Source of the DNA: Methylobacter tundripaludum SV96
Lineage (GTDB): Bacteria; Pseudomonadota; Gammaproteobacteria; Methylococcales; Methylomonadaceae
Assembly (NCBI RefSeq): GCF_000190755.2
Contig: NZ_JH109154.1
Coordinates: 1-64,000 of the forward strand
DNA: 64,000 nt
Direction of reading: 5' to 3'
The notes below the pieces were generated by a model. It had not been told where the DNA came from and ran no database searches. It worked only from the letters and a program-made list of their open reading frames with translations. How positions within the stretch are numbered: the stretch's first letter is position 1; each line of letters opens with the position of its first letter. This document shows positions 1 through 64,000 of this stretch, one piece after another. Both the position numbers and the translations under genes were made by a program.

Positions 1-98
1 ACCCTCGATAAAAGCTCCGGTGCTCGGCGCGGCAAACGGGAGAAATACCATCCGTGCGTAACATCAGTTACCAATCAAAAGTACCCCCTTTTTTGTTT

Positions 99-419
99 TT
101 ATACTGAGCAAGCAAGCTTATCAACTCGCAAAGTGTAACGATTGAAAGAACGCCCGTTGTTTTTCTGTTCTTTGCCGTGAAAAGTCACTGTTACTAAATC
201 TCCCAGCGCGGCGTTATGTTGTTTCAAGCTGTGTATCAAATAACGATTTAGGTCAATACTCACAACCGAGCCGTTATCATCCTGTAAAAGCATGGTTTTC
301 TGTTCGTCATAGAGTGAATTTTTAAAAGTGCCACTGCCTTGAATTACGCCTGTGATTGTTTCGCCTGCCGACGGTTGCCAGTAGGTAACTTTATTTGTTG
401 CTGGTAGGTTTTCAGTCAT
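99..419 (-). CDS. Small conserved-looking hypothetical protein (106 aa)
   Basis: I do not recognise the family. The ATG at 419 is chosen over an in-frame start at 458 because AGGA lies six bases upstream of it. The protein is soluble, with no signal peptide or membrane segment. It is rich in beta-prone stretches (TITGVIQGSGTF, KTMLLQDDNGSVVSI, DLVTVTFHGK, YTLRVDKL). That alternation of short strands resembles an OB-like single-stranded nucleic acid binding fold, but this is only a guess from the pattern. It stands alone, divergent from accA. Confidence 0.6.
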   Translation of the reverse strand: MTENLPATNKVTYWQPSAGETITGVIQGSGTFKNSLYDEQKTMLLQDDNGSVVSIDLNRYLIHSLKQHNAALGDLVTVTFHGKEQKNNGRSFNRYTLRVDKLACSV

Positions 420-632
420 TTTTTTATCCTGTTTGTTAGTGGGGGCATCTGGGTACAATTGTACTCAGTTCATCTCAATCTTGCTTAATAGCAGTGAGCG
501 CCGCGGGCATGAAAAGGGAGCGGGGGGATAGTCCGTTAAGCACAACATGCTGATTTATTTGTTGTCTTTCGTATCTTTTGCGTCTTTTGTGGATAAACTA
601 CGATTTTTAGGTCAATTGGAGTCCGTAATTTA

Positions 633-661
633 TTTAGAAAAAATTGTTGAATTTCTATAAA
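633..661 (+). promoter_or_regulatory. Candidate sigma-70 promoter for accA
   Basis: TTTAGA at 633-638 (4/6 to the -35 consensus), a 17-base spacer, and TATAAA at 656-661 (5/6 to the -10 consensus). It lies 40 bases before the accA start in AT-rich sequence. This is a pattern match only. Confidence 0.4.
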
Positions 662-700
662 ATCACTCATTACTGCAACAACTTTTCAGATCAAGTCTAC

Positions 701-1669
701 ATGGACCTAAAATTTCTCGATTTCGAACAACCCATCGCTGAACTAGAAGCGAAAATTGAAGAACTCCGCAATGTGCAGTTTGACAATAACATTAATATTT
801 CCGATGCGCTTAAACAGCTGGAAGAACGAAGCCAGGCGCTGACCGAGTCGATTTTTACCGATCTTTCCGATTGGCAGATTTCCCAGTTATCCCGTCATCC
901 GGGTCGTCCGTATACGCTGGATTATGTGGAACATATTTTTACCGATTTCCATGAGCTGCACGGCGACCGGGCTTATGCCGACGATCCGGCGATTATTTGT
1001 GGATTAGCGCGCCTTGAGGGACAGCCGGTTATGGTGATCGGTCATCAAAAGGGACGCGACACCAAGGAAAAAATTTATCGCAATTTCGGCATGCCGCGCC
1101 CGGAAGGTTACCGCAAGGCATTGCGCATGATGAAAATGGCGGAGCGATTCAAAATGCCGGTTATTTGCCTGATTGACACACCGGGAGCTTATCCGGGTAT
1201 CGGCGCGGAAGAACGCGGCCAAAGCGAAGCGATCGCCAGAAACCTGTTTGAAATGGCCAAGCTGAAAACACCGATTATCTGCACTATTATCGGCGAAGGC
1301 GGTTCAGGCGGCGCGCTGGCTATCGGCGTCGGCGACCGTTTGATCATGCTGGAATACAGCACCTATTCGGTTATTTCACCGGAAGGCTGTGCATCCATTC
1401 TGTGGAAAAGCGCGGATAAATCGCAATTGGCGGCCGAGGCGATGGGTATTACTTCGGATCGTATTCGCGAGCAGGGTTTTCTGGATGAAGTCGTCAGGGA
1501 GCCTTTAGGCGGCGGACATAGAAATTTTAAAGTTATTGCCATGAACTTAAAGGACGCGCTGGTTCGTCATATGGATGATTTGATGCGGCAATCTGTTGAT
1601 GATTTAATGGAAAGGCGCTATCAACGGATTATGGATTTTGGTGTTTTTACCGAAGAAGGCGGGAAGTAG
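701..1669 (+). CDS. accA: Acetyl-CoA carboxylase carboxyltransferase subunit alpha
   Basis: The alpha half of the carboxyltransferase transfers the carboxyl group from carboxybiotin to acetyl-CoA, the committed step of fatty acid synthesis, in the cytoplasm. At 322 aa it matches the family. The start at 701 gives [20 protein letters not shown], the usual AccA N-terminus; an upstream ATG at 644 would add 19 non-conserved residues. The crotonase-type core is plain: [42 protein letters not shown] and [11 protein letters not shown]. tilS follows after 14 bases. Confidence 0.97.
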
Positions 1670-1675
1670 AACGTA

Positions 1676-1709
1676 GGCGAAAGGTGCAAGGCGAAAGGCG
1701 AAAGGTTAA
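1676..1709. repeat. GCGAAAGG-type repeat overlapping the tilS start
   Basis: Repeated GGCGAAAGG units bridge accA and tilS. The same motif family recurs before ftsB (6967-7044) and before ispD (7318-7387). The putative tilS GTG start lies inside this copy. Confidence 0.7.
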
Positions 1710-3039
1710 AGATTCGAGTCTCTACGAGGATTTTTGCGGCAGCATTTTCAAGCAACTTGATCTTGGGGGCGAGCGGCAAAGATTTTATATCGCCTACAGC
1801 GGCGGCGTGGATTCTCATGTTTTACTGCATTGTTGCGCCTCGATAACTCATCTCAAAGATAAACTTACCGCTGTTTACGTACATCACGGTTTGCAGGCGG
1901 AAGCCGAATCCTGGGCCAAGCATTGTGAAAAGACGGCTAAAGACGTGGGTGTTGAATTCTTAACGCTACGGGTTAATGCCAATGCGGCGCCGGGCGAAAG
2001 CCCTGAAGAAGCCGCCAGAAACGCCCGGTACGCAGCTTTAAAGTCGTTGATTAAAGCCGATGATGCGTTGCTGCTTGCCCAGCACCGGGAAGATCAGCTG
2101 GAAACGGTGTTGCTGCAACTGTTTCGCGGCAGCGGCTTGCGCGGACTTTCTGGAATGTCGGAACGAATGGCTTTCGGGGCGGGTGTGATGCTCAGGCCTT
2201 TGTTGAATACGCCCAAACAGGCGATTAGCGATTACGCCCATGCGCATCAATTAAGCTGGGTTGAAGATCCCAGTAATCAGAGCAATGATTATGACCGCAA
2301 TTTCCTGCGCAATGCGGTTGTACCGCTACTAAAGCAGCGCTGGTCGGCAATCGACAAAACAGTGGCCCGCTCGGCAAAACATTGTGCGGATGCGCAGGTG
2401 CTGGTCGATGAAGTCGCAGATGAGCTATTTGGCGCGGTTTTTAATCCGGTAGATAAGACCTTAAGTATCAGTCGGCTATCGGAGCATCACAGCCATCCGC
2501 AACAACTTATCGTCAGGCATTGGTTTCGGCATAGAGGGTTAAAAATGCCCGCGCAGGCTAAGGTCGAACGGATTTTAAACGAGGTGGTTGCGGCCGCGGG
2601 GCATCGCGACCCGGTATTGTCGGGGCAGGGCTACAGCATTCGCCGTTATCGGGATAAGCTGTATTGCCTGACCAATCTGTCCGGAACGGAACCGCAAGAC
2701 CGTGTTTGGCCTGTCGGGCAAGCGTCGATAAAAATTACCGATGATCGGACATTGTCTTGCGTGCCGTCTTCAAAGGGAATATCCCGTGAGCGGTGGCAGG
2801 ATGCCACTGTTGAGGTGAGATTTCGCCGGGGCGGTGAAAAAATCCGCTTGCCGGGGCGTGAAGGTCATCATTCGCTGAAAAACCTGTTTCAGGAAGCAGG
2901 TATTCCTCCTTGGGAAAGGGATGCGATGCCTTTTATTTACCTGAATGATACGCTGGCCGCCGTCGGCGACCTCTGGATCAGCGCTGCATTTTACAGTGAA
3001 AAAACACAAGATTGCATCAGCTTGTCCCTGCAAAGTTAA
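1684..3039 (+). CDS. tilS: tRNA(Ile)-lysidine synthase
   Basis: TilS ligates lysine to C34 of the AUA-reading tRNA-Ile, changing both its codon and amino acid specificity. The N-type ATP pyrophosphatase P-loop AYSGGVDSHVLLH lies near residues 37-49. Conserved QHREDQLETVLLQLFRGSG and EDPSNQSNDYDRNFLRN follow. The C-terminal substrate-binding domain contains RFRRGGEKIRLPGREGHHSLKNLFQEAGIPPWER, cited here in two parts as RRGGEKIRLPGR and LKNLFQEAGIPPWER. The GTG at 1684 is the only plausible start before the P-loop, yet it falls inside a dispersed repeat, so the first ~10 residues (MQGERRKVKD) are probably repeat-derived. Confidence 0.93.
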   Translation: MQGERRKVKDSSLYEDFCGSIFKQLDLGGERQRFYIAYSGGVDSHVLLHCCASITHLKDKLTAVYVHHGLQAEAESWAKHCEKTAKDVGVEFLTLRVNANAAPGESPEEAARNARYAALKSLIKADDALLLAQHREDQLETVLLQLFRGSGLRGLSGMSERMAFGAGVMLRPLLNTPKQAISDYAHAHQLSWVEDPSNQSNDYDRNFLRNAVVPLLKQRWSAIDKTVARSAKHCADAQVLVDEVADELFGAVFNPVDKTLSISRLSEHHSHPQQLIVRHWFRHRGLKMPAQAKVERILNEVVAAAGHRDPVLSGQGYSIRRYRDKLYCLTNLSGTEPQDRVWPVGQASIKITDDRTLSCVPSSKGISRERWQDATVEVRFRRGGEKIRLPGREGHHSLKNLFQEAGIPPWERDAMPFIYLNDTLAAVGDLWISAAFYSEKTQDCISLSLQS

Positions 3040-3054
3040 GAATTAAACCCAAAA

Positions 3055-3078
3055 GACAATGACGAAAAGCGCATTGTC
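3055..3078. other. Perfect 7-bp hairpin after tilS
   Basis: GACAATG at 3055-3061 and CATTGTC at 3072-3078 form a stem around a ten-base loop. It lies 16 bases after the tilS stop. There is no following T-run, so terminator function is doubtful. Confidence 0.3.
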
Positions 3079-3120
3079 GATTAAAATGTAGCGGTTTTAC
3101 CTAACTTCATCAGAGCTATT

Positions 3121-3183
3121 AGGATGGGTTGACCAAAGAGGCCCGTCGTTCGCGATTGATGGGCTTCGTACCTCACCCATCCT
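3121..3183. repeat. Nested palindromic intergenic element before pyrG
   Basis: AGGATGGGT (3121-3129) and ACCCATCCT (3175-3183) are a perfect 9-bp outer stem. GCCCGTC and GATGGGC form a nested inner stem with one G-T wobble. This architecture matches REP/MITE-like palindromes and resembles the element embedded in cobK at 51312-51382. It lies within the pyrG leader. Confidence 0.75.
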
Positions 3184-3192
3184 ATGAACTAA

Positions 3193-4832
<1,640 letters not shown>

Positions 4833-4833
<1 letters not shown>

Positions 4834-5666
4834 TGAAATTATGTGGTTTTGAAGCCGGTTTGGATCAGCCGTTTTTTTTGATAGCCGGTCCTTGTGTTAT
4901 TGAAAGTGAGCAAATGGCGCTGGACACAGCGGGTTATCTTAAAGAATTAACGACCCAACTAAACATACCCTTTATCTACAAGTCCTCTTTCGATAAAGCC
5001 AACCGTTCATCGCACGAAAGTTATCGCGGTCCCGGCGTGGAAGAGGGGCTTAAAATACTGGAAAAAGTAAAGCAACAAATCGGTGTGCCGGTTTTGACTG
5101 ATGTCCATGAAGATACGCCGCTGGCCGAAGTCGCCTCGGTCGTCGATGTAATGCAAACGCCTGCGTTTTTATGTCGGCAAACCAATTTTATTCAGCAAGT
5201 CGCCTCTCAAGGTATTCCCGTCAATATCAAAAAAGGCCAGTTTCTGGCGCCTTGGGATATGGTGCATGTCGCCAACAAAGCCAAGGCAACCGGAAATCAG
5301 CAGATTATGGTCTGCGAGCGCGGCGTATCGTTCGGTTATAACAACCTGGTTTCCGATATGCGCTCTTTGGCGGTTATGCGCGACACCGATTGTCCCGTGG
5401 TTTTTGACGCGACTCACTCGGTGCAACTGCCCGGCGGACAAGGCACGGTATCAGGCGGACAACGCGAATTTGTACCGGTGTTAGCCAGAGCCGCCGTCGC
5501 GGTAGGCATTGCCGGCCTGTTTATGGAAACCCATCCGAATCCTGCGGAAGCGAAAAGTGACGGCCCCAACTCCTGGCCCTTACACAGAATGAAAGAATTA
5601 CTGGAAGTTTTATTAACTATCGACAGCGCTGTAAAAGCTAGCAGCCTGATCGAAACAACTCTCTAA
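4833..5666 (+). CDS. kdsA: 3-deoxy-8-phosphooctulonate (KDO8P) synthase
   Basis: Condenses phosphoenolpyruvate with arabinose 5-phosphate to make KDO 8-phosphate for the lipopolysaccharide inner core. It is 277 aa, near the family length of ~280. Signatures include [62 protein letters not shown] and [20 protein letters not shown]. It overlaps pyrG by one base, and eno follows after 13 bases. The pyrG-kdsA-eno order is common in gammaproteobacteria. Confidence 0.98.
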
Positions 5667-5670
5667 ATAA

Positions 5671-6960
<1,290 letters not shown>

Positions 6961-6966
6961 AAAGCA

Positions 6967-7044
6967 GACGAAAGGCGAAGGACGAAAGGTGAAAAACTGT
7001 GAACTTTACGTCTTAGCCTTTTGCCCTTAGCCTTTCGCCTCGTC
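6967..7044. repeat. GCGAAAGG-type inverted repeat between eno and ftsB
   Basis: GACGAAAGGCGAAGGACG on the left and CCTTAGCCTTTCGCCTCGTC on the right form a long imperfect inverted repeat that fills the whole gap. It ends one base before the ftsB ATG, so no ordinary Shine-Dalgarno precedes ftsB. Confidence 0.8.
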
Positions 7045-7045
7045 C

Positions 7046-7315
7046 ATGAAAATCATCATTGCAATTATCATCCTGTTAATTATCCATTTCCAATACCGGA
7101 TATGGGTTGGCGACGGCAGTGTTGCGCAGATCGACGCCTATCAACAGCGCCTTGATGACCTGAAAAAACAGGCAGAGGAAAAAAGAGAGCGCAATGAAGC
7201 TCTTTATGCTGAAGTGCTTGATTTACGGAAAGGGCAGGAAGCGATTGAGGAGCGGGCCAGGGACGAATTAGGGATGATTAAGGAAGATGAAACGTTTTTT
7301 CATGTGCTTGAGTAA
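7046..7315 (+). CDS. ftsB: Cell division protein FtsB
   Basis: A small bitopic divisome protein that pairs with FtsL and FtsQ at the septum. It is 89 aa. The single N-terminal membrane segment (residues ~2-15, KIIIAIIILLIIHFQ) is followed by a coiled coil (YQQRLDDLKKQAEEKRERNE) and the conserved acidic tail IEERARDELGMIKEDETFF. Its place between eno and ispD is the usual gammaproteobacterial synteny. Confidence 0.93.
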   Translation: MKIIIAIIILLIIHFQYRIWVGDGSVAQIDAYQQRLDDLKKQAEEKRERNEALYAEVLDLRKGQEAIEERARDELGMIKEDETFFHVLE

Positions 7316-7317
7316 TT

Positions 7318-7387
7318 AGGCGAAGGGCGAAAGGCAAAAGGTGGCGTTTTTCATCTTTTGCCTTTCGCCCTTTGTCTTTAGCCTTTT
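7318..7387. repeat. GCGAAAGG-type repeat with a perfect 16-bp hairpin
   Basis: GGGCGAAAGGCAAAAG (7325-7340) and CTTTTGCCTTTCGCCC (7355-7370) pair perfectly over 16 bp. A short T-run (GCCTTTTTT) follows. It belongs to the same family as the copies before tilS and ftsB, and it could attenuate transcription between ftsB and ispD. Confidence 0.85.
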
Positions 7388-7393
7388 TTACCA

Positions 7394-8086
7394 ATGATCA
7401 ATTCAATAAAATTCTGGGCTATCGTCCCCGCTGCCGGTGTCGGCAAACGCATGCAGGCCGACCGGCCTAAACAATATCTGGAACTTGCCGGGAAAACGGT
7501 CATAGAACATACCTTGCTACGCTTGTTGCAGGCCGATGTTTTTGCCGCCATCGCCGTTGTGGTTTCCGAAGAAGATCCTTACTGGCCTGATCTGGCCGTA
7601 TCGCAACATCAAAAAATCATCACCGCTCCAGGCGGCAAAGAACGGGCTGATTCCGTACTGTCCGGGTTAAAAACCATCAGGGAGCAAGCGTCCGATGACG
7701 ACTGGGTATTGGTGCATGATGCAGCCAGGCCCTGCATTACAGCGGCCGACATTCATTATCTGATCGACTCGCTGGTTGACGATGACGTAGGCGGGATTTT
7801 GGCCTTGGCATCGCCCGACACCTTAAAACAGGTTGAAGGTAAGTGCATTACCGGAACGCTGGATAGAAGCCATATCTGGCGGGCATTGACGCCGCAAATG
7901 TTCCGTTACGGCATGTTAAAAACCGCACTGGAACAAGCACAAGGCAATCCGGCCATAACCGACGATGCCAGCGCTCTGGAACTACAAGGCTTGCAGCCTA
8001 AAATCGTCGAGGGCCGTCCCGACAATATCAAAATCACCCGCCCGGAAGACCTGGCATTAGCGCAATTTTATATGGAGCAACAATGA
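7394..8086 (+). CDS. ispD: 2-C-methyl-D-erythritol 4-phosphate cytidylyltransferase
   Basis: The third step of the MEP isoprenoid pathway joins CTP and MEP to give CDP-ME. It is 230 aa, a normal length. The nucleotide-binding start [51 protein letters not shown], and [10 protein letters not shown] with [10 protein letters not shown] are diagnostic. It overlaps ispF by four bases (ATGA), so the two are translationally coupled. Confidence 0.97.
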
Positions 8087-8556
8087 TTAGAGTAGGTCAA
8101 GGTTACGATGTACACCGTTTCAAAGACGGCGGAGACGTTATTTTAGGCGGCATAAAAATACCTTATGAACAAGGCCTGGAAGCGCATTCCGACGGCGACG
8201 TGGTTTTGCATGCATTGTGCGACGCCATATTGGGCGCGGCGGCTTTGGGGGACATCGGCAAGCATTTTCCCGACACCGATCCCGAATTTAAAGGCGCCGA
8301 CAGCCGGGTTTTATTGCGCCATGTTTACGGCATCGTGCAGGAAAAAGGCTATCGGTTGGTGAATGCTGATATTACCATCATTGCCCAGGCGCCGCTTATG
8401 TCGCCGCACACAGCCGCCATGTGTCGCAATATCGCCGATGATTTGCATGTTGATGTCGATTTCATTAACGTCAAAGCGACCACTACGGAGAAGTTGGGCT
8501 TTGAGGGGCGCAAAGAAGGTATTGCCGTACAGGCAATTGTCCTTATCGAAAAATAG
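8083..8556 (+). CDS. ispF: 2-C-methyl-D-erythritol 2,4-cyclodiphosphate synthase
   Basis: Cyclises CDP-ME 2-phosphate to MEcPP in the MEP pathway; the enzyme is a zinc-dependent homotrimer. It is 157 aa. Metal-binding GQGYDVHRF and [20 protein letters not shown], plus [16 protein letters not shown] and the C-terminal [19 protein letters not shown], are all intact. It follows ispD with a four-base overlap and is followed by repeat-filled sequence. Confidence 0.98.
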
Positions 8557-8572
8557 GCGCTACTTCTGTTAG

Positions 8573-8682
8573 GGAAGCGCTGATTAAATCCTTCGACAGG
8601 CTCAGGACGAACGGTAAGCTGTTGATTCCGTTCGTGGTGAGCTTGTCGAACCATGAGCGGAATCGATTTGTTCAGCGTTTCC
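8573..8682. repeat. 110-bp palindromic intergenic element after ispF
   Basis: The outer arms GGAAGCGCTGATTAAATC and its imperfect complement (ending 8682) enclose a second inverted pair, TTCGACAGGCTCAGGACG (from 8592) and its complement (ending 8650). This TTCGACAGGCTCAGG type is a familiar dispersed bacterial repeat. No coding signal is seen in it. Confidence 0.75.
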
Positions 8683-8768
8683 TTAGCTCTCAAAGAGAAA
8701 ACTTTAAGTAAATAAATCTCCAGTCTGGGAACCGGCGCAAAGGCTTTTTAAGGAAGTTGCCGAGAGCT

Positions 8769-8812
8769 GGAGTGCAGGCTTCGCCTGCAAGCGCAAGCAA
8801 AGCTTGCACTCC
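8769..8812. repeat. 44-bp GGAGTGCA palindrome
   Basis: GGAGTGCA and TGCACTCC end an inverted repeat with inner stems GCAGGCTTCGCCTGC and GCAAGCAAAGCTTGC. A second 44-bp copy in the opposite orientation is at 49493-49536. Confidence 0.75.
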
Positions 8813-8982
8813 GTTGCAATAAGTCGTAACGATGAACATAGGCTTGCACGGAACGGAGACTGCTCAGGCATTCTTACCGGATGACGGAGTCCCGCAAGCG
8901 CTTATGTATAAAGATGAGCGCGCTACATGGGGACACAGTATCGGCGCGTGCGCCGCGAGAAATTAAATGGCTACGGCTTAAC

Positions 8983-9028
8983 GGGACGCAGCGCGTCCCA
9001 GATGCATTTCCACGCAGCGCGTGGGAAC
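8983..9028. repeat. ACGCAGCGCGT double-hairpin repeat before truD
   Basis: GGGACGCAGCGCGTCCC and CCACGCAGCGCGTGG are adjacent short palindromes. They belong to the same family as the element embedded in cobN at 62724-62818, with related pieces near 49460. It ends 11 bases before the truD start. The rest of 8557-9039 holds only these repeats and no gene I can support. Confidence 0.75.
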
Positions 9029-9039
9029 GAGAAGACTTT

Positions 9040-10059
9040 ATGCAAAACATTGAAATCCCCGTCTGGCCTTACGTTTACGGTCAACCTTCCGGCACCGGCA
9101 AAATCCGCAGTTTACCCGAAGACTTTATCGTTAAGGAAAACCTGTCCTTCGAACCGTCAGGCGCTGGCGAACATGCTTTCTTGCAGATAGAAAAGAAAGG
9201 CGAAAATACTGAATATGTTGCCAGGCAACTGTCCAGGTTTGCCAATGTCAGACAGCGCGATGTCAGTTACGCAGGTCTAAAAGACCGGTACGCGGTTACC
9301 ACACAATGGTTCAGCGTCTGGTTGCCCGGCAAAGCCGATCCCGACTGGACGCAGTTTGAATCAGACAGCATGAAGGTGTTGCATTCTGTGCGACATGCCA
9401 GGAAACTCAAGCGCGGCGTGTTGTCGGGCAACAGTTTTAAGCTGATTATTCGTGACTGGCAGGGTGATCAGGCAAAAACCATTCAGCAGCTGGAACTGAT
9501 TAAAGCCAACGGCATCGCCAATTATTTCGGCTCGCAACGCTTTGGCAACGAAGGTCAAAATGTCAGCAAGGCTTTGGCAATGTTTGAGGGAGCAAAAGTA
9601 GGCCGGGAGCAGCGCAGCATTTATTTGTCGTCGGTCAGGTCTTTTCTGTTCAACCGGATTTTGGCTTATCGGGTAACGCATAATAACTGGAACCAGCCGA
9701 TTGCAGGTGACACCTATCAATTCGACCTGTCGCACAGCTGTTTTCAGTCGAATCAGCCGGACGATGAAATCATCCGGCGATTGGCGGCCAAAGAAATTCA
9801 TCCTGCCGGCGTATTGTGGGGTAGGGGAGATGCTGATGTGTCAGCCGATGCGCTGGCTATTGAGCAAGCTGTTATCGATGTACATCAGCAATTGGCTCAG
9901 GGCTTGATAGCGAGTGGCGTCGACCGGGACAGACGCGCATTAAGGGTAAATGTGCAGGATTTACAATGGCGGTTTATTGATGACGGGATGTTGGAGCTTT
10001 GTTTTACATTACCGGCTGGGAGCTACGCCACATCGGTGTTGCGGGAAATTATCATATAA
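9040..10059 (+). CDS. truD: tRNA pseudouridine(13) synthase
   Basis: Isomerises U13 in certain tRNAs. From the ATG at 9040 (GAGAAG seven bases upstream) the product is 339 aa, close to the ~349 aa E. coli enzyme. Longer in-frame starts at 8881 run through dispersed repeats and are rejected. The catalytic Asp82 lies in SYAGLKDRYAVTTQ; EDFIVKENL, NYFGSQRFGN and GSYATSVLREII are further family marks. It converges with the next gene across a hairpin repeat. Confidence 0.95.
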   Translation: MQNIEIPVWPYVYGQPSGTGKIRSLPEDFIVKENLSFEPSGAGEHAFLQIEKKGENTEYVARQLSRFANVRQRDVSYAGLKDRYAVTTQWFSVWLPGKADPDWTQFESDSMKVLHSVRHARKLKRGVLSGNSFKLIIRDWQGDQAKTIQQLELIKANGIANYFGSQRFGNEGQNVSKALAMFEGAKVGREQRSIYLSSVRSFLFNRILAYRVTHNNWNQPIAGDTYQFDLSHSCFQSNQPDDEIIRRLAAKEIHPAGVLWGRGDADVSADALAIEQAVIDVHQQLAQGLIASGVDRDRRALRVNVQDLQWRFIDDGMLELCFTLPAGSYATSVLREIII

Positions 10060-10064
10060 AAGAA

Positions 10065-10117
10065 CACCACGAAGAAACGAAGAAAAATATAAGCTTCATG
10101 CTCTTCGTGGTGATTAA
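10065..10117. repeat. CACCACGAAG palindrome between convergent genes
   Basis: CACCACGAAGAAACGAAGAA and CTCTTCGTGGTG form a long imperfect stem between truD and the converging carbamoyltransferase gene. It could act as a two-way terminator. Copies of this family recur in most gaps of the cobalamin cluster. Confidence 0.75.
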
Positions 10118-10124
10118 CTGCCTT

Positions 10125-11828
10125 TTACTGAACCGCGCTTACTTTTCTAATTAAAAACGGCCCTAAAACCAACGCATCCAGATCGGCCGCCTGAAAAGCC
10201 CGAATAGCCTCGTCGGCAGTCCGAACGATAGGCTCTTCGTGCATATTAAAACTGGTGTTAATGACGCTGGGTACGCCGGTAACATCATAATATTCTTTAA
10301 TAATATCGTAATAGTCCGGGTTATCTTCTCTGCGTAGCACTTGGGGGCGCGCAGTATTATCGATATGCACGGCGGCGGGAATGTTTCTTTTGGCTATATC
10401 GGAAACATTGTAGGTAAGCGTCATAAAACGCGCGGTAATATGATCTTCCTTCCATTCCGGAAAATATTCTTTCGCATGTTCCTGAAGAATAACCGGGGCA
10501 AAAGGCATAAATTCGGTGCGGTCGAACTTTTTATTCAACCAGTCATTAATGGTCGGGTCATTACAAGCCGCCATCACGGTGCGGTTACCCAAGGCGCGAG
10601 GGCCGTATTCCATTTTGCCGTCTGCACGCGCAATAACTTTGCTGTCAGCCAATAACCTTGCAACGGTTAACGCAAGGTTTTCGGGCTCTTCGTAAGTGAT
10701 TCCCTGTTTTTCAAGCGCGGCTAACGCAGTGTCGCGGTTAATTTCAGTGCCCAGATAAACCTGCTGATTAAACTGCGGTTCCAAGCCCTGATTTAAGCGT
10801 GAATAAACTTCAAATGCGGCGCCGGTTGCCAAACCGCCGTCACCCATATTAGGGTGTACATAAATAGTTTCAATTTCCGGTAATGCCAGAATAAGTTGAT
10901 TTAATTTTACATTCGAAAATACGCCGCCGGCCAAAGCTAATTTGGTGACCTTTAATTCTTTGACCCGATCTTGTACCCACTTGCAAATCAATTTTTCAGT
11001 ATAGGCCTGGATTCCGGCTGCTATATCTTCGCGAGACAAATCGGCACACAATTCCCGGACAACCGATTGCCCGAGATTCGCTCCGAATTTTAAAGAAACC
11101 CGTACTAATTTAGGATTAAAAAGATCATCCCAATTTTCGCTATTGGTATGTGCAAGTAAACGCGATAACAACGGCTCAGGATTACCGAAAGCGGCCAGAC
11201 CTAATACTTTGCCTTCATGCCTGTTGGCCTTAAAGCCTAGGTAAATAGTAATCGCAGAGTACAATAAACCTATACTGTTGACCTGATGTAGATGGTCTAC
11301 ATGCTGTAGTTTTCCGTGTTCGCCTATCCAAACAGAGCCCCAGGAAAAATCTCCGACGCCGTCCAGAGTAATCACTCCTACACGCTCATTGCCAAAAGGC
11401 GAGGCATAATAAGCAGATGCCGCATGAGCCAAATGATGTTCAACCGTTTGATAAGGCTTTTGCGCCAGAATACCCAAGGGTTGCTTGCGTCGATGCAGTA
11501 CGCGACGATAACGCTCAAATTGTTTTTTCCAGAAAAAGTTTCTGATTAAAGTATCGGTTTTGCCTGCCTTGGCTATATGCTGATAATAACGGTTAAGGTA
11601 AGGGATTTGTTGCCAGCGCGATAAATTAGCTTTGGCAACCATATCAATATCTTCAGCTGTCAACCCCGCAATGGCTAAAGCTTCATCAATTGCAGCATGG
11701 GGAAACGAGCCGTCATTTTTAATCCTGGAAATACGTTCCAGCTCAACAGACGCAACCAATTTGCCATCAACTAAAATTGAAGCGGCGGAATTATGATGGC
11801 AGCCATCATTAATACCGAGAATAATCAT
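10125..11828 (-). CDS. NodU/CmcH-family carbamoyltransferase
   Basis: The family transfers a carbamoyl group from carbamoyl phosphate to hydroxyls of sugars or secondary metabolites via carbamoyl adenylate. The 567 aa have an ASKHA-type N-terminal domain (ILGINDGCHHNSAASILVDG, HHLAHAASAYYASPF, ITLDGVGDFSWGSVW, LALAGGVFSNVKLN). The C-terminal adenylating domain has GKMEYGPRALGNRTVMAA, FMPFAPVI and GVPSVINTSFNMHEEPIV. GGAG lies six bases before the ATG. No nearby glycosyltransferase or secondary-metabolite gene reveals the acceptor, so the substrate is unknown. Confidence 0.9.
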   Translation of the reverse strand: MIILGINDGCHHNSAASILVDGKLVASVELERISRIKNDGSFPHAAIDEALAIAGLTAEDIDMVAKANLSRWQQIPYLNRYYQHIAKAGKTDTLIRNFFWKKQFERYRRVLHRRKQPLGILAQKPYQTVEHHLAHAASAYYASPFGNERVGVITLDGVGDFSWGSVWIGEHGKLQHVDHLHQVNSIGLLYSAITIYLGFKANRHEGKVLGLAAFGNPEPLLSRLLAHTNSENWDDLFNPKLVRVSLKFGANLGQSVVRELCADLSREDIAAGIQAYTEKLICKWVQDRVKELKVTKLALAGGVFSNVKLNQLILALPEIETIYVHPNMGDGGLATGAAFEVYSRLNQGLEPQFNQQVYLGTEINRDTALAALEKQGITYEEPENLALTVARLLADSKVIARADGKMEYGPRALGNRTVMAACNDPTINDWLNKKFDRTEFMPFAPVILQEHAKEYFPEWKEDHITARFMTLTYNVSDIAKRNIPAAVHIDNTARPQVLRREDNPDYYDIIKEYYDVTGVPSVINTSFNMHEEPIVRTADEAIRAFQAADLDALVLGPFLIRKVSAVQ

Positions 11829-11888
11829 AAAAAACTCCGAAGAAATTGTTCTTAAGGCGGAAGCTGTAGCAGGGTAGCAATTAAATTA

Positions 11889-12236
11889 CTATCCGCCGGG
11901 ATGGATATGTCGGGCGAGGGACTTTATCAACAACAAACATTTTAGCATATTTAAGTGCGGAAACTCTTCAAACAAGTAATTTGCTGTCCGCCCTTTGATC
12001 CGCCTCATAATTTCACTCGGCGCTAAATTCGGTGGAGCACTCACCAAAATATGTACATGATCTTTACTCACCGCACCTCGGATAATCCGAATTTCAAACG
12101 ATTCACATGTCTGCCTAACCAATTTTCTAACCCGTTCCGCAATCTCACCTCTCAAAACTTTGTAGCGATATTTGGTTACCCATACAAAATGGTATTCAAT
12201 TTGGTAAACCGTATGGCTCCCATATCTGTATTCCAT
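11889..12236 (-). pseudogene. Truncated IS200/IS605-family Y1 transposase (tnpA)
   Basis: 115 aa with the HUH metal-binding pair His60-Val-His62 (DHVHILVS) and the typical opening MEYRYGSHTVYQIEYHFVWV. The family usually continues past EEFPHL into the helix with the catalytic tyrosine. Here the frame diverges after that point and ends without it, so the element is inactive. The left-end hairpins GGCTTTAGCC and CAGCTTTAGCTG lie upstream at 12265-12295, with GGAGGTGG before the ATG. Confidence 0.85.
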
Positions 12237-12296
12237 AAACCACCTCCTTATGGCTTATTATCGCAGCTAAAGCTGACGGGCTAAAGCCGGTGATTT
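12237..12296 (-). mobile_element. Left-end hairpins of the IS200-like remnant
   Basis: CAGCTAAAGCTG and GGCTAAAGCC are two small palindromes followed by the AAGGAGGTGG ribosome site of the transposase. This is the usual arrangement at an IS200 left end. No right end is seen beyond the truncated gene. Confidence 0.55.
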
Positions 12297-12359
12297 AAAC
12301 CTTATGATGGAAAATTAATAATTCTTATGATCAGGAATATGGTTAAATGTCAGCGCTAA

Positions 12360-12387
12360 TTGACTGAATTTTTATATATTATTTAAT
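12360..12387 (+). promoter_or_regulatory. Candidate promoter for the 12424 gene
   Basis: TTGACT (5/6), 16-base spacer, TTTAAT (5/6), lying 36 bases before the ATG in strongly AT-rich DNA. Pattern match only. Confidence 0.4.
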
Positions 12388-12423
12388 CTTACACGCCACT
12401 TCTTCTTTGAGCGGGAATTAACT

Positions 12424-13011
12424 ATGCCAACACAAATTGAAATATTACTGGATAAAATAAAAAACCTGGAAGATGAATTGGTCGATGAGTTGCAAAAGCA
12501 ACAGGAAGAGTTTTCCTATGAAATTTCTAAAAGACGTATTTATTTTGAAGAAAAAGTTATTGCTAGGCATAAGCGGTATGTCAAACAGTTATTTAGCTAT
12601 ATATCTGATGCAAAACTAAAACATATACTTAGCGTACCTTTTATATGGATATGTATTATACCTATAGTATTAATGGATATAACTATCAGCTTATATCAGG
12701 AAATATGTTTTCCTATTTACGGTATTCCTAAAGTAAAACGGCAGGATTATATTGTTTTCGATAGGCAATATCTAAATTATCTTAATATCATAGAAAAAAT
12801 AAATTGCTTTTATTGTAGTTATGCCAATGGATTATTCGGTTATTTTCAAGAAATAGCCGGGCGCACAGAGCAGTTTTGGTGCCCAATAAAACATGCTAAA
12901 CGTATTAAAAGCTTACACAGCCGTTATCAGAAATTTATTGATTATGGCGATGCCGAAACATATCGAGCTAAAATTGAAAAAACCCGACATGATTTTAAAG
13001 ATATAAAATAA
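12424..13011 (+). CDS. Conserved hypothetical protein with coiled coil and one membrane segment
   Basis: 195 aa of unknown function. Residues ~4-50 are a charged coiled coil. Residues ~66-88 (HILSVPFIWICIIPIVLMDI) form one hydrophobic segment that probably spans or hairpins into the membrane. The C-terminal half is soluble and carries a conserved-looking cysteine/aromatic core (RQDYIVFDRQYLNYLN, CFYCSYANGLFGY, QFWCPIKHAKR), which could bind a metal or nucleic acid. The gene is more AT-rich than its neighbours and lies next to an IS remnant, so transfer is possible. Confidence 0.7.
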   Translation: MPTQIEILLDKIKNLEDELVDELQKQQEEFSYEISKRRIYFEEKVIARHKRYVKQLFSYISDAKLKHILSVPFIWICIIPIVLMDITISLYQEICFPIYGIPKVKRQDYIVFDRQYLNYLNIIEKINCFYCSYANGLFGYFQEIAGRTEQFWCPIKHAKRIKSLHSRYQKFIDYGDAETYRAKIEKTRHDFKDIK

Positions 13012-13036
13012 AATAAAGTCATGCCGGGTTTATTAT
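12981..13036 (+). terminator. Long-stem hairpin over the stop of the 12424 gene
   Basis: AACCCGACATGA (12981-12992) pairs with TCATGCCGGGTT (13019-13030) except for one mismatch, around a 26-base AT-rich loop holding the stop codon. TTTATTAT follows. It is a plausible terminator, but the loop is long. Confidence 0.4.
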
Positions 13037-13083
13037 CCAGCATATTGACAATTAAAATGTCGGGTATTATAAAGGCCAGTATC

Positions 13084-13626
13084 TTAGGGATAAACAATAC
13101 TGGCTTGTGGGCCGAGATCGTCTGTTTCTTCGACATAACGGATCTCATCGCCAACTTGTAACGCATCAAATCCACTTCCTGTCACGCTGTTTCGGTGGAA
13201 ATAAATTTCATGCCCGTCTTCAGCCTCAATAAAGCCGTGATCTTTTTCCGGTAACATGCGGCTTACGGTTCCGGTGCTTTGCAAGTCATGCGTTTTAACC
13301 TTGCCCTGCTGAATCCGTGCATAATCTTCCAATTGCCTTGTCGCTGCGTTAAAGGCGTCACGTATGGCTACATAAATATCTTCATGAGCCTTTTTGTCAT
13401 GATGCTCCCGGCTAATGACCAACTCTTTGCGCGGCGTGGTGATGTCAATGCGAATATGGTATTGATTGCCTTGATGATGATGGTGGTGCTCTGCTTCCAC
13501 CGCAACCCGGCAGCCCATAATATGCGAATGAAACCTATCCAGCTTGCCGGCTTTTTCACGGATTTTAGCCTCTACAGCATCAGAATGGGGTATCCCATGA
13601 AAAGTGATTTGTAATGGGATTTGCAT
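13084..13626 (-). CDS. HPF/RaiA-like ribosome-associated protein fused to a cold-shock domain
   Basis: 180 aa. Residues 1-~105 resemble the hibernation factor family HPF/RaiA (YfiA), which binds the ribosome A/P-site region in stress (MQIPLQITFHGIPHSDAVEA, YHIRIDITTPRKELVI, DIYVAIRDAFNAATRQLEDY). Residues ~118-178 are a cold-shock domain with RNP1-like DHGFIEAEDG and RNP2-like IYFHRN. An HHHHH run sits near residue 47. The ATG at 13626 follows AAGGTGAG at good spacing; the GTG nine bases upstream lacks a ribosome site. It lies 51 bases downstream of a cspA-type gene and is probably co-transcribed. Confidence 0.85.
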   Translation of the reverse strand: MQIPLQITFHGIPHSDAVEAKIREKAGKLDRFHSHIMGCRVAVEAEHHHHHQGNQYHIRIDITTPRKELVISREHHDKKAHEDIYVAIRDAFNAATRQLEDYARIQQGKVKTHDLQSTGTVSRMLPEKDHGFIEAEDGHEIYFHRNSVTGSGFDALQVGDEIRYVEETDDLGPQASIVYP

Positions 13627-13677
13627 ATTACTCACCTTATTGAGGTTAAATTCGAAAATGAATACTCTGCTGCGGCA

Positions 13678-13890
13678 TCAGATGACAATTAAATCTTCAG
13701 CTTGCGGGCCTTTTTTTCCTTGCGATACATTGAATTTTACTTTTTGCCCATCAGTCAATGACTTAAACCCTGTGCTGCTAATATTGCTGTAATGAACAAA
13801 GACATCAGGGCCTTTTTCCTGTTCAATGAAACCAAAGCCTTTGCTGGCGTTAAACCATTTAACTGTACCGGTATTTGTTTGTGTAGACAT
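13678..13890 (-). CDS. Cold-shock protein, CspA family
   Basis: A 70-aa single-domain RNA chaperone with RNP1 ([10 protein letters not shown]) and RNP2 (VFVHYSNI) intact, and GTVKWFN at the front. It binds single-stranded RNA or DNA. The leader upstream is AT-rich and contains a perfect 12-bp inverted repeat, which could be part of cold-dependent control of the mRNA. The HPF-cold-shock fusion lies directly downstream. Confidence 0.95.
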
Positions 13891-13922
13891 AATTAAAAAT
13901 CCTAAAGAATAAATTTTATTTT

Positions 13923-13950
13923 AATTAAGTAATAAATGTATTACTTAATT
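13923..13950 (-). promoter_or_regulatory. Perfect 12-bp inverted repeat in the csp leader
   Basis: AATTAAGTAATA and TATTACTTAATT around a four-base loop lie 33 bases before the csp ATG. It could be an operator or an RNA hairpin in the 5' untranslated region. Confidence 0.5.
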
Positions 13951-14082
13951 TTGATTTTTCGGTATAAATGGTAGCTATCAACCCGACAGTTAACCGAGTA
14001 TATTTTTTCATCTATTTAGTTAATCAGCATAACATCTCCAATAATATAAAAATAAAGTTAAGTCCTTTAATTTACGTAGGGT

Positions 14083-14286
14083 CTAGTGAGGAGTGTTTTT
14101 AGCAATCATTTCATTAAATTCCCGTTCTGCCTCAATCCAGTCATCAAGTTCATGGCCTGGTTCAAAACCTCTGTTTTCTGCCTTGTAGAAGGCAAGTTCA
14201 GCAATTTTTGTGTAACAGTCTGGGAGGTTTATAGGCGTAAAAGACCCCACTATGATTAAATTAGCGTCTTGGATAGGCGTACTCAC
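14083..14286 (-). CDS. Small DUF2934-type protein
   Basis: 67 aa of unknown function. The C-terminal half (KIAELAFYKAENRGFEPGHE then LDDWIEAEREFNEMI) matches the DUF2934 pattern IAELAYxxAExRGFxPGxExxDWLEAE. These are small soluble helical proteins often encoded near stress genes, as here beside cold-shock and Lon-like genes. Confidence 0.8.
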   Translation of the reverse strand: MSTPIQDANLIIVGSFTPINLPDCYTKIAELAFYKAENRGFEPGHELDDWIEAEREFNEMIAKNTPH

Positions 14287-14781
14287 TTCTCACCTCACTC
14301 ATAGCTAAGTTGCTAGATTCGTATGAATTCTTTGATCGCACATAGAAAAATTCAACTGTGAGCATTGAAACAAAAAATTAAGAATAAAAATATTAGTGTA
14401 AATACCTAGTTTCACAGCAATTTTAGAAGAGCACTAAAATGAATGAAATTTTACCGACGCAAGTTGGAGCTTATAGGAATTGGCACATAAATCAGGCGCA
14501 CCATTTGGCTTAAATTAACTGTCTAACCAAAAACACACCACAGTTGTCGTAAGCAGGCAGGTGGTAATACTTAGTGTAATAATATTCTGGAAATAGGGTT
14601 AAATAGCGACTATTATTAAAATATAAATTTCATCGCTGTGTTTAAAGTTGTTAATTATCAATATCTAAAAATAGATAATAAGCCTTGCTATAAGGTATTG
14701 TTTTTTGTATCAAACGCAGGGGGCGTATATTTAACGCTACCCAATTAATAAACTGAGTTTTCCACGCAGAGTATATAACCC
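14287..14781. other. 495-bp AT-rich intergenic region, no gene seen
   Basis: Divergent spacer between the DUF2934 gene and the LonB-like gene. I see no open reading frame with a ribosome site, no strong hairpin and no copy of the window's repeat families. It probably holds both promoters. Confidence 0.5.
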
Positions 14782-17172
14782 ATGAAAAATACACCGTTGG
14801 ATCCTTCACAACTCTATAAACCATGTAATGTCGAACAGTTAAAGTTCAGCTCCACCCAGGAGCTTGAAGATATTGATATTGTCGTAGGACAGCAACGCGC
14901 TGTTGAAGCCGTAAAATTAGGCATCCACATGCATAAAAACGGTTACAACATCTTCGCAATGGCCCCTTCCGGCACCGGTAAACTGACTACCGTACGACAG
15001 TTGGTCGAACACGAAGCCAGTCGGCAATGCATTCCTTCGGACTGGTGTTATGTAAACAACTTCAGTCAGCCTGCCAAACCGACGGCCATTAAATTCATGC
15101 CGGGACATGGTAAGGTGTTCAAGCAGGATATGGAACAATTGATTGAGGAGTTGAGCATCGCCATACCTGCAGCGTTTGACGGTGATGAATACCGATCCAG
15201 AACGGGGGAACTTGAAAGCGAATCGCGGCGACGGGAAATAAGCGAACTCAGCCAGTTACGTGAAGAGGCGGCCAATGCCCATATTATCCTCACCGAAACC
15301 GCGACCGGTTATGCCTTTTCTCCTGCGAATGAAAACAACGAAATTATCAGCCCCGAGCAGTTTAATAAGTTTGATAAGGACAAGCAGCATGAAATACAAA
15401 AAACCATTTTCGACTTGCAGGAGCGTCTGGCAAAACTGCTGAAAAATTTCCCCATTTGGCGCAAGGAAACCAAGCGCAAACTGCAAGCGCTTAACCGCGA
15501 AGTTGCGGAGCAGGCCGTCAACCATTCCATAGATGACCTGATTGAAAAATACGCCAAACAGGAAGCTGTCCTTAGTTATCTAAATGATGCTCAAAAAGAT
15601 ATTATCGAGCATGTGCTGGATTTTCTTCCGCGTAGCGAAAAAATGTTGCCGTTTATGGAGTTAACGCAGGAATCTAATCCGCTTAAACGTTATTGCGTGA
15701 ACCTGATGGTGGATTTTAGCGGCAAGAAAGCGGCTCCGGTTATTTACGAAGATCATCCGAATTACAGCAATCTCGTCGGTCGTATCGATCATCAGGCTTA
15801 CATGGGGTCGCTAGTCACCGATTTCACGATGATCAAACCCGGTGCGTTGCATAAAGCCAATGGCGGCTACCTGATTATCGATGCCCGAAAGCTGCTGTTT
15901 CAACCCTATGCCTGGGATACGCTAAAAAGAACATTACAATCCGGTGAGATTCGTATCGAATCGCTGGAACGGGCGCTCAGTCTGATCAGCGCTACATCGC
16001 TGGAACCGGAACCCATACCGCTTAATTTAAAGCTTATCCTGATGGGGGAGCCGGTGATTTATTATTTGCTGAGCGAATATGACCCGGAGTTTCACGATCT
16101 TTTTAAAATCGCAGCCGATTTCGACCAATCGGTTTCCAGAGAAGACAACGACCATGACTACGCCCGGTTGCTGGCGACTATCGCCCGCCGCGAGAAGTTA
16201 CGTCCACTGAGCCAAAACGCAGTTGCCAGGGTTATCGAACAGAGCTCCAGAATGGTCGGTGATGCGGAAAAACTGCTAACCCACCTGCGTAGTATCAAGG
16301 ACTTGTTAACCGAATCGGACTATTGGGCAGATAGTAACGGTCACGAGCATATTACCAACAGCGATGTGCAACAGGCTATTGACCATAAAACGCACCGGTT
16401 GGATAAGGTCAGGGAAAAACTGTATGAGAATATACATCGAGGCACGGTATTAATTGATATTGAAGGTAAGGTTACCGGTCAGATCAACGGCCTTTCGGTA
16501 TTACAGCTAGGTGAATTTAGTTTTGGACAACCTTGCCGGATCACAGCAACCACCCGCCTAGGCACCGGCAAAGTGGTGGATATTGAACGTGAAACCGAAT
16601 TAGGCGGCGCTATTCATTCAAAAGGCGTATTGATATTGTCGAGCTTTATCGCCGCACGGTATTCCCGGAAAACGCCGTTCTCGATTGCCGCCAGTCTGGT
16701 ATTTGAGCAATCCTACGGTCACATTGAAGGCGACAGCGCCTCTTTGGCAGAACTTTGCGCTATTTTATCGTCGCTTGCCCAGATTCCGTTACGGCAGGAT
16801 TTGGCAATTACCGGTTCGGTTAATCAACTGGGCAACGTCCAACCGATAGGCGGAGTTAATGAAAAAATTGAAGGATTTTTTGATGTTTGCGCCAAAAAAG
16901 GATTAACCGGCACTCAGGGGGTGATCATTCCCGCCACGAATATTAAACATTTGATGCTGCGCTGGGATGTGGTGCATGCCGCTCAATCCGGCCAATTTAG
17001 CATTTACGCCGTCACAACCGTAGATGACGCCATTGAGTTGCTTACCGGCATGGAGGCTGGTGCTGTTAACGAGCAGGGCGCTTATCAGCCGGAATCATTT
17101 AACGGTCAGGTTGAAGCCCAGTTGTTGCAATTTACCAAGATCAAGAAGGCATTTGGCAGTAAATCCAATTGA
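14782..17172 (+). CDS. LonB-like ATP-dependent protease (AAA_32 / S16 family)
   Basis: 796 aa. It resembles the Lon-related ATP-dependent protease family (YcbZ type) rather than classical LonA, as it lacks the LonA N-terminal substrate domain. Walker A is MAPSGTGKLTTVRQ near residue 55. A long helical insert spans ~120-290. The S16 peptidase domain holds the catalytic Ser in EGDSASLAELCAILSSL and Lys in GGVNEKIEGFFDVC. Substrates are presumably damaged or regulatory proteins in the cytoplasm. No clear ribosome site precedes the ATG. Confidence 0.9.
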   Translation: MKNTPLDPSQLYKPCNVEQLKFSSTQELEDIDIVVGQQRAVEAVKLGIHMHKNGYNIFAMAPSGTGKLTTVRQLVEHEASRQCIPSDWCYVNNFSQPAKPTAIKFMPGHGKVFKQDMEQLIEELSIAIPAAFDGDEYRSRTGELESESRRREISELSQLREEAANAHIILTETATGYAFSPANENNEIISPEQFNKFDKDKQHEIQKTIFDLQERLAKLLKNFPIWRKETKRKLQALNREVAEQAVNHSIDDLIEKYAKQEAVLSYLNDAQKDIIEHVLDFLPRSEKMLPFMELTQESNPLKRYCVNLMVDFSGKKAAPVIYEDHPNYSNLVGRIDHQAYMGSLVTDFTMIKPGALHKANGGYLIIDARKLLFQPYAWDTLKRTLQSGEIRIESLERALSLISATSLEPEPIPLNLKLILMGEPVIYYLLSEYDPEFHDLFKIAADFDQSVSREDNDHDYARLLATIARREKLRPLSQNAVARVIEQSSRMVGDAEKLLTHLRSIKDLLTESDYWADSNGHEHITNSDVQQAIDHKTHRLDKVREKLYENIHRGTVLIDIEGKVTGQINGLSVLQLGEFSFGQPCRITATTRLGTGKVVDIERETELGGAIHSKGVLILSSFIAARYSRKTPFSIAASLVFEQSYGHIEGDSASLAELCAILSSLAQIPLRQDLAITGSVNQLGNVQPIGGVNEKIEGFFDVCAKKGLTGTQGVIIPATNIKHLMLRWDVVHAAQSGQFSIYAVTTVDDAIELLTGMEAGAVNEQGAYQPESFNGQVEAQLLQFTKIKKAFGSKSN

Positions 17173-17396
17173 TGGTTGACTATAACGGATTGCGGTTTTT
17201 GTCGGGTATATAGACCCGGCAGAACTGGAGTCGTCATGGTACACAAATGCTGCAACCCGTATCAGAAGCAAGTAACCGCCAACTACATGTAAGGCAAAGC
17301 CGCCGAGGCATGATGGCAGATAGGTTGTTTTTCCATCTGGCTGTAATTGTCGCTGCTGCCAGGAATGTAAACACATAGTTTTCATGAGTGTTTTCG
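17173..17396. other. Spacer between the lonB-like gene and IS1182
   Basis: 224 bp with only a weak CGGGT/ACCCG stem near 17205 and no supported gene. Short minus-strand frames here overlap the protease 3' end and look like shadows. Confidence 0.4.
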
Positions 17397-18961
17397 CTAG
17401 GAGGCTGTCGGATTAATAGAGCGAGCCTCCCCACTTAATCACGATTAAAATTTAAAAAAGTGGTTTATTGGGATTTTTAATGCCCATAGTTCTGTTTTAT
17501 GGGCAGCTCAATGCTCTTTTTCCTCTCTCACCCTCTTAATACATGCATTCTTTTTAAATTCCAGCCTATACAGACTAAATTCCATTCACTTTGGACGGAT
17601 TCCAGGCCTCGAAGCTGGAATTGCCTGAATCCCTGGACGTGTTTAATGATGCCAAACACGGTTTCGACAGTAGATTTTCGCTTGCCGTAGAGTGCTTTGC
17701 CCGCTTTGGTTGTTAAGCGATGGGTCATGGCCTCAACCGGCGGTAAGGTGCTTTCGCCTATTTCCGGCTGATGCTGAAACCGGGCGTCAAGGGCTTGGTT
17801 ATGGCTTTGCCGCTTTTGGGCGATGTACGGTTTTATCTTTGCATCAGCACACGCCTTTACATTGGCTTGGCTGAAGTAGCCGGTGTCGGCCAACAGGTTG
17901 TCAACACTCCCCAAGCATTCCGGGAGCTGTTCCAGTTTGGCTAAGGCCGGTTCGATTTCTTGTTTGTCGTTGGTGTGTTGGGTGATGTGATGAGCAACGA
18001 TCAGGTGGGTGGCAATATCAACACTGGCTTGGGCGTTATAGGCTTGTTCAAAACCATTAGGGGTCGGCATGATGCGGGACTCTTCATCGGTCAGGCTGAC
18101 TTGATCTTTACCTTGAGGCGCATCGGTAGGCGCTTGGGGGGCTTTGCCGCCCATTTTCTTGCCGGTTTCACTCAGGTGTTGTTCACGCTTAGCCTGCTTT
18201 TCGTCATACTCGGCCTTTTCTTGCGCGTAACGCGCCTTGGCACGGGCCTGGATTTCCTGTTTGGCTTTGGCAATCACTGCTAAACGGTCTTGGCGGCGTT
18301 TGAGTTCCTTGGGTACATCCATGTCTTCTGGAAGCGGGGAATTGTCGGCGGCTTCAGCCAGTTTCATCAAGGTTTCAACTTCCTGTTTGAACTGGGCTTC
18401 CAGTTGATTGGCGTAATCCCAGCTCAAGGCTTTATGCTTGCTGGCATTGGCTTTAATCTTGGTGCCGTCCAGGCTCACCGTACCCAGCTTAAGCAGCCCC
18501 AAGGTTTGTGCAAGTACCAATATCTCGACAAATAGGCTTTCGATCTCTTTGCCAAAGCGCTTGCGAAAGCTGTTGATGGTGTCGTGATCTGGGTTTTCGT
18601 TGGCGCAGATGTATTTAAAGGCCATCGAGTCATGAGTGGCTTTCTCCAGTTTGCGACTGGAAAATACGCCGGTCGCGTAACCGTAGAACAGCAACGCCAA
18701 CAGCATCGCCGGATGATAGGGGCGCTTTCCTTTGCCCGCATAGACGGCTGATAGCGTCCGTAAATCCAGTTGATCGACAATCTCGACAACAAAACGGGCC
18801 ATATGATCTTCAGGCAAATAATCCTGAACACACGGGGGCAGAATGTAGGGGGTATCGCGATCAATCAGGATGAATTGGGTAGCCATTTTTGTTTTTTGAT
18901 TTGGTGTTTCGATAGGGTTATTTTAACACTTTTTGCACTGCTAAATCCGACAGTCTCCTAG
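17397..18961. mobile_element. Complete IS1182-family insertion sequence with CTAG target duplication
   Basis: The element proper spans 17401-18957. Its ends are inverted repeats: GAGGCTGTCGGATT at the left, and at the right a sequence whose complement reads GAGACTGTCGGATTT. It is bounded by CTAG at 17397-17400 and 18958-18961, the palindromic four-base duplication typical of IS1182 elements. One full-length transposase gene lies inside, so the copy may be active. Confidence 0.92.
17528..18886 (-). CDS. IS1182-family DDE transposase
   Basis: 452 aa. It has the N-terminal PF05598-like domain (HMARFVVEIVDQLDL, YHPAMLLALLFYGYATGVFS and SSRKLEKATHDSMAFKYI) followed by the DDE core. The acidic residues fall in VSLDGTKIKANASKH, NLLADTGYFSQAN and STVETVFGIIKHVQGFRQF. 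A charged coiled-coil insert (KRRQDRLAVIAKAKQEIQAR) separates the first and second acidic residues, as in other IS1182 enzymes. No frameshift or internal stop is seen. Confidence 0.95.
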   Translation of the reverse strand: MATQFILIDRDTPYILPPCVQDYLPEDHMARFVVEIVDQLDLRTLSAVYAGKGKRPYHPAMLLALLFYGYATGVFSSRKLEKATHDSMAFKYICANENPDHDTINSFRKRFGKEIESLFVEILVLAQTLGLLKLGTVSLDGTKIKANASKHKALSWDYANQLEAQFKQEVETLMKLAEAADNSPLPEDMDVPKELKRRQDRLAVIAKAKQEIQARAKARYAQEKAEYDEKQAKREQHLSETGKKMGGKAPQAPTDAPQGKDQVSLTDEESRIMPTPNGFEQAYNAQASVDIATHLIVAHHITQHTNDKQEIEPALAKLEQLPECLGSVDNLLADTGYFSQANVKACADAKIKPYIAQKRQSHNQALDARFQHQPEIGESTLPPVEAMTHRLTTKAGKALYGKRKSTVETVFGIIKHVQGFRQFQLRGLESVQSEWNLVCIGWNLKRMHVLRG

Positions 18962-18964
18962 ATT

Positions 18965-19073
18965 CCAAGCTTGAGCTTGGGATCTAGGTGTGGAGGCTCT
19001 AGCTTCCCGTGTCGCGAAGCTAGAGCCTCGCCTTTGATGTTCCCAATCTGGAGATTGGGAACCAGCGCAATGA
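18965..19073. repeat. CCAAGCTxGAGCTTGG-type triple-hairpin repeat
   Basis: Three consecutive palindromes: CCAAGCTTGAGCTTGG, GGCTCTAGCTTC with GAAGCTAGAGCC, and GTTCCCAATCTGGAGATTGG. The family recurs at 52589-52676 and 60980-61090. It abuts the right target duplication of the IS1182 copy. Confidence 0.75.
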
Positions 19074-19107
19074 GTCTGTCAGTAAATCCGAGGATTAGCT
19101 ACGGAGT

Positions 19108-20055
19108 TTAATACCAAAACCCGCCCAAATGCCTGCGGGGTTTTCTAATTGATTTTTGATAATGGACGGGTACGGAAAATCCGTTATGGTTCGAATATTT
19201 CAGGGTTTGTTTCGAAAGCTCTTTCAAACTTAACAGCCGTTTTATTCTTTCTTCGGTGTCCGGGTGCGTTCTGAGTACGGAGGGAATCGATCCTCTATGA
19301 CCTCGACCCAACAGAATGTCGAAAATCGAGGACTCATAGACTTCCAGTTTACTTAATGCCATTGCCAGCCCTTCGGGGTCGCCCGTTAATAAAACGGCTT
19401 GGCGATCGGCATCAAACTCTTTCATTCTGGATAATGAAAGTTGCAGGAAACCCATAATGGTCGGTGCCACAATCAGCACGCCTAATGCAAACCAGGAAAT
19501 CGTCACCAAGCCCAGAAAATACAGCGGCAGATTTAAAAAAATCAGCAAAAAACCAGTCAAAGACAAGGTGTTGGTGATCCGGTTGAGGACATCGGCATAA
19601 GTCATCACCCGCACATCATTATGCTGGATATGACTGATTTCGTGTGCCAGTACTGCAATAATCTCTCTCATGCTCAGTGTATGCAGCAGCGAATCACTAA
19701 GACCGATCGCCGGATTTGCCGACGTACCTACCGAGAAAGCATTCATAAGTTGACTGGGCAGGTAGTAAAGCTCGGGCGGCGCAGGCAAATCGGCACGAGC
19801 GGCCAACTCCTGTGTTACCTGATAAAGACCGGGGGCATCATTCGCCGATAGCAATCTACCTCCATACAGGGCAAATATGAAAGCGGGGGATATGTTCGGG
19901 CTGATAACCAATATCAGGACACCTAAAGCCGCCGCCCACAAAATGCCATCGACACCGGCCAAAATAAAACCCACTAATGACAAAATGACGCCCATGCAAA
20001 GAAAAAGCGCCAAGGTGTGAACGAAGTTTTTTAGCTTGCGGTTAAACTCTGTCAT
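19108..20055 (-). CDS. HtpX-like M48 membrane metalloprotease
   Basis: 315 aa. Two membrane segments near residues 12-60 precede the zinc motif HEISH (~residue 140), and two further segments span ~165-210. The third zinc ligand lies in RMKEFDADRQAVLL, and RTHPDTEERIKRL is the usual C-terminal mark. HtpX-type enzymes degrade damaged inner-membrane proteins with the active site facing the cytoplasm. The start shares one base with the stop of the mlaC-like gene (TGATG), so they are translationally coupled. It may not be the orthologue of E. coli htpX. Confidence 0.85.
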   Translation of the reverse strand: MTEFNRKLKNFVHTLALFLCMGVILSLVGFILAGVDGILWAAALGVLILVISPNISPAFIFALYGGRLLSANDAPGLYQVTQELAARADLPAPPELYYLPSQLMNAFSVGTSANPAIGLSDSLLHTLSMREIIAVLAHEISHIQHNDVRVMTYADVLNRITNTLSLTGFLLIFLNLPLYFLGLVTISWFALGVLIVAPTIMGFLQLSLSRMKEFDADRQAVLLTGDPEGLAMALSKLEVYESSIFDILLGRGHRGSIPSVLRTHPDTEERIKRLLSLKELSKQTLKYSNHNGFSVPVHYQKSIRKPRRHLGGFWY

Positions 20056-20702
20056 CAGGAGTCTTTTGCTGAAAGCGCTTCGGCATTACGTTTAACCAGG
20101 TTATCGATAACGGCGCTTAATGAACCTTTGGTTTGAATTTCGTCATTAAAAGTTGAACGGTAATTAGTCACCAGACTCACGCCATCAATCATAATATCGT
20201 AGACTTTCCATTCGCCTTTAGTCAGGAGCATCCGGTAATTTACGTCAACAGGTTGCAGGCCGGGTTGCAGAACCTCTGTTTTGACGACGACTTTTGTGGC
20301 TTCATTTGACATTTCAAGCGGCATGAAACGCATGGTCCAGTCGTTATATTCTACAAACGCCCTGGAATAGGTTCTTACGATCAGGGTCTGGAACTCATGT
20401 TTAAAACGCTCCTGCTCACCAGACGTTGCTGTTTTCCAATGTTTCCCCAGAACTAACGGTGCGATTCTGTCGAAATCGGTATGGGGGTAAATAACGCCAT
20501 TAACGAATTGCGTAACTTGTGCAAAATTCCTGGTAAAGGATTTGTCCTTCAGTTTTTGCTGTAATTGTGCCGAAACACTTTGGATGATTTGTTGCGGGGG
20601 TTGTAAATCCTCGGCTATTACTTTTGTGGTGGGTATTAAACCGAGTAATAGAGCAAAAAATAAACCCACTATTGCGTATTGTTTAGTTCGATTTCGCATC
20701 AT
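20055..20702 (-). CDS. mlaC: MlaC/Ttg2D-family periplasmic phospholipid-binding protein
   Basis: 215 aa with a signal peptide (residues ~1-31, AIVGLFFALLLGLIPTTKVIA). MlaC carries phospholipid across the periplasm between MlaA and the MlaFEDB transporter. Typical segments are VTQFVNGVIYPHTDFDRIAP, LGKHWKTATSGEQERFKHEF, TYSRAFVEYND, WKVYDIMIDGVSLVTNYRS. It is an orphan here: no mlaFEDB genes lie alongside, and its partner is a membrane protease, so the exact role is uncertain. Confidence 0.85.
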   Translation of the reverse strand: MMRNRTKQYAIVGLFFALLLGLIPTTKVIAEDLQPPQQIIQSVSAQLQQKLKDKSFTRNFAQVTQFVNGVIYPHTDFDRIAPLVLGKHWKTATSGEQERFKHEFQTLIVRTYSRAFVEYNDWTMRFMPLEMSNEATKVVVKTEVLQPGLQPVDVNYRMLLTKGEWKVYDIMIDGVSLVTNYRSTFNDEIQTKGSLSAVIDNLVKRNAEALSAKDS

Positions 20703-20737
20703 TACCCGGTCCTAAAAAATATTAAATAATGCTCGGA

Positions 20738-21079
20738 TTACTTGGGTTTTGCCATCTTTTCATGATTTTCGGCTGCTTTTTCATGTTCCTTGGCCAGCGC
20801 TTCATGGTGTTTAGCCATCGCTTCGTGGTGCTTTTTCAATTCAGGATGTCCCGCTTTACCATATTCTGCGGCCACCGATTCATGATGTACTGCCATTCCT
20901 TTGTGATGTTCCGCGTGTTTCTTATGAAGCGCTGCCGCTTCCTGATGCTCTGTAGGTGATGTAGCAGGCGCAGAGATATTTGCGGGATGTTCAGGCGCCG
21001 GCACAACTTCCGCCAATAAGGGTGTAGAAACGATGCTCAGGCAAGCGGCCAAGGCCAAACCGATATAAGTACTTTTCAT
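20738..21079 (-). CDS. Histidine-rich secreted protein with AxHHE repeats
   Basis: 113 aa. A signal peptide (MKSTYIGLALAACLSIVSTP then LLA) precedes a Pro/Ala stretch and then a helical region of near-heptad repeats: ALHKKHAEHHKGMAVHH, ELKKHHEAMAKHHEALAK, EHEKAAENHEKMAKP. About a fifth of the mature chain is His. Metal buffering in the periplasm is a reasonable inference but not shown. GAGGAA lies before the ATG at 21079; the longer frame upstream is not supported. Confidence 0.75.
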   Translation of the reverse strand: MKSTYIGLALAACLSIVSTPLLAEVVPAPEHPANISAPATSPTEHQEAAALHKKHAEHHKGMAVHHESVAAEYGKAGHPELKKHHEAMAKHHEALAKEHEKAAENHEKMAKPK

Positions 21080-21242
21080 AACTGTTTCCTCATGTGAATT
21101 AATAGCATTGAAGTAATTATTTTGTTGAAGATGTAGTGAAAAGTGCTGTTGAGTTATTTTTACTGCATTTTCAACGCGTATCATCATGTCGGTAGTTCTA
21201 ATGAAGCGCAAGTTGGGTCGATTGCGTATTGACAAATAATAG

Positions 21243-21280
21243 TCCTGATGGTTGACGTGCCAACCATCAGGATATATCAG
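21243..21280 (-). terminator. Perfect 12-bp hairpin downstream of the class V aminotransferase
   Basis: TCCTGATGGTTG and CAACCATCAGGA flank a six-base loop (21243-21272). Read on the minus strand the hairpin is followed by a T-containing tail (CTATTATTTG). It lies 71 bases after the aminotransferase stop. Confidence 0.6.
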
Positions 21281-21342
21281 GATTATCACCCCGGGATGAA
21301 TGGCCCTCCGTGCTGTTAAGGTCTTCGTAGTAAATAGTGTGC

Positions 21343-22464
21343 TTACAACAAGTCAATCAACTCAAACGCCCGGTCGATTTCCTCAAACGTATTATAAAAA
21401 TGAGGCGAAAATCGTATGCCGCCGCCGCGCAAGGCGCAAACCACGCCGTTTTCCTGCAAATATTTATATAACACCTCGTTTGAAACCGTTCGGTGTTTAA
21501 AGATAACAATGCCGGATTTAAGCGGACTTTGCTTTGCCGACAATAAGACTAACCGCTCGTTTTTATCGATCATATCCTTTACATAATCGGACTTGTCTAA
21601 AACCTGCGTTTCGACCGCAGCCATGCCGGTTTCCAGCAATAAAGACAAACTGGCGGAAAAAGCGTGGATGCCCAGCATATTGGGGCTACCGCATTCAAAA
21701 CGACGGGCGGTGGGGTGAACTTCCCACGGCTGGTTTTCATAATTGTGGATGTCTTTCATCATGTGCCAGCCGTATTGGGTCAGCTTTAGCTTGTCCCTGG
21801 CCTCGGGCGTGGTGTAAAAAACGCCCAAACCTTCGGGGCCGAACATCCATTTATGACCGTCGGCCATTACAAAATCCGCCTGATAAGCCTGCACGTCAAA
21901 TTGCACCGCGCCCAGACTCTGGATGGCGTCAATGCAAAACAGGATGCCGCGTCGCTTGCAGAATTCACCGATCCTTTCCAAGTCCATACGCAGGCCCGAG
22001 GCAAATTGTATGGAACTGATGGTCAGTAAGCGCGTGTTGCCATCGACCAGCGCAAATAAAGCATCTTCGGGGGAATCGGCGCTGTGTAAGTCGGCCTGGC
22101 GAAATTCCACGCCCTGATCGGCCAAGGATTCCCACGGCAGTCTGTTGGAAGGGAATTCCTCATTGCTGGACACAATATTGTCGCCGGACTGCCAGGTCAA
22201 ACCGTAGGCGACAAAGGACAAGGCTTCCGAGGTGTTTTTAACCAGCGTAATATCGTCAGGGGAGGGGGCATTTAACAAAGCCTGCAATTGGGTGCGTAAT
22301 TCAGCTTCCTTGTTTAGCCAGTCCAAGTAGAAGTGTGAACCGTAGCGGGTGTTTTGTTCGGCAAACTTGATTACCGCCGCGCCGGTTCTTTTGGGCCAGG
22401 GGCCTACGGCGGCATGGTTAAGATAAATTAATTCGTCGATCAGCGGGAATTCAGGGTGTTTCAT
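21343..22464 (-). CDS. Class V aminotransferase (cysteine desulfurase-like)
   Basis: A PLP-dependent fold-type I enzyme of 373 aa. The Schiff-base lysine is in ADGHKWMFGPEGLGVFY. Other marks are YLNHAAVGPWP, LVKNTSEALSFVAYGL, EEFPSNRLPWESLA, FCIDAIQSLGAVQFDV and GGGIRFSPHFYNTFEEIDRA. It lacks an obvious SufS/IscS-type active-site Cys loop, so it may be a racemase, lyase or aminotransferase rather than a desulfurase. The start may be the ATG at 22464 or the in-frame GTG at 22473; neither has a clear ribosome site. It is monocistronic. Confidence 0.85.
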   Translation of the reverse strand: MKHPEFPLIDELIYLNHAAVGPWPKRTGAAVIKFAEQNTRYGSHFYLDWLNKEAELRTQLQALLNAPSPDDITLVKNTSEALSFVAYGLTWQSGDNIVSSNEEFPSNRLPWESLADQGVEFRQADLHSADSPEDALFALVDGNTRLLTISSIQFASGLRMDLERIGEFCKRRGILFCIDAIQSLGAVQFDVQAYQADFVMADGHKWMFGPEGLGVFYTTPEARDKLKLTQYGWHMMKDIHNYENQPWEVHPTARRFECGSPNMLGIHAFSASLSLLLETGMAAVETQVLDKSDYVKDMIDKNERLVLLSAKQSPLKSGIVIFKHRTVSNEVLYKYLQENGVVCALRGGGIRFSPHFYNTFEEIDRAFELIDLL

Positions 22465-22940
22465 GGTATCCACGTGGTAGGTTAAACAGCATGTTCATTT
22501 AAAATGGCATTGATGCGCGATGCAGACCTTTACCCGAGATAGCCGCATAGATTCGCTCTTAGGCGACTTTCTTGTGTAACAACACATTTGCACTCGCGTT
22601 TTAGACCGTATTTTTTAGCTTCACTGCGTTCAATATATCGTATTTAAAAATCGAGTTACAATAATCCTATCATCGCAGCTGAAGTTTTGTTGGGTGCATT
22701 CAACTTAGTCATGATGTTTTTGATATATAAAGTTGACAGTACGCTTTGAGATATTCAAGGATGCACAAAATCTTGCCAGACGTTTTACCGTCGTCAGTCT
22801 GGCGTCCTGGCGGTTTTACTGGGAATACCCCCTGCAAGGAAAAAATCCCCTGGCATTGAGTAACGCCTGAACGAATCGATGAAACATGATCCTATCAAGC
22901 CATGCTATTTAACCCACCATTCACCACTGACCGGATCTTC
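22465..22940. other. 476-bp intergenic region, no supported gene
   Basis: Divergent spacer. It contains a GCCAGAC/GTCTGGC stem near 22775-22805 and a 32-codon frame at 22761 that lacks support. No known repeat family is recognised. Confidence 0.4.
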
Positions 22941-23264
22941 ATGATAAAAATCAGCATCCTGTACCCCAGCAATCCAAGCGCACGGTTCGATATGGGCTAT
23001 TACATCGACACGCATATGCCGTTGTCGATTGGGCTTTTGAGCGCCCATACAGGATTCAAGGGCGTTTCAGTCGAGCGCGGGCTTGGCGGCGCAATGCCGG
23101 GAACGGATGCCGCCTATATCGCCATGTGCCACTTACTGTTTAATTCGGCTGAAGACTTCATGGCCGCTTTTATGCCGCACGCCGAAGTGCTGCAAGGTGA
23201 CATGCCCAATTACACCGACATAGAGCCGGTTATTCAAATCAGCGAAGTCCTTATTTCCGAGTAG
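22941..23264 (+). CDS. EthD-family small protein
   Basis: 107 aa, a dimeric ferredoxin-like alpha-beta barrel fold. MIKISILYPSNPSARFDMGY, YIDTHMPLSIGLL, GTDAAYIAMCHLLFNSAEDF and DMPNYTDIEPVIQISEVL fit the EthD pattern. EthD was first described beside an ether-degrading P450, but most members have no known role. The start at 22941 gives the usual N-terminus. The PaiB-type gene follows four bases after the stop, so the two form an operon. Confidence 0.85.
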   Translation: MIKISILYPSNPSARFDMGYYIDTHMPLSIGLLSAHTGFKGVSVERGLGGAMPGTDAAYIAMCHLLFNSAEDFMAAFMPHAEVLQGDMPNYTDIEPVIQISEVLISE

Positions 23265-23268
23265 ACCC

Positions 23269-23913
23269 ATGTACATACCATCACAATTTGAACAGCCCAA
23301 TATTGAGGTTATGCACGAGCTGATTCGCAACCGGCCGCTTGCGACATTGGTAACGCTCGGGTCGAACGGCATTAACGCCAATCACATTCCATTGCATCTT
23401 TCGTCAACGCCGGAACCGTTTGGCGTGTTACGCGGTCATATCGCGCGGGCAAATCCGCTCTGGCGTGAGCTTGCAGCGGATGTTGAGACGCTGGCTATAT
23501 TTCACGGCCCGGACGCTTACATCAGCCCGTCGTGGTATGCGACTAAACAGGAAGCAGGAAAGGTGGTTCCGACCTGGAATTATGCGGTAGTTCATGCCTA
23601 CGGTTTGTTGCGCATCATCGATGACGCTGCTTGGATTCGTACTCAGCTTGAAGCGTTAACACAGCATAACGAAGCCGCTTTTCCTGAGTCGTGGGCAGTG
23701 TCGGATGCGCCGGAGGATTTTACCGAAAAGCTGATTGGGGCTGTGGTTGGGATTGAAATGGTTGTTACTCGGTTAATCGGCAAGTGGAAAGTCAGTCAAA
23801 ATCAACCTTCGCAAAACCAGCGTAGTGTTATAGAAGGGCTGAATGCCAGAGGACAAAGCGAGGCGGTAACAATGGCTGCATTGGTTAATGCCGGAGTTAA
23901 AAATGTACGCTGA
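23269..23913 (+). CDS. PaiB-family FMN-binding protein
   Basis: 214 aa. PaiB-type proteins have a split-barrel flavin-binding fold and were first linked to repression of protease and sporulation genes in Bacillus; their biochemical role is unclear. Marks are MYIPSQFEQPNIEVMHELI, GINANHIPLHL, HGPDAYISPSWYATKQ and VPTWNYAVVHAYG. Residues ~117-131 have a diverged second copy encoded at 26169-26213, a remnant of a lost paralogue. Confidence 0.88.
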   Translation: MYIPSQFEQPNIEVMHELIRNRPLATLVTLGSNGINANHIPLHLSSTPEPFGVLRGHIARANPLWRELAADVETLAIFHGPDAYISPSWYATKQEAGKVVPTWNYAVVHAYGLLRIIDDAAWIRTQLEALTQHNEAAFPESWAVSDAPEDFTEKLIGAVVGIEMVVTRLIGKWKVSQNQPSQNQRSVIEGLNARGQSEAVTMAALVNAGVKNVR

Positions 23914-24057
23914 TCGGCGCGGTTGCAATTCGGGGTACAATTGGCGCTAGCCTGTTTGGAAGTGATTTTTGGTGGGTTGATGGTGTTGTATTTGTTTGTG
24001 CGTCATGTCCTGTTTTTGTAACGTTGGCTTAATAAAAATAAATTATTTGAGGGATTT

Positions 24058-24183
24058 ATGAAGAATATACAACAACGCGGTTTTTTATATGACAGTTGGT
24101 GTCGTATATATTACGTTATGTGCTCAGCTCAACACGACCAGTCAGCAAACGAGAATATGGAGATACTTCGTTGCGATGGATGA
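24058..24183 (+). CDS. Possible 41-aa leader ORF overlapping the DUF2971 start
   Basis: GAGGG precedes the ATG at 24058 by four bases. The frame runs 41 codons to a TGA at 24181-24183, overlapping the DUF2971 ATG (24176) by eight bases. The DUF2971 gene itself has no good ribosome site, so coupling through this frame is possible. The peptide (MKNIQQRGFLYDSW...) resembles nothing I know. Confidence 0.3.
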   Translation: MKNIQQRGFLYDSWCRIYYVMCSAQHDQSANENMEILRCDG

Positions 24184-25054
24184 AATAGAGTACGAACGTA
24201 GAATATCCGACCTAAACGGCTGGGCAGAATCAGTCAGGGCCGAATTGGCTAGCCTGATCACTGATCGTCCTGCTTCAGTCATTTATCACTACACTGACCT
24301 AGCAGGACTAATTGGCATTATTTCTTCTGGACGCGTATGGGCAACGCATACGGGTAAATTGAATGATGCGAGCGAGAATCGCCACGGATATGAATTTGTT
24401 GCCGATCATGTTCGCGCCAACCTTCCAGAGCCCTCAAGACCAATATTTGAGAAAGCGCTCTCAGTTTTGCGCAGTGTTGATACGTACGTGGCATGTTATT
24501 CGACACAAAGTGACCTCCTAAGCCAGTGGCGAAATTATGCCGTCGGGCGTGTAGGTTACAGTCTCGGATTCGAAACAACTAGAATGGCGACGGGCGACGG
24601 TAGCATGCCCCTTCTGGAAGCAGTGATCTACCGAGATGACATCGCCAGGTCGGTCATTGATCAATTGCTTGGAAGAATTGACGCGTATTTTGTTCGTCAA
24701 TCCTTCGGCGAAGTTGAAGTAGGCTATGTGTCAGGCATGTTGCAGGCCCAATTGAACATCATTGCGTGCATCCTAAAGCACCCAAAATTCGAAGAAGAGT
24801 CTGAGTACCGGCAGATCTATCAGCCAAGCAGTTCGGCGCTTGTACTGAATACGGAGTTCAGACAAGGAAGATTCGGGTTAACTCCATTTGTGAGGATTGG
24901 GTTCTTGGAGAAAGATCGGCTTCCGCTTAAGACGATAACAATTGGACCATGCCAAGACCCGGAAACTGAATCCAATGCTCTGAAGATGTTTCTATCCAGC
25001 AACGGCTACGCACACGTAGAAGTGTTGACGTCTGAAATACCGCTGCGGATGTAG
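24176..25054 (+). CDS. DUF2971 family protein
   Basis: 292 aa, function unknown. Recognised by the DUF2971 opening (IYHYTDLAGLIGIISSGRVW then ATHTGKLNDASENRHG), CYSTQSDLLSQWRNYAVGRV GYSLGF as a second block, and the later CILKHPKFEEESEYRQIY and TIGPCQDPETE. Members occur sporadically in bacterial accessory regions. It stands alone, and its 3' end abuts a 120-bp MITE. I chose the start at 24176 (MDEIEYERR); a longer frame begins at 24089. Confidence 0.8.
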   Translation: MDEIEYERRISDLNGWAESVRAELASLITDRPASVIYHYTDLAGLIGIISSGRVWATHTGKLNDASENRHGYEFVADHVRANLPEPSRPIFEKALSVLRSVDTYVACYSTQSDLLSQWRNYAVGRVGYSLGFETTRMATGDGSMPLLEAVIYRDDIARSVIDQLLGRIDAYFVRQSFGEVEVGYVSGMLQAQLNIIACILKHPKFEEESEYRQIYQPSSSALVLNTEFRQGRFGLTPFVRIGFLEKDRLPLKTITIGPCQDPETESNALKMFLSSNGYAHVEVLTSEIPLRM

Positions 25055-25058
25055 CCCC

Positions 25059-25178
25059 GTAGGCCGGAATAAGCCGGTTCGAGCGGCTGCGAGAACTGGT
25101 GTTTCCGGTAAACATCATCCAAATCCGCCGGAAACGCCACCTCGCGCTACGCGCTTGGATGGCCTTATTCCGGCCTAC
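25059..25178. mobile_element. 120-bp MITE, copy 1
   Basis: Terminal inverted repeats GTAGGCCGGAATAAG (25059-25073) and CTTATTCCGGCCTAC (25164-25178) are perfect over 15 bp. An inner stem pairs GTGTTTCCGG with CCGGAAACGCC. No coding capacity. A second copy of the same length and orientation is at 27648-27767. Confidence 0.9.
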
Positions 25179-25264
25179 GCCTAGGGATGAAAGCTGTAAG
25201 GCGGATTCGCGCTAGCATCGTAGATTGGGTTGCAATCTTTTCCCAACCCAACACATTCTTACTC

Positions 25265-25370
25265 CAAGCGGGGCGGGGTTTGCAACCCCGCTCCTAACGT
25301 TTCAGCAACACGGGTTATACTTAACTAACGCCTTACGTTTCGGACGGGGCAACATGCCCCGTCCGGCTTG
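25265..25370. repeat. Direct repeat copy A upstream of the response regulator
   Basis: Starts CAAGCGGGGCGGGGTTTGCA (palindromic with ACCCCGC) and ends with the hairpin CGGACGGGG/CCCCGTCCGG then CTTG. Copy B in the same orientation lies downstream of the regulator gene at 26215-26328. Confidence 0.8.
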
Positions 25371-25411
25371 GGTGTGCTCGAATGTCTCGTTATGTAAAAA
25401 AGGAAAAGGAA

Positions 25412-26152
25412 GTGAATATTTTAATTGCTGAAGATAACCAAATTATTCAAATGCTTCATGCTGAGCTAATGAGTCACTGGGGATATGATTTCGATATGGC
25501 ATCAAATGGCATAGAGGCTATTGAATTCGCACAGAAAAATGACGGCAAATATGATTTTTGCTTGATGGATGTTGAAATGCCAAAAATGAACGGAATTGAA
25601 GCTACAAAGATCATCAGGAAAATCGCAAATTATTTTCCGATCATGGCATACAGCAGCAACCATGATTACAAAAAAGCATGCTTTGAAGTGGGAATGGATG
25701 ATTTTGCACTGAAACCATGTCCTCCCGATGAGTTGTTTTATAAAATAAATGAGCTATCAGTAAAACTATATAATCTCATAACTAAGCCAAAAAATTTCGC
25801 TATAAAAGAGGTGATGCCAGTGGACAAAAAACATGCAGATGAACTGCGGGATCTTGCTAAACAAGGGTTATGTAAAATAAATATACGAGGAGTCGGTGAT
25901 CATGACCTGACTGTTGTTGTACATAAAAATGTACCCTACAAGATATCGAATGATTTTATCGGAAATGGTGATGAGGTCTCTGTTTTTCTTGATCGTTCTT
26001 CTGACAGGCCAGCCGAGTGCCACCTATATAAATCAAGCTGCCCTATGCCAGCCATTTTTTTAAGGGATGATGAATTCGAAGAAAAACGAAAAGCGGAGGA
26101 TGAGTTATTGAAAAATTGTGTAGCAATGGTTGTTAAAAAGAGTAAGCCATAG
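25412..26152 (+). CDS. Stand-alone response regulator with a novel C-terminal region
   Basis: 246 aa from the GTG at 25412, which follows AGGA at seven-base spacing; the ATG at 25382 has no ribosome site. The receiver domain spans residues 1-~125: acidic pair in AEDNQ, phosphoacceptor Asp53 in LMDVEMPKMNG, switch Ser in AYSSN, Lys in FALKPCPPDE. Residues ~140-246 match no output domain I know (KINIRGVGDHDLTVVVHKNV, DRSSDRPAECHLYKSS). No histidine kinase is adjacent. The gene is AT-rich and bracketed by direct repeats, which suggests acquisition. Confidence 0.8.
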   Translation: MNILIAEDNQIIQMLHAELMSHWGYDFDMASNGIEAIEFAQKNDGKYDFCLMDVEMPKMNGIEATKIIRKIANYFPIMAYSSNHDYKKACFEVGMDDFALKPCPPDELFYKINELSVKLYNLITKPKNFAIKEVMPVDKKHADELRDLAKQGLCKINIRGVGDHDLTVVVHKNVPYKISNDFIGNGDEVSVFLDRSSDRPAECHLYKSSCPMPAIFLRDDEFEEKRKAEDELLKNCVAMVVKKSKP

Positions 26153-26168
26153 TTTCAAGCGGGGTTGC

Positions 26169-26213
26169 ATTGATGACGCCACTTGGGTTCGCACCCAGCT
26201 TGAAGCGTTAACC
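26169..26213 (+). pseudogene. 45-bp remnant of a second paiB-like gene
   Basis: Encodes IDDATWVRTQLEALT, matching IDDAAWIRTQLEALT of the intact gene (23617-23661) with 38 of 45 bases identical. It is flanked on both sides by CAAGCGGGG sequence of the adjacent repeat family. Only this fragment remains. Confidence 0.7.
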
Positions 26214-26214
26214 T

Positions 26215-26328
26215 CAAGCGGGGCGGAGTTTGCAACCCCGCTCCTAACGTTTCCACGATGTCTAGAAAGTGGTTGAGCTTAATCAACACAAAACGTTTCG
26301 GACGGGACAACATACCCCGTTCGGCTTG
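26215..26328. repeat. Direct repeat copy B downstream of the response regulator
   Basis: Same order as copy A: CAAGCGGGGCGG, TTTGCAACCCCGCTCCTAAC, then ACGTTTCGGACGGG and CGGCTTG. The middle differs. A further palindrome-like stretch follows at 26390-26420. There is no gene between here and the RAYT element. Confidence 0.8.
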
Positions 26329-26496
26329 TAGACACACAAATTGATAATTCCATAATGGCAATTTTTCGGTTAGCTGGGTAGGTCGGACAACATGGTTGAG
26401 TTGCATCCTTTCGCAACCCAATACCTTTGGATGGAAATGTTGAGTTAACGATTCCAACCTTAGACGCTTTAGGTGACGCTGAAACCCAACGCGTCA

Positions 26497-27176
26497 GGAA
26501 CCCCAACGGGGTTCAAGCCGTTAGCCGGGGGTTGAGCGTAGCGACACCCCCGGACCAGATAGCATGAGACAAAAAACCTCGACCCCGGCGGGGTCGCAGA
26601 AACACAACATTTAAGCGAAGTTTACCATGGCATCCACCTATCTTAGCCTGCATTACCATATCGTATTTGGAACCAAAAACCGTGCTCCCGTCATAGATGC
26701 AAAATGGCGTCCTCGGCTTTATGATTATCTCGGTGGAATTGTCCATAGACTGGGCGGGTTTTCAAAACGAATTGGTGGAATCGATGACCATGTCCATTTG
26801 CTGGTGTCTTTAAAATCCACGCACAATCTTGCAGACCTGATGCGGGAGTTGAAGAAAGCATCTTCCGTGTGGGTTCATGATACATTAGGAGAAAAGCAAT
26901 TTGCATGGCAAGAAGGTTATGCGGCTTTCACCGTTAGCGCGTCCGGGCTGGACGCTGTGGCAAAATATATCGCCAATCAGGAACAACACCATAAAATGAA
27001 ATCGTTCCGGGATGAGTTGGTTGAAATGCTGAAAAAATCCGGTGTCGATTATAACCCGGATTATTTGTAGCCCGAATTACTGCGACCCCGCCGGGGTCGA
27101 GGTTCTTTGTCCATGCCATCCGGGGGTGTCGCTACGCTCAACCCCCGGCTAACGGCTTAAACCCCGTTGGGGTTCC
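26497..27176. mobile_element. RAYT-like element: Y1 transposase between inverted triple-hairpin units
   Basis: A 103-bp unit (26497-26599) and a 97-bp unit (27080-27176) are near-perfect reverse complements. Each holds three hairpins: GAACCCCAACGGGGTTC, CCGGGGGT/ACACCCCCGG, CGACCCCGGCGGGGTCG. They flank a single full-length Y1 transposase gene. REP-associated tyrosine transposases are known to sit between inverted REP pairs; these units are longer than a typical REP. Confidence 0.88.
26627..27070 (+). CDS. REP-associated (IS200-like) Y1 tyrosine transposase
   Basis: 147 aa, full length. The HUH pair is His55-Val-His57 in IDDHVHLLVSLKSTH, and the nucleophile is probably Tyr114 in AKYIANQEQHHKMKSF. 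The opening MASTYLSLHYHIVFGTKNR is typical of the RAYT/IS200-like group. It would nick single-stranded DNA at the flanking hairpins and could spread those units in the genome. The C-terminal tail LKKSGVDYNPDYL is also usual for the group. Confidence 0.92.
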   Translation: MASTYLSLHYHIVFGTKNRAPVIDAKWRPRLYDYLGGIVHRLGGFSKRIGGIDDHVHLLVSLKSTHNLADLMRELKKASSVWVHDTLGEKQFAWQEGYAAFTVSASGLDAVAKYIANQEQHHKMKSFRDELVEMLKKSGVDYNPDYL

Positions 27177-27185
27177 AGACGTGTC

Positions 27186-27215
27186 GGGCAACATCTTTTT
27201 GTTGCCCAATATTTT
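27186..27215 (+). terminator. GGGCAACA/TGTTGCCC hairpin after the RAYT element
   Basis: A perfect 8-bp stem (27186-27193, 27200-27207) with a T-rich loop, followed by AATATTTTGAT. Possible terminator just outside the element. Confidence 0.4.
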
Positions 27216-27290
27216 GATGTATATGAATATCGGGCATAAACAGTTTGCCCCAATGTGACTCCATAACAATAATCGATAATAAGGAACAAA

Positions 27291-27620
27291 ATGAATAAGA
27301 AAATTTTAATGTTTATCGCGGCTTTATGCCTCGGCTTATCGGCATGTAGTGCAGAGAAGGATAATGGAAACCTCGTTAAATCGGCTTTCATTAATAACTG
27401 TATAAAGCAGGAGAGTTCGACACGCTCTGCGGAACAAGCCAAATCCTACTGTGATTGTGCAGCTGATGCAGTGTTTAGCAATAGTAATATTTCCGATGAA
27501 ACAAAAAGCCTGATGCCGACTATGAGTGATAAGGACAGTAAGATCAATAAACAAAGTGATATTGCAACGGTAAGGGGGCTGCTGATGTCCTGCTACACCA
27601 AAAAGTTTTATAAAAAATAA
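27291..27620 (+). CDS. Small lipoprotein, unknown function
   Basis: 109 aa. The signal peptide MKKI-like start MNKKILMFIAALCLGLSAC has a lipobox (LSAC) with Cys19 for lipidation. The mature part has four further cysteines (NNC, YCDC, MSC), suggesting disulfides in the periplasm, and no recognisable domain. AAGGAA lies before the ATG. It stands between the RAYT element and the second MITE. Confidence 0.75.
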   Translation: MNKKILMFIAALCLGLSACSAEKDNGNLVKSAFINNCIKQESSTRSAEQAKSYCDCAADAVFSNSNISDETKSLMPTMSDKDSKINKQSDIATVRGLLMSCYTKKFYKK

Positions 27621-27647
27621 GCCTGAAAAAATCAATGTAGCCCTGTA

Positions 27648-27767
27648 GTAGGCCGGAATAAGCCGGTTCGAGCGGCAGCGAAAACTGGTGTTTCCGGCAG
27701 ACACCTCCCAAATTCGCCGGAAACGCCACCTCGCGCCATGCGCTTGGATGGCCTTATTCCGGCCTAC
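27648..27767. mobile_element. 120-bp MITE, copy 2
   Basis: The same perfect 15-bp ends as copy 1 and identical length, with roughly ten internal differences. It lies 27 bases after the lipoprotein stop, so it could serve as its terminator. Confidence 0.9.
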
Positions 27768-27921
27768 GCTACTGTTGGGCACATCTATCCGGTTCAGAAT
27801 TAACATCCCTAAGCAGCAAATTTCCCAACCAATCAAACCGCCTAAGTTGATTGACAAAACTTATGGTGACACCCACTTGCAACTGCTAATCTAAATTCAC
27901 TATCTGATATTGGAGAATGTG

Positions 27922-28542
27922 ATGTTTAGCAACCCCGAGTTTGCAACCGATCCCGTACGCGAGCGGCTGCTCAAAGCGGCTCTCGACAGTTTTCTGTCCG
28001 ACGACTACCACAAGGTCACGACCCGTCTGATCGCCGAAAAGGCCGACGCCAATATCTCAATGATCCGTTACTACTTTGGCAACAAAGAGGGCTTATATGA
28101 GGAGATGATCCGTGACACGATGAACCCGCTACTTAACGTGTTGGACGGGCAAATGCTGAACTCCGTTGATGGGGTTAAAGACTTCTTCAAGCTGTATTAC
28201 GAGACCATGTCCAAACGGCCCGAGTTTCCGAAGCTAATCTTGAAAGTTCTGGCCCTTAACCAGGGACCGGGGCGGCGTTTTATTCAACAGCTATTGGAGC
28301 GAGGGCGCACGCGCGGGGCCAAGAAGGTGGAGGATATGAAGTCTGCCGGGCAAATCGCTCCTTCATTAGACCCTGACATTGTCAGGATGGCCTTTGTCAG
28401 CTTGGCAATGATGCCGATCCTGCTGAAAGATGTTTTTGAAGAACAGATGGGGCAAACAATGGATGCCGACTTCCTCGAAAAATTGGCCGCATTCAATGGC
28501 TACCTGTTTTCCACGGGCTTGACGCCGACAAGGGCGGAATAG
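27922..28542 (+). CDS. TetR-family transcriptional regulator
   Basis: 206 aa. The N-terminal helix-turn-helix is VRERLLKAALDSFLSDDYHK then VTTRLIAEKADANISMIRYY and FGNKEGLYEEMI. The C-terminal ligand domain is all helical. The ATG at 27922 follows GGAG at six bases; frames from TTG 27910 are less likely. It precedes an O-methyltransferase gene after a repeat and may control it. Ligand unknown. Confidence 0.9.
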   Translation: MFSNPEFATDPVRERLLKAALDSFLSDDYHKVTTRLIAEKADANISMIRYYFGNKEGLYEEMIRDTMNPLLNVLDGQMLNSVDGVKDFFKLYYETMSKRPEFPKLILKVLALNQGPGRRFIQQLLERGRTRGAKKVEDMKSAGQIAPSLDPDIVRMAFVSLAMMPILLKDVFEEQMGQTMDADFLEKLAAFNGYLFSTGLTPTRAE

Positions 28543-28556
28543 CTTGGGCGTCTAAT

Positions 28557-28594
28557 CCCCTCATCCCAACCCTCTCCCGGAGGGAGAGGGAGCC
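28557..28594. repeat. CCCTCTCC/GGAGAGGG hairpin repeat
   Basis: CCCTCTCCCGGAGGGAGAGGG forms a tight palindrome. Members of the same family lie at 30312-30344 and, interrupted by an insertion, at 61137-61218. It could terminate the TetR transcript. Confidence 0.7.
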
Positions 28595-28638
28595 CGTTGT
28601 TAAACAAAGTGGTAGATATGAATATCAGGAGATTTGCG

Positions 28639-29757
28639 ATGTCATTACAAAAAAAATCAGGCCCGGTTCGTCGCTTTGCAAAGCTGATGAAGTTTGCCGC
28701 TTGGCTACAGAATATTTCCAACAAGATCACGCCGCCACCGTTTCGGCTTATCCAGATTGGCTCTGCGTTTTGGCAGTCGCGTGTGCTTCATGCCGCGGTA
28801 CATCTGGACATTGCATCCGTTCTGGGCGATGAGCAGTTCGCAGTTGACGTCATTGCGGCACGCGTCTTGGCGCAACCGGACGCCATCTACCGTCTGCTGC
28901 GCATGCTGGCGGCCATGGGTATATTTGAAGAAGTGTCGCCGCAAGTCTTCAAAAACAATGCGCTTTCCACTTACTTGCGAGAAGACAACCCGAAGAATGT
29001 CAGGGCAATGATTTTGATGCATAACTCGCTTGAGATGAGCCGGCCTTGGTATGAGCAGCTGGAACAGGGAGTGCGTAGCGGGGACGTCCCATTTCAAATT
29101 TCTCACGGCCGGGAGCTTTATGCCTACATGGACGATCATGCCGAATTCGATGCGCTGTTTGCCCGTGCGATGGACAGTGTAGAGGCATTGACTGGCGACA
29201 GTTTTGCCACTGACTTCGATTGGGGACGATTTGAGCGAATCATCGATGTGGGCGGCTCGAAGGGAAGTAAATCATTAGCCATACTAAAGCGCTATCCGCA
29301 TCTGACAGCTTTGGTGTTCGACCGGAATCAGGTTATTCAAACAGCGGCAAGCTATTGGGCCGGAAAAGCCTCGCCAACTCTTCTGTCCCGATTAACCTTC
29401 CAAGCGGGGGACTTGCTCGAATCGGTTCCCGCAGCCAAAAACGACAAGGACATCTACTTGTTGAGCGCCGTTCTGCATGGCATGGATGACCAGAATTGCG
29501 TAAAAGTGCTGCGTAATCTCGTCGCCGCAAGTACGGGTACCGGTGCCCGCATTGCGCTAATGGAGTTGGTTGTTCCGGAATTGAAGGCCGATTTTTCCAG
29601 TGCAGCTTTCGATATGCAGATGTTCATGGCTACCCGAGGCAGGGAAAGAACGCTTCCCGAATGGCAGGGGCTTTTCGATCAATCCAGGTTGGCGCTTGAG
29701 GAACTGGTAGGGCTTCAATCACTGGGTAAGATACTCGTATTGAGGCCGAAGGATTAA
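28639..29757 (+). CDS. SAM-dependent O-methyltransferase, family 2 (CrtF/COMT-like)
   Basis: 372 aa from the ATG at 28639, which follows AGGAG at seven bases. An N-terminal dimerisation/winged-helix domain (FWQSRVLHAAVHLDIASVLG, AIYRLLRMLAAMGIFEE) precedes the Rossmann SAM domain (IIDVGGSKGSKSLAILKRYP, LLSAVLHGMDDQNCVKVLRN). The catalytic His probably lies in AVLHGMDD. Relatives methylate hydroxyls of carotenoids, polyketides or phenolics; the substrate here is not evident. It lies downstream of a TetR regulator. Confidence 0.88.
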   Translation: MSLQKKSGPVRRFAKLMKFAAWLQNISNKITPPPFRLIQIGSAFWQSRVLHAAVHLDIASVLGDEQFAVDVIAARVLAQPDAIYRLLRMLAAMGIFEEVSPQVFKNNALSTYLREDNPKNVRAMILMHNSLEMSRPWYEQLEQGVRSGDVPFQISHGRELYAYMDDHAEFDALFARAMDSVEALTGDSFATDFDWGRFERIIDVGGSKGSKSLAILKRYPHLTALVFDRNQVIQTAASYWAGKASPTLLSRLTFQAGDLLESVPAAKNDKDIYLLSAVLHGMDDQNCVKVLRNLVAASTGTGARIALMELVVPELKADFSSAAFDMQMFMATRGRERTLPEWQGLFDQSRLALEELVGLQSLGKILVLRPKD

Positions 29758-29797
29758 GCCGAAAGGTACGCACAGCGTACCCTACGACCTTATCCAG

Positions 29798-30273
29798 TTA
29801 AGGCGTTGTTTTAGACGCCGAATCGGAGAGCTGCTCGATACGTGCAGTTAGCTTTTTAGCAAGCGAATTTATGCTTCGTTGCGTCACTTTAGGGTTTTTA
29901 CATTGACCAAATGCACCATTAAATAGGAATACAAAAAACTGTGTTTGCTGTGCTGTCCAACCACTACCCAGTCTGCGCCGGACTGCTTGCCCAGTTTGGC
30001 GGCAACGTCATTAAAATTAAGCAGATAGCCTATACCGGCGGTTGCGGCATTCTGGTCATTAACGCTGATTTGAACAATTTCATAATCGCCAAGTCGCCTG
30101 ATGGCCTGCTCAAGCAAGGGCTTCATCGATGCTGTGCGGGTCAATTCCTCCGGCGTATTCGGTAACAAAGTTTCGTCAAGCAACTCAAAGTTTAAGATGG
30201 CAATGCGGGGAGCGGCATTCACGGGATCACTAAAAGCCAGATAAACCAACAGTATTAAACTGATAATTTTCAT
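29798..30273 (-). pseudogene. DUF2380-type secreted protein, 3' end frameshifted
   Basis: The open frame 29884-30273 gives 129 aa: a signal peptide (MKIISLILLVYLAFSDPVNA) and a DUF2380-like domain (PRIAILNFELLDETLLP, YLLNFNDVAAKLGKQSGADW). It stops abruptly after VNVKTLK. In another frame the DNA continues KNPKVTQRSINSLAKKLTAR then IEQLSDSASKTTP to a stop at 29798, which looks like the missing C-terminal helix. Adding one A to the A5 run near 29898 would join them. DUF2380 proteins are known beside methanol dehydrogenase genes in some methylotrophs. Either a real mutation or a homopolymer error. Confidence 0.65.
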
Positions 30274-30311
30274 GATATTTGCTCCCGATATAGTGATTGA
30301 GATTTTAAATC

Positions 30312-30344
30312 TCCTCACCCTAACCCTCTCCAGCAGGAGAGGGG
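30312..30344. repeat. CCCTCTCC/GGAGAGGG hairpin repeat, uninterrupted copy
   Basis: CTCCTCACCCTAACCCTCTC is directly followed by CAGCAGGAGAGGGG. It serves as the uninserted reference for the interrupted copy at 61137-61218. Confidence 0.7.
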
Positions 30345-30382
30345 ATAAATGCTCCTGATTTTGAAGTGCGGTGAGTATGAAA

Positions 30383-31465
30383 TCATTGCACAGGCACCAC
30401 ACGGTCATCGTTCAGAAAGCTGATGTCTGCATATTGGCACACGCCTTCTTCATGCTGAAAAAGACTAACCGCAATCAGCCAGACTTTGACGATGTTGCCC
30501 GGCATTGCTCCGCCTATGGCGTTGATATAGTCCTGATAGACATCCCGATCTTCATTAAACCATTCGCCCAAGCCTTGTTGACCGGAGCGGATCACGACAT
30601 GGGTTTCGCGGTGAGTCCAGGTCGGTATCGGGCAACGATAGACCGTTTCGGGCGGCAGTTCGGCGCTCCAGTAATAGGTGATGTCCTGGCCGTTATCGAA
30701 TTCGACCGCGATGCTTAAATAGTCGTGGGTGGGCAAGGTGTCTTCCCGTACAGCGGAGGGTAAGACATCCATTTTCCAGGACCAGCGCAAGCGGGTGTTC
30801 GGCTTAAACGGCAGGGAAATCGGTTTTATCAACAGGCCGCCGTCATTGTGGGTATGACAGCAGATGGCCGATTCTTTCGCAGGCACTGCATGGGACTGAT
30901 AAACTTCCGCAGGTCCGGTAAACCATAGATAATCCCAGCCTTCCGGCGTAATAACCGGCGAAACCAGCCGGTCGATTTCCATTGCGATCAGGGTATCCAC
31001 GTCGCCGTTCTCGGCAAGGCTTTTTAGGCCGTCCAGCGTATCGCCCTGCCAGCGGATAAGCAGCACAGCCAAGTTGCCGGTGACCATGTCATATACTTCG
31101 TCCGGCGTTGCCAGTCCGCCGGTTTTGCTGGACCATTCCCCCGGAAAATAACTGGCCAGATAAAGCCGTCCCGATTGCGCTACGGTAAAACTATGACTGT
31201 CGCGGGTGCCGCGAAATATCTCGCCGTCCTGACCGATACGAAACCACAGCTGAAAGTTGGGTTCCAGCGTTATGGGCAGGTCTTTAAACTGCGTTTGCCC
31301 GGCTGCAAAAGAGGTAAAGTTATCGCCTGCTTCAACATCAAGGCCGGTATCGAACCAGGGTTTTTGCTCGGAGGGCAGTTCAAAAAAACGATGCTCGAAA
31401 ATAACGCCTTTTGCAACATTGCCCAACAATTCTATAAAGCGGGACTTAAATTCAATAATATTCAT
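30383..31465 (-). CDS. Hypothetical protein: PA-IL-like N-terminus plus DUF3047-like C-terminus
   Basis: 360 aa from the ATG at 31465, preceded by AGGAG at five bases. Residues ~25-125 (FDTGLDVEAGDNFTSFAAGQ, QLWFRIGQDGEIFRGTRDSH, SGRLYLASYFPGEW) resemble the PA-IL-like sugar-binding beta sandwich. Residues ~215-355 (NTRLRWSWKMDVLP, FDNGQDITYYWSAELPPE, NIVKVWLIAVSLF) resemble DUF3047. No signal peptide is seen. It is divergent from an AraC regulator, which may control it. Function unknown; the domain calls are from memory of family patterns. Confidence 0.6.
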   Translation of the reverse strand: MNIIEFKSRFIELLGNVAKGVIFEHRFFELPSEQKPWFDTGLDVEAGDNFTSFAAGQTQFKDLPITLEPNFQLWFRIGQDGEIFRGTRDSHSFTVAQSGRLYLASYFPGEWSSKTGGLATPDEVYDMVTGNLAVLLIRWQGDTLDGLKSLAENGDVDTLIAMEIDRLVSPVITPEGWDYLWFTGPAEVYQSHAVPAKESAICCHTHNDGGLLIKPISLPFKPNTRLRWSWKMDVLPSAVREDTLPTHDYLSIAVEFDNGQDITYYWSAELPPETVYRCPIPTWTHRETHVVIRSGQQGLGEWFNEDRDVYQDYINAIGGAMPGNIVKVWLIAVSLFQHEEGVCQYADISFLNDDRVVPVQ

Positions 31466-31552
31466 GATGTCTCCTGTATCGGTAAAGTTCATAAAAATCA
31501 GCTGCAAGGATTATAATCAGATCGCCCTCATTAAATCTTGTATAAACTGGCT

Positions 31553-32317
31553 ATGCTGAAACTTTATCCTGCTTATATGCGCTTGTTTATTTGGCGAAGC
31601 CGGTCGCTTTATTTCGGTCCGTCGGTGCATTTGGATGCGCACGCTTATGCGACAGTGGCATTGCATGTGGGGATTTACCGGCCTTTCAGGATAAAGATCG
31701 CTAACGGTGTCTGGCAAAGTTGCCGTTGTGCGATTGTCCCGGCCGGTATTCCGCATGAGCTTGATTTTGAAGGCGGCATCCACGGCAAATTATTTATTGA
31801 ACGGGACAGCTCCGACTATTTGTATTTCCAGCGCCGCTTTGCCTGCCCGGAACAGTCGCTATCATTATTTCAGGATGATGAGCTGATCGAACAATTGTGC
31901 TGGATTTATGAATTGGATCCCGATAAAACCGTAATCGAAAACTGTTTGAGCGACTTGTTGCGCTGTAACGGAGAGCTGAATTTAGTGCTCGACCCGCGCG
32001 TACAGACTGCTATCGACCTGATCTGCGATGAGCCGGATTACAATTTCTCACAACAATATCTGGCCGATAGGGCCGATCTTTCGCCGTCCCGGTTTTTGCA
32101 TTTGTTTAAACAGCATACTGACGTCCCTTATCGGCGTTTCAGGACATGGAAACGGCTGTTCTTAGCATTGGAAAGTTTAAACGCCGTTGATAATATGACG
32201 GTAGCCGCGCTGGATGCCGGATTTGCCGATGCAACCCATTTCAGCCACAGCTTTCGCGATAACTTCGGCATAAACCCGGCTTACGTATTTCGCGGCATTA
32301 ATCGGTTTGAGGTTTGA
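31553..32317 (+). CDS. AraC-family transcriptional regulator
   Basis: 254 aa. The C-terminal ~100 residues hold two helix-turn-helix units (FSQQYLADRADLSPSRFLHL FKQHT and TVAALDAGFADATHFSHSFR DNFGINP). The N-terminal part (~1-140) is a cupin-like sensor (HVGIYRPFRIKI, CAIVPAGIPHELDF). The start is uncertain: ATG 31553 is used, TTG 31538 and ATG 31577 are alternatives. It is divergent from the PA-IL-like gene across an 87-bp shared promoter region. Confidence 0.88.
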   Translation: MLKLYPAYMRLFIWRSRSLYFGPSVHLDAHAYATVALHVGIYRPFRIKIANGVWQSCRCAIVPAGIPHELDFEGGIHGKLFIERDSSDYLYFQRRFACPEQSLSLFQDDELIEQLCWIYELDPDKTVIENCLSDLLRCNGELNLVLDPRVQTAIDLICDEPDYNFSQQYLADRADLSPSRFLHLFKQHTDVPYRRFRTWKRLFLALESLNAVDNMTVAALDAGFADATHFSHSFRDNFGINPAYVFRGINRFEV

Positions 32318-32363
32318 GCGCTCAATTTATCGGGATAAAGTTTCAACGACTCGGCGGTTAACA

Positions 32364-32530
32364 AAATGGAACGCGGATAACGCTGATGATTAAGATAAAA
32401 TATGATTTTTCGTAATTATTCAGCGAATGCTAACTACGATTAATAGAACACGGATGTAAAAGCCGAAGCCATGTTGTTTTACGCTTTTTAATCAGTGCTC
32501 ATCATATTCATCTGCGTTATCTGCGTTCCA
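32364..32530. repeat. Palindromic intergenic repeat before the MFS gene
   Basis: TGGAACGCGGATAACGCTGA (left) and its imperfect complement ending CTGCGTTCCA (right) are the outer arms. An inner hairpin, ACGGATGTAAAAGC against GCTTTTTAATC, is shared with the copy at 34012-34063. No gene. Confidence 0.7.
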
Positions 32531-32576
32531 TTGCATTTAATGACATTTATAATAAAAACAACAGGAACAACGTTTT

Positions 32577-33965
32577 ATGTCCACATGGTTAGCTTCATCC
32601 TTTTTATCGAAAGACAGAATTATTGCCAAACCGGGTTTTAACCGTTGGCTGGCGGCTCCGGCGGCTTTGGCGGTACATCTGTGTATCGGCCAGGTTTACG
32701 CATTCAGTGTTTTTAATTTGCCGTTGACCAAGGTGCTGGGCGTGACCGAGTCATTGCCGGAAGATTGGAAACTGACCACCTTGGGCTGGATATTCAGTCT
32801 GGCTATTATGTTTTTAGGGCTGTCGGCCGCATTCGCCGGGAAATGGCTGGAAAAAGTCGGGCCGCGCGTCACCATGTTTTGCTCGGCGCTTTGCTTTAGC
32901 GGCGGCTTTTTTATTGCGGCGGCCGGCGTTGAGCTGCATTCAATCTGGCTGCTGTATTTGGGTTACGGCGTATTGGGCGGCATCGGTTTGGGGCTGGGCT
33001 ATGTGTCGCCGGTTTCAACGCTGATTAAATGGTTCCCCGATCGGCGCGGCATGGCGACCGGTTTGGCTATCATGGGTTTTGGTGGCGGCGCAATGATAGG
33101 CGCGCCGTTAAGCGTGTTTTTAATGAAGCATTTTGCGTCGGCGACATCGGTTGGTGTTGCCGAGACTTTTGTGACCATGGGCTGTATTTACCTGGTTTTT
33201 ATGATGATCGGCGCTTTCAGTATCCGTTTGCCGGCAGAGGGCTGGTTGCCTGCCAATTTTCAGCCGGACACGCGCAAAAGCAAGTTGATTACGGACAAGC
33301 ATGTCCATGTCGAGCAGGTCCTTAAAACACCTCAGTTTTACCTGTTGTGGCTGGTGTTATGCCTGAATGTGACGGCCGGAATCGGCGTACTGGGCCAAGC
33401 TTCGGCGATGAGCCAGGAGATGTTTAAGGATCAGATCACGCCCGAGAAAGCCGCCGCTTTCGTTGGCATGCTTAGCTTCTTTAACATGGGCGGGCGTTTT
33501 GTCTGGTCCACGCTGTCCGATTACCTGGGCAGAAAAAACGTTTATTTCACCTTTTTCGTGCTGGGCTGCGTGCTTTATTCGATCGTGCCTTATACCGGAC
33601 GAATGAACAACGTCATGCTGTTCATGGGCTGTTACGCGGTGATTATGAGTATGTACGGCGGCGGGTTCTCGACCATACCGGCCTATTTGGCCGATATTTT
33701 CGGCACCCAATACGTCGGGGCGATTCACGGTCGGTTGCTCACTGCCTGGGCTACGGCGGGGGTTGCGGGGCCGGTGCTGGTTAATTATCTCAGGGAAAGT
33801 CAGATTGCGCAGGGCGTGCCCAAAGCCGATGCTTACAATATGACCATGCAGATCATGGCCGGGTTATTGCTGGTGGGATTTTTTTGTAACTTGGGCATCA
33901 AGGCGGTCGATGAAAAACATCATCTCAAGCATGATGACGTAAATGATCAGTTTGATGCGGCTTGA
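32577..33965 (+). CDS. MFS transporter, oxalate:formate antiporter (OFA) family
   Basis: 462 aa with about twelve membrane segments in the inner membrane. OFA marks include AAPAALAVHLCIGQVYAFSV FNLPL, GVLGGIGLGLGYVSPVSTLI KWFPDRRGMATG, and in the second half FFNMGGRFVWSTLSDYLGRK and STIPAYLADIFGTQYVGAIH GR. OFA members exchange or import small carboxylates, but the substrate cannot be read from sequence. It stands alone between two copies of the same intergenic hairpin repeat. Confidence 0.9.
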   Translation: MSTWLASSFLSKDRIIAKPGFNRWLAAPAALAVHLCIGQVYAFSVFNLPLTKVLGVTESLPEDWKLTTLGWIFSLAIMFLGLSAAFAGKWLEKVGPRVTMFCSALCFSGGFFIAAAGVELHSIWLLYLGYGVLGGIGLGLGYVSPVSTLIKWFPDRRGMATGLAIMGFGGGAMIGAPLSVFLMKHFASATSVGVAETFVTMGCIYLVFMMIGAFSIRLPAEGWLPANFQPDTRKSKLITDKHVHVEQVLKTPQFYLLWLVLCLNVTAGIGVLGQASAMSQEMFKDQITPEKAAAFVGMLSFFNMGGRFVWSTLSDYLGRKNVYFTFFVLGCVLYSIVPYTGRMNNVMLFMGCYAVIMSMYGGGFSTIPAYLADIFGTQYVGAIHGRLLTAWATAGVAGPVLVNYLRESQIAQGVPKADAYNMTMQIMAGLLLVGFFCNLGIKAVDEKHHLKHDDVNDQFDAA

Positions 33966-34011
33966 GACAGTTGTTTTATGATTGATAGTCCACGGGTTGG
34001 AGAGGTTTAAA

Positions 34012-34063
34012 ACGGATTTTTAAAAGCCGAAGCCACGTTTGCTGTGTGCTTTTTTAAATCCGT
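34012..34063 (+). terminator. ACGGATTTTTAAAAGC hairpin after the MFS gene
   Basis: ACGGATTTTTAAAAGC (34012-34027) pairs with GCTTTTTTAAATCCGT (34048-34063) except at two positions. It lies 47 bases after the MFS stop and converges with cheB. It is repeat-family sequence that could terminate transcription both ways. Confidence 0.5.
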
Positions 34064-34094
34064 GTCATCTGTCGATTGCACTAATGAGTTGAAT

Positions 34095-35177
34095 CTAGGC
34101 TTTTTTAAACAGCGCCCGGGTAGGCGCTTGCATAATCAGTTGCGGAATGGCTGACAACGGCAAAATGCCATCGACAGCGCCCAGTTTGACGGCTTCCTTA
34201 GGCATGCCGTAGACCACGCAACTGGTTTCATCTTGGGCTATGGTCAGGGCGCCGACATCGTGCATTTCTTTCATGCCGTGAGCGCCGTCATCGCCCATGC
34301 CGGTCAGGATAATGCCGACTGCATTGGCCCCGGCAGATTGAGCGCTGGAGCGAAATAATACGTCTACTGAGGGCCTGTGTCTGCTTATCAGCGGCCCGTC
34401 CTTGATTTCAACCTGATACTGCGCGCCGCTACGTTGCAGCAACATGTGCTTGCCGCCGGGAGCGATTAAAACCATACCGGGCAAGACGCGATCATTATGC
34501 GCGGCTTCTTTTACCGTTACTTGGCAAATACCGTCCAGCCTTTTGGCAAAAGCCGCAGTAAAATGTTCCGGCATGTGTTGAACCACGACTATCGGCGGGG
34601 CAGTGCGCGGCAGCTGGGTAAACAGGTATTCCAACGCCTGCGTACCGCCGGTTGAGGTGCCGATGACGATTACCCGATCGGTTGTTTGCACCATCGGCTT
34701 AGGGGGGCTGACGCCGAACAGGCTGTTTGTGCTTGCCGCGACAGGACTGGCCGAAGCTGTGCTTGATTTGATTATTCGAGGTCGGGATCCCGCCGCAGCC
34801 TTGATGACGTCGATAATGGTGGCTTTGGATTCTTGCAGGAAGTTACGCAAGTTGACCTTCGGCTTGGTGATGATGTCGACCGCACCGGCGCTCATCGCCT
34901 GCATGGTCACTTCCGCGCCTTTTTCCGTCAAGGTGGAGCAAATAACCACCGGAGTAGGGCGCTCGCTCATCAGTTTTTTAAGGAAAGTCACGCCGTCCAT
35001 GCGCGGCATTTCAATGTCCAGCACAATAACATCAGGCCATTCGCTTTCCATTTTCTTCATCGCGAAAATGGGATCGGGCGCCGCGCCGATGATTTTTATG
35101 CCCGATACGCCGTCCAATAAACCGGTCAATACCTGTCGCACCACGGCGGAATCATCGACTATCAATACTTTAATCAT
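34095..35177 (-). CDS. cheB: Chemotaxis response regulator protein-glutamate methylesterase
   Basis: Demethylates and deamidates chemoreceptor glutamates when phosphorylated by CheA. It is 360 aa. The receiver domain has the acidic pair Asp8/Asp9 and phosphoacceptor Asp54 ([11 protein letters not shown]). The C-terminal esterase has catalytic Ser in [14 protein letters not shown], His in [18 protein letters not shown], and Asp in [12 protein letters not shown]. It is the last gene of cheR-cheD-cheB, 27 bases after cheD. Confidence 0.97.
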
Positions 35178-35204
35178 TAGACATGTTTTTAATTAATAAT
35201 GCCG

Positions 35205-35804
35205 TTACCAAAAATCAGCCTGATCCGATGGCTGCGGGATGTGTAGAGCGGTATTTCTTTTCAGGAAACGTTGTTCCTGTTTAATAACGGCTTGTTCCTC
35301 AGCATGTTCAATGCTTTTAACATAGACGGAAAAGTCGTTCGCCAGAAAAAAGATGTTGCGACCGATGTGACCGCCCAAACTGGAGGCTACCAAGGGGATA
35401 TGTTCGGTTTTCAAGAAGGTTTTAATAAACTCGCAGTTGACTGCGCCTATGGATTGTCCACCGCGTAATTCATTGCCCAGTTTAAGCACGTCGCCACCGC
35501 CAAAGGCTTTGGCTTTTAGATGAATGCGTTGCGCGCCCTGTTTTAGCATCTGGTTAATCAGCAGCTCCATCGCATGGATGCCGTAGCGCCCGCCTTCCGA
35601 GCCTAACAGGGCCGCATTGTGGGCAGAATGCTGCTGAGCCAGTAAAAAATGATTCATGCCGATCACGCGATTAACCGGATCATACAAACACGCCGCTACG
35701 CAGGAACCCAGCAGGGTGGAAATAATTTCATCCTTTTTGGTGACATAACTTTCGCCGGGGTCGATGATGATCCTCGGCAGTCCCTGATACTGGCCTATTT
35801 GCAC
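35205..35804 (-). CDS. cheD: Chemoreceptor glutamine deamidase
   Basis: Deamidates receptor glutamines; in CheC-containing bacteria it also partners CheC. It is 199 aa with GTG start at 35804. The catalytic Cys/His signature is in STLLGSCVAACLYDPVNRVI GMNHFLL. YGIHAMELLINQMLKQGA and KAFGGGDVL are also typical. It overlaps the 3' end of cheR by ten bases, so they are coupled. Confidence 0.96.
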   Translation of the reverse strand: MQIGQYQGLPRIIIDPGESYVTKKDEIISTLLGSCVAACLYDPVNRVIGMNHFLLAQQHSAHNAALLGSEGGRYGIHAMELLINQMLKQGAQRIHLKAKAFGGGDVLKLGNELRGGQSIGAVNCEFIKTFLKTEHIPLVASSLGGHIGRNIFFLANDFSVYVKSIEHAEEQAVIKQEQRFLKRNTALHIPQPSDQADFW

Positions 35805-36607
35805 GGTTTTTGATAAATGGAAGGCGTGACCATGGCTAATTCGGTTTTAACACTGTGCAAGGTTTCAGAATGGCTGATAAAAAAATAGCCGCCCGGCTTT
35901 AACGCTGAAATGACGCGCTGCACTATATCCTGTTTGGTTTCCGTGTCAAAGTAGATCAGCACATTGCGTAAAAAAATAACATCGAATTGCCCAAGGCTTT
36001 TGGGCAGCGCAGTTTTAAGGTTGACCTGTCCGAAACTGACGCGGTTTCTTATTTTTTCATCGACGCGGAAATAGCCGTCCTGAGAACGTACGCCTTTCAG
36101 ACAATATTTGTCCAGGTAACGTTTGTCCATATTATCCAGCCTGTCCATCAAATAAACGCCTCTTTGCGCGGTTGCCAATACCTCGGTATTGACATCGGAG
36201 CCGAATATTTCCCATTTTCTCATGCCCAAGCCTTCAGCCAAGGTCATGCCGAGCGAATAACTTTCTTCGCCGGTGGAGCTTGCCGCGCTCCATAGACGGA
36301 AATTATCGCCTCGCCAGGACTTGATAATCTGTTCCTGAAGAAAACTGAAATGCTTGGGTTCGCGAAAAAAATACGTTTCATTGGTGGTCAGGATATTAAC
36401 CATCAATTGAAATTCGTGGGGATGTTGTCCTGAATTGAGCAATTGGTAGTATTGCCCGTAAGTTTGCAGGCCGTAATGCAGCAAGCGTTTAGCCAACCGG
36501 CTGGCCACCATGATTTTTTTTTCCGGTGCCAGCGCGATGCCTGCATGATCGTAAATGACACGCCTGAAATGGGCAAACTCTTCGGCGTTGATGGGTTCAA
36601 GACTGAT
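35795..36607 (-). CDS. cheR: Chemotaxis protein methyltransferase, apparent non-AUG start
   Basis: Methylates receptor glutamates using SAM. The SAM domain shows NETYFFREPKHF, RLWSAASSTGEESYSLGMTL AE, GSDVNTEVLATAQRGVY, VIFLRNVLIYFDTETKQ and GGYFFISHSE. The first ATG in frame (36511) would cut off most of the conserved N-terminal helix domain. That domain is plainly encoded upstream (INAEEFAHFRRVIYDHAGIA then LAPEKKIMVASRLAKRL), but no ATG, GTG or TTG exists before the upstream stop. CGGAAG places initiation at ATC 36607 or ATT 36610. The product is 270 aa on that reading. Confidence 0.85.
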   Translation of the reverse strand: MSLEPINAEEFAHFRRVIYDHAGIALAPEKKIMVASRLAKRLLHYGLQTYGQYYQLLNSGQHPHEFQLMVNILTTNETYFFREPKHFSFLQEQIIKSWRGDNFRLWSAASSTGEESYSLGMTLAEGLGMRKWEIFGSDVNTEVLATAQRGVYLMDRLDNMDKRYLDKYCLKGVRSQDGYFRVDEKIRNRVSFGQVNLKTALPKSLGQFDVIFLRNVLIYFDTETKQDIVQRVISALKPGGYFFISHSETLHSVKTELAMVTPSIYQKPCK

Positions 36608-36692
36608 AATAAACTTCCGTTTTATAAGAAAATTAGAACTACGTATAAATACATATTAAACTAGCTAGTCTACTAGAACAACGGAGGTTTGA

Positions 36693-37862
36693 ATGCGGAA
36701 CGGCCAAAATAACATCGACACTAAATTTCTGTACGGTTCATTACCCGCATTGCCGGTTATTTTGAGTGGGATAATCATGGTCTGGCAAAGCGGGGCGACT
36801 TTGTATGGCGTGGTTATCAGCCTATTGTTGGTGCTGTGCGGGATAGGAAGCGGTTTGCTCTTGTGGTACCGCTATGTTAACCAATTGACGCAAATCAATT
36901 CCCGTTGGGAACAGGACGAAATCGGCAAGATCGATACGGTTGCGACTTATACCACCGAATTGGAGCGGTTGCTGTTGACCATCAGCCCCATACTTTCCCA
37001 ACACGTAATGGTTTCGCGTGAACATACCGAGCAGGAGATTATCTCGTTAACAAGTCGTTTTGCCGACATGGTTGGCGAACTTCAGCTGATTGTCGACAGT
37101 GCCGATAATACCTTGGATGGGCAGCATTATCACTTGGACAATGTAATTACTACCAGTCGCGAGCTGCTGCAACCTGTTCTGGAAGTGCTCAAACAGGCTC
37201 ATAAAGCAGACCACGATGTTTTAGGCGAACTGCAAAAATTATCCGGGCACATGAGCGGACTGAATGCCATGTCGACCGAGATACGTAACCTGACCGGACG
37301 AATCAACCGGTTGGCGCTTAGCGCGGCTAATGAAGCCTCTTTAGCCGACGGCTTTGAAGTTATTGAGAATGACGCGCGTAAATTGGCGGATGATTTTTTA
37401 CACATCGATCAGCGCTTGGGCAGCCAGGTCAACGATACGATTGCCGCCGTAACTGCTGCGTTAAAAATAGCGAAAAATGCCGCGCAGGTCGATGATTCAA
37501 CCCTGTTTCAGGCCGAAGCCAATATCGAACAAACGTTATCCCACTTGAGTCTGGCCTTGGCCCATTACCGCGACAACGCCGGCACGCTTAGAAACAATGC
37601 CGAGCAAATCCGCGGCGAAATTAATAATGTATTGGTAGCCTTGCAGTTTCAGGATCGCGTCAGTCAAATATTGATGCAAGTTGAAAATAACTTGCTGAAT
37701 CTGCAAAAAACCATTGAAAAGATACAAGAGCAAGGCAGTAACCGCGATGGCAACATGCTCCGGGTCGATGAAGCCGTAGAGCATATAGAAGAAAACTACA
37801 AGTCGGTTAGCTCGCGGCCTGATCATGCACCGGACAGCTCGGACGAATTAACTTTTTTTTAA
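36693..37862 (+). CDS. Membrane-anchored MCP-like coiled-coil protein
   Basis: 389 aa. Two membrane segments (~13-34 and ~37-62) are joined by a very short periplasmic turn, so there is no sensor domain. A long cytoplasmic helical region follows. It resembles part of a receptor hairpin (EIRNLTGRINRLALSAANEA SLADGFEVIENDARKLADDF) but lacks the standard receptor tip sequence. Near the C-terminus, LQFQDRVSQILMQVENNLL recalls the CheZ phosphatase motif DxxTxQ. GGAGG lies six bases before the ATG. It opens the plus-strand che operon and is 21 bases from cheY. Confidence 0.75.
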   Translation: MRNGQNNIDTKFLYGSLPALPVILSGIIMVWQSGATLYGVVISLLLVLCGIGSGLLLWYRYVNQLTQINSRWEQDEIGKIDTVATYTTELERLLLTISPILSQHVMVSREHTEQEIISLTSRFADMVGELQLIVDSADNTLDGQHYHLDNVITTSRELLQPVLEVLKQAHKADHDVLGELQKLSGHMSGLNAMSTEIRNLTGRINRLALSAANEASLADGFEVIENDARKLADDFLHIDQRLGSQVNDTIAAVTAALKIAKNAAQVDDSTLFQAEANIEQTLSHLSLALAHYRDNAGTLRNNAEQIRGEINNVLVALQFQDRVSQILMQVENNLLNLQKTIEKIQEQGSNRDGNMLRVDEAVEHIEENYKSVSSRPDHAPDSSDELTFF

Positions 37863-37883
37863 TACAAAGGTAGGCTTTTACTT

Positions 37884-38252
37884 ATGGCGAAAACAATTAT
37901 GATCGTGGATGACTCCGCTTCAATGCGACAGGTGGTCGGGATTGCACTTAAAGGAGCAGGTTATGAGGTGATCGAAGCCTCTGACGGCAAGGATGCATTA
38001 GGCAAACTGAACGGCGTTAAAATTCATCTTATTGTCAGTGATATTAATATGCCGGTTATGGACGGCATTGCCTTTGTTAAAGCGGTTAAACAGCTCGACA
38101 GTTACAAATTCACTCCGATCATCATGCTGACCACTGAAATGGAAGAAGATAAAAAACGCGCGGCCAAAGAAGCCGGTGCTAAAGCGTGGGTGACCAAACC
38201 CTTTCAGCCACCTATCTTACTCGCGGCCGTCGCCAAATTAGTGCTGCCTTAA
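37884..38252 (+). CDS. cheY: Chemotaxis response regulator CheY
   Basis: 122-aa single receiver domain. Acidic pair Asp9/Asp10 (MIVDDSASMRQ), phosphoacceptor Asp53 (SDINMPVMDG), switch Thr83/Thr84 (MLTTEME) and Lys105 (VTKPF) are all in place. Phospho-CheY signals to the motor. It lies between the MCP-like protein and the STAS gene in one operon. Confidence 0.96.
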   Translation: MAKTIMIVDDSASMRQVVGIALKGAGYEVIEASDGKDALGKLNGVKIHLIVSDINMPVMDGIAFVKAVKQLDSYKFTPIIMLTTEMEEDKKRAAKEAGAKAWVTKPFQPPILLAAVAKLVLP

Positions 38253-38277
38253 CCCTATCCCTTATTTGAGAGATGTC

Positions 38278-38610
38278 ATGACCGCAAAAGCCAATAAAAA
38301 CGACGGGATACTGTGTGTGCCTATTATGGATGACATGACTATCTACAATGCACAGTCGCTAAAAGAAACCCTGTTAGGCTATTGCCATGCGGGTACGCAG
38401 GAGTTGCAACTTGATTTATCGGCTGTTGCCGAAATAGACAGCGCAGGTTTGCAGTTGTTGCTGTTGCTAAAGGCTGAAGCGCAAAAACGCGGATTTACCC
38501 TGCGCTTGCTTAGGCATAGCGAAGCGGTGATTGAGATTTTCGAGCTGCTTAAACTCGGCATGTATTTTGGCGATCCCATTGTTATCCCCGCTAATTGGAA
38601 AAAATCATGA
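38278..38610 (+). CDS. STAS-domain protein (anti-sigma antagonist type)
   Basis: 110 aa, a single STAS domain. ELQLDLSAVAEIDSAGLQLL carries the conserved Ser (DSAGLQLLL) that is phosphorylated in SpoIIAA-like members. In chemotaxis clusters such proteins are common but of poorly known role, perhaps modulating CheA or receptor output. The ATG at 38278 follows GAGAG; TTG 38266 is less likely. It overlaps cheA by four bases (ATGA). Confidence 0.9.
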   Translation: MTAKANKNDGILCVPIMDDMTIYNAQSLKETLLGYCHAGTQELQLDLSAVAEIDSAGLQLLLLLKAEAQKRGFTLRLLRHSEAVIEIFELLKLGMYFGDPIVIPANWKKS

Positions 38611-40796
38611 GCGATATAAATCCCGCCCTGGAAACCTTTTCCCAGGAAGTTGACGAGTTACTGGCGGCCATGGAAGAAGCCTTATTAGGTTTGGAAGGGA
38701 CGCCTGATGACGCCGATTGCATCAACAGTATTTTTCGCGCCATGCATACCATCAAAGGCTCTTCCGGGTTGTTTGGTTTTGACGATGTGGTCGCCTTCAC
38801 CCATGAAGCCGAAACCGTATTAGATCGGGTTAGAAATGGCGAGCGGGCGATTGACGCCGAACTGGTCTCTGTTTTGTTAGCCTGTAAAGACCACACGGCA
38901 CAGATCATTCAACATTTTCTTTTCAACGAAGACGAACCGCTGCCGGAATCGCTGCATCAACAAAGTCGGGCGCTGATTGCCCAATTAACCGGTCAATCGG
39001 CGGCGGTCGGCGGAATGCCCTCGACGCAAGAGGAAAAAGCCGATCATTTTGAGGTTGATGACAACACCACGGATAGCAGCGACAACTGGGTTATCAGCCT
39101 GGCTTTCAAACAAAACGCGCTACGCAACGGCATGGATCCGTTATCGTTTATTCGCTATTTGCAAACGCTGGGTAAAATCAATGAAGTGATTATTACCATG
39201 CCGACGCTTCCTCGTATAGAGGATATGGACCCCGAAGACTGTTATCTTAATTTTAAAATAGCCTTCAGCAGCAATGCCGACAAGAGAACCATAGAGGACG
39301 TATTCGAGTTCGCCGAAGACGATTGCGATATTACTATTTTGCCGCCAAATTCCAGACAGGAACACTACCTACAGTTGCTGGCGGATTTGCCGGAAGATCA
39401 GGTTAAACGCTTAGGCGAAATGCTGATTGAGATCGGCGCCTTAACTGAAAAAGAAGTCGCACACACACTCAATGAGCAGTGTGCCGATGATAATCTCGAT
39501 ACGAAACCTCTCGGCGAGATGTTGGTGGATAAAAATATCTTGCAGCAGCCTGTGGTAGAACAGGCGCTAAAAAAACAAGAAGCCGTCAAACAAAAAGTCA
39601 ACAAGGAATCCAATTACATCCGGGTCGATGCGGCCAAACTGGGTTATCTGATAAATCTGGTCGGCGAGCTGGTCATTTCAGGCGCCGCGATGCGGCTGAT
39701 GGTCGATAAGCACGGCTTATCCGATGTCGACGATGTCGCCTCGACCATGAGTCATCTGGTGGAAGACATACGCGACACCGCATTGCAATTGCGCATGGTG
39801 CAAATTGGCGAAACCTTTACGCGCTTCCAAAGAGTGGTGCATGACGTCAGCAAGGAATTGGGCAAGCAAATTCAATTGCAAATCACCGGCGGTGAATCCG
39901 AACTGGATAAAACCGTGGTCGAAAAAATCAACGATCCGCTGACCCATCTGGTGCGCAATTCGCTCGATCATGGCATCGAAACGCCCGCAGAGCGACTACG
40001 GGCAGGCAAGCCTGAGAAAGGCACCATACAGCTTAATGCCTATCATGACTCGGGACGCATCGTGATCCAGATCAGTGATGACGGCAAAGGGCTGGACCCG
40101 GAAAAAATCGTCGCCAAAGCGGTAGCTAAAGGGCTGGTTAAACAGGATCAAGTGCTCAGCAAGAGCGAGATTTACCATCTTATTTTTGAGCCCGGCTTAA
40201 GCACTAAAGAAGAGGCCAGCAACCTGTCCGGTCGGGGCGTCGGCATGGACGTGGTCAAGCGCAATATCGAGGCATTGCGCGGCAGCGTCTCCGTTGATAG
40301 CGAATTGGGGCAAGGCACCACGGTAACGATACACCTGCCGCTAACGCTGGCGATTATTGATGGGTTCATGGTGGAAGCGCAAAAAGAACGCTACATCATC
40401 CCGCTGAGTATGGTCGAAGAATGCGTCGAAATGAACAGCGATGAATGGCAAATCGATGATACCCAACATTATGTCAATTTGCGCGGCCAAGTTTTGCCCT
40501 ATTTGCGTTTGGGCGATTTTTTCCACAAGAATAAAAAACACACGCATACGCAACGGGAAAGTCTCGTCGTCGTGCGTTTCGGCGAGGCAAAAGCGGGGTT
40601 TGTCGTGGATGAATTGCACGGCGAAAATCAAACCGTGATCAAACCGCTCGGCAAGCTGTTTGAGAATCTTAACGGCATAGGCGGCGCAACTGTGTTGGGT
40701 AGTGGAGATGTCGCGTTAATTCTTGATGTGCAAGGACTTATTCAACACGCGAAAAAGCAGGTAAATCCCACTTTGGCATTGTCGTCGAGTGTTTAA
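38607..40796 (+). CDS. cheA: Chemotaxis sensor histidine kinase CheA
   Basis: 729 aa. The HPt domain has the phosphorylated His47 (RAMHTIKGSSGLF). A linker and P2-like region (~130-240) follow. Dimerisation spans ~330-400, and the kinase domain shows the N-box HLVRNSLDHGIETPAERLRA, the G1-box SDDGKGLDPEKIV and GRGVGMDVVKRNIEAL. The CheW-like domain is at ~590-715. It phosphorylates CheY and CheB. It starts in the STAS stop codon (ATGA). An extra DDDNxD-type P1 paralogue is not present. Confidence 0.96.
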   Translation: MSDINPALETFSQEVDELLAAMEEALLGLEGTPDDADCINSIFRAMHTIKGSSGLFGFDDVVAFTHEAETVLDRVRNGERAIDAELVSVLLACKDHTAQIIQHFLFNEDEPLPESLHQQSRALIAQLTGQSAAVGGMPSTQEEKADHFEVDDNTTDSSDNWVISLAFKQNALRNGMDPLSFIRYLQTLGKINEVIITMPTLPRIEDMDPEDCYLNFKIAFSSNADKRTIEDVFEFAEDDCDITILPPNSRQEHYLQLLADLPEDQVKRLGEMLIEIGALTEKEVAHTLNEQCADDNLDTKPLGEMLVDKNILQQPVVEQALKKQEAVKQKVNKESNYIRVDAAKLGYLINLVGELVISGAAMRLMVDKHGLSDVDDVASTMSHLVEDIRDTALQLRMVQIGETFTRFQRVVHDVSKELGKQIQLQITGGESELDKTVVEKINDPLTHLVRNSLDHGIETPAERLRAGKPEKGTIQLNAYHDSGRIVIQISDDGKGLDPEKIVAKAVAKGLVKQDQVLSKSEIYHLIFEPGLSTKEEASNLSGRGVGMDVVKRNIEALRGSVSVDSELGQGTTVTIHLPLTLAIIDGFMVEAQKERYIIPLSMVEECVEMNSDEWQIDDTQHYVNLRGQVLPYLRLGDFFHKNKKHTHTQRESLVVVRFGEAKAGFVVDELHGENQTVIKPLGKLFENLNGIGGATVLGSGDVALILDVQGLIQHAKKQVNPTLALSSSV

Positions 40797-40860
40797 AGTC
40801 AAAAAGGTACGTTATGGCTATTAACGATTTAAAAACAAGAACATCAACGGAAATTTTACC

Positions 40861-42540
40861 ATGCTAAATAACCTGACTATCAAAGCCCGCCTGATTCTGG
40901 TTGTGGGTCTTATGTCCTTGCTCGCCATTTCTATGGGGATACTTGGCCTGGACGGGATGAAAAAAGCCAATGAAGGCTTGCTCACCGTTTATGTCGACCG
41001 CACTATTCCGATGGGGCAGCTGGGCGAAATCAAGGCGAAATTGCTAAGCAATCGTCTTGCAATCACCAATACCTTGGTGTTCAAGGAAGAAAACCAGAAA
41101 AACATAGAACTGATTAAGAAAAATATTGTCGATATTAACAGGATATGGGATGAGTACATGGCGACTACCCTGACCGTGGAAGAAAAGAAACTGGCCGATA
41201 AGTTTGCAATAGATCGTAAGCGCTTTGTTGTCGAAGGGTTAAATCCCACCATGGAATATCTTCTTGCCGGAAATACAGACGCCGTGGAAAAAACCATCAG
41301 GGAGGCGGTGCGTCCATTATTTGTGCCTGTCGGCGAAGGCATTGATGCGCTGACGCAGTTACAGCTGGATGTCGCCAAACAGGAATATGACGCCGCTCAA
41401 ATCCGTTATGAAGAAAGCCGTTTTATTTCGATAATTCTGCTGGCAGTGGGGTTGTTACTGTCCATGTTTATCGGTTTTATGCTGATTCGTGGCATTTCGC
41501 GCTCCCTGTTTGCGATGCAACAGTTTGCAGAATCTTTAGCGAAAGGCGACCTTACCGCGCGTATTGATCTTGAGCAAAACGATGAAATCGGCATCTTGGC
41601 TCAATCAATGACCAAAATGCGCGATCAACTTAGCGGCGTCGTGCAACAAGTTCGCACTAATTCCGATGCCTTGGGCAGCGCCTCGCAGGAAATCAGCGCA
41701 ACCGCCCAGTCCATCAGTCAAAGCGCTACCGAACAGGCTTCAGGTGTTGAACAGACCACGGCCTCTATCGAAGAGTTGAACGCATCGGTCAAACAAAACG
41801 CAGATAACGCCAAGCTGACCAATGGCATGGCAACGACCGCAGCGGCAGAAGCTGCCAATGGCGGACAAGCGGTAAAGCGCACGGTGGAGGCAATGAAGGA
41901 AATCGCCGATAAAATCGGTTTGATTGAAGATATTGCCTATAAAACCAATCTGTTATCGCTCAATGCGGCGATTGAGGCGGCCTTGGCCGGCGAACACGGC
42001 AAAGGCTTTACCGTGGTTGCCGCAGAGGTAAGAAAGCTGGCGGAAAACAGCCGGATAACCGCGCAAGAGATCAATAGCCTGGCTAAAAACAGCGTCAAGA
42101 TTGCCGAAGACGCCGGTATTCTGCTGGAAAAAATGGTGCCTAATATTCAGAAAACGGCGGATTTGGTCGAAGAGATTACCGCGTCTTCAGAAGAACAAGC
42201 CCAAGGCATCGGCCAGATCAGCGATGCGGTCGGTCAATTGGATAAAGCGGCACAACAAAATGCATCAGGTTCGGAACAGCTTGCCGCCACCGCCGAAGAA
42301 CTGAGCGGCCAAGCCATGCAACTGCAACAGGTTATGGCGTTCTTTAAAGTGGATGCAAACCAGGGCTGCACCGCTAGAGTTCAACCGGTTCAGTCTACCA
42401 GGCAGATGCTTGCAAACAAAAAAACAGCACCTTATTTTACTCCGGCCGGGTCTTCTCCGGTAACGCCTAAGCCTGCGCCGATCGGCAAGGCAGCAGGGAA
42501 TAAACCTGAATTTAATGAGCATGATTTTGAACGATTTTGA
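40861..42540 (+). CDS. Methyl-accepting chemotaxis protein 1 (4HB-type sensor)
   Basis: 559 aa. TM1 (~8-30), a four-helix-bundle periplasmic sensor (GTIP-like DRTIPMGQLGEIKAKLLSNR), TM2 (~188-210), HAMP, and a receptor signalling domain. The conserved tip reads [20 protein letters not shown]: residue 375 is Leu where Arg is nearly universal. The C-terminus has a Pro-rich linker and ends HDFERF, which fits the loose tether pattern xFxxF for CheR/CheB. The last ~270 codons are very similar at DNA level to MCP 2. Confidence 0.93.
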   Translation: MLNNLTIKARLILVVGLMSLLAISMGILGLDGMKKANEGLLTVYVDRTIPMGQLGEIKAKLLSNRLAITNTLVFKEENQKNIELIKKNIVDINRIWDEYMATTLTVEEKKLADKFAIDRKRFVVEGLNPTMEYLLAGNTDAVEKTIREAVRPLFVPVGEGIDALTQLQLDVAKQEYDAAQIRYEESRFISIILLAVGLLLSMFIGFMLIRGISRSLFAMQQFAESLAKGDLTARIDLEQNDEIGILAQSMTKMRDQLSGVVQQVRTNSDALGSASQEISATAQSISQSATEQASGVEQTTASIEELNASVKQNADNAKLTNGMATTAAAEAANGGQAVKRTVEAMKEIADKIGLIEDIAYKTNLLSLNAAIEAALAGEHGKGFTVVAAEVRKLAENSRITAQEINSLAKNSVKIAEDAGILLEKMVPNIQKTADLVEEITASSEEQAQGIGQISDAVGQLDKAAQQNASGSEQLAATAEELSGQAMQLQQVMAFFKVDANQGCTARVQPVQSTRQMLANKKTAPYFTPAGSSPVTPKPAPIGKAAGNKPEFNEHDFERF

Positions 42541-42555
42541 CAGGCAGAATGAACC

Positions 42556-43122
42556 ATGAACCAATTAATACATAAGCAAGAAAACAAAACCGAGTTAATG
42601 GCTCAGGACCAACTACGCCAGTATCTTACTTTTCAGGCAGGCAACGAGAATCTGGCTATCAGCATTCTGGACGTCAAAGAAATCATCGAAATCAACACGA
42701 TTACCGACGTGCCGATGACGCCGGACTATATACGCGGCGTTATCAATCTGCGCGGTAATGTCGTGCCGGTAATCGATTTGTCGGCACGCCTGGGTCGGCA
42801 AAGTAGCGAAATAACCAAACGCAGTTGTATTGTACTGGTGCAGGTTGAATACAAAGAGGATGCCCAGTTACTGGGTATGTTGGTCGATGCCGTTGATGAA
42901 ATTCTGGAAATTCCCGAAGCGAACATCATGCCGCCGCCTGATTTTGGCGCTGATATTCGGACTGATTTTATTCAGTCGATGGGACGAGTGGGTGACGAGT
43001 TTATTATCTTGTTGAATATCAACCGCGTACTTTCGATAAAAGAATTATCTCAGCTCAAACAAGTTGCCGATTACGAAAGCGGCAATGCAAGCAAAGAAGC
43101 CAGTTTCTCGGCACTAAATTGA
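42556..43122 (+). CDS. cheW: Chemotaxis adaptor CheW
   Basis: 188 aa, couples receptors to CheA. Marks are QYLTFQAGNENLAISILDVK EII, NTITDVPMTPDYIRGVINLR GNVVPVIDL and GMLVDAVDEILEIPEANI. Slightly longer than minimal CheW because of a short N-terminal extension and a polar tail. It sits between MCP 1 and MCP 2, 15 and 25 bases from them, within one operon. Confidence 0.96.
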   Translation: MNQLIHKQENKTELMAQDQLRQYLTFQAGNENLAISILDVKEIIEINTITDVPMTPDYIRGVINLRGNVVPVIDLSARLGRQSSEITKRSCIVLVQVEYKEDAQLLGMLVDAVDEILEIPEANIMPPPDFGADIRTDFIQSMGRVGDEFIILLNINRVLSIKELSQLKQVADYESGNASKEASFSALN

Positions 43123-43147
43123 TTAACCCTCCAAGGATTCATTATTT

Positions 43148-45031
43148 ATGAACGTAAAAGACTTAAGTATAAAAACCAAGATATTAACCGGAGCCTTGCT
43201 GTTGGTATTGATTACCTGCGGATTTGGCCTGTTGTCAAAGCTGTATATCGGCAAAGTGTCAGGCTCGCTGTTCGGAATTACCGACAACAACGGTAAGGCG
43301 ATTGAATATGCAACCGGGGTCGAGCGTATGGCGCTGACGACTTACATTGAAGAAAAAAATTATCTGCTAGAAGAAACAGATGAAGTTCAACAACGTGCTG
43401 AACAGAATGTTAAAGAGCTGATCGGGTACTTGGATAAAGTCGATACGGTGGCAAAGGAATATAAGAATACTGAGCTATTAGAGCAATCAAAAAATGCTCG
43501 GGAAGGCATAGGTCAGTATATTGATAAATATAGAGCCGCAGTTAAGGTGATGAAAGACAATAAGCAAGCCGTTGCCAATATGGTTGAAAAAGGTAATGCG
43601 GTAGCTAATGCCGCAGATGGTTTTTTGGACAGGCAGGTAAGACTGTACACCGAAGCGCAGAAAAAAGGGTTAACTGGTCAAGAGCTTGATGCCTATGTGC
43701 AGCGCTATATTATTGCGACCGGCATTTCTGTAAAAGCGATGCAAATAATGCGCGCTGAAAAAGAAGAGGTTAATTATCAGGATCGGGTTGCTTGGAAAAA
43801 AATGGGGGTTTTATTGCCTGAGTTAATGCAGTTATATGACGACCTGCAAAAAATAGTGAGCAGTGACGAAGCACTTAAATTTATTGCCGATTCACGCAAT
43901 ATAACTCGAGATTATCATGAGGCCGCCAAAACTTGGATAGAAAATAATAGTCAAAAGAAAATTATTTTAGCGGATATGTCGAGATTGGGCAGTAGTGTCA
44001 TCAAGCAGGCGCAAGATGCCGAAGCAGCTGGTTACGTTCAATTAGGTAATGCCCGTAACGATGCAAACCAACTGGTCAGCGAAGCCAACAAGATCATCAT
44101 TGGTACCATTATTCTTTCGATAATTTTAGGTGTTATTATTGCGTTTTTTTTGGCTTCAATGATCACCAAGCCGATTATTTTAGGTGTTAAATTTGCCGAG
44201 TCTTTATCAAAGGGAGATCTTACTGCCCGGATTGATATTGACCAGAAAGATGAGATCGGCGTCCTGGCCAGTGCATTGCAAACCATGCGCGACCAGCTCA
44301 GCAGCGTTGTTCAGCAAGTGCGCACCAATTCCGACGCCTTGGGCAGCGCGTCGCAGGAAATCAGCGCGACCGCCCAATCCATCAGCCAAAGCGCTACCGA
44401 ACAGGCTTCAGGCGTCGAGCAAACCACGGCGTCCATCGAAGAGTTGAGTGCATCAGTCAAACAAAATGCCGATAACGCCAAAATAACCAACAGCATGGCT
44501 ACCACGGCTGCGGAAGAAGCTACCAATGGCGGGGAAGCCGTGAGGCGCACGGTGGAAGCGATGAAAGAAATCGCCGATAAAATCGGTTTGATTGAAGATA
44601 TTGCTTATAAAACCAATCTGTTGTCGCTCAATGCTGCGATTGAAGCTGCGCGGGCAGGCGAACACGGCAAAGGCTTTACCGTGGTTGCCGCAGAGGTAAG
44701 AAAACTGGCGGAAAACAGCCGGGTAACGGCGCAAGAAATCAATAGCCTGGCAAAGAACAGTGTCAAGATTGCCGAAGACGCCGGTATCCTGTTGGAAAAA
44801 ATGGTGCCTAATATTCAGAAAACGGCGGATTTGGTCGAAGAGATTACCGCGTCTTCAGAAGAGCAGGCCCAAGGCATCGGCCAGATCAGCGATGCGGTCG
44901 GTCAATTGGATAAAGCCGCACAACAAAATGCATCGGGTTCCGAACAGCTTGCCGCCACAGCGGAAGAACTGAGCGGCCAAGCCATGCAGCTGCAACAGGT
45001 TATGGCATTCTTTACCGTGGATAATCGTTAA
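43148..45031 (+). CDS. Methyl-accepting chemotaxis protein 2 (long helical sensor)
   Basis: 627 aa. TM1 (~10-32), a large periplasmic helical domain (~33-315) with [20 protein letters not shown], probably a helical-bimodular-type sensor, TM2 (~317-340), HAMP, then the signalling domain. The tip has the normal Arg502 ([16 protein letters not shown]). It ends at FTVDNR with no linker or tether pentapeptide, so it may rely on assistance from tethered receptors for adaptation. The signalling domain is nearly identical in DNA to that of MCP 1. Confidence 0.93.
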
Positions 45032-45099
45032 TCCGGTTGCGGCTTTCATCATTCCCAAGCCGGTGTGCTCACCTTTATAAACAAGTGCCTGCGGAACAC

Positions 45100-45131
45100 C
45101 GTCATTTCGGCAGGGATGCCGATATGACGAT
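45100..45131. repeat. CGTCATTTCGGCA hairpin between MCP 2 and MCP 3
   Basis: CGTCATTTCGGCA and TGCCGATATGACG pair with one mismatch around GGGA. It looks like the dispersed CGTCATTCCGGCA-type repeat. The rest of the 208-bp gap shows no gene. Confidence 0.6.
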
Positions 45132-45239
45132 TCCCGATATGACGTTCTGGGGCGAAGTTGTGTATAACGATGTGCGCGGTGCGCCTCATTGCAAAATTTT
45201 TAAATTATTTGTGTCATTTCCAAGAAAAACAACATCCCC

Positions 45240-48056
45240 ATGAAAATTAACATGCCGATCACCAATGTTGAACATGCTCTTGCAGAGACGGATTTCATTG
45301 TTACCAAAGCCGATCTAAAAGGGGTGATTACCTACGCTAATGAGGATTTTATCCGAATTTGCGGGTTTACCAGGGAAGAGCTGATTGGCGCATCGCACAA
45401 TATAATCCGTCATCCGGACATGCCGGCAGAAATTTTCGAGGATTTTTGGAAGTCGATAAAAGCAGGTCGGCCATGGACCGGGGTGGTCAAGAATCGCTGC
45501 AAAAACGGCGATTTTTATTGGGTATTGGCCAATGTTACCCCTTATTATGAAAATGATAAGTTGGTCGGCTATATGTCGGTACGCAGCAAGCCCAGCCAAA
45601 ATCAGGTTGCAGAGGCCGTCGATGCCTATCAAAAATTTCGCGAAGGCAAGGCGGGTCATTTAAAAATCCAGGATGGAAAAATCGCCAAAAAAACGCTGAC
45701 CGGGCGATTCCCGTCCTTAGAAAACATCAGCATCAAAGCCCGTTTATTGATGGTTATCGCTATCATGTCAGCCCTGCTGCTCATTATCGGCGGTATGGGA
45801 CTTTTCGGCATGAGTAAGGCCAGCGACGGTTTGCGCACTGTTCATACCAATCGCATGCTGCCTTCGAACCAGATTTTCCAGGTTCAGAAACTGCTGCTTA
45901 CCAATCAGTTGCGGATTACCGCCAGCTTGTTCAACCCTACGCCCGAGTTGGTTCAAAAAAATCTTGCCGAAGTGGAACAAAACATCGCAACCATCACCCG
46001 GATCTGGGAGGCATACATTGAAAACTCGCTGGGTCCGGATGAAAAAATGCTGGCGGATAAAGTTGCGGATGACAAAAACCGCTTTGTCATGGAAGGCCTG
46101 CAACCGGCTATTTCAGCATTGCGCAGCAATGATGCCGGGCTTGCCCGCAAGATTATCGAGGGCAAGGTTAATCCCCTTTACGAGCCGGTCGGGGAGGGTA
46201 TTCAGAAGCTATTGCAATTACAGGTCGGTATTGCCAAACAGGAATCCGATGCCAGTCAGTCGCGTTATTACAGCACCCGCGAAATAGCTGGCGTCTTGAT
46301 CGCTTCGGGTATTTTACTGGCGCTGTGGTTGAGTTTTTCTTTATTGCGTTCCATCGTGCGTCCGCTTAATGCCACCATTAGCCATTTCGGTCAAATTGCC
46401 CAGGGTAATTACACTAACGTTATTGAAATCAAAGCCATGGATGAGATCGGCAGGGTGCTGGCGGCTCTCAAAGCGATGCAGATCAGGCTGGGCTTCGATG
46501 TCGCGGAAGCTCAACGTATTGCCGATGAACATTTGCGCATTAAGATTGCATTGGACAACGTCAGCACCGGCGTGATGATAGCGGATACCGACCGTAACAT
46601 TATTTACGCCAATAACTCGGTGATCAATATGTTTGACGAAGCCCAAGCCGATATCCGCAAACTGTTGCCCAATTTCTCCGTTGATAATCTGGTAGGCACC
46701 AATATTGATAGCTTTCACAAGATTCCCTCGCATCAGGCGCAATTACTTAGCGATGCAACCGGCTGCTTGAGTCCCATCAGTATTAATTGGGGCGAACGTT
46801 ATATGATGGTCACTGCCAGTCCGGTAATTAACACCAAAGGCAAGCGCATGGGTTCGGTAGCCGAATGGCTGGATCGCACCTCCGAGGTCATGGTGGAAAA
46901 AGAAGTGGCCGTTATTTTGGTTGCAGCGGTTATGGGGGATTTTACCCAGCGCATTGTCATGCAAGGCAAGACAGGCTTTTATCGTGAGCTGAGCGAATCA
47001 ATCAATCAACTGATGCAAACCAGCGAAAGCGGTCTCAATGAAACGGTACGGGTATTCAATGCCTTATCCCACGGTGATTTGACTGAAAAGATTATTAATC
47101 ATTATTCAGGCACCTTCGGACAACTTAAGGAGGATGCCAATTCCACGGTGGATGACCTCAACAATACTATCGGTCAAATCAAGGATGTTGCCGAATCAAT
47201 CCACACGGCCGCTAAAAAAATTGCACACGGCAACATGTCTTTGTCGCATCGCACCGAAGTGCAGGCAAACAGTTTGGAGCAAACCACCGCCAGCATGCAA
47301 AAACTGACCTTAACGGTGCATCAGAATAGCGATAACGCCAAACATGCCAGTGAGCTTGCCGTTAGTGCATCGAATACCGCAGGTAAAGGCGTCACAGTGA
47401 TTGGTCAAGTTGTAAAAATGATGGAAGCGATCAATGAGTCCTCGCGCAAGGTTGTCGAGATTATTACCGTGATAGACAGTATTGCTTTCCAGACCAACAT
47501 ACTCGCGCTCAATGCCGCCGTAGAAGCGGCGCGTGCCGGAGAACAGGGGCGAGGTTTTGCCGTGGTGGCTGGAGAAGTGCGCAGTCTCGCGCAACGCGCC
47601 GCCTCCGCTGCCGGGGAAATCAAGAACCTGATCGGTGATTCGGTTGAGAAGGTAGAGGACGGCAGCAAACTGGTCACCCAAGCCGGCAACACCATGGAAG
47701 ATATTGTTAATTCTATTCGTGGCGTTACGGCCATCATGTCCGAGATCAGCGCGGCATCCGCAGAGCAAACCGCCGGTATTGAGCAAGTGAATCTGGCCAT
47801 TTGCCAGATGGATGATGTAACCCAGCAAAATGCCGCCTTGGTAGAACAAGCCACAGCCGCCGCAGCATCGTTGGAAGAACAAACGCAGCAGCTGACGGTC
47901 ACGGTAACGCACTTTAAAATGGATGGCGATAGCCGTGCTGCGGACAGTTCGTTTGCTACAGCACCGGTTGCGAAGGAAACCGATCATGATCCCGTGGGAC
48001 ATATGGTCAAACTGGATCCTCAATCTACTGACAGCGGCGGTTGGGAAGAGTTTTAA
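45240..48056 (+). CDS. Methyl-accepting chemotaxis protein 3 (PAS-4HB-HAMP-PAS receptor)
   Basis: 938 aa. An N-terminal Aer-like PAS domain (~1-130: ICGFTREELIGASHNIIRHP DMP, RPWTGVVKNRCKNGDFYWVL AN) precedes TM1 (~166-188), a four-helix-bundle periplasmic domain, TM2 (~350-370), HAMP, a second PAS (~430-550), another HAMP-like stretch and the signalling domain (ILALNAAVEAARAGEQGRGF). The Aer PAS binds FAD and senses redox state, so energy taxis is likely, combined with a periplasmic ligand input. It ends GGWEEF, a good xWxxF CheR/CheB tether. Confidence 0.92.
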   Translation: MKINMPITNVEHALAETDFIVTKADLKGVITYANEDFIRICGFTREELIGASHNIIRHPDMPAEIFEDFWKSIKAGRPWTGVVKNRCKNGDFYWVLANVTPYYENDKLVGYMSVRSKPSQNQVAEAVDAYQKFREGKAGHLKIQDGKIAKKTLTGRFPSLENISIKARLLMVIAIMSALLLIIGGMGLFGMSKASDGLRTVHTNRMLPSNQIFQVQKLLLTNQLRITASLFNPTPELVQKNLAEVEQNIATITRIWEAYIENSLGPDEKMLADKVADDKNRFVMEGLQPAISALRSNDAGLARKIIEGKVNPLYEPVGEGIQKLLQLQVGIAKQESDASQSRYYSTREIAGVLIASGILLALWLSFSLLRSIVRPLNATISHFGQIAQGNYTNVIEIKAMDEIGRVLAALKAMQIRLGFDVAEAQRIADEHLRIKIALDNVSTGVMIADTDRNIIYANNSVINMFDEAQADIRKLLPNFSVDNLVGTNIDSFHKIPSHQAQLLSDATGCLSPISINWGERYMMVTASPVINTKGKRMGSVAEWLDRTSEVMVEKEVAVILVAAVMGDFTQRIVMQGKTGFYRELSESINQLMQTSESGLNETVRVFNALSHGDLTEKIINHYSGTFGQLKEDANSTVDDLNNTIGQIKDVAESIHTAAKKIAHGNMSLSHRTEVQANSLEQTTASMQKLTLTVHQNSDNAKHASELAVSASNTAGKGVTVIGQVVKMMEAINESSRKVVEIITVIDSIAFQTNILALNAAVEAARAGEQGRGFAVVAGEVRSLAQRAASAAGEIKNLIGDSVEKVEDGSKLVTQAGNTMEDIVNSIRGVTAIMSEISAASAEQTAGIEQVNLAICQMDDVTQQNAALVEQATAAAASLEEQTQQLTVTVTHFKMDGDSRAADSSFATAPVAKETDHDPVGHMVKLDPQSTDSGGWEEF

Positions 48057-48085
48057 ACTGGGATAGAAGTGTCGTTCTGTTTTCG

Positions 48086-49384
48086 TTAAGGTAAAAACAA
48101 TTGTGCGGCAGCAGTGGGATTTGACGCAAAATAACAGTGCAGGTAACTGGCAGTCAGCCGGTTTAGCTGATAAATGGCTTCCCCTGCTGAAGTGTTATGC
48201 ACACGCTCGCCAAAGGCAATAGGGACCAGCGGTGTTTCGATAAGGGAGTGGTGAAAAGCATGGCTGCGCAATACGCCACCGGCCATAGGCGCCGATTGAA
48301 AACCCAAACCTTTCAGCCGGTTTTGCATGATGGCGTGTCCCGGCAAGAGGCCAACCATCTCACCGCGATTCCCGGCTTTATCGACGATCGATTCCAGCAA
48401 ATACAACATGCCGCCGCATTCGGCGTAAATGGGTTTGCCTTGCTGGAAATGCATTTGCAATGCCGCTTTCATCGACGGATTATCCTGTAGCGTTTGCAAA
48501 TGCAGTTCGGGATAACCACCCGGCAGATAAATGCTGTCAACATCGGGCAGTGCTTTATCTGCAAGCGGCGAAAAGAAAATCAGTGTGGCTCCCATCGTCC
48601 GCAGCACATCCAGATTGGCTGCGTAAATAAATGAAAACGCGGTATCGCGGGCAACGCCGATGCGGATACCCGATAACAGTTGAGGCGGCGTTTCCTGTTC
48701 TGGCGCTGTAAATTCCACAGACTCCGGAAAATTCGCCAGCCCGGTCACGGCAATTGCCGTTGCGGCGGCCGACATTCGCGATTCGAGATCAAGCACTTCT
48801 TCCGCCTGAACCAGACCCAGATGTCGTTCCGGCAATACAAACCGGTTATCGCGGGGTATCCCGCCGAAGTAGCATAGATCCGGCGGCATGCCTTGCATGA
48901 TCATTTCGTTATGCCGCGGGCTGGCGATATTATTGGCTAAAACACCGGAGAATTTGAGTCCAGGCCGATAGTTGGCGAGTCCGTAGGCAAGTGCTCCCAG
49001 CGTTTGGGCGGCACCGGTCGCATCAATCACCGCCATCACCGGCACCGAGAATAGTTCGGCCACATCGGCGCTGCAAGGCTCGCCATCAAACAAGCCCATA
49101 ACGCCCTCAATCAGTATTAAATCGGCTTCCAGCGCGGCCTCATATAACAATCGCCGACATTCAGTTTCGCCCATCATCCACAGATCAAGTTGGTACACCG
49201 GCAGGCCGCAGGCGCGTTCGAGTATCATCGGATCGAGAAAGTCGGGGCCGGATTTAAACACCCGGACTTTGCGGCCTTGCTCGACGTGATAACGGGCAAG
49301 CGCTGCAGTGATGGTGGTCTTGCCGTGATTGGAGCCGGGCGCGGTGATGAACAGGGCAGGGCAGTGAATTGTTGAAAGGGTCAT
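48086..49384 (-). CDS. cobB: Cobyrinic acid a,c-diamide synthase (CobB/CbiA)
   Basis: Amidates the a and c side chains of (hydrogeno)cobyrinic acid with glutamine and ATP. It is 432 aa from the ATG at 49384. The N-terminal dethiobiotin-synthetase-like domain has the P-loop ITAPGSNHGKTTITAALARY and GVMGLFDGEPCSADVAELF. The C-terminal triad-type amidotransferase domain has Cys in PIYAECGGMLYLLES. ATG 49384 is preferred, though an in-frame GTG lies at 49423. It is the last gene of the cobalamin cluster seen here and converges with the che operon. Confidence 0.95.
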   Translation of the reverse strand: MTLSTIHCPALFITAPGSNHGKTTITAALARYHVEQGRKVRVFKSGPDFLDPMILERACGLPVYQLDLWMMGETECRRLLYEAALEADLILIEGVMGLFDGEPCSADVAELFSVPVMAVIDATGAAQTLGALAYGLANYRPGLKFSGVLANNIASPRHNEMIMQGMPPDLCYFGGIPRDNRFVLPERHLGLVQAEEVLDLESRMSAAATAIAVTGLANFPESVEFTAPEQETPPQLLSGIRIGVARDTAFSFIYAANLDVLRTMGATLIFFSPLADKALPDVDSIYLPGGYPELHLQTLQDNPSMKAALQMHFQQGKPIYAECGGMLYLLESIVDKAGNRGEMVGLLPGHAIMQNRLKGLGFQSAPMAGGVLRSHAFHHSLIETPLVPIAFGERVHNTSAGEAIYQLNRLTASYLHCYFASNPTAAAQLFLP

Positions 49385-49459
49385 TTCCAGGCAGCTCCAG
49401 TCGATTGGCTCGTTTCCATTCACCGCGTTCTGTATACATAGGACGTTGTTCGTGATTCC

Positions 49460-49536
49460 TGGCGTAGCGCGTGGGAACGAGAGGCAACATTAGGAGTGCA
49501 AGCTTTGCTTGCGTTTGCAGGCGAAGCCTGCACTCC
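49460..49536. repeat. Repeat pair between cobW and cobB
   Basis: A GCGTAGCGCGTGGGAACGAG fragment of the truD-leader repeat family is followed by the 44-bp palindrome GGAGTGCA...TGCACTCC (49493-49536), inverted relative to the copy at 8769-8812. Confidence 0.7.
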
Positions 49537-49571
49537 AAACGTAAAAGTAGTAGCAGCTAAGTAGCGGCGGT

Positions 49572-50690
49572 TCATTTCCATGCAGTCCCGGTCAATTTGG
49601 ATAACAGTTCCGCCACCGTGTTACGGTTCAGATGATAACCGATAAAAACCAGTTCCGATTCTTTTGAAGATTGCTTGGCAGTGTCGGAACCTATCGTCAC
49701 GCGAGTGCGCACACCCTGCACCAGAACGGATTGATCGGCAAATAGTATAAAGCCTTTGCAGCGCAACAACGGCTCCGCTTTAGCCACTTCGATCAATGCC
49801 TGTTTGATTGTTTCCGCCTGCTGCGGCTCTTGGCTGCGCAGTACGAACGAGAGCCATCCCGGATCCTGCTCATGAAAATGTTTGTGCGTCGTCAGTCCGT
49901 GACTGTGGCCTGCCAAACCGGAATGGGCGTGACCGTTCAGTCTTGCATGGCTACCTAATGTCGGCGCACCGGAACCGGGTATCGGCGTAAACCGGTGGTT
50001 GTGCGTTGTAAAGGTCGGCTGGTGCAAGCGCAGGCCAAGAGCCAGACGGATATCCAGCTGGGCGTTGTAGGCAAGTTCGAGGAAGCGCACGTTCGGCGCC
50101 CGATCGCGAACGCGTTGTTCCGCGAGCAGCAAGGCATCCTCATCCAGCGCATCGATTTTGTTCAACACCACGACATCGGCATATTCGAGTTGCTGCTCAA
50201 ACAAGGTCGCGACTGAATCGGCAACGGCGGCCTGCGGACTGTCGGCACTCAAGTCACGATCAAATTGGTCGGACAGCAGCAACGGCGTATCCACCACGGC
50301 CAGCGTCGCATCCAGGATAAAATCCCCGGCCAACTCAGGTGTTTGCAACAGTTCCATGACCGCTGTCGGCAACGCAAGCCCGGAGGTTTCTATCAGCACA
50401 TGATCGACATTGGCACGGCGCCCGGCGATAGCCTGCATGGTCGGGATAAAGTGTTCGTCATCGCCGTAGGCAATCAGGCCGTAAGGGAAATCATGAATCC
50501 GCACATGCTCATCGCCGCCAACGCTGTCGTTAATCAGCGCACCGTCGATGGAAACTTCGCCGAATTCATTGATCAGTAACGCAAGGCGTCGGGTTTGCCT
50601 GCTTTTAATCAGGCTACTCAGCAATGTGGTTTTACCGGAACCGAGAAAACCGGTAACGATGGTGACCGGAATCATGCGTTGATATTCCAT
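49572..50690 (-). CDS. cobW: CobW-type COG0523 GTPase lacking the CxCC motif
   Basis: 372 aa G3E P-loop GTPase; CobW is thought to supply Co(II) to the late cobaltochelatase. Walker A VTGFLGSGKTTLLSSLI, NEFGEVSIDG, ETSGLALP and the specificity motif VLNKID are intact. Where CobW usually has GCICC (after the NEFG segment) this one reads PYGLIAYGDDEHFIPTM, with no cysteine. A His-rich linker (NGHAHSGLAGHSHGLTTHKH FHE, residues ~250-275) separates the GTPase and C-terminal domains. Position in the cob cluster supports the CobW role, but metal binding must differ. Confidence 0.85.
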   Translation of the reverse strand: MEYQRMIPVTIVTGFLGSGKTTLLSSLIKSRQTRRLALLINEFGEVSIDGALINDSVGGDEHVRIHDFPYGLIAYGDDEHFIPTMQAIAGRRANVDHVLIETSGLALPTAVMELLQTPELAGDFILDATLAVVDTPLLLSDQFDRDLSADSPQAAVADSVATLFEQQLEYADVVVLNKIDALDEDALLLAEQRVRDRAPNVRFLELAYNAQLDIRLALGLRLHQPTFTTHNHRFTPIPGSGAPTLGSHARLNGHAHSGLAGHSHGLTTHKHFHEQDPGWLSFVLRSQEPQQAETIKQALIEVAKAEPLLRCKGFILFADQSVLVQGVRTRVTIGSDTAKQSSKESELVFIGYHLNRNTVAELLSKLTGTAWK

Positions 50691-50742
50691 GGAAACTTCT
50701 CATTAAAAACAGGTAAATCAGTAATGAATCGATAAAAGCTAT

Positions 50743-50851
50743 CACCACGAAGACACGAAGTAATAAAACTTCGTGTTCTTCGTTTCTCGGCAACTGCTCC
50801 CTGCGTTGCTCTACCTCCTGCGTCCATGCAGTCGTTCGTGGCGAATAAAAT
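50743..50851. repeat. CACCACGAAG palindrome interrupted by a 47-bp mini-element
   Basis: The left arm CACCACGAAGACACGAAG and right arm TTCGTGGCGAATAAA are separated by an insert at 50789-50835 that begins GGCAACTGCTCC and ends GCAGTCGT. Uninterrupted copies lie at 56505-56573 and 58922-58979. Confidence 0.75.
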
Positions 50852-50875
50852 GCTTTTAATCGTCTACTTACTCGT

Positions 50876-52477
50876 TTATGGGGTTACATGCCACGCTTGC
50901 AATTGGCTCAATGCCGCATCGAAACTTGAGGTAGTAAACGGATACTCAAGTTTCGGGCGCTTGATCACCAGCAACGGGATGTTCAGCGCCTGCGTTGCCG
51001 CCACTTTGGCTTGATAGCCGCCTGCATCGCCGGAATCCTTGGTGATGACGCAATCGATTTTCAAATCCCGCCACAAGGCGGTGTTGAAAGCTTCAGAGAA
51101 CGGTCCTTGCATCGCGCAAATATGGCTGCGCGGCACACCCAGATCGATTGCTCGTTGGATGAATTCAGGCTCGGGCGTAACCCGCACAAACCATTCGCGT
51201 TCGGCGGCACCCGGCGCATTGAGAAAGGCAGCCAAGTCTTTGGAACCGGTGGTCAGAAAAATGCGCCGACCGAGTTTAATGGCTTGTTCGGCAGCTTGTT
51301 CCAAAGAACATGTAGGATGTGCTGACGAAGGAAGCGCATCACTATCAGAAAGATGCGCTTCACTGTGTTCAGCACATCCTACGGAGCTGGGCCGTTCATA
51401 ACGCAGATACGGGATATTCAAGCTTTTCGACAAGCCCATCAATTGTTCAGAAATCAACTTCGCATAAGGATGCGTTGCATCGACAATCACCCGCGCCTGA
51501 TTTTGGCTTAGCGCCTGTTTTCGCGCCTCGACGCCTTGATGACCGGCCCAGACCGACACGCCGGGGCAATGCTGGGCGGCAACCTCGCCGCCATATTCCG
51601 TCGCGGCGGAGACCACGACCGGATAGCCTTGCTGTGCCAATTCGTTAGCCAAGGCGTTGCCGTCGCTGGTGCCGGAAAAGACCCATAACGCTTGCTCTGG
51701 CAGATCAGGGCAACCACAAGGGATTTCCCCTACGTCGGGCGCATCCCAGTTATTGTAGCCGCGCGGCGTAAAAATAAAGCCGCGCTTGCGCTGGGTAAAA
51801 CGGTTGCCGATCACGATGGTGGTCAGCATATCGAACTGCAAAGACAGCAAGTCTTCCAGGTGGTGAATGCTGACTTTCTGGCCGGGCCGATAGGCATTAT
51901 GGATTACGCCGCACAGCGTCTTCGGCGATTTCGACTCCAGCATGATATTGAGGATGCGGTACACGCCTTCCTGGCGACCGGCGCTTTGCACGTTGTACAA
52001 CACACAGGCGAGGTCGGCCTGGGCGATATGCCGTCCGCGTTGCTCTATCCAGTCCCAAGGGCACAACAGGTCGGACAGGCTCAGCGTGGCAAAATCGTGC
52101 GACAACGGCGAGCCTAATAACGAGGCGCAGGCATTGGCGGAAGTAATGCCGGGTATCACGTTGACGGCATAGTCGTCATCTTCGCGCATTTCATCGAAAG
52201 CCAATGCAGCCATCGCGTAAATGCCGATGTCGCCGCTGGAAATCAGCGCAACTTTAGCGCCGCTACGGGCCTTTTCAATCGCCAATAAAGCGCGCTCGCG
52301 TTCCTGAGTCAGCGGCGGCGTGTGGATTTCCTTGCCGGTTATCCACGGCTCAATCCAGCGCAAATACAGGTCATAAGCCACGATCACATCGCTGTCCCGC
52401 AATGCCGCTTCGGCACGCGGAACGATCAAATCGCTAAATCCCGGCCCGACCGAAACCAAATTCAATATACCTTTCAT
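50876..52477 (-). CDS. cobJK: CobJ-CobK fusion: precorrin-3B C17-methyltransferase + precorrin-6A reductase
   Basis: 533 aa. Residues 1-~250 are the CobJ/CbiH methyltransferase that drives ring contraction (LVSVGPGFSDLIVPRAEAAL, VALISSGDIGIYAMA, VIPGITSANACASLLGSPLS HDF, NRFTQRKRGFIFTPRGY). Residues ~262-533 are the CobK/CbiJ reductase (ALWVFSGTSDGNALANELA, VIVDATHPYAKLISEQL, RRIFLTTGSKDLAAF, CVITKDSGDAGGYQAKVAAT). Within CobK, residues ~366-389 are encoded by a 71-bp palindromic element in frame. ATG 52477 is used; GTG 52489 is possible. Confidence 0.92.
   Translation of the reverse strand: MKGILNLVSVGPGFSDLIVPRAEAALRDSDVIVAYDLYLRWIEPWITGKEIHTPPLTQERERALLAIEKARSGAKVALISSGDIGIYAMAALAFDEMREDDDYAVNVIPGITSANACASLLGSPLSHDFATLSLSDLLCPWDWIEQRGRHIAQADLACVLYNVQSAGRQEGVYRILNIMLESKSPKTLCGVIHNAYRPGQKVSIHHLEDLLSLQFDMLTTIVIGNRFTQRKRGFIFTPRGYNNWDAPDVGEIPCGCPDLPEQALWVFSGTSDGNALANELAQQGYPVVVSAATEYGGEVAAQHCPGVSVWAGHQGVEARKQALSQNQARVIVDATHPYAKLISEQLMGLSKSLNIPYLRYERPSSVGCAEHSEAHLSDSDALPSSAHPTCSLEQAAEQAIKLGRRIFLTTGSKDLAAFLNAPGAAEREWFVRVTPEPEFIQRAIDLGVPRSHICAMQGPFSEAFNTALWRDLKIDCVITKDSGDAGGYQAKVAATQALNIPLLVIKRPKLEYPFTTSSFDAALSQLQAWHVTP
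51312..51382. repeat. 71-bp palindromic element embedded in the cobK coding region
   Basis: Outer arms GTAGGATGTGCTGA and TCAGCACATCCTAC are perfect complements; inner arms GAAGCGCATC and GATGCGCTTC pair as well. It encodes VGCAEHSEAHLSDSDALPSS AHP in the CobK frame without a stop. Its architecture matches intergenic palindromes such as 3121-3183. Confidence 0.9.
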
Positions 52478-52515
52478 TCTTTTATCCACTGATTATTGCT
52501 CTGTCTATTTAAAAG

Positions 52516-52676
52516 CGATCACCACGAAGGCACGAGGAACACGAAGTTTTATTTCTTCGCGTATTCGTGGTGAATTTTTCATGTTGCTGCGCTGGTTCCC
52601 AAGCTCCAGCTTTCAGTGTCTCGGGAAGCTGGAGCTTCCAATACGGCATTCCCAAGCTGGAGCTTGGGAACGAGCG
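52516..52676. repeat. Two repeat families between cbiG and cobJK
   Basis: A CACCACGAAGGCACGAGG...ATTCGTGGTG palindrome (52516-52574) is followed by a GTTCCCAAGCTCCAGC ... GCTGGAGCTTGGGAAC palindrome (52589-52676) with an inner GGGAAGCTGGAGCTTCC stem. No gene. Confidence 0.75.
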
Positions 52677-52693
52677 ATCCGGCGGACGGCGCT

Positions 52694-53437
52694 CTATATA
52701 TTATCTTCAACCACGGCAACGGCTACGCCGTTTAAAGCCGTTTTAGGCACGATCAATCTGCCGCGGGCGCCGGCAATCAATGCGCAAGGCTCACAAACTC
52801 CCGGCAAACCCACATTCTGCTGAACCCAGTCCGAGGCTTTAGTTACCCAAGGCCTTGCCGCCACTGTTGCGCTTGCCAAGACGCGTAGCGGCAAATCGTG
52901 CAGTTCGCAAAAATCCAGCAAGCCCGGTTCGTTTGCCTTCAAGTCTATAGTCACTATTTCGCGCACTTCGCTTAACGGCCTCTCGCCTAATGCCAGATGC
53001 ACGGCCGCGGCGATTTGCCCGGCAGTGACACCCTTGCGGCAACCTATACCGACGACCAAAGGCTTCAAGGCTTCGGTCGCCGTAGTAATGACCGGTACCG
53101 CGCCGGTTACATTGGCGACGCGATAAGCCAAACGGTTGGCACCGCCTTCGTGTCCTGCCAGCAGCGACACCGCGAACCGTCCCGCTTCGTCCAACACCAC
53201 GACGGCCGGGTCGCTATGTTTGTCCTGCGCCAAGCCCTCGAGAAAGCGCACCGCGATGCCGCTGGCCGCTATCATGATCCACTGCGACTGCTGGCGATAA
53301 GCGGCGGCAAACTGCTCTTTCTGGGGTGTGGCGATATCGAGCCATGGCCGATACAGTACACCGCCAAGCCGTTCTTGCAGGGCCAAAGCCAAGGCTTCGC
53401 TTTCCGGCCTTACCAGCCAGATGCCGCAATCAGTCAT
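52694..53437 (-). CDS. cbiG: Cobalt-precorrin-5A hydrolase-type protein CbiG
   Basis: Opens the delta-lactone of precorrin-5A, releasing acetaldehyde. It is 247 aa from ATG 53437 (AAAGG seven bases upstream). The N-terminal domain (~1-115) has IMIAASGIAVRFLEGLAQDK and VVLDEAGRFAVSLLAGHEGG ANRLA. The C-terminal domain (~125-247) has VVGIGCRKGVTAGQIAAAV and IDLKANEPGLLDFC. It lacks the middle domain of longer CbiG proteins. Both aerobic-type (CobE-like) and anaerobic-type roles share this C-domain. Confidence 0.92.
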   Translation of the reverse strand: MTDCGIWLVRPESEALALALQERLGGVLYRPWLDIATPQKEQFAAAYRQQSQWIMIAASGIAVRFLEGLAQDKHSDPAVVVLDEAGRFAVSLLAGHEGGANRLAYRVANVTGAVPVITTATEALKPLVVGIGCRKGVTAGQIAAAVHLALGERPLSEVREIVTIDLKANEPGLLDFCELHDLPLRVLASATVAARPWVTKASDWVQQNVGLPGVCEPCALIAGARGRLIVPKTALNGVAVAVVEDNI

Positions 53438-53501
53438 GCTGCGGCCTTTATCGTACATAGCAATTTAAGCGGAAAATTCATATATTCAATAAAAGATTAA
53501 T

Positions 53502-53660
53502 TCACCACGAAGACACGAAGAAAGAAGTAGAACCTTCGTGTTCCCGGCAATTGCTCCTGCATTGCTCTACCTCCTGCATAACCCACAGGGATGTGGGGAA
53601 TGCAGATATTGCAGGAGCAAATATCTGTCCATGCAGTCGTTCGTGTCTTCGTGGCGAAAT
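53502..53660. repeat. CACCACGAAG palindrome interrupted by the 95-bp long form of the mini-element
   Basis: Arms TTCACCACGAAGACACGAAG and TTCGTGTCTTCGTGGCGAAA surround an insert at 53546-53640. The insert begins GGCAATTGCTCC, ends GCAGTCGT, and contains TTGCTCCTGCA/TGCAGGAGCAA and CCCACA/TGTGGG stems. Confidence 0.75.
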
Positions 53661-53664
53661 GTTT

Positions 53665-54444
53665 TTAAGTTGATGACGACTTTTTCTTTTTCATGACGCG
53701 GAAGATATGCGTGAAATCCTTGGAATACAGACTGGATTCGGTTTGTTCACCGCGCCCTAAAGCTTTGCCTACCAATAACATCGTAGTTAGATTCCACTCG
53801 CTTTTTTTGGTTTCTTTAAGGATGACGCCCAAGGTGCCCTGGTAAGACCGCTCTTCCGGCCAGGTTGCCCGATAGACCAGCGCCACCGGCGTGTCGTCCG
53901 GATAATGCAGGCGCAGGTCGGCGACTATTTTTTTCAAATGCGGCCCGGACAGGAAGATGCACATCGTCGCTTGGTGTTCGGCCAGTCGTGCAATCGATTC
54001 CAGTTCCGGCACGGCCGAAGCGCGGCCCGAAACGCGGGTCAGAATGACGGTTTGCGAGACTTCCGGCTTGGTCAGCTCGGCCTTGATGGATGCCGCCGCC
54101 GAAGTGAACGAGGATACGCCCGGTACAATTTCGTAGTCTATGTCCAGCCCATCTAGCCTGCGCATTTGCTCGGCGGTCGCGCCGTAAATGGCCGGGTCGC
54201 CGGAATGCAAACGGGCTACATCGCAATCATTCTCTTGCGCTCGACGGTAGCAGGCTTCCTGTTGTTCAAGGTCAAGCGTGGCTGTGTCGATCAGTTCGGC
54301 ATCTGCCCGGCAATGCTGCAACATGTCGGTAGGCACCAATGATCCGGCGTACAGCACCATGCTGACCCGGCCGAGAATATTCGCGCCGCGCAATGTGATC
54401 AGATCGGAAGCGCCGGGGCCTGCGCCGATAAAATAAACTTTCAT
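53665..54444 (-). CDS. cobM: Precorrin-4 C11-methyltransferase
   Basis: Methylates C11 (CobM/CbiF). It is 259 aa from ATG 54444, after AGAAG. Marks are VYFIGAGPGASDLITLRGA, VLYAGSLVP, VARLHSGDPAIYGATAEQM, YEIVPGVSSFTSAAASIKAE LT, and VALVYRATWPEERSYQGTL. A basic C-terminal tail (MKKKKSSST) is extra. It overlaps the upstream cobI stop by four bases. Confidence 0.95.
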   Translation of the reverse strand: MKVYFIGAGPGASDLITLRGANILGRVSMVLYAGSLVPTDMLQHCRADAELIDTATLDLEQQEACYRRAQENDCDVARLHSGDPAIYGATAEQMRRLDGLDIDYEIVPGVSSFTSAAASIKAELTKPEVSQTVILTRVSGRASAVPELESIARLAEHQATMCIFLSGPHLKKIVADLRLHYPDDTPVALVYRATWPEERSYQGTLGVILKETKKSEWNLTTMLLVGKALGRGEQTESSLYSKDFTHIFRVMKKKKSSST

Positions 54445-55175
54445 GCGTGTCTTCTCTCTCTGGGTGTTTTGCGTATGAGTAAAGTGGCGAGATAGCCCAT
54501 CGCCGAGGTGGCGCATAAATCGCTGACATCATCGGCCAGCATTTCGTCCGCCAAGCCGATGCGACGGGCAAACGCGCAGTGCTCGGCGATGCCCATGTCA
54601 CGGAGCAAGGCCAGCACCCAGGGCAGGCGCGCGCCGATCTTCATCAGCACCACGATGTCATGGCTTTCGATGTCCTGTCGTAGCGCCGCCGCATCTTCGG
54701 GGCAAGGCAGAATTAATGTACGCTCCTTGCCTACCCCCAGCGGCCAACCCATCGCCGAGGCCGCAGCCGCATAGCTGGTAATGCCGGGGAAGGTGCGCTG
54801 CGGCAGATCCGGCAAATACTCGCGCAAGGCGGCCAATATATAGCCGTAAGTGGAGTAGGTTAGGCTGTCGCCTATGGTCAGGTAAGCCACGTTTAAACCT
54901 GCGCGCAAATCGACGGCGATGGTTTCCGCCAGTTGTGCGTAATGCTCGCTCAGCACCGTGCGGTCAGGGTCCATGGTGAATTCGATTTCACGTATCCGTT
55001 CCTGAGCGATGGCTATGCCTGCTAAGCATTGCAGGGCTACCGATGTGTCGGAACTGTGCGCTCGGGGGGCGTAAATGATGTCGGCCTGTTGCAGCGCTTC
55101 GACCGCCGCCAGCGGAATGTAACCCGCAGGTCCCGGCCCTACGCCTATACCCCAGAATGTACCCAGCAAACTCAT
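54441..55175 (-). CDS. cobI: Precorrin-2 C20-methyltransferase
   Basis: Methylates C20 of (cobalt-)precorrin-2 (CobI/CbiL). It is 244 aa. WGIGVGPGPAGYIPLAAVEA L, VAYLTIGDSLTYSTYGYIL, TFPGITSYAAAASAMGWPLG and VLMKIGARLPWVLALL identify it. It overlaps cobM (ATGA). Whether it acts on the metal-free or cobalt form cannot be told from sequence. Confidence 0.95.
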   Translation of the reverse strand: MSLLGTFWGIGVGPGPAGYIPLAAVEALQQADIIYAPRAHSSDTSVALQCLAGIAIAQERIREIEFTMDPDRTVLSEHYAQLAETIAVDLRAGLNVAYLTIGDSLTYSTYGYILAALREYLPDLPQRTFPGITSYAAAASAMGWPLGVGKERTLILPCPEDAAALRQDIESHDIVVLMKIGARLPWVLALLRDMGIAEHCAFARRIGLADEMLADDVSDLCATSAMGYLATLLIRKTPRERRHA

Positions 55176-55243
55176 ATAGCTCTTCTCATAAAAATTTAAG
55201 TGTCATCTCGTTTCCACACGCAGTGCCGAGAACGGTCATGGTT

Positions 55244-55312
55244 GTGGGGGCGACTTTAGTCGCCCAGTCAGTAATAATCTAACCGCTCAATGGCGACTGA
55301 AGTCGCCCCCAC
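55244..55312. repeat. GTGGGGGCGACT inverted repeat between cbiD and cobI
   Basis: GTGGGGGCGACTTTAGTCGC (55244-) and GCGACTGAAGTCGCCCCCAC (-55312) are inverted copies, each also self-palindromic around GGCGACTxxAGTCGCC. Possible transcript-shaping hairpin. Confidence 0.75.
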
Positions 55313-55326
55313 AGCAGCAGTTATTT

Positions 55327-56460
55327 TCAATCGGCTCCCAAACTCTCGCCTTGTAAATTAAATAGCCGCACTTCAACCTTTTTCACTGCCGGTACGCGTT
55401 GATGAACAAGCGCGGCGATGCGCTGTTCGATGTCTATCCACAACGCCTGTGCGCCGGTTTCCTTCTTTAATCTTTCCATTGCGGCTTCCACTGTGTTTGC
55501 CTGCTCCAGTTCTTGTACCAGACGGCTGTCAAATCCTCGTTCTCCCGCCACCCGCGCGACAACGCTCATGGCCATGTCGCTCCTGCTGGAGTGCGTATCC
55601 CATACGCCGTCCAGCACTTTGGCAAGTTTGCCCGGGTGCCCCAATAACCACAATACATCCAGATGGCGTTGTTGTTCAGCCAATGCCTGCTGTAAAAAAT
55701 CTAACGCGTCGCCAAGAAAATTGGCGATCTGCACTGAGCGCTGTTCGGGTAATCCCAGTGCCTCTTTGGCATAAGTGCGACCGATTTTCCCCGGCAGCAA
55801 AGCGATGCTGTTTATATCGTCGCCCCCCAACGCGACGCGTACATAAACCTCAATCGAGGCAATCCAGGATGCCAGCGACAAAGGCTCGACTATGCCTGAA
55901 GTGCCGAGTATCGATATGCCGCCGACTATGCCGAGTCTCGGGTTGAAGGTCTTTTTGGCAATCGCTTCGCCGTTGATACAGCCTATGATTAGGTCGAAGC
56001 CTTGGTCTTTATTATCGGACACCTCGGCAACCGCCTGCCGCATCATCTTGCGCGGCGTTGGGTTAATTGCAGGCTCACCTACCGCTACGCGTAAGCCGGG
56101 TTGAGTCGCAGTGCCGACGCCGCTTCCGGCGAAAAAGCGTATTTGTCCTTCATTGTTCCTTCGCACTTCGGCAAAGATGGTGGCCCCGTGCGTATTATCC
56201 GGATCATCGCCGCCGTCTTTTAGCACGTCGGCTCGCGCTGTGTGCTCGTTCAACCAACGGCAGTCCTGAATCGGTACGGTCAGGTAATGCGTATCGTCAG
56301 CCAATGTTATTTGTACCTGTGCGTGACGCTCGCCGTGCAGCAGCAGATAGAGCGCGGCTTTAACCGCCGCCGTGGCGCAACTGCCGGTGGTGCGTCCGCG
56401 CCGTAAACCGTTCGGGGCGAGGACATTGAGGTCGAATTCTCTAAGTTCAGTCTGACTCAT
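55327..56460 (-). CDS. cbiD: Cobalt-precorrin-5B C1-methyltransferase CbiD
   Basis: 377 aa. Marks are GLRRGRTTGSCATAAVKAAL, GDDPDNTHGATIFAEV, GSGVGTATQPGLRVAVGEPA INPTPRKMM, GISILGTSGIVEPLS and HLDVLWLLGHPGKLAKVLDG. CbiD replaces CobF-type C1 methylation and is the anaerobic-type enzyme, though it also occurs in Pseudomonas-like clusters with CobN. It stands 151 bases from cobI across a repeat. Confidence 0.95.
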   Translation of the reverse strand: MSQTELREFDLNVLAPNGLRRGRTTGSCATAAVKAALYLLLHGERHAQVQITLADDTHYLTVPIQDCRWLNEHTARADVLKDGGDDPDNTHGATIFAEVRRNNEGQIRFFAGSGVGTATQPGLRVAVGEPAINPTPRKMMRQAVAEVSDNKDQGFDLIIGCINGEAIAKKTFNPRLGIVGGISILGTSGIVEPLSLASWIASIEVYVRVALGGDDINSIALLPGKIGRTYAKEALGLPEQRSVQIANFLGDALDFLQQALAEQQRHLDVLWLLGHPGKLAKVLDGVWDTHSSRSDMAMSVVARVAGERGFDSRLVQELEQANTVEAAMERLKKETGAQALWIDIEQRIAALVHQRVPAVKKVEVRLFNLQGESLGAD

Positions 56461-56504
56461 GCAACGCGAGTAACCTGTCCTGTCATTTAAAAACTTAAAA
56501 AACT

Positions 56505-56573
56505 ATCACCACGAAGACACGAAGAACACGAAGAAATATAACTTCGTGTCCTTCGTGTCTTCGTGGTGAATAA
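56505..56573. repeat. Full CACCACGAAG palindrome between cbiX-cobH and cbiD
   Basis: ATCACCACGAAGACACGAAG then AACACGAAG pairs with CTTCGTGTCCTTCGTGTCTT then CGTGGTGAAT. This copy is uninterrupted. Confidence 0.8.
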
Positions 56574-56608
56574 AAAGCTTTAACAGCCTGTTTACTAGCA
56601 TTTCGCGC

Positions 56609-58186
56609 TTAATCGATTTTATTAGTAGCTAATGAGCAGAGCTGATTCACCGCATCGATCATCAAGCCGTTGACGACGGTTGCCGCCCAGGGTGAACCGC
56701 CGCGCGTGCCGCTGTTGGTGATGCGCGGCACTTGCAGGCAGCGTTTTAATTCCGCTTTCGACTCGCAGGTGCCGACGAAGCCGACCGGCAAACCGATCAC
56801 CAGTTGCGGCCGCCAGCCGTGTTCGCGGATCAGGCGCACCGCTTCCCTGATCGCAGTCGGCGCATCGCCTATCGACAGCACGATGTCGTTACCGAATTTT
56901 TCAAAAGCGCGTCGTATTCCGGCCGCGGAACGGGTGATGCCCTGCGTTTGCGCCATCAGCGCGGTTTCGTGATCATGCACCCCGCACCAGGTTTCGATGC
57001 CGAGCTGTTCGAGCAGCGCGCGCTTGAGTCCGGTCTGCACCATGGTCACGTCGGTCACTACACGCTTGCAACGCAACAAGGCACGGATGCCCGTTTCGAC
57101 CGCGCCCGCCGAAAAGTAAATGTCGTCGACCGCATTAAAGTCGCCGCTGGTATGTACCAGCCGTTGCAGCACGGTCAGATGCGCCTCGGGAAAGACCGAC
57201 CAGTCGCGCCCGGCGGCGATGATGCGGAAACTTTCGGCTTCTATCGGATGCGGCACGTAAGGGGCGAATTCTGTTACGGTTTCATCCACAGCGGCTTTCT
57301 CAAATAACCCGCGAACTTGAAGATGATGAGGGCGTTGCGGCTCGCCGACCTGCTGTTCAAAGCCGACGATTTGCACCCGGTATTTGCACAGCGAGCAGTT
57401 CATTTCCGCACGGCCTTCTACCGCTTCTTGCGCCCTGGAAATCAGCACATCGGCCACGTTCGGATGCACGCCGAGATAGCCTGCCTTGAGCACTTCCAGC
57501 TCAGGCTCGCGCTCTTGCATGGCATCGGCGGCCTCATAAATACGCTTGACCAATATGCCGTCGAACAGGAAAAACGGCACCACGATCAACCGTGCACACC
57601 CCAGTTGAGCTACGGCACGCAGGCCGTCGGCAACCAACGGTTTGGCTGTGCCTGAATAGCACACGTAAGATGCGCCAAAACCCATGCCTTCTTCGATCAT
57701 GCGCGCGAATTTGGCGACGTCGCCATTGGCATCGGGGTCGGTGGTGCCGCGACCGACCAGCACCAGGCAGGTGTCGGCACGGCGCACAGTCTTGGAGGAT
57801 GCCGATTCGGCCTCGACGATACGTTGCTGAACGACTTGCAGCAACAACGGATGCAAGCCCATCGGCGCACCGAAATGAAAATCGACGTCGGGATGTTCGC
57901 GAGCCGAGGTCAGAAGTTCGCTGGGCAGGTCATTTTTGGCATGAGTTGCCGCCAGCAGGATACCGGGCACCATGACGATTTGTTTGGCATCGGCGTTCAA
58001 TTGGGCTGCGATCGCCTGATCGATAGTCGGACTGGCAAACTCCAGGTAGCCGTGACTGACCTGATGCTGCGGCGCACGCTCCTTGACCAGTTCAACCAGT
58101 TGCTCGAATTCCCGGATGCCGTCGGCATCGCGGCTGCCGTGACCTGCGATAACGATGCCGAATTGTTGGTTTGTTTCAGCCTGCAT
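56609..58186 (-). CDS. cbiX-cobH: CbiX-CobH fusion: sirohydrochlorin cobaltochelatase + precorrin-8X methylmutase
   Basis: 525 aa. Residues ~8-290 are a two-repeat CbiX chelatase ([70 protein letters not shown]), ending with a CxxC block [16 protein letters not shown]. Residues ~325-525 are CobH/CbiC, which moves the C11 methyl to C12 ([74 protein letters not shown]). ATG 58186 overlaps cbiE by 11 bases. Confidence 0.93.
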
Positions 58187-58895
58187 TCGGTAACGGCTCC
58201 ATTGCGGGTTCAATCTGGCTGGACATAGGGCTGCGAGTGCGGATCAGCATGATGCTCATGTCGCTGAATTCCTGTTTCACACAGTCGGCCAGCGTGCCGT
58301 GCCACTCCGCTTCCGAGCGGGTCAAATTCTCCCAAACCTCGGTCGGATGATCGGGCGATATGCCTTGCTCCAACAGATAAGCGGCGATATGGCGTGGCAT
58401 GAATGAGCGAGCCTCGTCCCACGGGCAGGGGATCACGATCGCATTGCGTTGGTCTTGCAGCACATGCACCAGGTGTTGCTTAAATGGGGTTAAATCGCCG
58501 CGGCGGTGGAAGGTGATAAATGTCGTTTCGTCGAAACAGACCTTGGCACGCGATGCGAGTATCTGCGCCGAAGAGATGCCCGGCACGGTTTCCACCGGAT
58601 GGCCGCAAGCGCGCTCGACCCGTTCCAGATACTGGAAGCCGCTGAAATGGATGTCGCCCATGAACACCACGACGCAGTTCTTGCCCGCATGGTGTTCAAT
58701 CGCCACTTTCGCCAATTGTTCGGTCTGGTCGCGATAATTCATCAGCACGGTTTGCGCCGTAGCGGGAATCAGGCTTTGCACGACATTAATAACGGCATCG
58801 AATCCGGCTACCACATCGGCATTGCTGATCAGCTCCGCGCCGCGTTGGGTCAGGTAAGCCACGTCGCCGGGGCCTGCGCCTATGCAGATAATCAT
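58176..58895 (-). CDS. cbiE: Precorrin-6Y C5,15-methyltransferase subunit CbiE
   Basis: 239 aa, equivalent to the N-terminal half of Cob[64 protein letters not shown] and [10 protein letters not shown] mark the methylase fold. The decarboxylating CbiT half is neither fused nor encoded elsewhere in the window. Its 3' end overlaps cbiX-cobH. Sequence around GPGD is normal for a SAM-binding tetrapyrrole methylase. Confidence 0.85.
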
Positions 58896-58921
58896 AATTG
58901 TTCCTTGCTATATAAAAACTT

Positions 58922-58979
58922 TTCACCACGAAGACACGAAGAAATAAAACTTCGTGTTCTTCGTGTCTTCGTGGTGAAT
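58922..58979. repeat. Full CACCACGAAG palindrome between cbiE and the chelatase gene
   Basis: TTCACCACGAAGACACGAAG and CTTCGTGTCTTCGTGGTGAA form a near-perfect long stem, uninterrupted. Confidence 0.85.
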
Positions 58980-59005
58980 AAAATATTTTTTAATCAACTT
59001 TATGC

Positions 59006-60895
59006 TCACTTAATACATCCACGCACCGTAAGCGCCAGGTTTTCAGCTGATAATTCTTCCAGCGTCAGGCATTCGGCACCCAACGCCTGCGCCAATTGCC
59101 GGGCTCTACCCAAGCGTAAATAGCCGGTTTCGGTATCGAGCACCAGGGCGGGTACGCTGCGTTCGGCCAGTAATTCTGCAAATCTTAGCGATTCCTGCCA
59201 GGGATCGTTACCATCTGTCAGCGCAACATTGGCCTTGCCGTCGGTAAGCAGCACGAGCAACGGCGGCATGCTGGTCTTTTCCAGTGTTTCCAATGCCACA
59301 GACAGCGCATGAGGCAAGGGCGTGCGGCCGCCGGTAGGCAGTTCGCGCAGATTCTGTTCGGCAAGATCGACGCTGCGGGTAGGCGAAAGCATTAACTGGG
59401 CGGATTCGCCGCGAAAGCTGATAACTGCGACTTCGTCACGCTGTTGGTAGGCATCGGTCAGCAGGGACAACACCGCGCCTTTGACCACTTCCATGCGCCG
59501 CTGTGCCGCCATGGAACCTGATGCATCGACCACAAACAAGATCAGGTTGGCGTTTTTGCCTACGCGGACTTGTTGGTGCAGATCGCTTTTCGTCACCTGG
59601 AAATCGTCGGCACCTCTGAGCGCCGCGCTGCGCAATGTCGCGCCGACGGCGAGACTGCTTGGATTTTGGTCCTGCACGACTCGCACGACACGGCCGCGCG
59701 GCGCATCTTGTGCAGTGCTGCGCTTGCCGGAAGCGTACCGATTGGCAACCGTATCGACTTCTATGCGTCGTACATTACCGGCAGACGCGGTGGCGAAGAC
59801 TTGTTGTTGGTCTTGCGACTCGCCGTTATCTTGATTGTTTTCCTGCTCCGTATCAGCGTCGGATTCGCCTTCATCCGGCGGCTGTAACGCCTGTTGCATC
59901 AGCTCATCAAGCTGGTCTTTATCCAGTCCCGGTTGCTCGAACGGTTTGCGCCTGCGCCGGTGCGGCAACACCAGTTCCGCCGCGCCACGCACGTCTTCCG
60001 GCGTTACCTGAGATCGGCCTTCTAATGCCGCCAGTGCGCGCGCCGCTTTGTGCATGACGATGTCGGCGCGAAGACTTGCCACTTCGAATTCACAACATAA
60101 ATGGCTTATCAGGTCGAGCAACGCATCATCCAGCGTCACTTTGGGAAGCAACAGTTGCGCGGTAGCGAGTTGATGGCGCAAAGTTTGTTGCTTCGCCATC
60201 CAGGCGGCAGCGTAAGCCGTAGGATTGGCCTCGAACGCGATGCGACGGCGCACGACTTCGGAACGCAAAACCTTGTCGCGCGGCGCGGTCACTTCAACCA
60301 TCAGGCCGAAGCGATCCAATAACTGCGGGCGTAAATCGCCTTCTTCAAGATTCATCGTGCCGATCAGCGTGAAGCGGGCAGGGTGGCTGACCGACAAGCC
60401 TTCGCGTTGCACCGCATTGACGCCCATCGCCGCCGCATCCAGCAGCACATCGACCAGATGGTCGGGCAGCAGGTTGACTTCGTCGATATAGAGTATGCCC
60501 CGGTGCGCCGCAGCCAGTAAGCCGGGCTTGAAAACACGCTGGCCACCTTTGAGCGCCTGTTCCAAATCCAGGGTGCCGATAACGCGGTCTTCGGTGGCTC
60601 CCAGCGGCAAGGTGACGAAAGGCACGCTGTCCGCTTGCGCTGTCGCGTGTTCAGTATTGCAGGTCTCGCAATACTTATACGGCGCACCGGGAGCGCAATT
60701 AAATGCGCACCCATCAACCCGTTCGATCAGCGGCAGGATGTCGGTCAGCGCCCGCGCCGCCGTGCTTTTAGCGGTGCCTTTGTCGCCGCGTATCAGTACG
60801 CCGCCCAGCGACGGATCAACGGCGCACAGTAGCAACGCAGTCTTGAGCTGAGTCTGTTCGACGATGGCGGAAAAAGGGAAGGTGGCGTGGTTCAT
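59006..60895 (-). CDS. ChlI-ChlD-like chelatase ATPase subunit (AAA+ and VWA fusion)
   Basis: 629 aa from ATG 60895. Residues ~1-330 are a BchI/ChlI-type AAA+ domain (Walker A GVLIRGDKGTAKSTAAR, Walker B GILYIDEVNLLPDHLVDVLL, GRFTLI-like ARFTLIGTMNLEEGDLRPQL LDRF). An acidic/Gln linker (DEGESDADTEQENNQDNGES) follows, then a C-terminal VWA domain with MIDAS FVVDASGSMAAQRRMEVVKG, TGGRTPLPHA and LLTDGKAN. In many bacteria this pair replaces CobS/CobT as the ATPase partner of CobN, its neighbour here; a magnesium chelatase role is unlikely without chlH or bch genes. Confidence 0.88.
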   Translation of the reverse strand: MNHATFPFSAIVEQTQLKTALLLCAVDPSLGGVLIRGDKGTAKSTAARALTDILPLIERVDGCAFNCAPGAPYKYCETCNTEHATAQADSVPFVTLPLGATEDRVIGTLDLEQALKGGQRVFKPGLLAAAHRGILYIDEVNLLPDHLVDVLLDAAAMGVNAVQREGLSVSHPARFTLIGTMNLEEGDLRPQLLDRFGLMVEVTAPRDKVLRSEVVRRRIAFEANPTAYAAAWMAKQQTLRHQLATAQLLLPKVTLDDALLDLISHLCCEFEVASLRADIVMHKAARALAALEGRSQVTPEDVRGAAELVLPHRRRRKPFEQPGLDKDQLDELMQQALQPPDEGESDADTEQENNQDNGESQDQQQVFATASAGNVRRIEVDTVANRYASGKRSTAQDAPRGRVVRVVQDQNPSSLAVGATLRSAALRGADDFQVTKSDLHQQVRVGKNANLILFVVDASGSMAAQRRMEVVKGAVLSLLTDAYQQRDEVAVISFRGESAQLMLSPTRSVDLAEQNLRELPTGGRTPLPHALSVALETLEKTSMPPLLVLLTDGKANVALTDGNDPWQESLRFAELLAERSVPALVLDTETGYLRLGRARQLAQALGAECLTLEELSAENLALTVRGCIK

Positions 60896-60908
60896 TTTAA
60901 AAATGGAT

Positions 60909-61308
60909 ATTTGTCCACGAAAAACACGAAAGAAATCAATAAAGTTGTCTGCAAGCAATTTGACCCTAATATTACGCTCGTTCCCAAGCTCCAGCTTGGG
61001 AATGCAGTTTTGGAAGCTCTAGCTTCCCATCCAGTATGCGAAGCTAGAGCTTCGCGTACTGAGTTCCCAAGCTGGAGCTTGGGAACCAGCTTAAATGATA
61101 AATACTGTTTACAGTTTAAAATTCGGTTTTTAAATCTCCTCACCCCAGCCCTCTCGGCAACCGCTCCCTGCGTTGCTCTACCTTCTGCATCCGTGCAGTC
61201 GTCCAGCAGGAGAGGGAGTTTAGGTGCCGAATTTTGATACATGAGGAATTGATCAAATTTATTTGGACAGTTATCTGAGTATTTTCGTGCTTTTCGTGGA
61301 TAAAACAA
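60909..61308. repeat. Nested cluster of four repeat families between cobN and chlID
   Basis: Outermost arms TCCACGAAAAACACGAAA (from 60914) and TTTTCGTGCTTTTCGTGGAT (to 61302) enclose two further units: a GTTCCCAAGCTCCAGC type triple hairpin (60980-61090) and a CCCTCTC/GGAGAGGG repeat (61137-61218). The latter is itself split by a 48-bp mini-element (61156-61203). No gene in this 427-bp gap. Confidence 0.8.
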
Positions 61309-61322
61309 ATTTTCCATAGGCA

Positions 61323-64000
<2,678 letters not shown>

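Follow-up and report, generated by a model that had tools for sequence, protein, structure and literature searches.

The cobK gene of Methylobacter tundripaludum SV96 raises the question of how a palindrome of the kind found between genes can lie inside the coding sequence of a conserved enzyme. We analyzed a window of 64,000 nucleotides (G000:C3:1-64000) from the genome of this strain (G000; 3 contigs, 4.85 Mb). On the reverse strand, an open reading frame (ORF) of 537 amino acids at 50876..52489 encodes a cobJ-cobK fusion, recognized from the ORF list and from Pfam, which gives CbiJ/CobK at 237 bits (cut-off 28.6) together with TP_methylase; the CobK part spans 50879-51691 (-). The translation runs ...YERPSS, then VGCAEHSEAHLSDSDALPSSAHPT, then CSLEQAAEQ.... 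The middle segment, residues 104-127 of CobK, is read from 24 in-frame codons at 51311..51382 (-), a span that consists of a 71-bp palindromic element at 51312..51382 (+) and one extra base. The proposal of the initial annotation, that an intergenic-type palindrome is read through in frame in cobK, is therefore borne out, with a 71-bp REPIN translated as 24 codons. A mobile palindrome thus appears to be lodged within a B12-synthesis gene that, judged by its sequence, still looks functional.

The element begins and ends with perfect 14-bp inverted repeats. The sequence GTAGGATGTGCTGA occurs exactly at both termini, at 51312-51325 (+) and 51369-51382 (-); elsewhere in the window it has four matches, each with three mismatches, where 2.84 are expected by chance at that number of mismatches. 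Folding places the 71 nucleotides in a single hairpin (-43.4 kcal/mol) that contains a nested inner stem; the perfect ends and nested stem first noticed in the sequence are both confirmed by the end matches and the fold. Either half also folds independently into a GTAG head followed by a hairpin: REP unit 1 is 29 nt long (51312..51340, +), REP unit 2 is 31 nt long (51352..51382, -), and a spacer of 11 nt without assigned strand (51341..51351) lies between them. The cobK element is therefore two inverted GTAG-headed REPs, which is the layout of a REPIN. GTAG stands at the 5' foot of the hairpin in both halves, and the inverted pair forms one hairpin. Its intragenic position departs from the tendency of REPINs to be extragenic. 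No target-site duplication was seen at the cobK junctions, where part of the former linker is also missing from the carriers.

REPINs are dispersed in many copies, and so is this element. A covariance model built from nine copies gave at least 30 matches (E ≤ 0.1) in the SV96 genome with 150 of 801 first candidates scored, at 19 or more distinct places including cobK. With this many matches in its own genome, the cobK palindrome is not a chance structure, and the expectation of other genomic copies is satisfied by at least 18 further places. The count of copies inside genes, which had been suggested as a check, found cobK to be the only clear case within a conserved gene among 18 places judged by eye against ORFs of at least 120 aa; the 19th, L059, lies at a contig start, and three places overlap ORFs of 121-190 aa. 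A half copy, L006, outside the 19 places, is found among the opening codons of a 337-aa ORF. The window also contains a diverged, intergenic REPIN-like copy at 3119..3185 (no strand assigned), which ends 16 bp before the start codon of pyrG. Matches are present in 22 of 23 genomes of the genus at E ≤ 0.001 and, at the family level, in 56 of 81 genomes with E ≤ 1e-8. From the genus we gathered 112 distinct full-length sites, drawn from the top scores of a longer list, so that cobK copies are over-represented among them. Eight of these sites are intragenic by the rule of an ORF of at least 120 aa with at least 40 codons on each side: six are the full cobK copies, one lies in a ferredoxin gene of G002 and one in a RecQ-like helicase ORF of G001. 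The helicase ORF (L313:2913-7499, G001:C79) is long and of RecQ/UvrD type, and its REPIN is read in the same phase as in cobK. The 40-codon rule excludes a site in G008 and G022 that 23 codons separate from the start of a 468-aa ORF; this site may be a leader.

A further mark of REPINs is a RAYT gene with related REPs on either side; such genes were found with nearly the cobK stem in SV96 and G016 and with a sister stem in G008 and G002. The covariance model gave no match beside twelve RAYT genes of SV96; a pattern search for GTAG-like hairpins detected the REPs that flank L395 (G000:C2:1458567-1459007; NCBIfam REP_Tyr_transpos, 202 bits, cut-off 80). On one side of L395 lies ATAGGATGTGCCGACGCCAGGAGGCGCATC and on the other a near-copy on the opposite strand, with an ATAG head and a stem in which a single pair, C-G, replaces the T-A of the cobK REP. 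The G016 RAYT has REPs on both sides with nearly the cobK REP stem, again headed by ATAG, and the RAYTs of G008 and G002 have REPs of stem GATGCGGT on both sides. Another RAYT, L011, was considered as the cognate gene and rejected: its REPs have a different stem, and L395 is the better fit.

How widely is the cobK site occupied? A CobK query found matches in 23 of 61 genomes, counting SV96 itself; in G001 the match came only through the helicase ORF, by way of its insert peptide. Of 23 Methylobacter genomes, 17 have a readable cobK site. Five carry the REPIN in the orientation of the window (G000, G002, G003, G007 and G016), one carries it inverted in place (G013), one has an internally deleted version (G004), one has a single REP whose right junction differs (G011), and nine are empty (G006, G008, G009, G010, G012, G017, G018, G019 and G021). 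In all eight genes with an element or remnant, the insertion follows the same codon position, and the right junction is similar and derived in G000, G002, G007, G013 and G004. Among public CobK loci (best 80 of 463 relatives), 79 linkers were readable, and the element or a remnant of it is present in 7, all from Methylobacter. This low share led us to reject the idea that the segment is a CobK-specific sequence common to all relatives, and it agrees with the earlier expectation that homologues without the repeat would lack the ~24 residues. That these residues would be unique to this strain did not hold, as congeners carry the element at the same site. Neither of the two findings that the initial annotation had named as contrary to its reading was made: relatives without the repeat do not have the residues, and further genomic copies exist.

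In the empty genes of Methylobacter the linker is FxxDSGIECDS-like, with some variation, and the filled genes lack all or part of it; we therefore regard the empty state as ancestral rather than as the product of precise excision. CobK linker length is variable in general across the public species set. The insert region aligns with structure 4x7g, which we take to be CobK of Rhodobacter capsulatus. The accessible text on this structure (PMC4663756), from which the organism is partly taken, states that, on its way out of the coenzyme domain, the chain forms a long irregular loop ahead of strand beta-6. By this alignment and description, the insert would be located in that loop, which connects the coenzyme and substrate domains and precedes beta-6. 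The CobK proteins of G012 (L035) and G021 (L038) have other in-frame inserts elsewhere, RPPGNRCDQ and a longer one of ~30 residues, which are perhaps also repeat-derived.

If the gene were decaying in the carriers, its open frame would be a matter of luck or of faulty assembly. There are no stops in the eight genes with an element or remnant, and both flanks share one open frame; the linkers consequently differ from the empty state by multiples of three (+45, +57, +54, +69, +69, +54, +24 and +9 nt). The six full cobK copies are 71, 83 or 80 nt long, with differences of 9 and 3, and are stop-free solely in the phase that starts with GTA, on both strands alike. The matched lengths of 104 other copies, whose ends are approximate, fall into all three classes modulo 3 (39/36/29). 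Median dN/dS of the flanks is 0.12 in filled genes (15 pairs) versus 0.11 in empty genes (6 of 10 possible pairs, the remaining pairs being of unequal length), showing that the rest of the CobK enzyme is under purifying selection. The insert is found in assemblies of different species, public records included. Nothing was found in favor of decay or artefact beyond the oddity of the insert itself, and we rejected this explanation, which we regard as very improbable, on the open frames and the low dN/dS of the carriers.

The G013 copy suggests that the element can also be turned round. Compared with the window copy, it agrees at 70 of 71 bases when inverted and at 62 of 67 as placed in the gene, and its junctions resemble those of G000, G002 and G007. 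We read this element as having been inverted in place, in a case known from one metagenome-assembled genome. The inverted element encodes a different peptide, VGCADEGSAS.... It is the symmetry of the element that kept the G013 cobK open after the inversion: with no stop in the corresponding phase of either strand, the REPIN could flip without breaking the gene.

The distribution of the element can be explained by one insertion followed by exchange between species, or by repeated arrival at a preferred target. The carriers do not form a clade: this grouping was rejected on a pyrG tree of 22 genomes, which needs at least 6 changes (AU p 2.6e-66), and cobJK trees made without the insert again show no carrier clade and 7 changes, with weak support. 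Such scatter is expected if the cobK linker is a favored RAYT/REP target that was hit independently in several species, once in the other orientation. The single REP of G011, with its different right junction, also fits independent hits, as does a divergence lower in the insert than in the flanks. Flank dS is 0.40-0.66 across all 15 pairs of filled genes; in three pairs with at most 2 changes in the insert, insert dS is 0, 0.11 and 0.11 versus 0.44, 0.55 and 0.66 in their flanks. Repeated insertion could account for this low divergence, as could a constraint acting on the palindrome. Linkage of the insert to neighboring SNPs, as a sign of recent allele transfer, was sought and not found. Flanking SNPs do not group the carriers in the first three 60-bp windows upstream (permutation p 0.25, 0.92 and 0.25) or in the first downstream (0.21); in the outer windows, which are distorted by indels, p is 0.05-0.49. 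Because exchange is expected to bring some flank along, this result counts against it.

Against independent hits stand the copies themselves. With all copies set in one orientation, each full cobK copy has another cobK copy as its closest relative, in a comparison with its 5 counterparts and with a sample of 103 copies drawn from 16 genomes, by scores that favor copies of similar length. When copies are ranked against the window copy, one non-cobK copy from G008 comes slightly ahead of the G003 cobK copy. The cobK copies have an arm variant and a spacer in common, all eight elements and remnants follow the same codon position, and the derived right junction recurs in five genomes. Three copies in G021 have part of the cobK variant, and a donor subfamily for the cobK copies may exist. 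The arm variant is present in the G021 REPINs L158, L162 and L163; in L162 and L163 the spacer is apparently opposite in sense to the arms, as if inner inversions occur. Exchange of short alleles, repeated insertion and palindrome constraint are each possible. Because the cobK copies share a variant, a single origin with subsequent exchange is favored, though not proven, and we consider repeated insertion doubtful.

A different question is whether the insert has acquired a function that selection maintains, for example as a translational pause or folding signal between the CobK domains, or as an mRNA hairpin. The strong hairpin (-43.4 kcal/mol) and a conservation above that of the third positions and synonymous sites of the flanks would fit such a role. 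The insert is, on the other side, absent in 9 of 17 species and present only in deleted or single versions in two more, its residues differ in the inverted version, and the length of the CobK linker varies generally. We regard a selected function as unlikely, and more so than repeated insertion.

The best explanation overall, to which we assign a probability of about 0.83, is that a REPIN lies in frame in cobK, where it is tolerated, after one insertion, later exchange and one flip. The REPIN would have been inserted by a RAYT as single-stranded hairpin DNA, in one original event, and would then have spread between species by exchange of short alleles. In one species, recombination or template switching between the 14-bp ends may have flipped it. 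The insert-bearing CobK protein is probably made and active, and the insert would be tolerated rather than beneficial, because the loop that holds it is loose.

The cobK REPIN has company. A second element of 48 bp, unrelated to the REPIN, spans 16 codons and encodes the peptide DCMDAGGRA[TM]QGA[VI]A; 5 of the 6 frames of its consensus are open. Copies lie in the window at 50789-50838 and 61156-61203 (-), and at other loci including G000:C3:81158-82282, L452, L455, L458 and L343. SV96 has at least 43 matches, with 40 of 152 first candidates scored. Among 30 of its own loci looked at, three genes are clear in-frame cases: a ferredoxin gene, an FAD oxidoreductase ORF and an ATP-grasp gene, the last with two copies. 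The ferredoxin gene, of the (2Fe-2S) type, lies just outside the window at G000:C3:65584-65931; its orthologue in G002 (L097/L327) has an in-frame REPIN in place of a conserved stretch with a cysteine. In an alignment of the ATP-grasp gene (13 of 15 loci), none of the 12 others has the first 48-bp copy, a clean 48-nt insertion; the second is missing from all of them but G021, where a larger compound is found. Ten regions of other species, a biased sample chosen for the peptide in an open frame, gave six with the element in the same phase within ORFs of 200-849 aa, two with it in a different phase and two with no such ORF. In these six the element lies in a leucyl-tRNA synthetase of G009 (1148 bits, cut-off 548), which is 16 residues longer at the insert point than the best LeuRS chain, 3zgz; in NifM of G002 (208 bits, cut-off 168); in a NifX-like protein (110.5, cut-off 112); in a GGDEF protein, outside the domain; in an ORF that combines a siroheme-decarboxylase part with a partial RAYT part next to the insert; and in a methyltransferase-like ORF with a weak match. 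The 48-bp element may be more novel than the cobK REPIN. At L361 and L362, 48-bp copies lie within REP units, one palindromic element inserted in another. A third dispersed repeat, of the CACCACGAAGACACGAAG type, occurs in the window at 50734-50787, 52511-52564, 56498-56551 and 58915-58968.

Rickettsia palindromic elements, according to Ogata et al., reportedly lie in frame in genes that likely encode functional proteins. The cobK element is likewise in frame within a conserved protein, a likeness seen at the level of sequence. The initial annotation had named Rickettsia as the precedent; this is right as to in-frame palindromes and wrong as to its being the only one, since GTAG and CGTC REPs are described within genes of several species in the available text of Di Nocera et al., 2013 (PMC3733652). 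There, more than half of the intragenic REPs are dimers or groups, which encode 20-30 residues, and a roughly shared REP site is given in recB of two Xanthomonas species. These GTAG REPs resemble the cobK element in their head, inverted dimers, intragenic position and association with RAYT, and the cobK case thus belongs to a known class. It differs in that cobK is not among the genes named in that text as available, and in its in-place inversion and patchy distribution in a genus, of which we found no description among the matches listed from the open-licence literature, in the portions accessible. Of the element sequences, the shortest string alone matched in that literature, among the matches listed. 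REPINs as described in the accessible text of PMC3116915 share the inverted REP doublet, the hairpin and the link to RAYT; they are extragenic, whereas the cobK copy is in a coding frame. The Coxiella MITEs of PMC5896051, in the text available, are also short gammaproteobacterial elements that sometimes lie in frame in ORFs, but they are 150-400 bp long with direct repeats, and their in-frame cases in the middle of ORFs are hypothetical proteins. The REP-like elements of R. conorii are assigned to CGTC families in the accessible text of PMC3733652, unlike the GTAG head found here, and their host belongs to another class. One enzyme with empty, filled, inverted, shrunken and halved alleles offers a comparative case of the entry of selfish palindromes into proteins and of their persistence there, and with the REPIN and the 48-bp element it becomes testable in free-living methane oxidizers whether new protein segments arise in this way. 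We hold it an even chance that at least two unrelated families of short palindromic elements repeatedly enter conserved proteins in Methylobacter, the cobK REPIN being transferable and invertible and the 48-bp element frame-neutral even in leucyl-tRNA synthetase, an essential enzyme. If so, Methylobacter may be a free-living counterpart of Rickettsia for selfish DNA within proteins.
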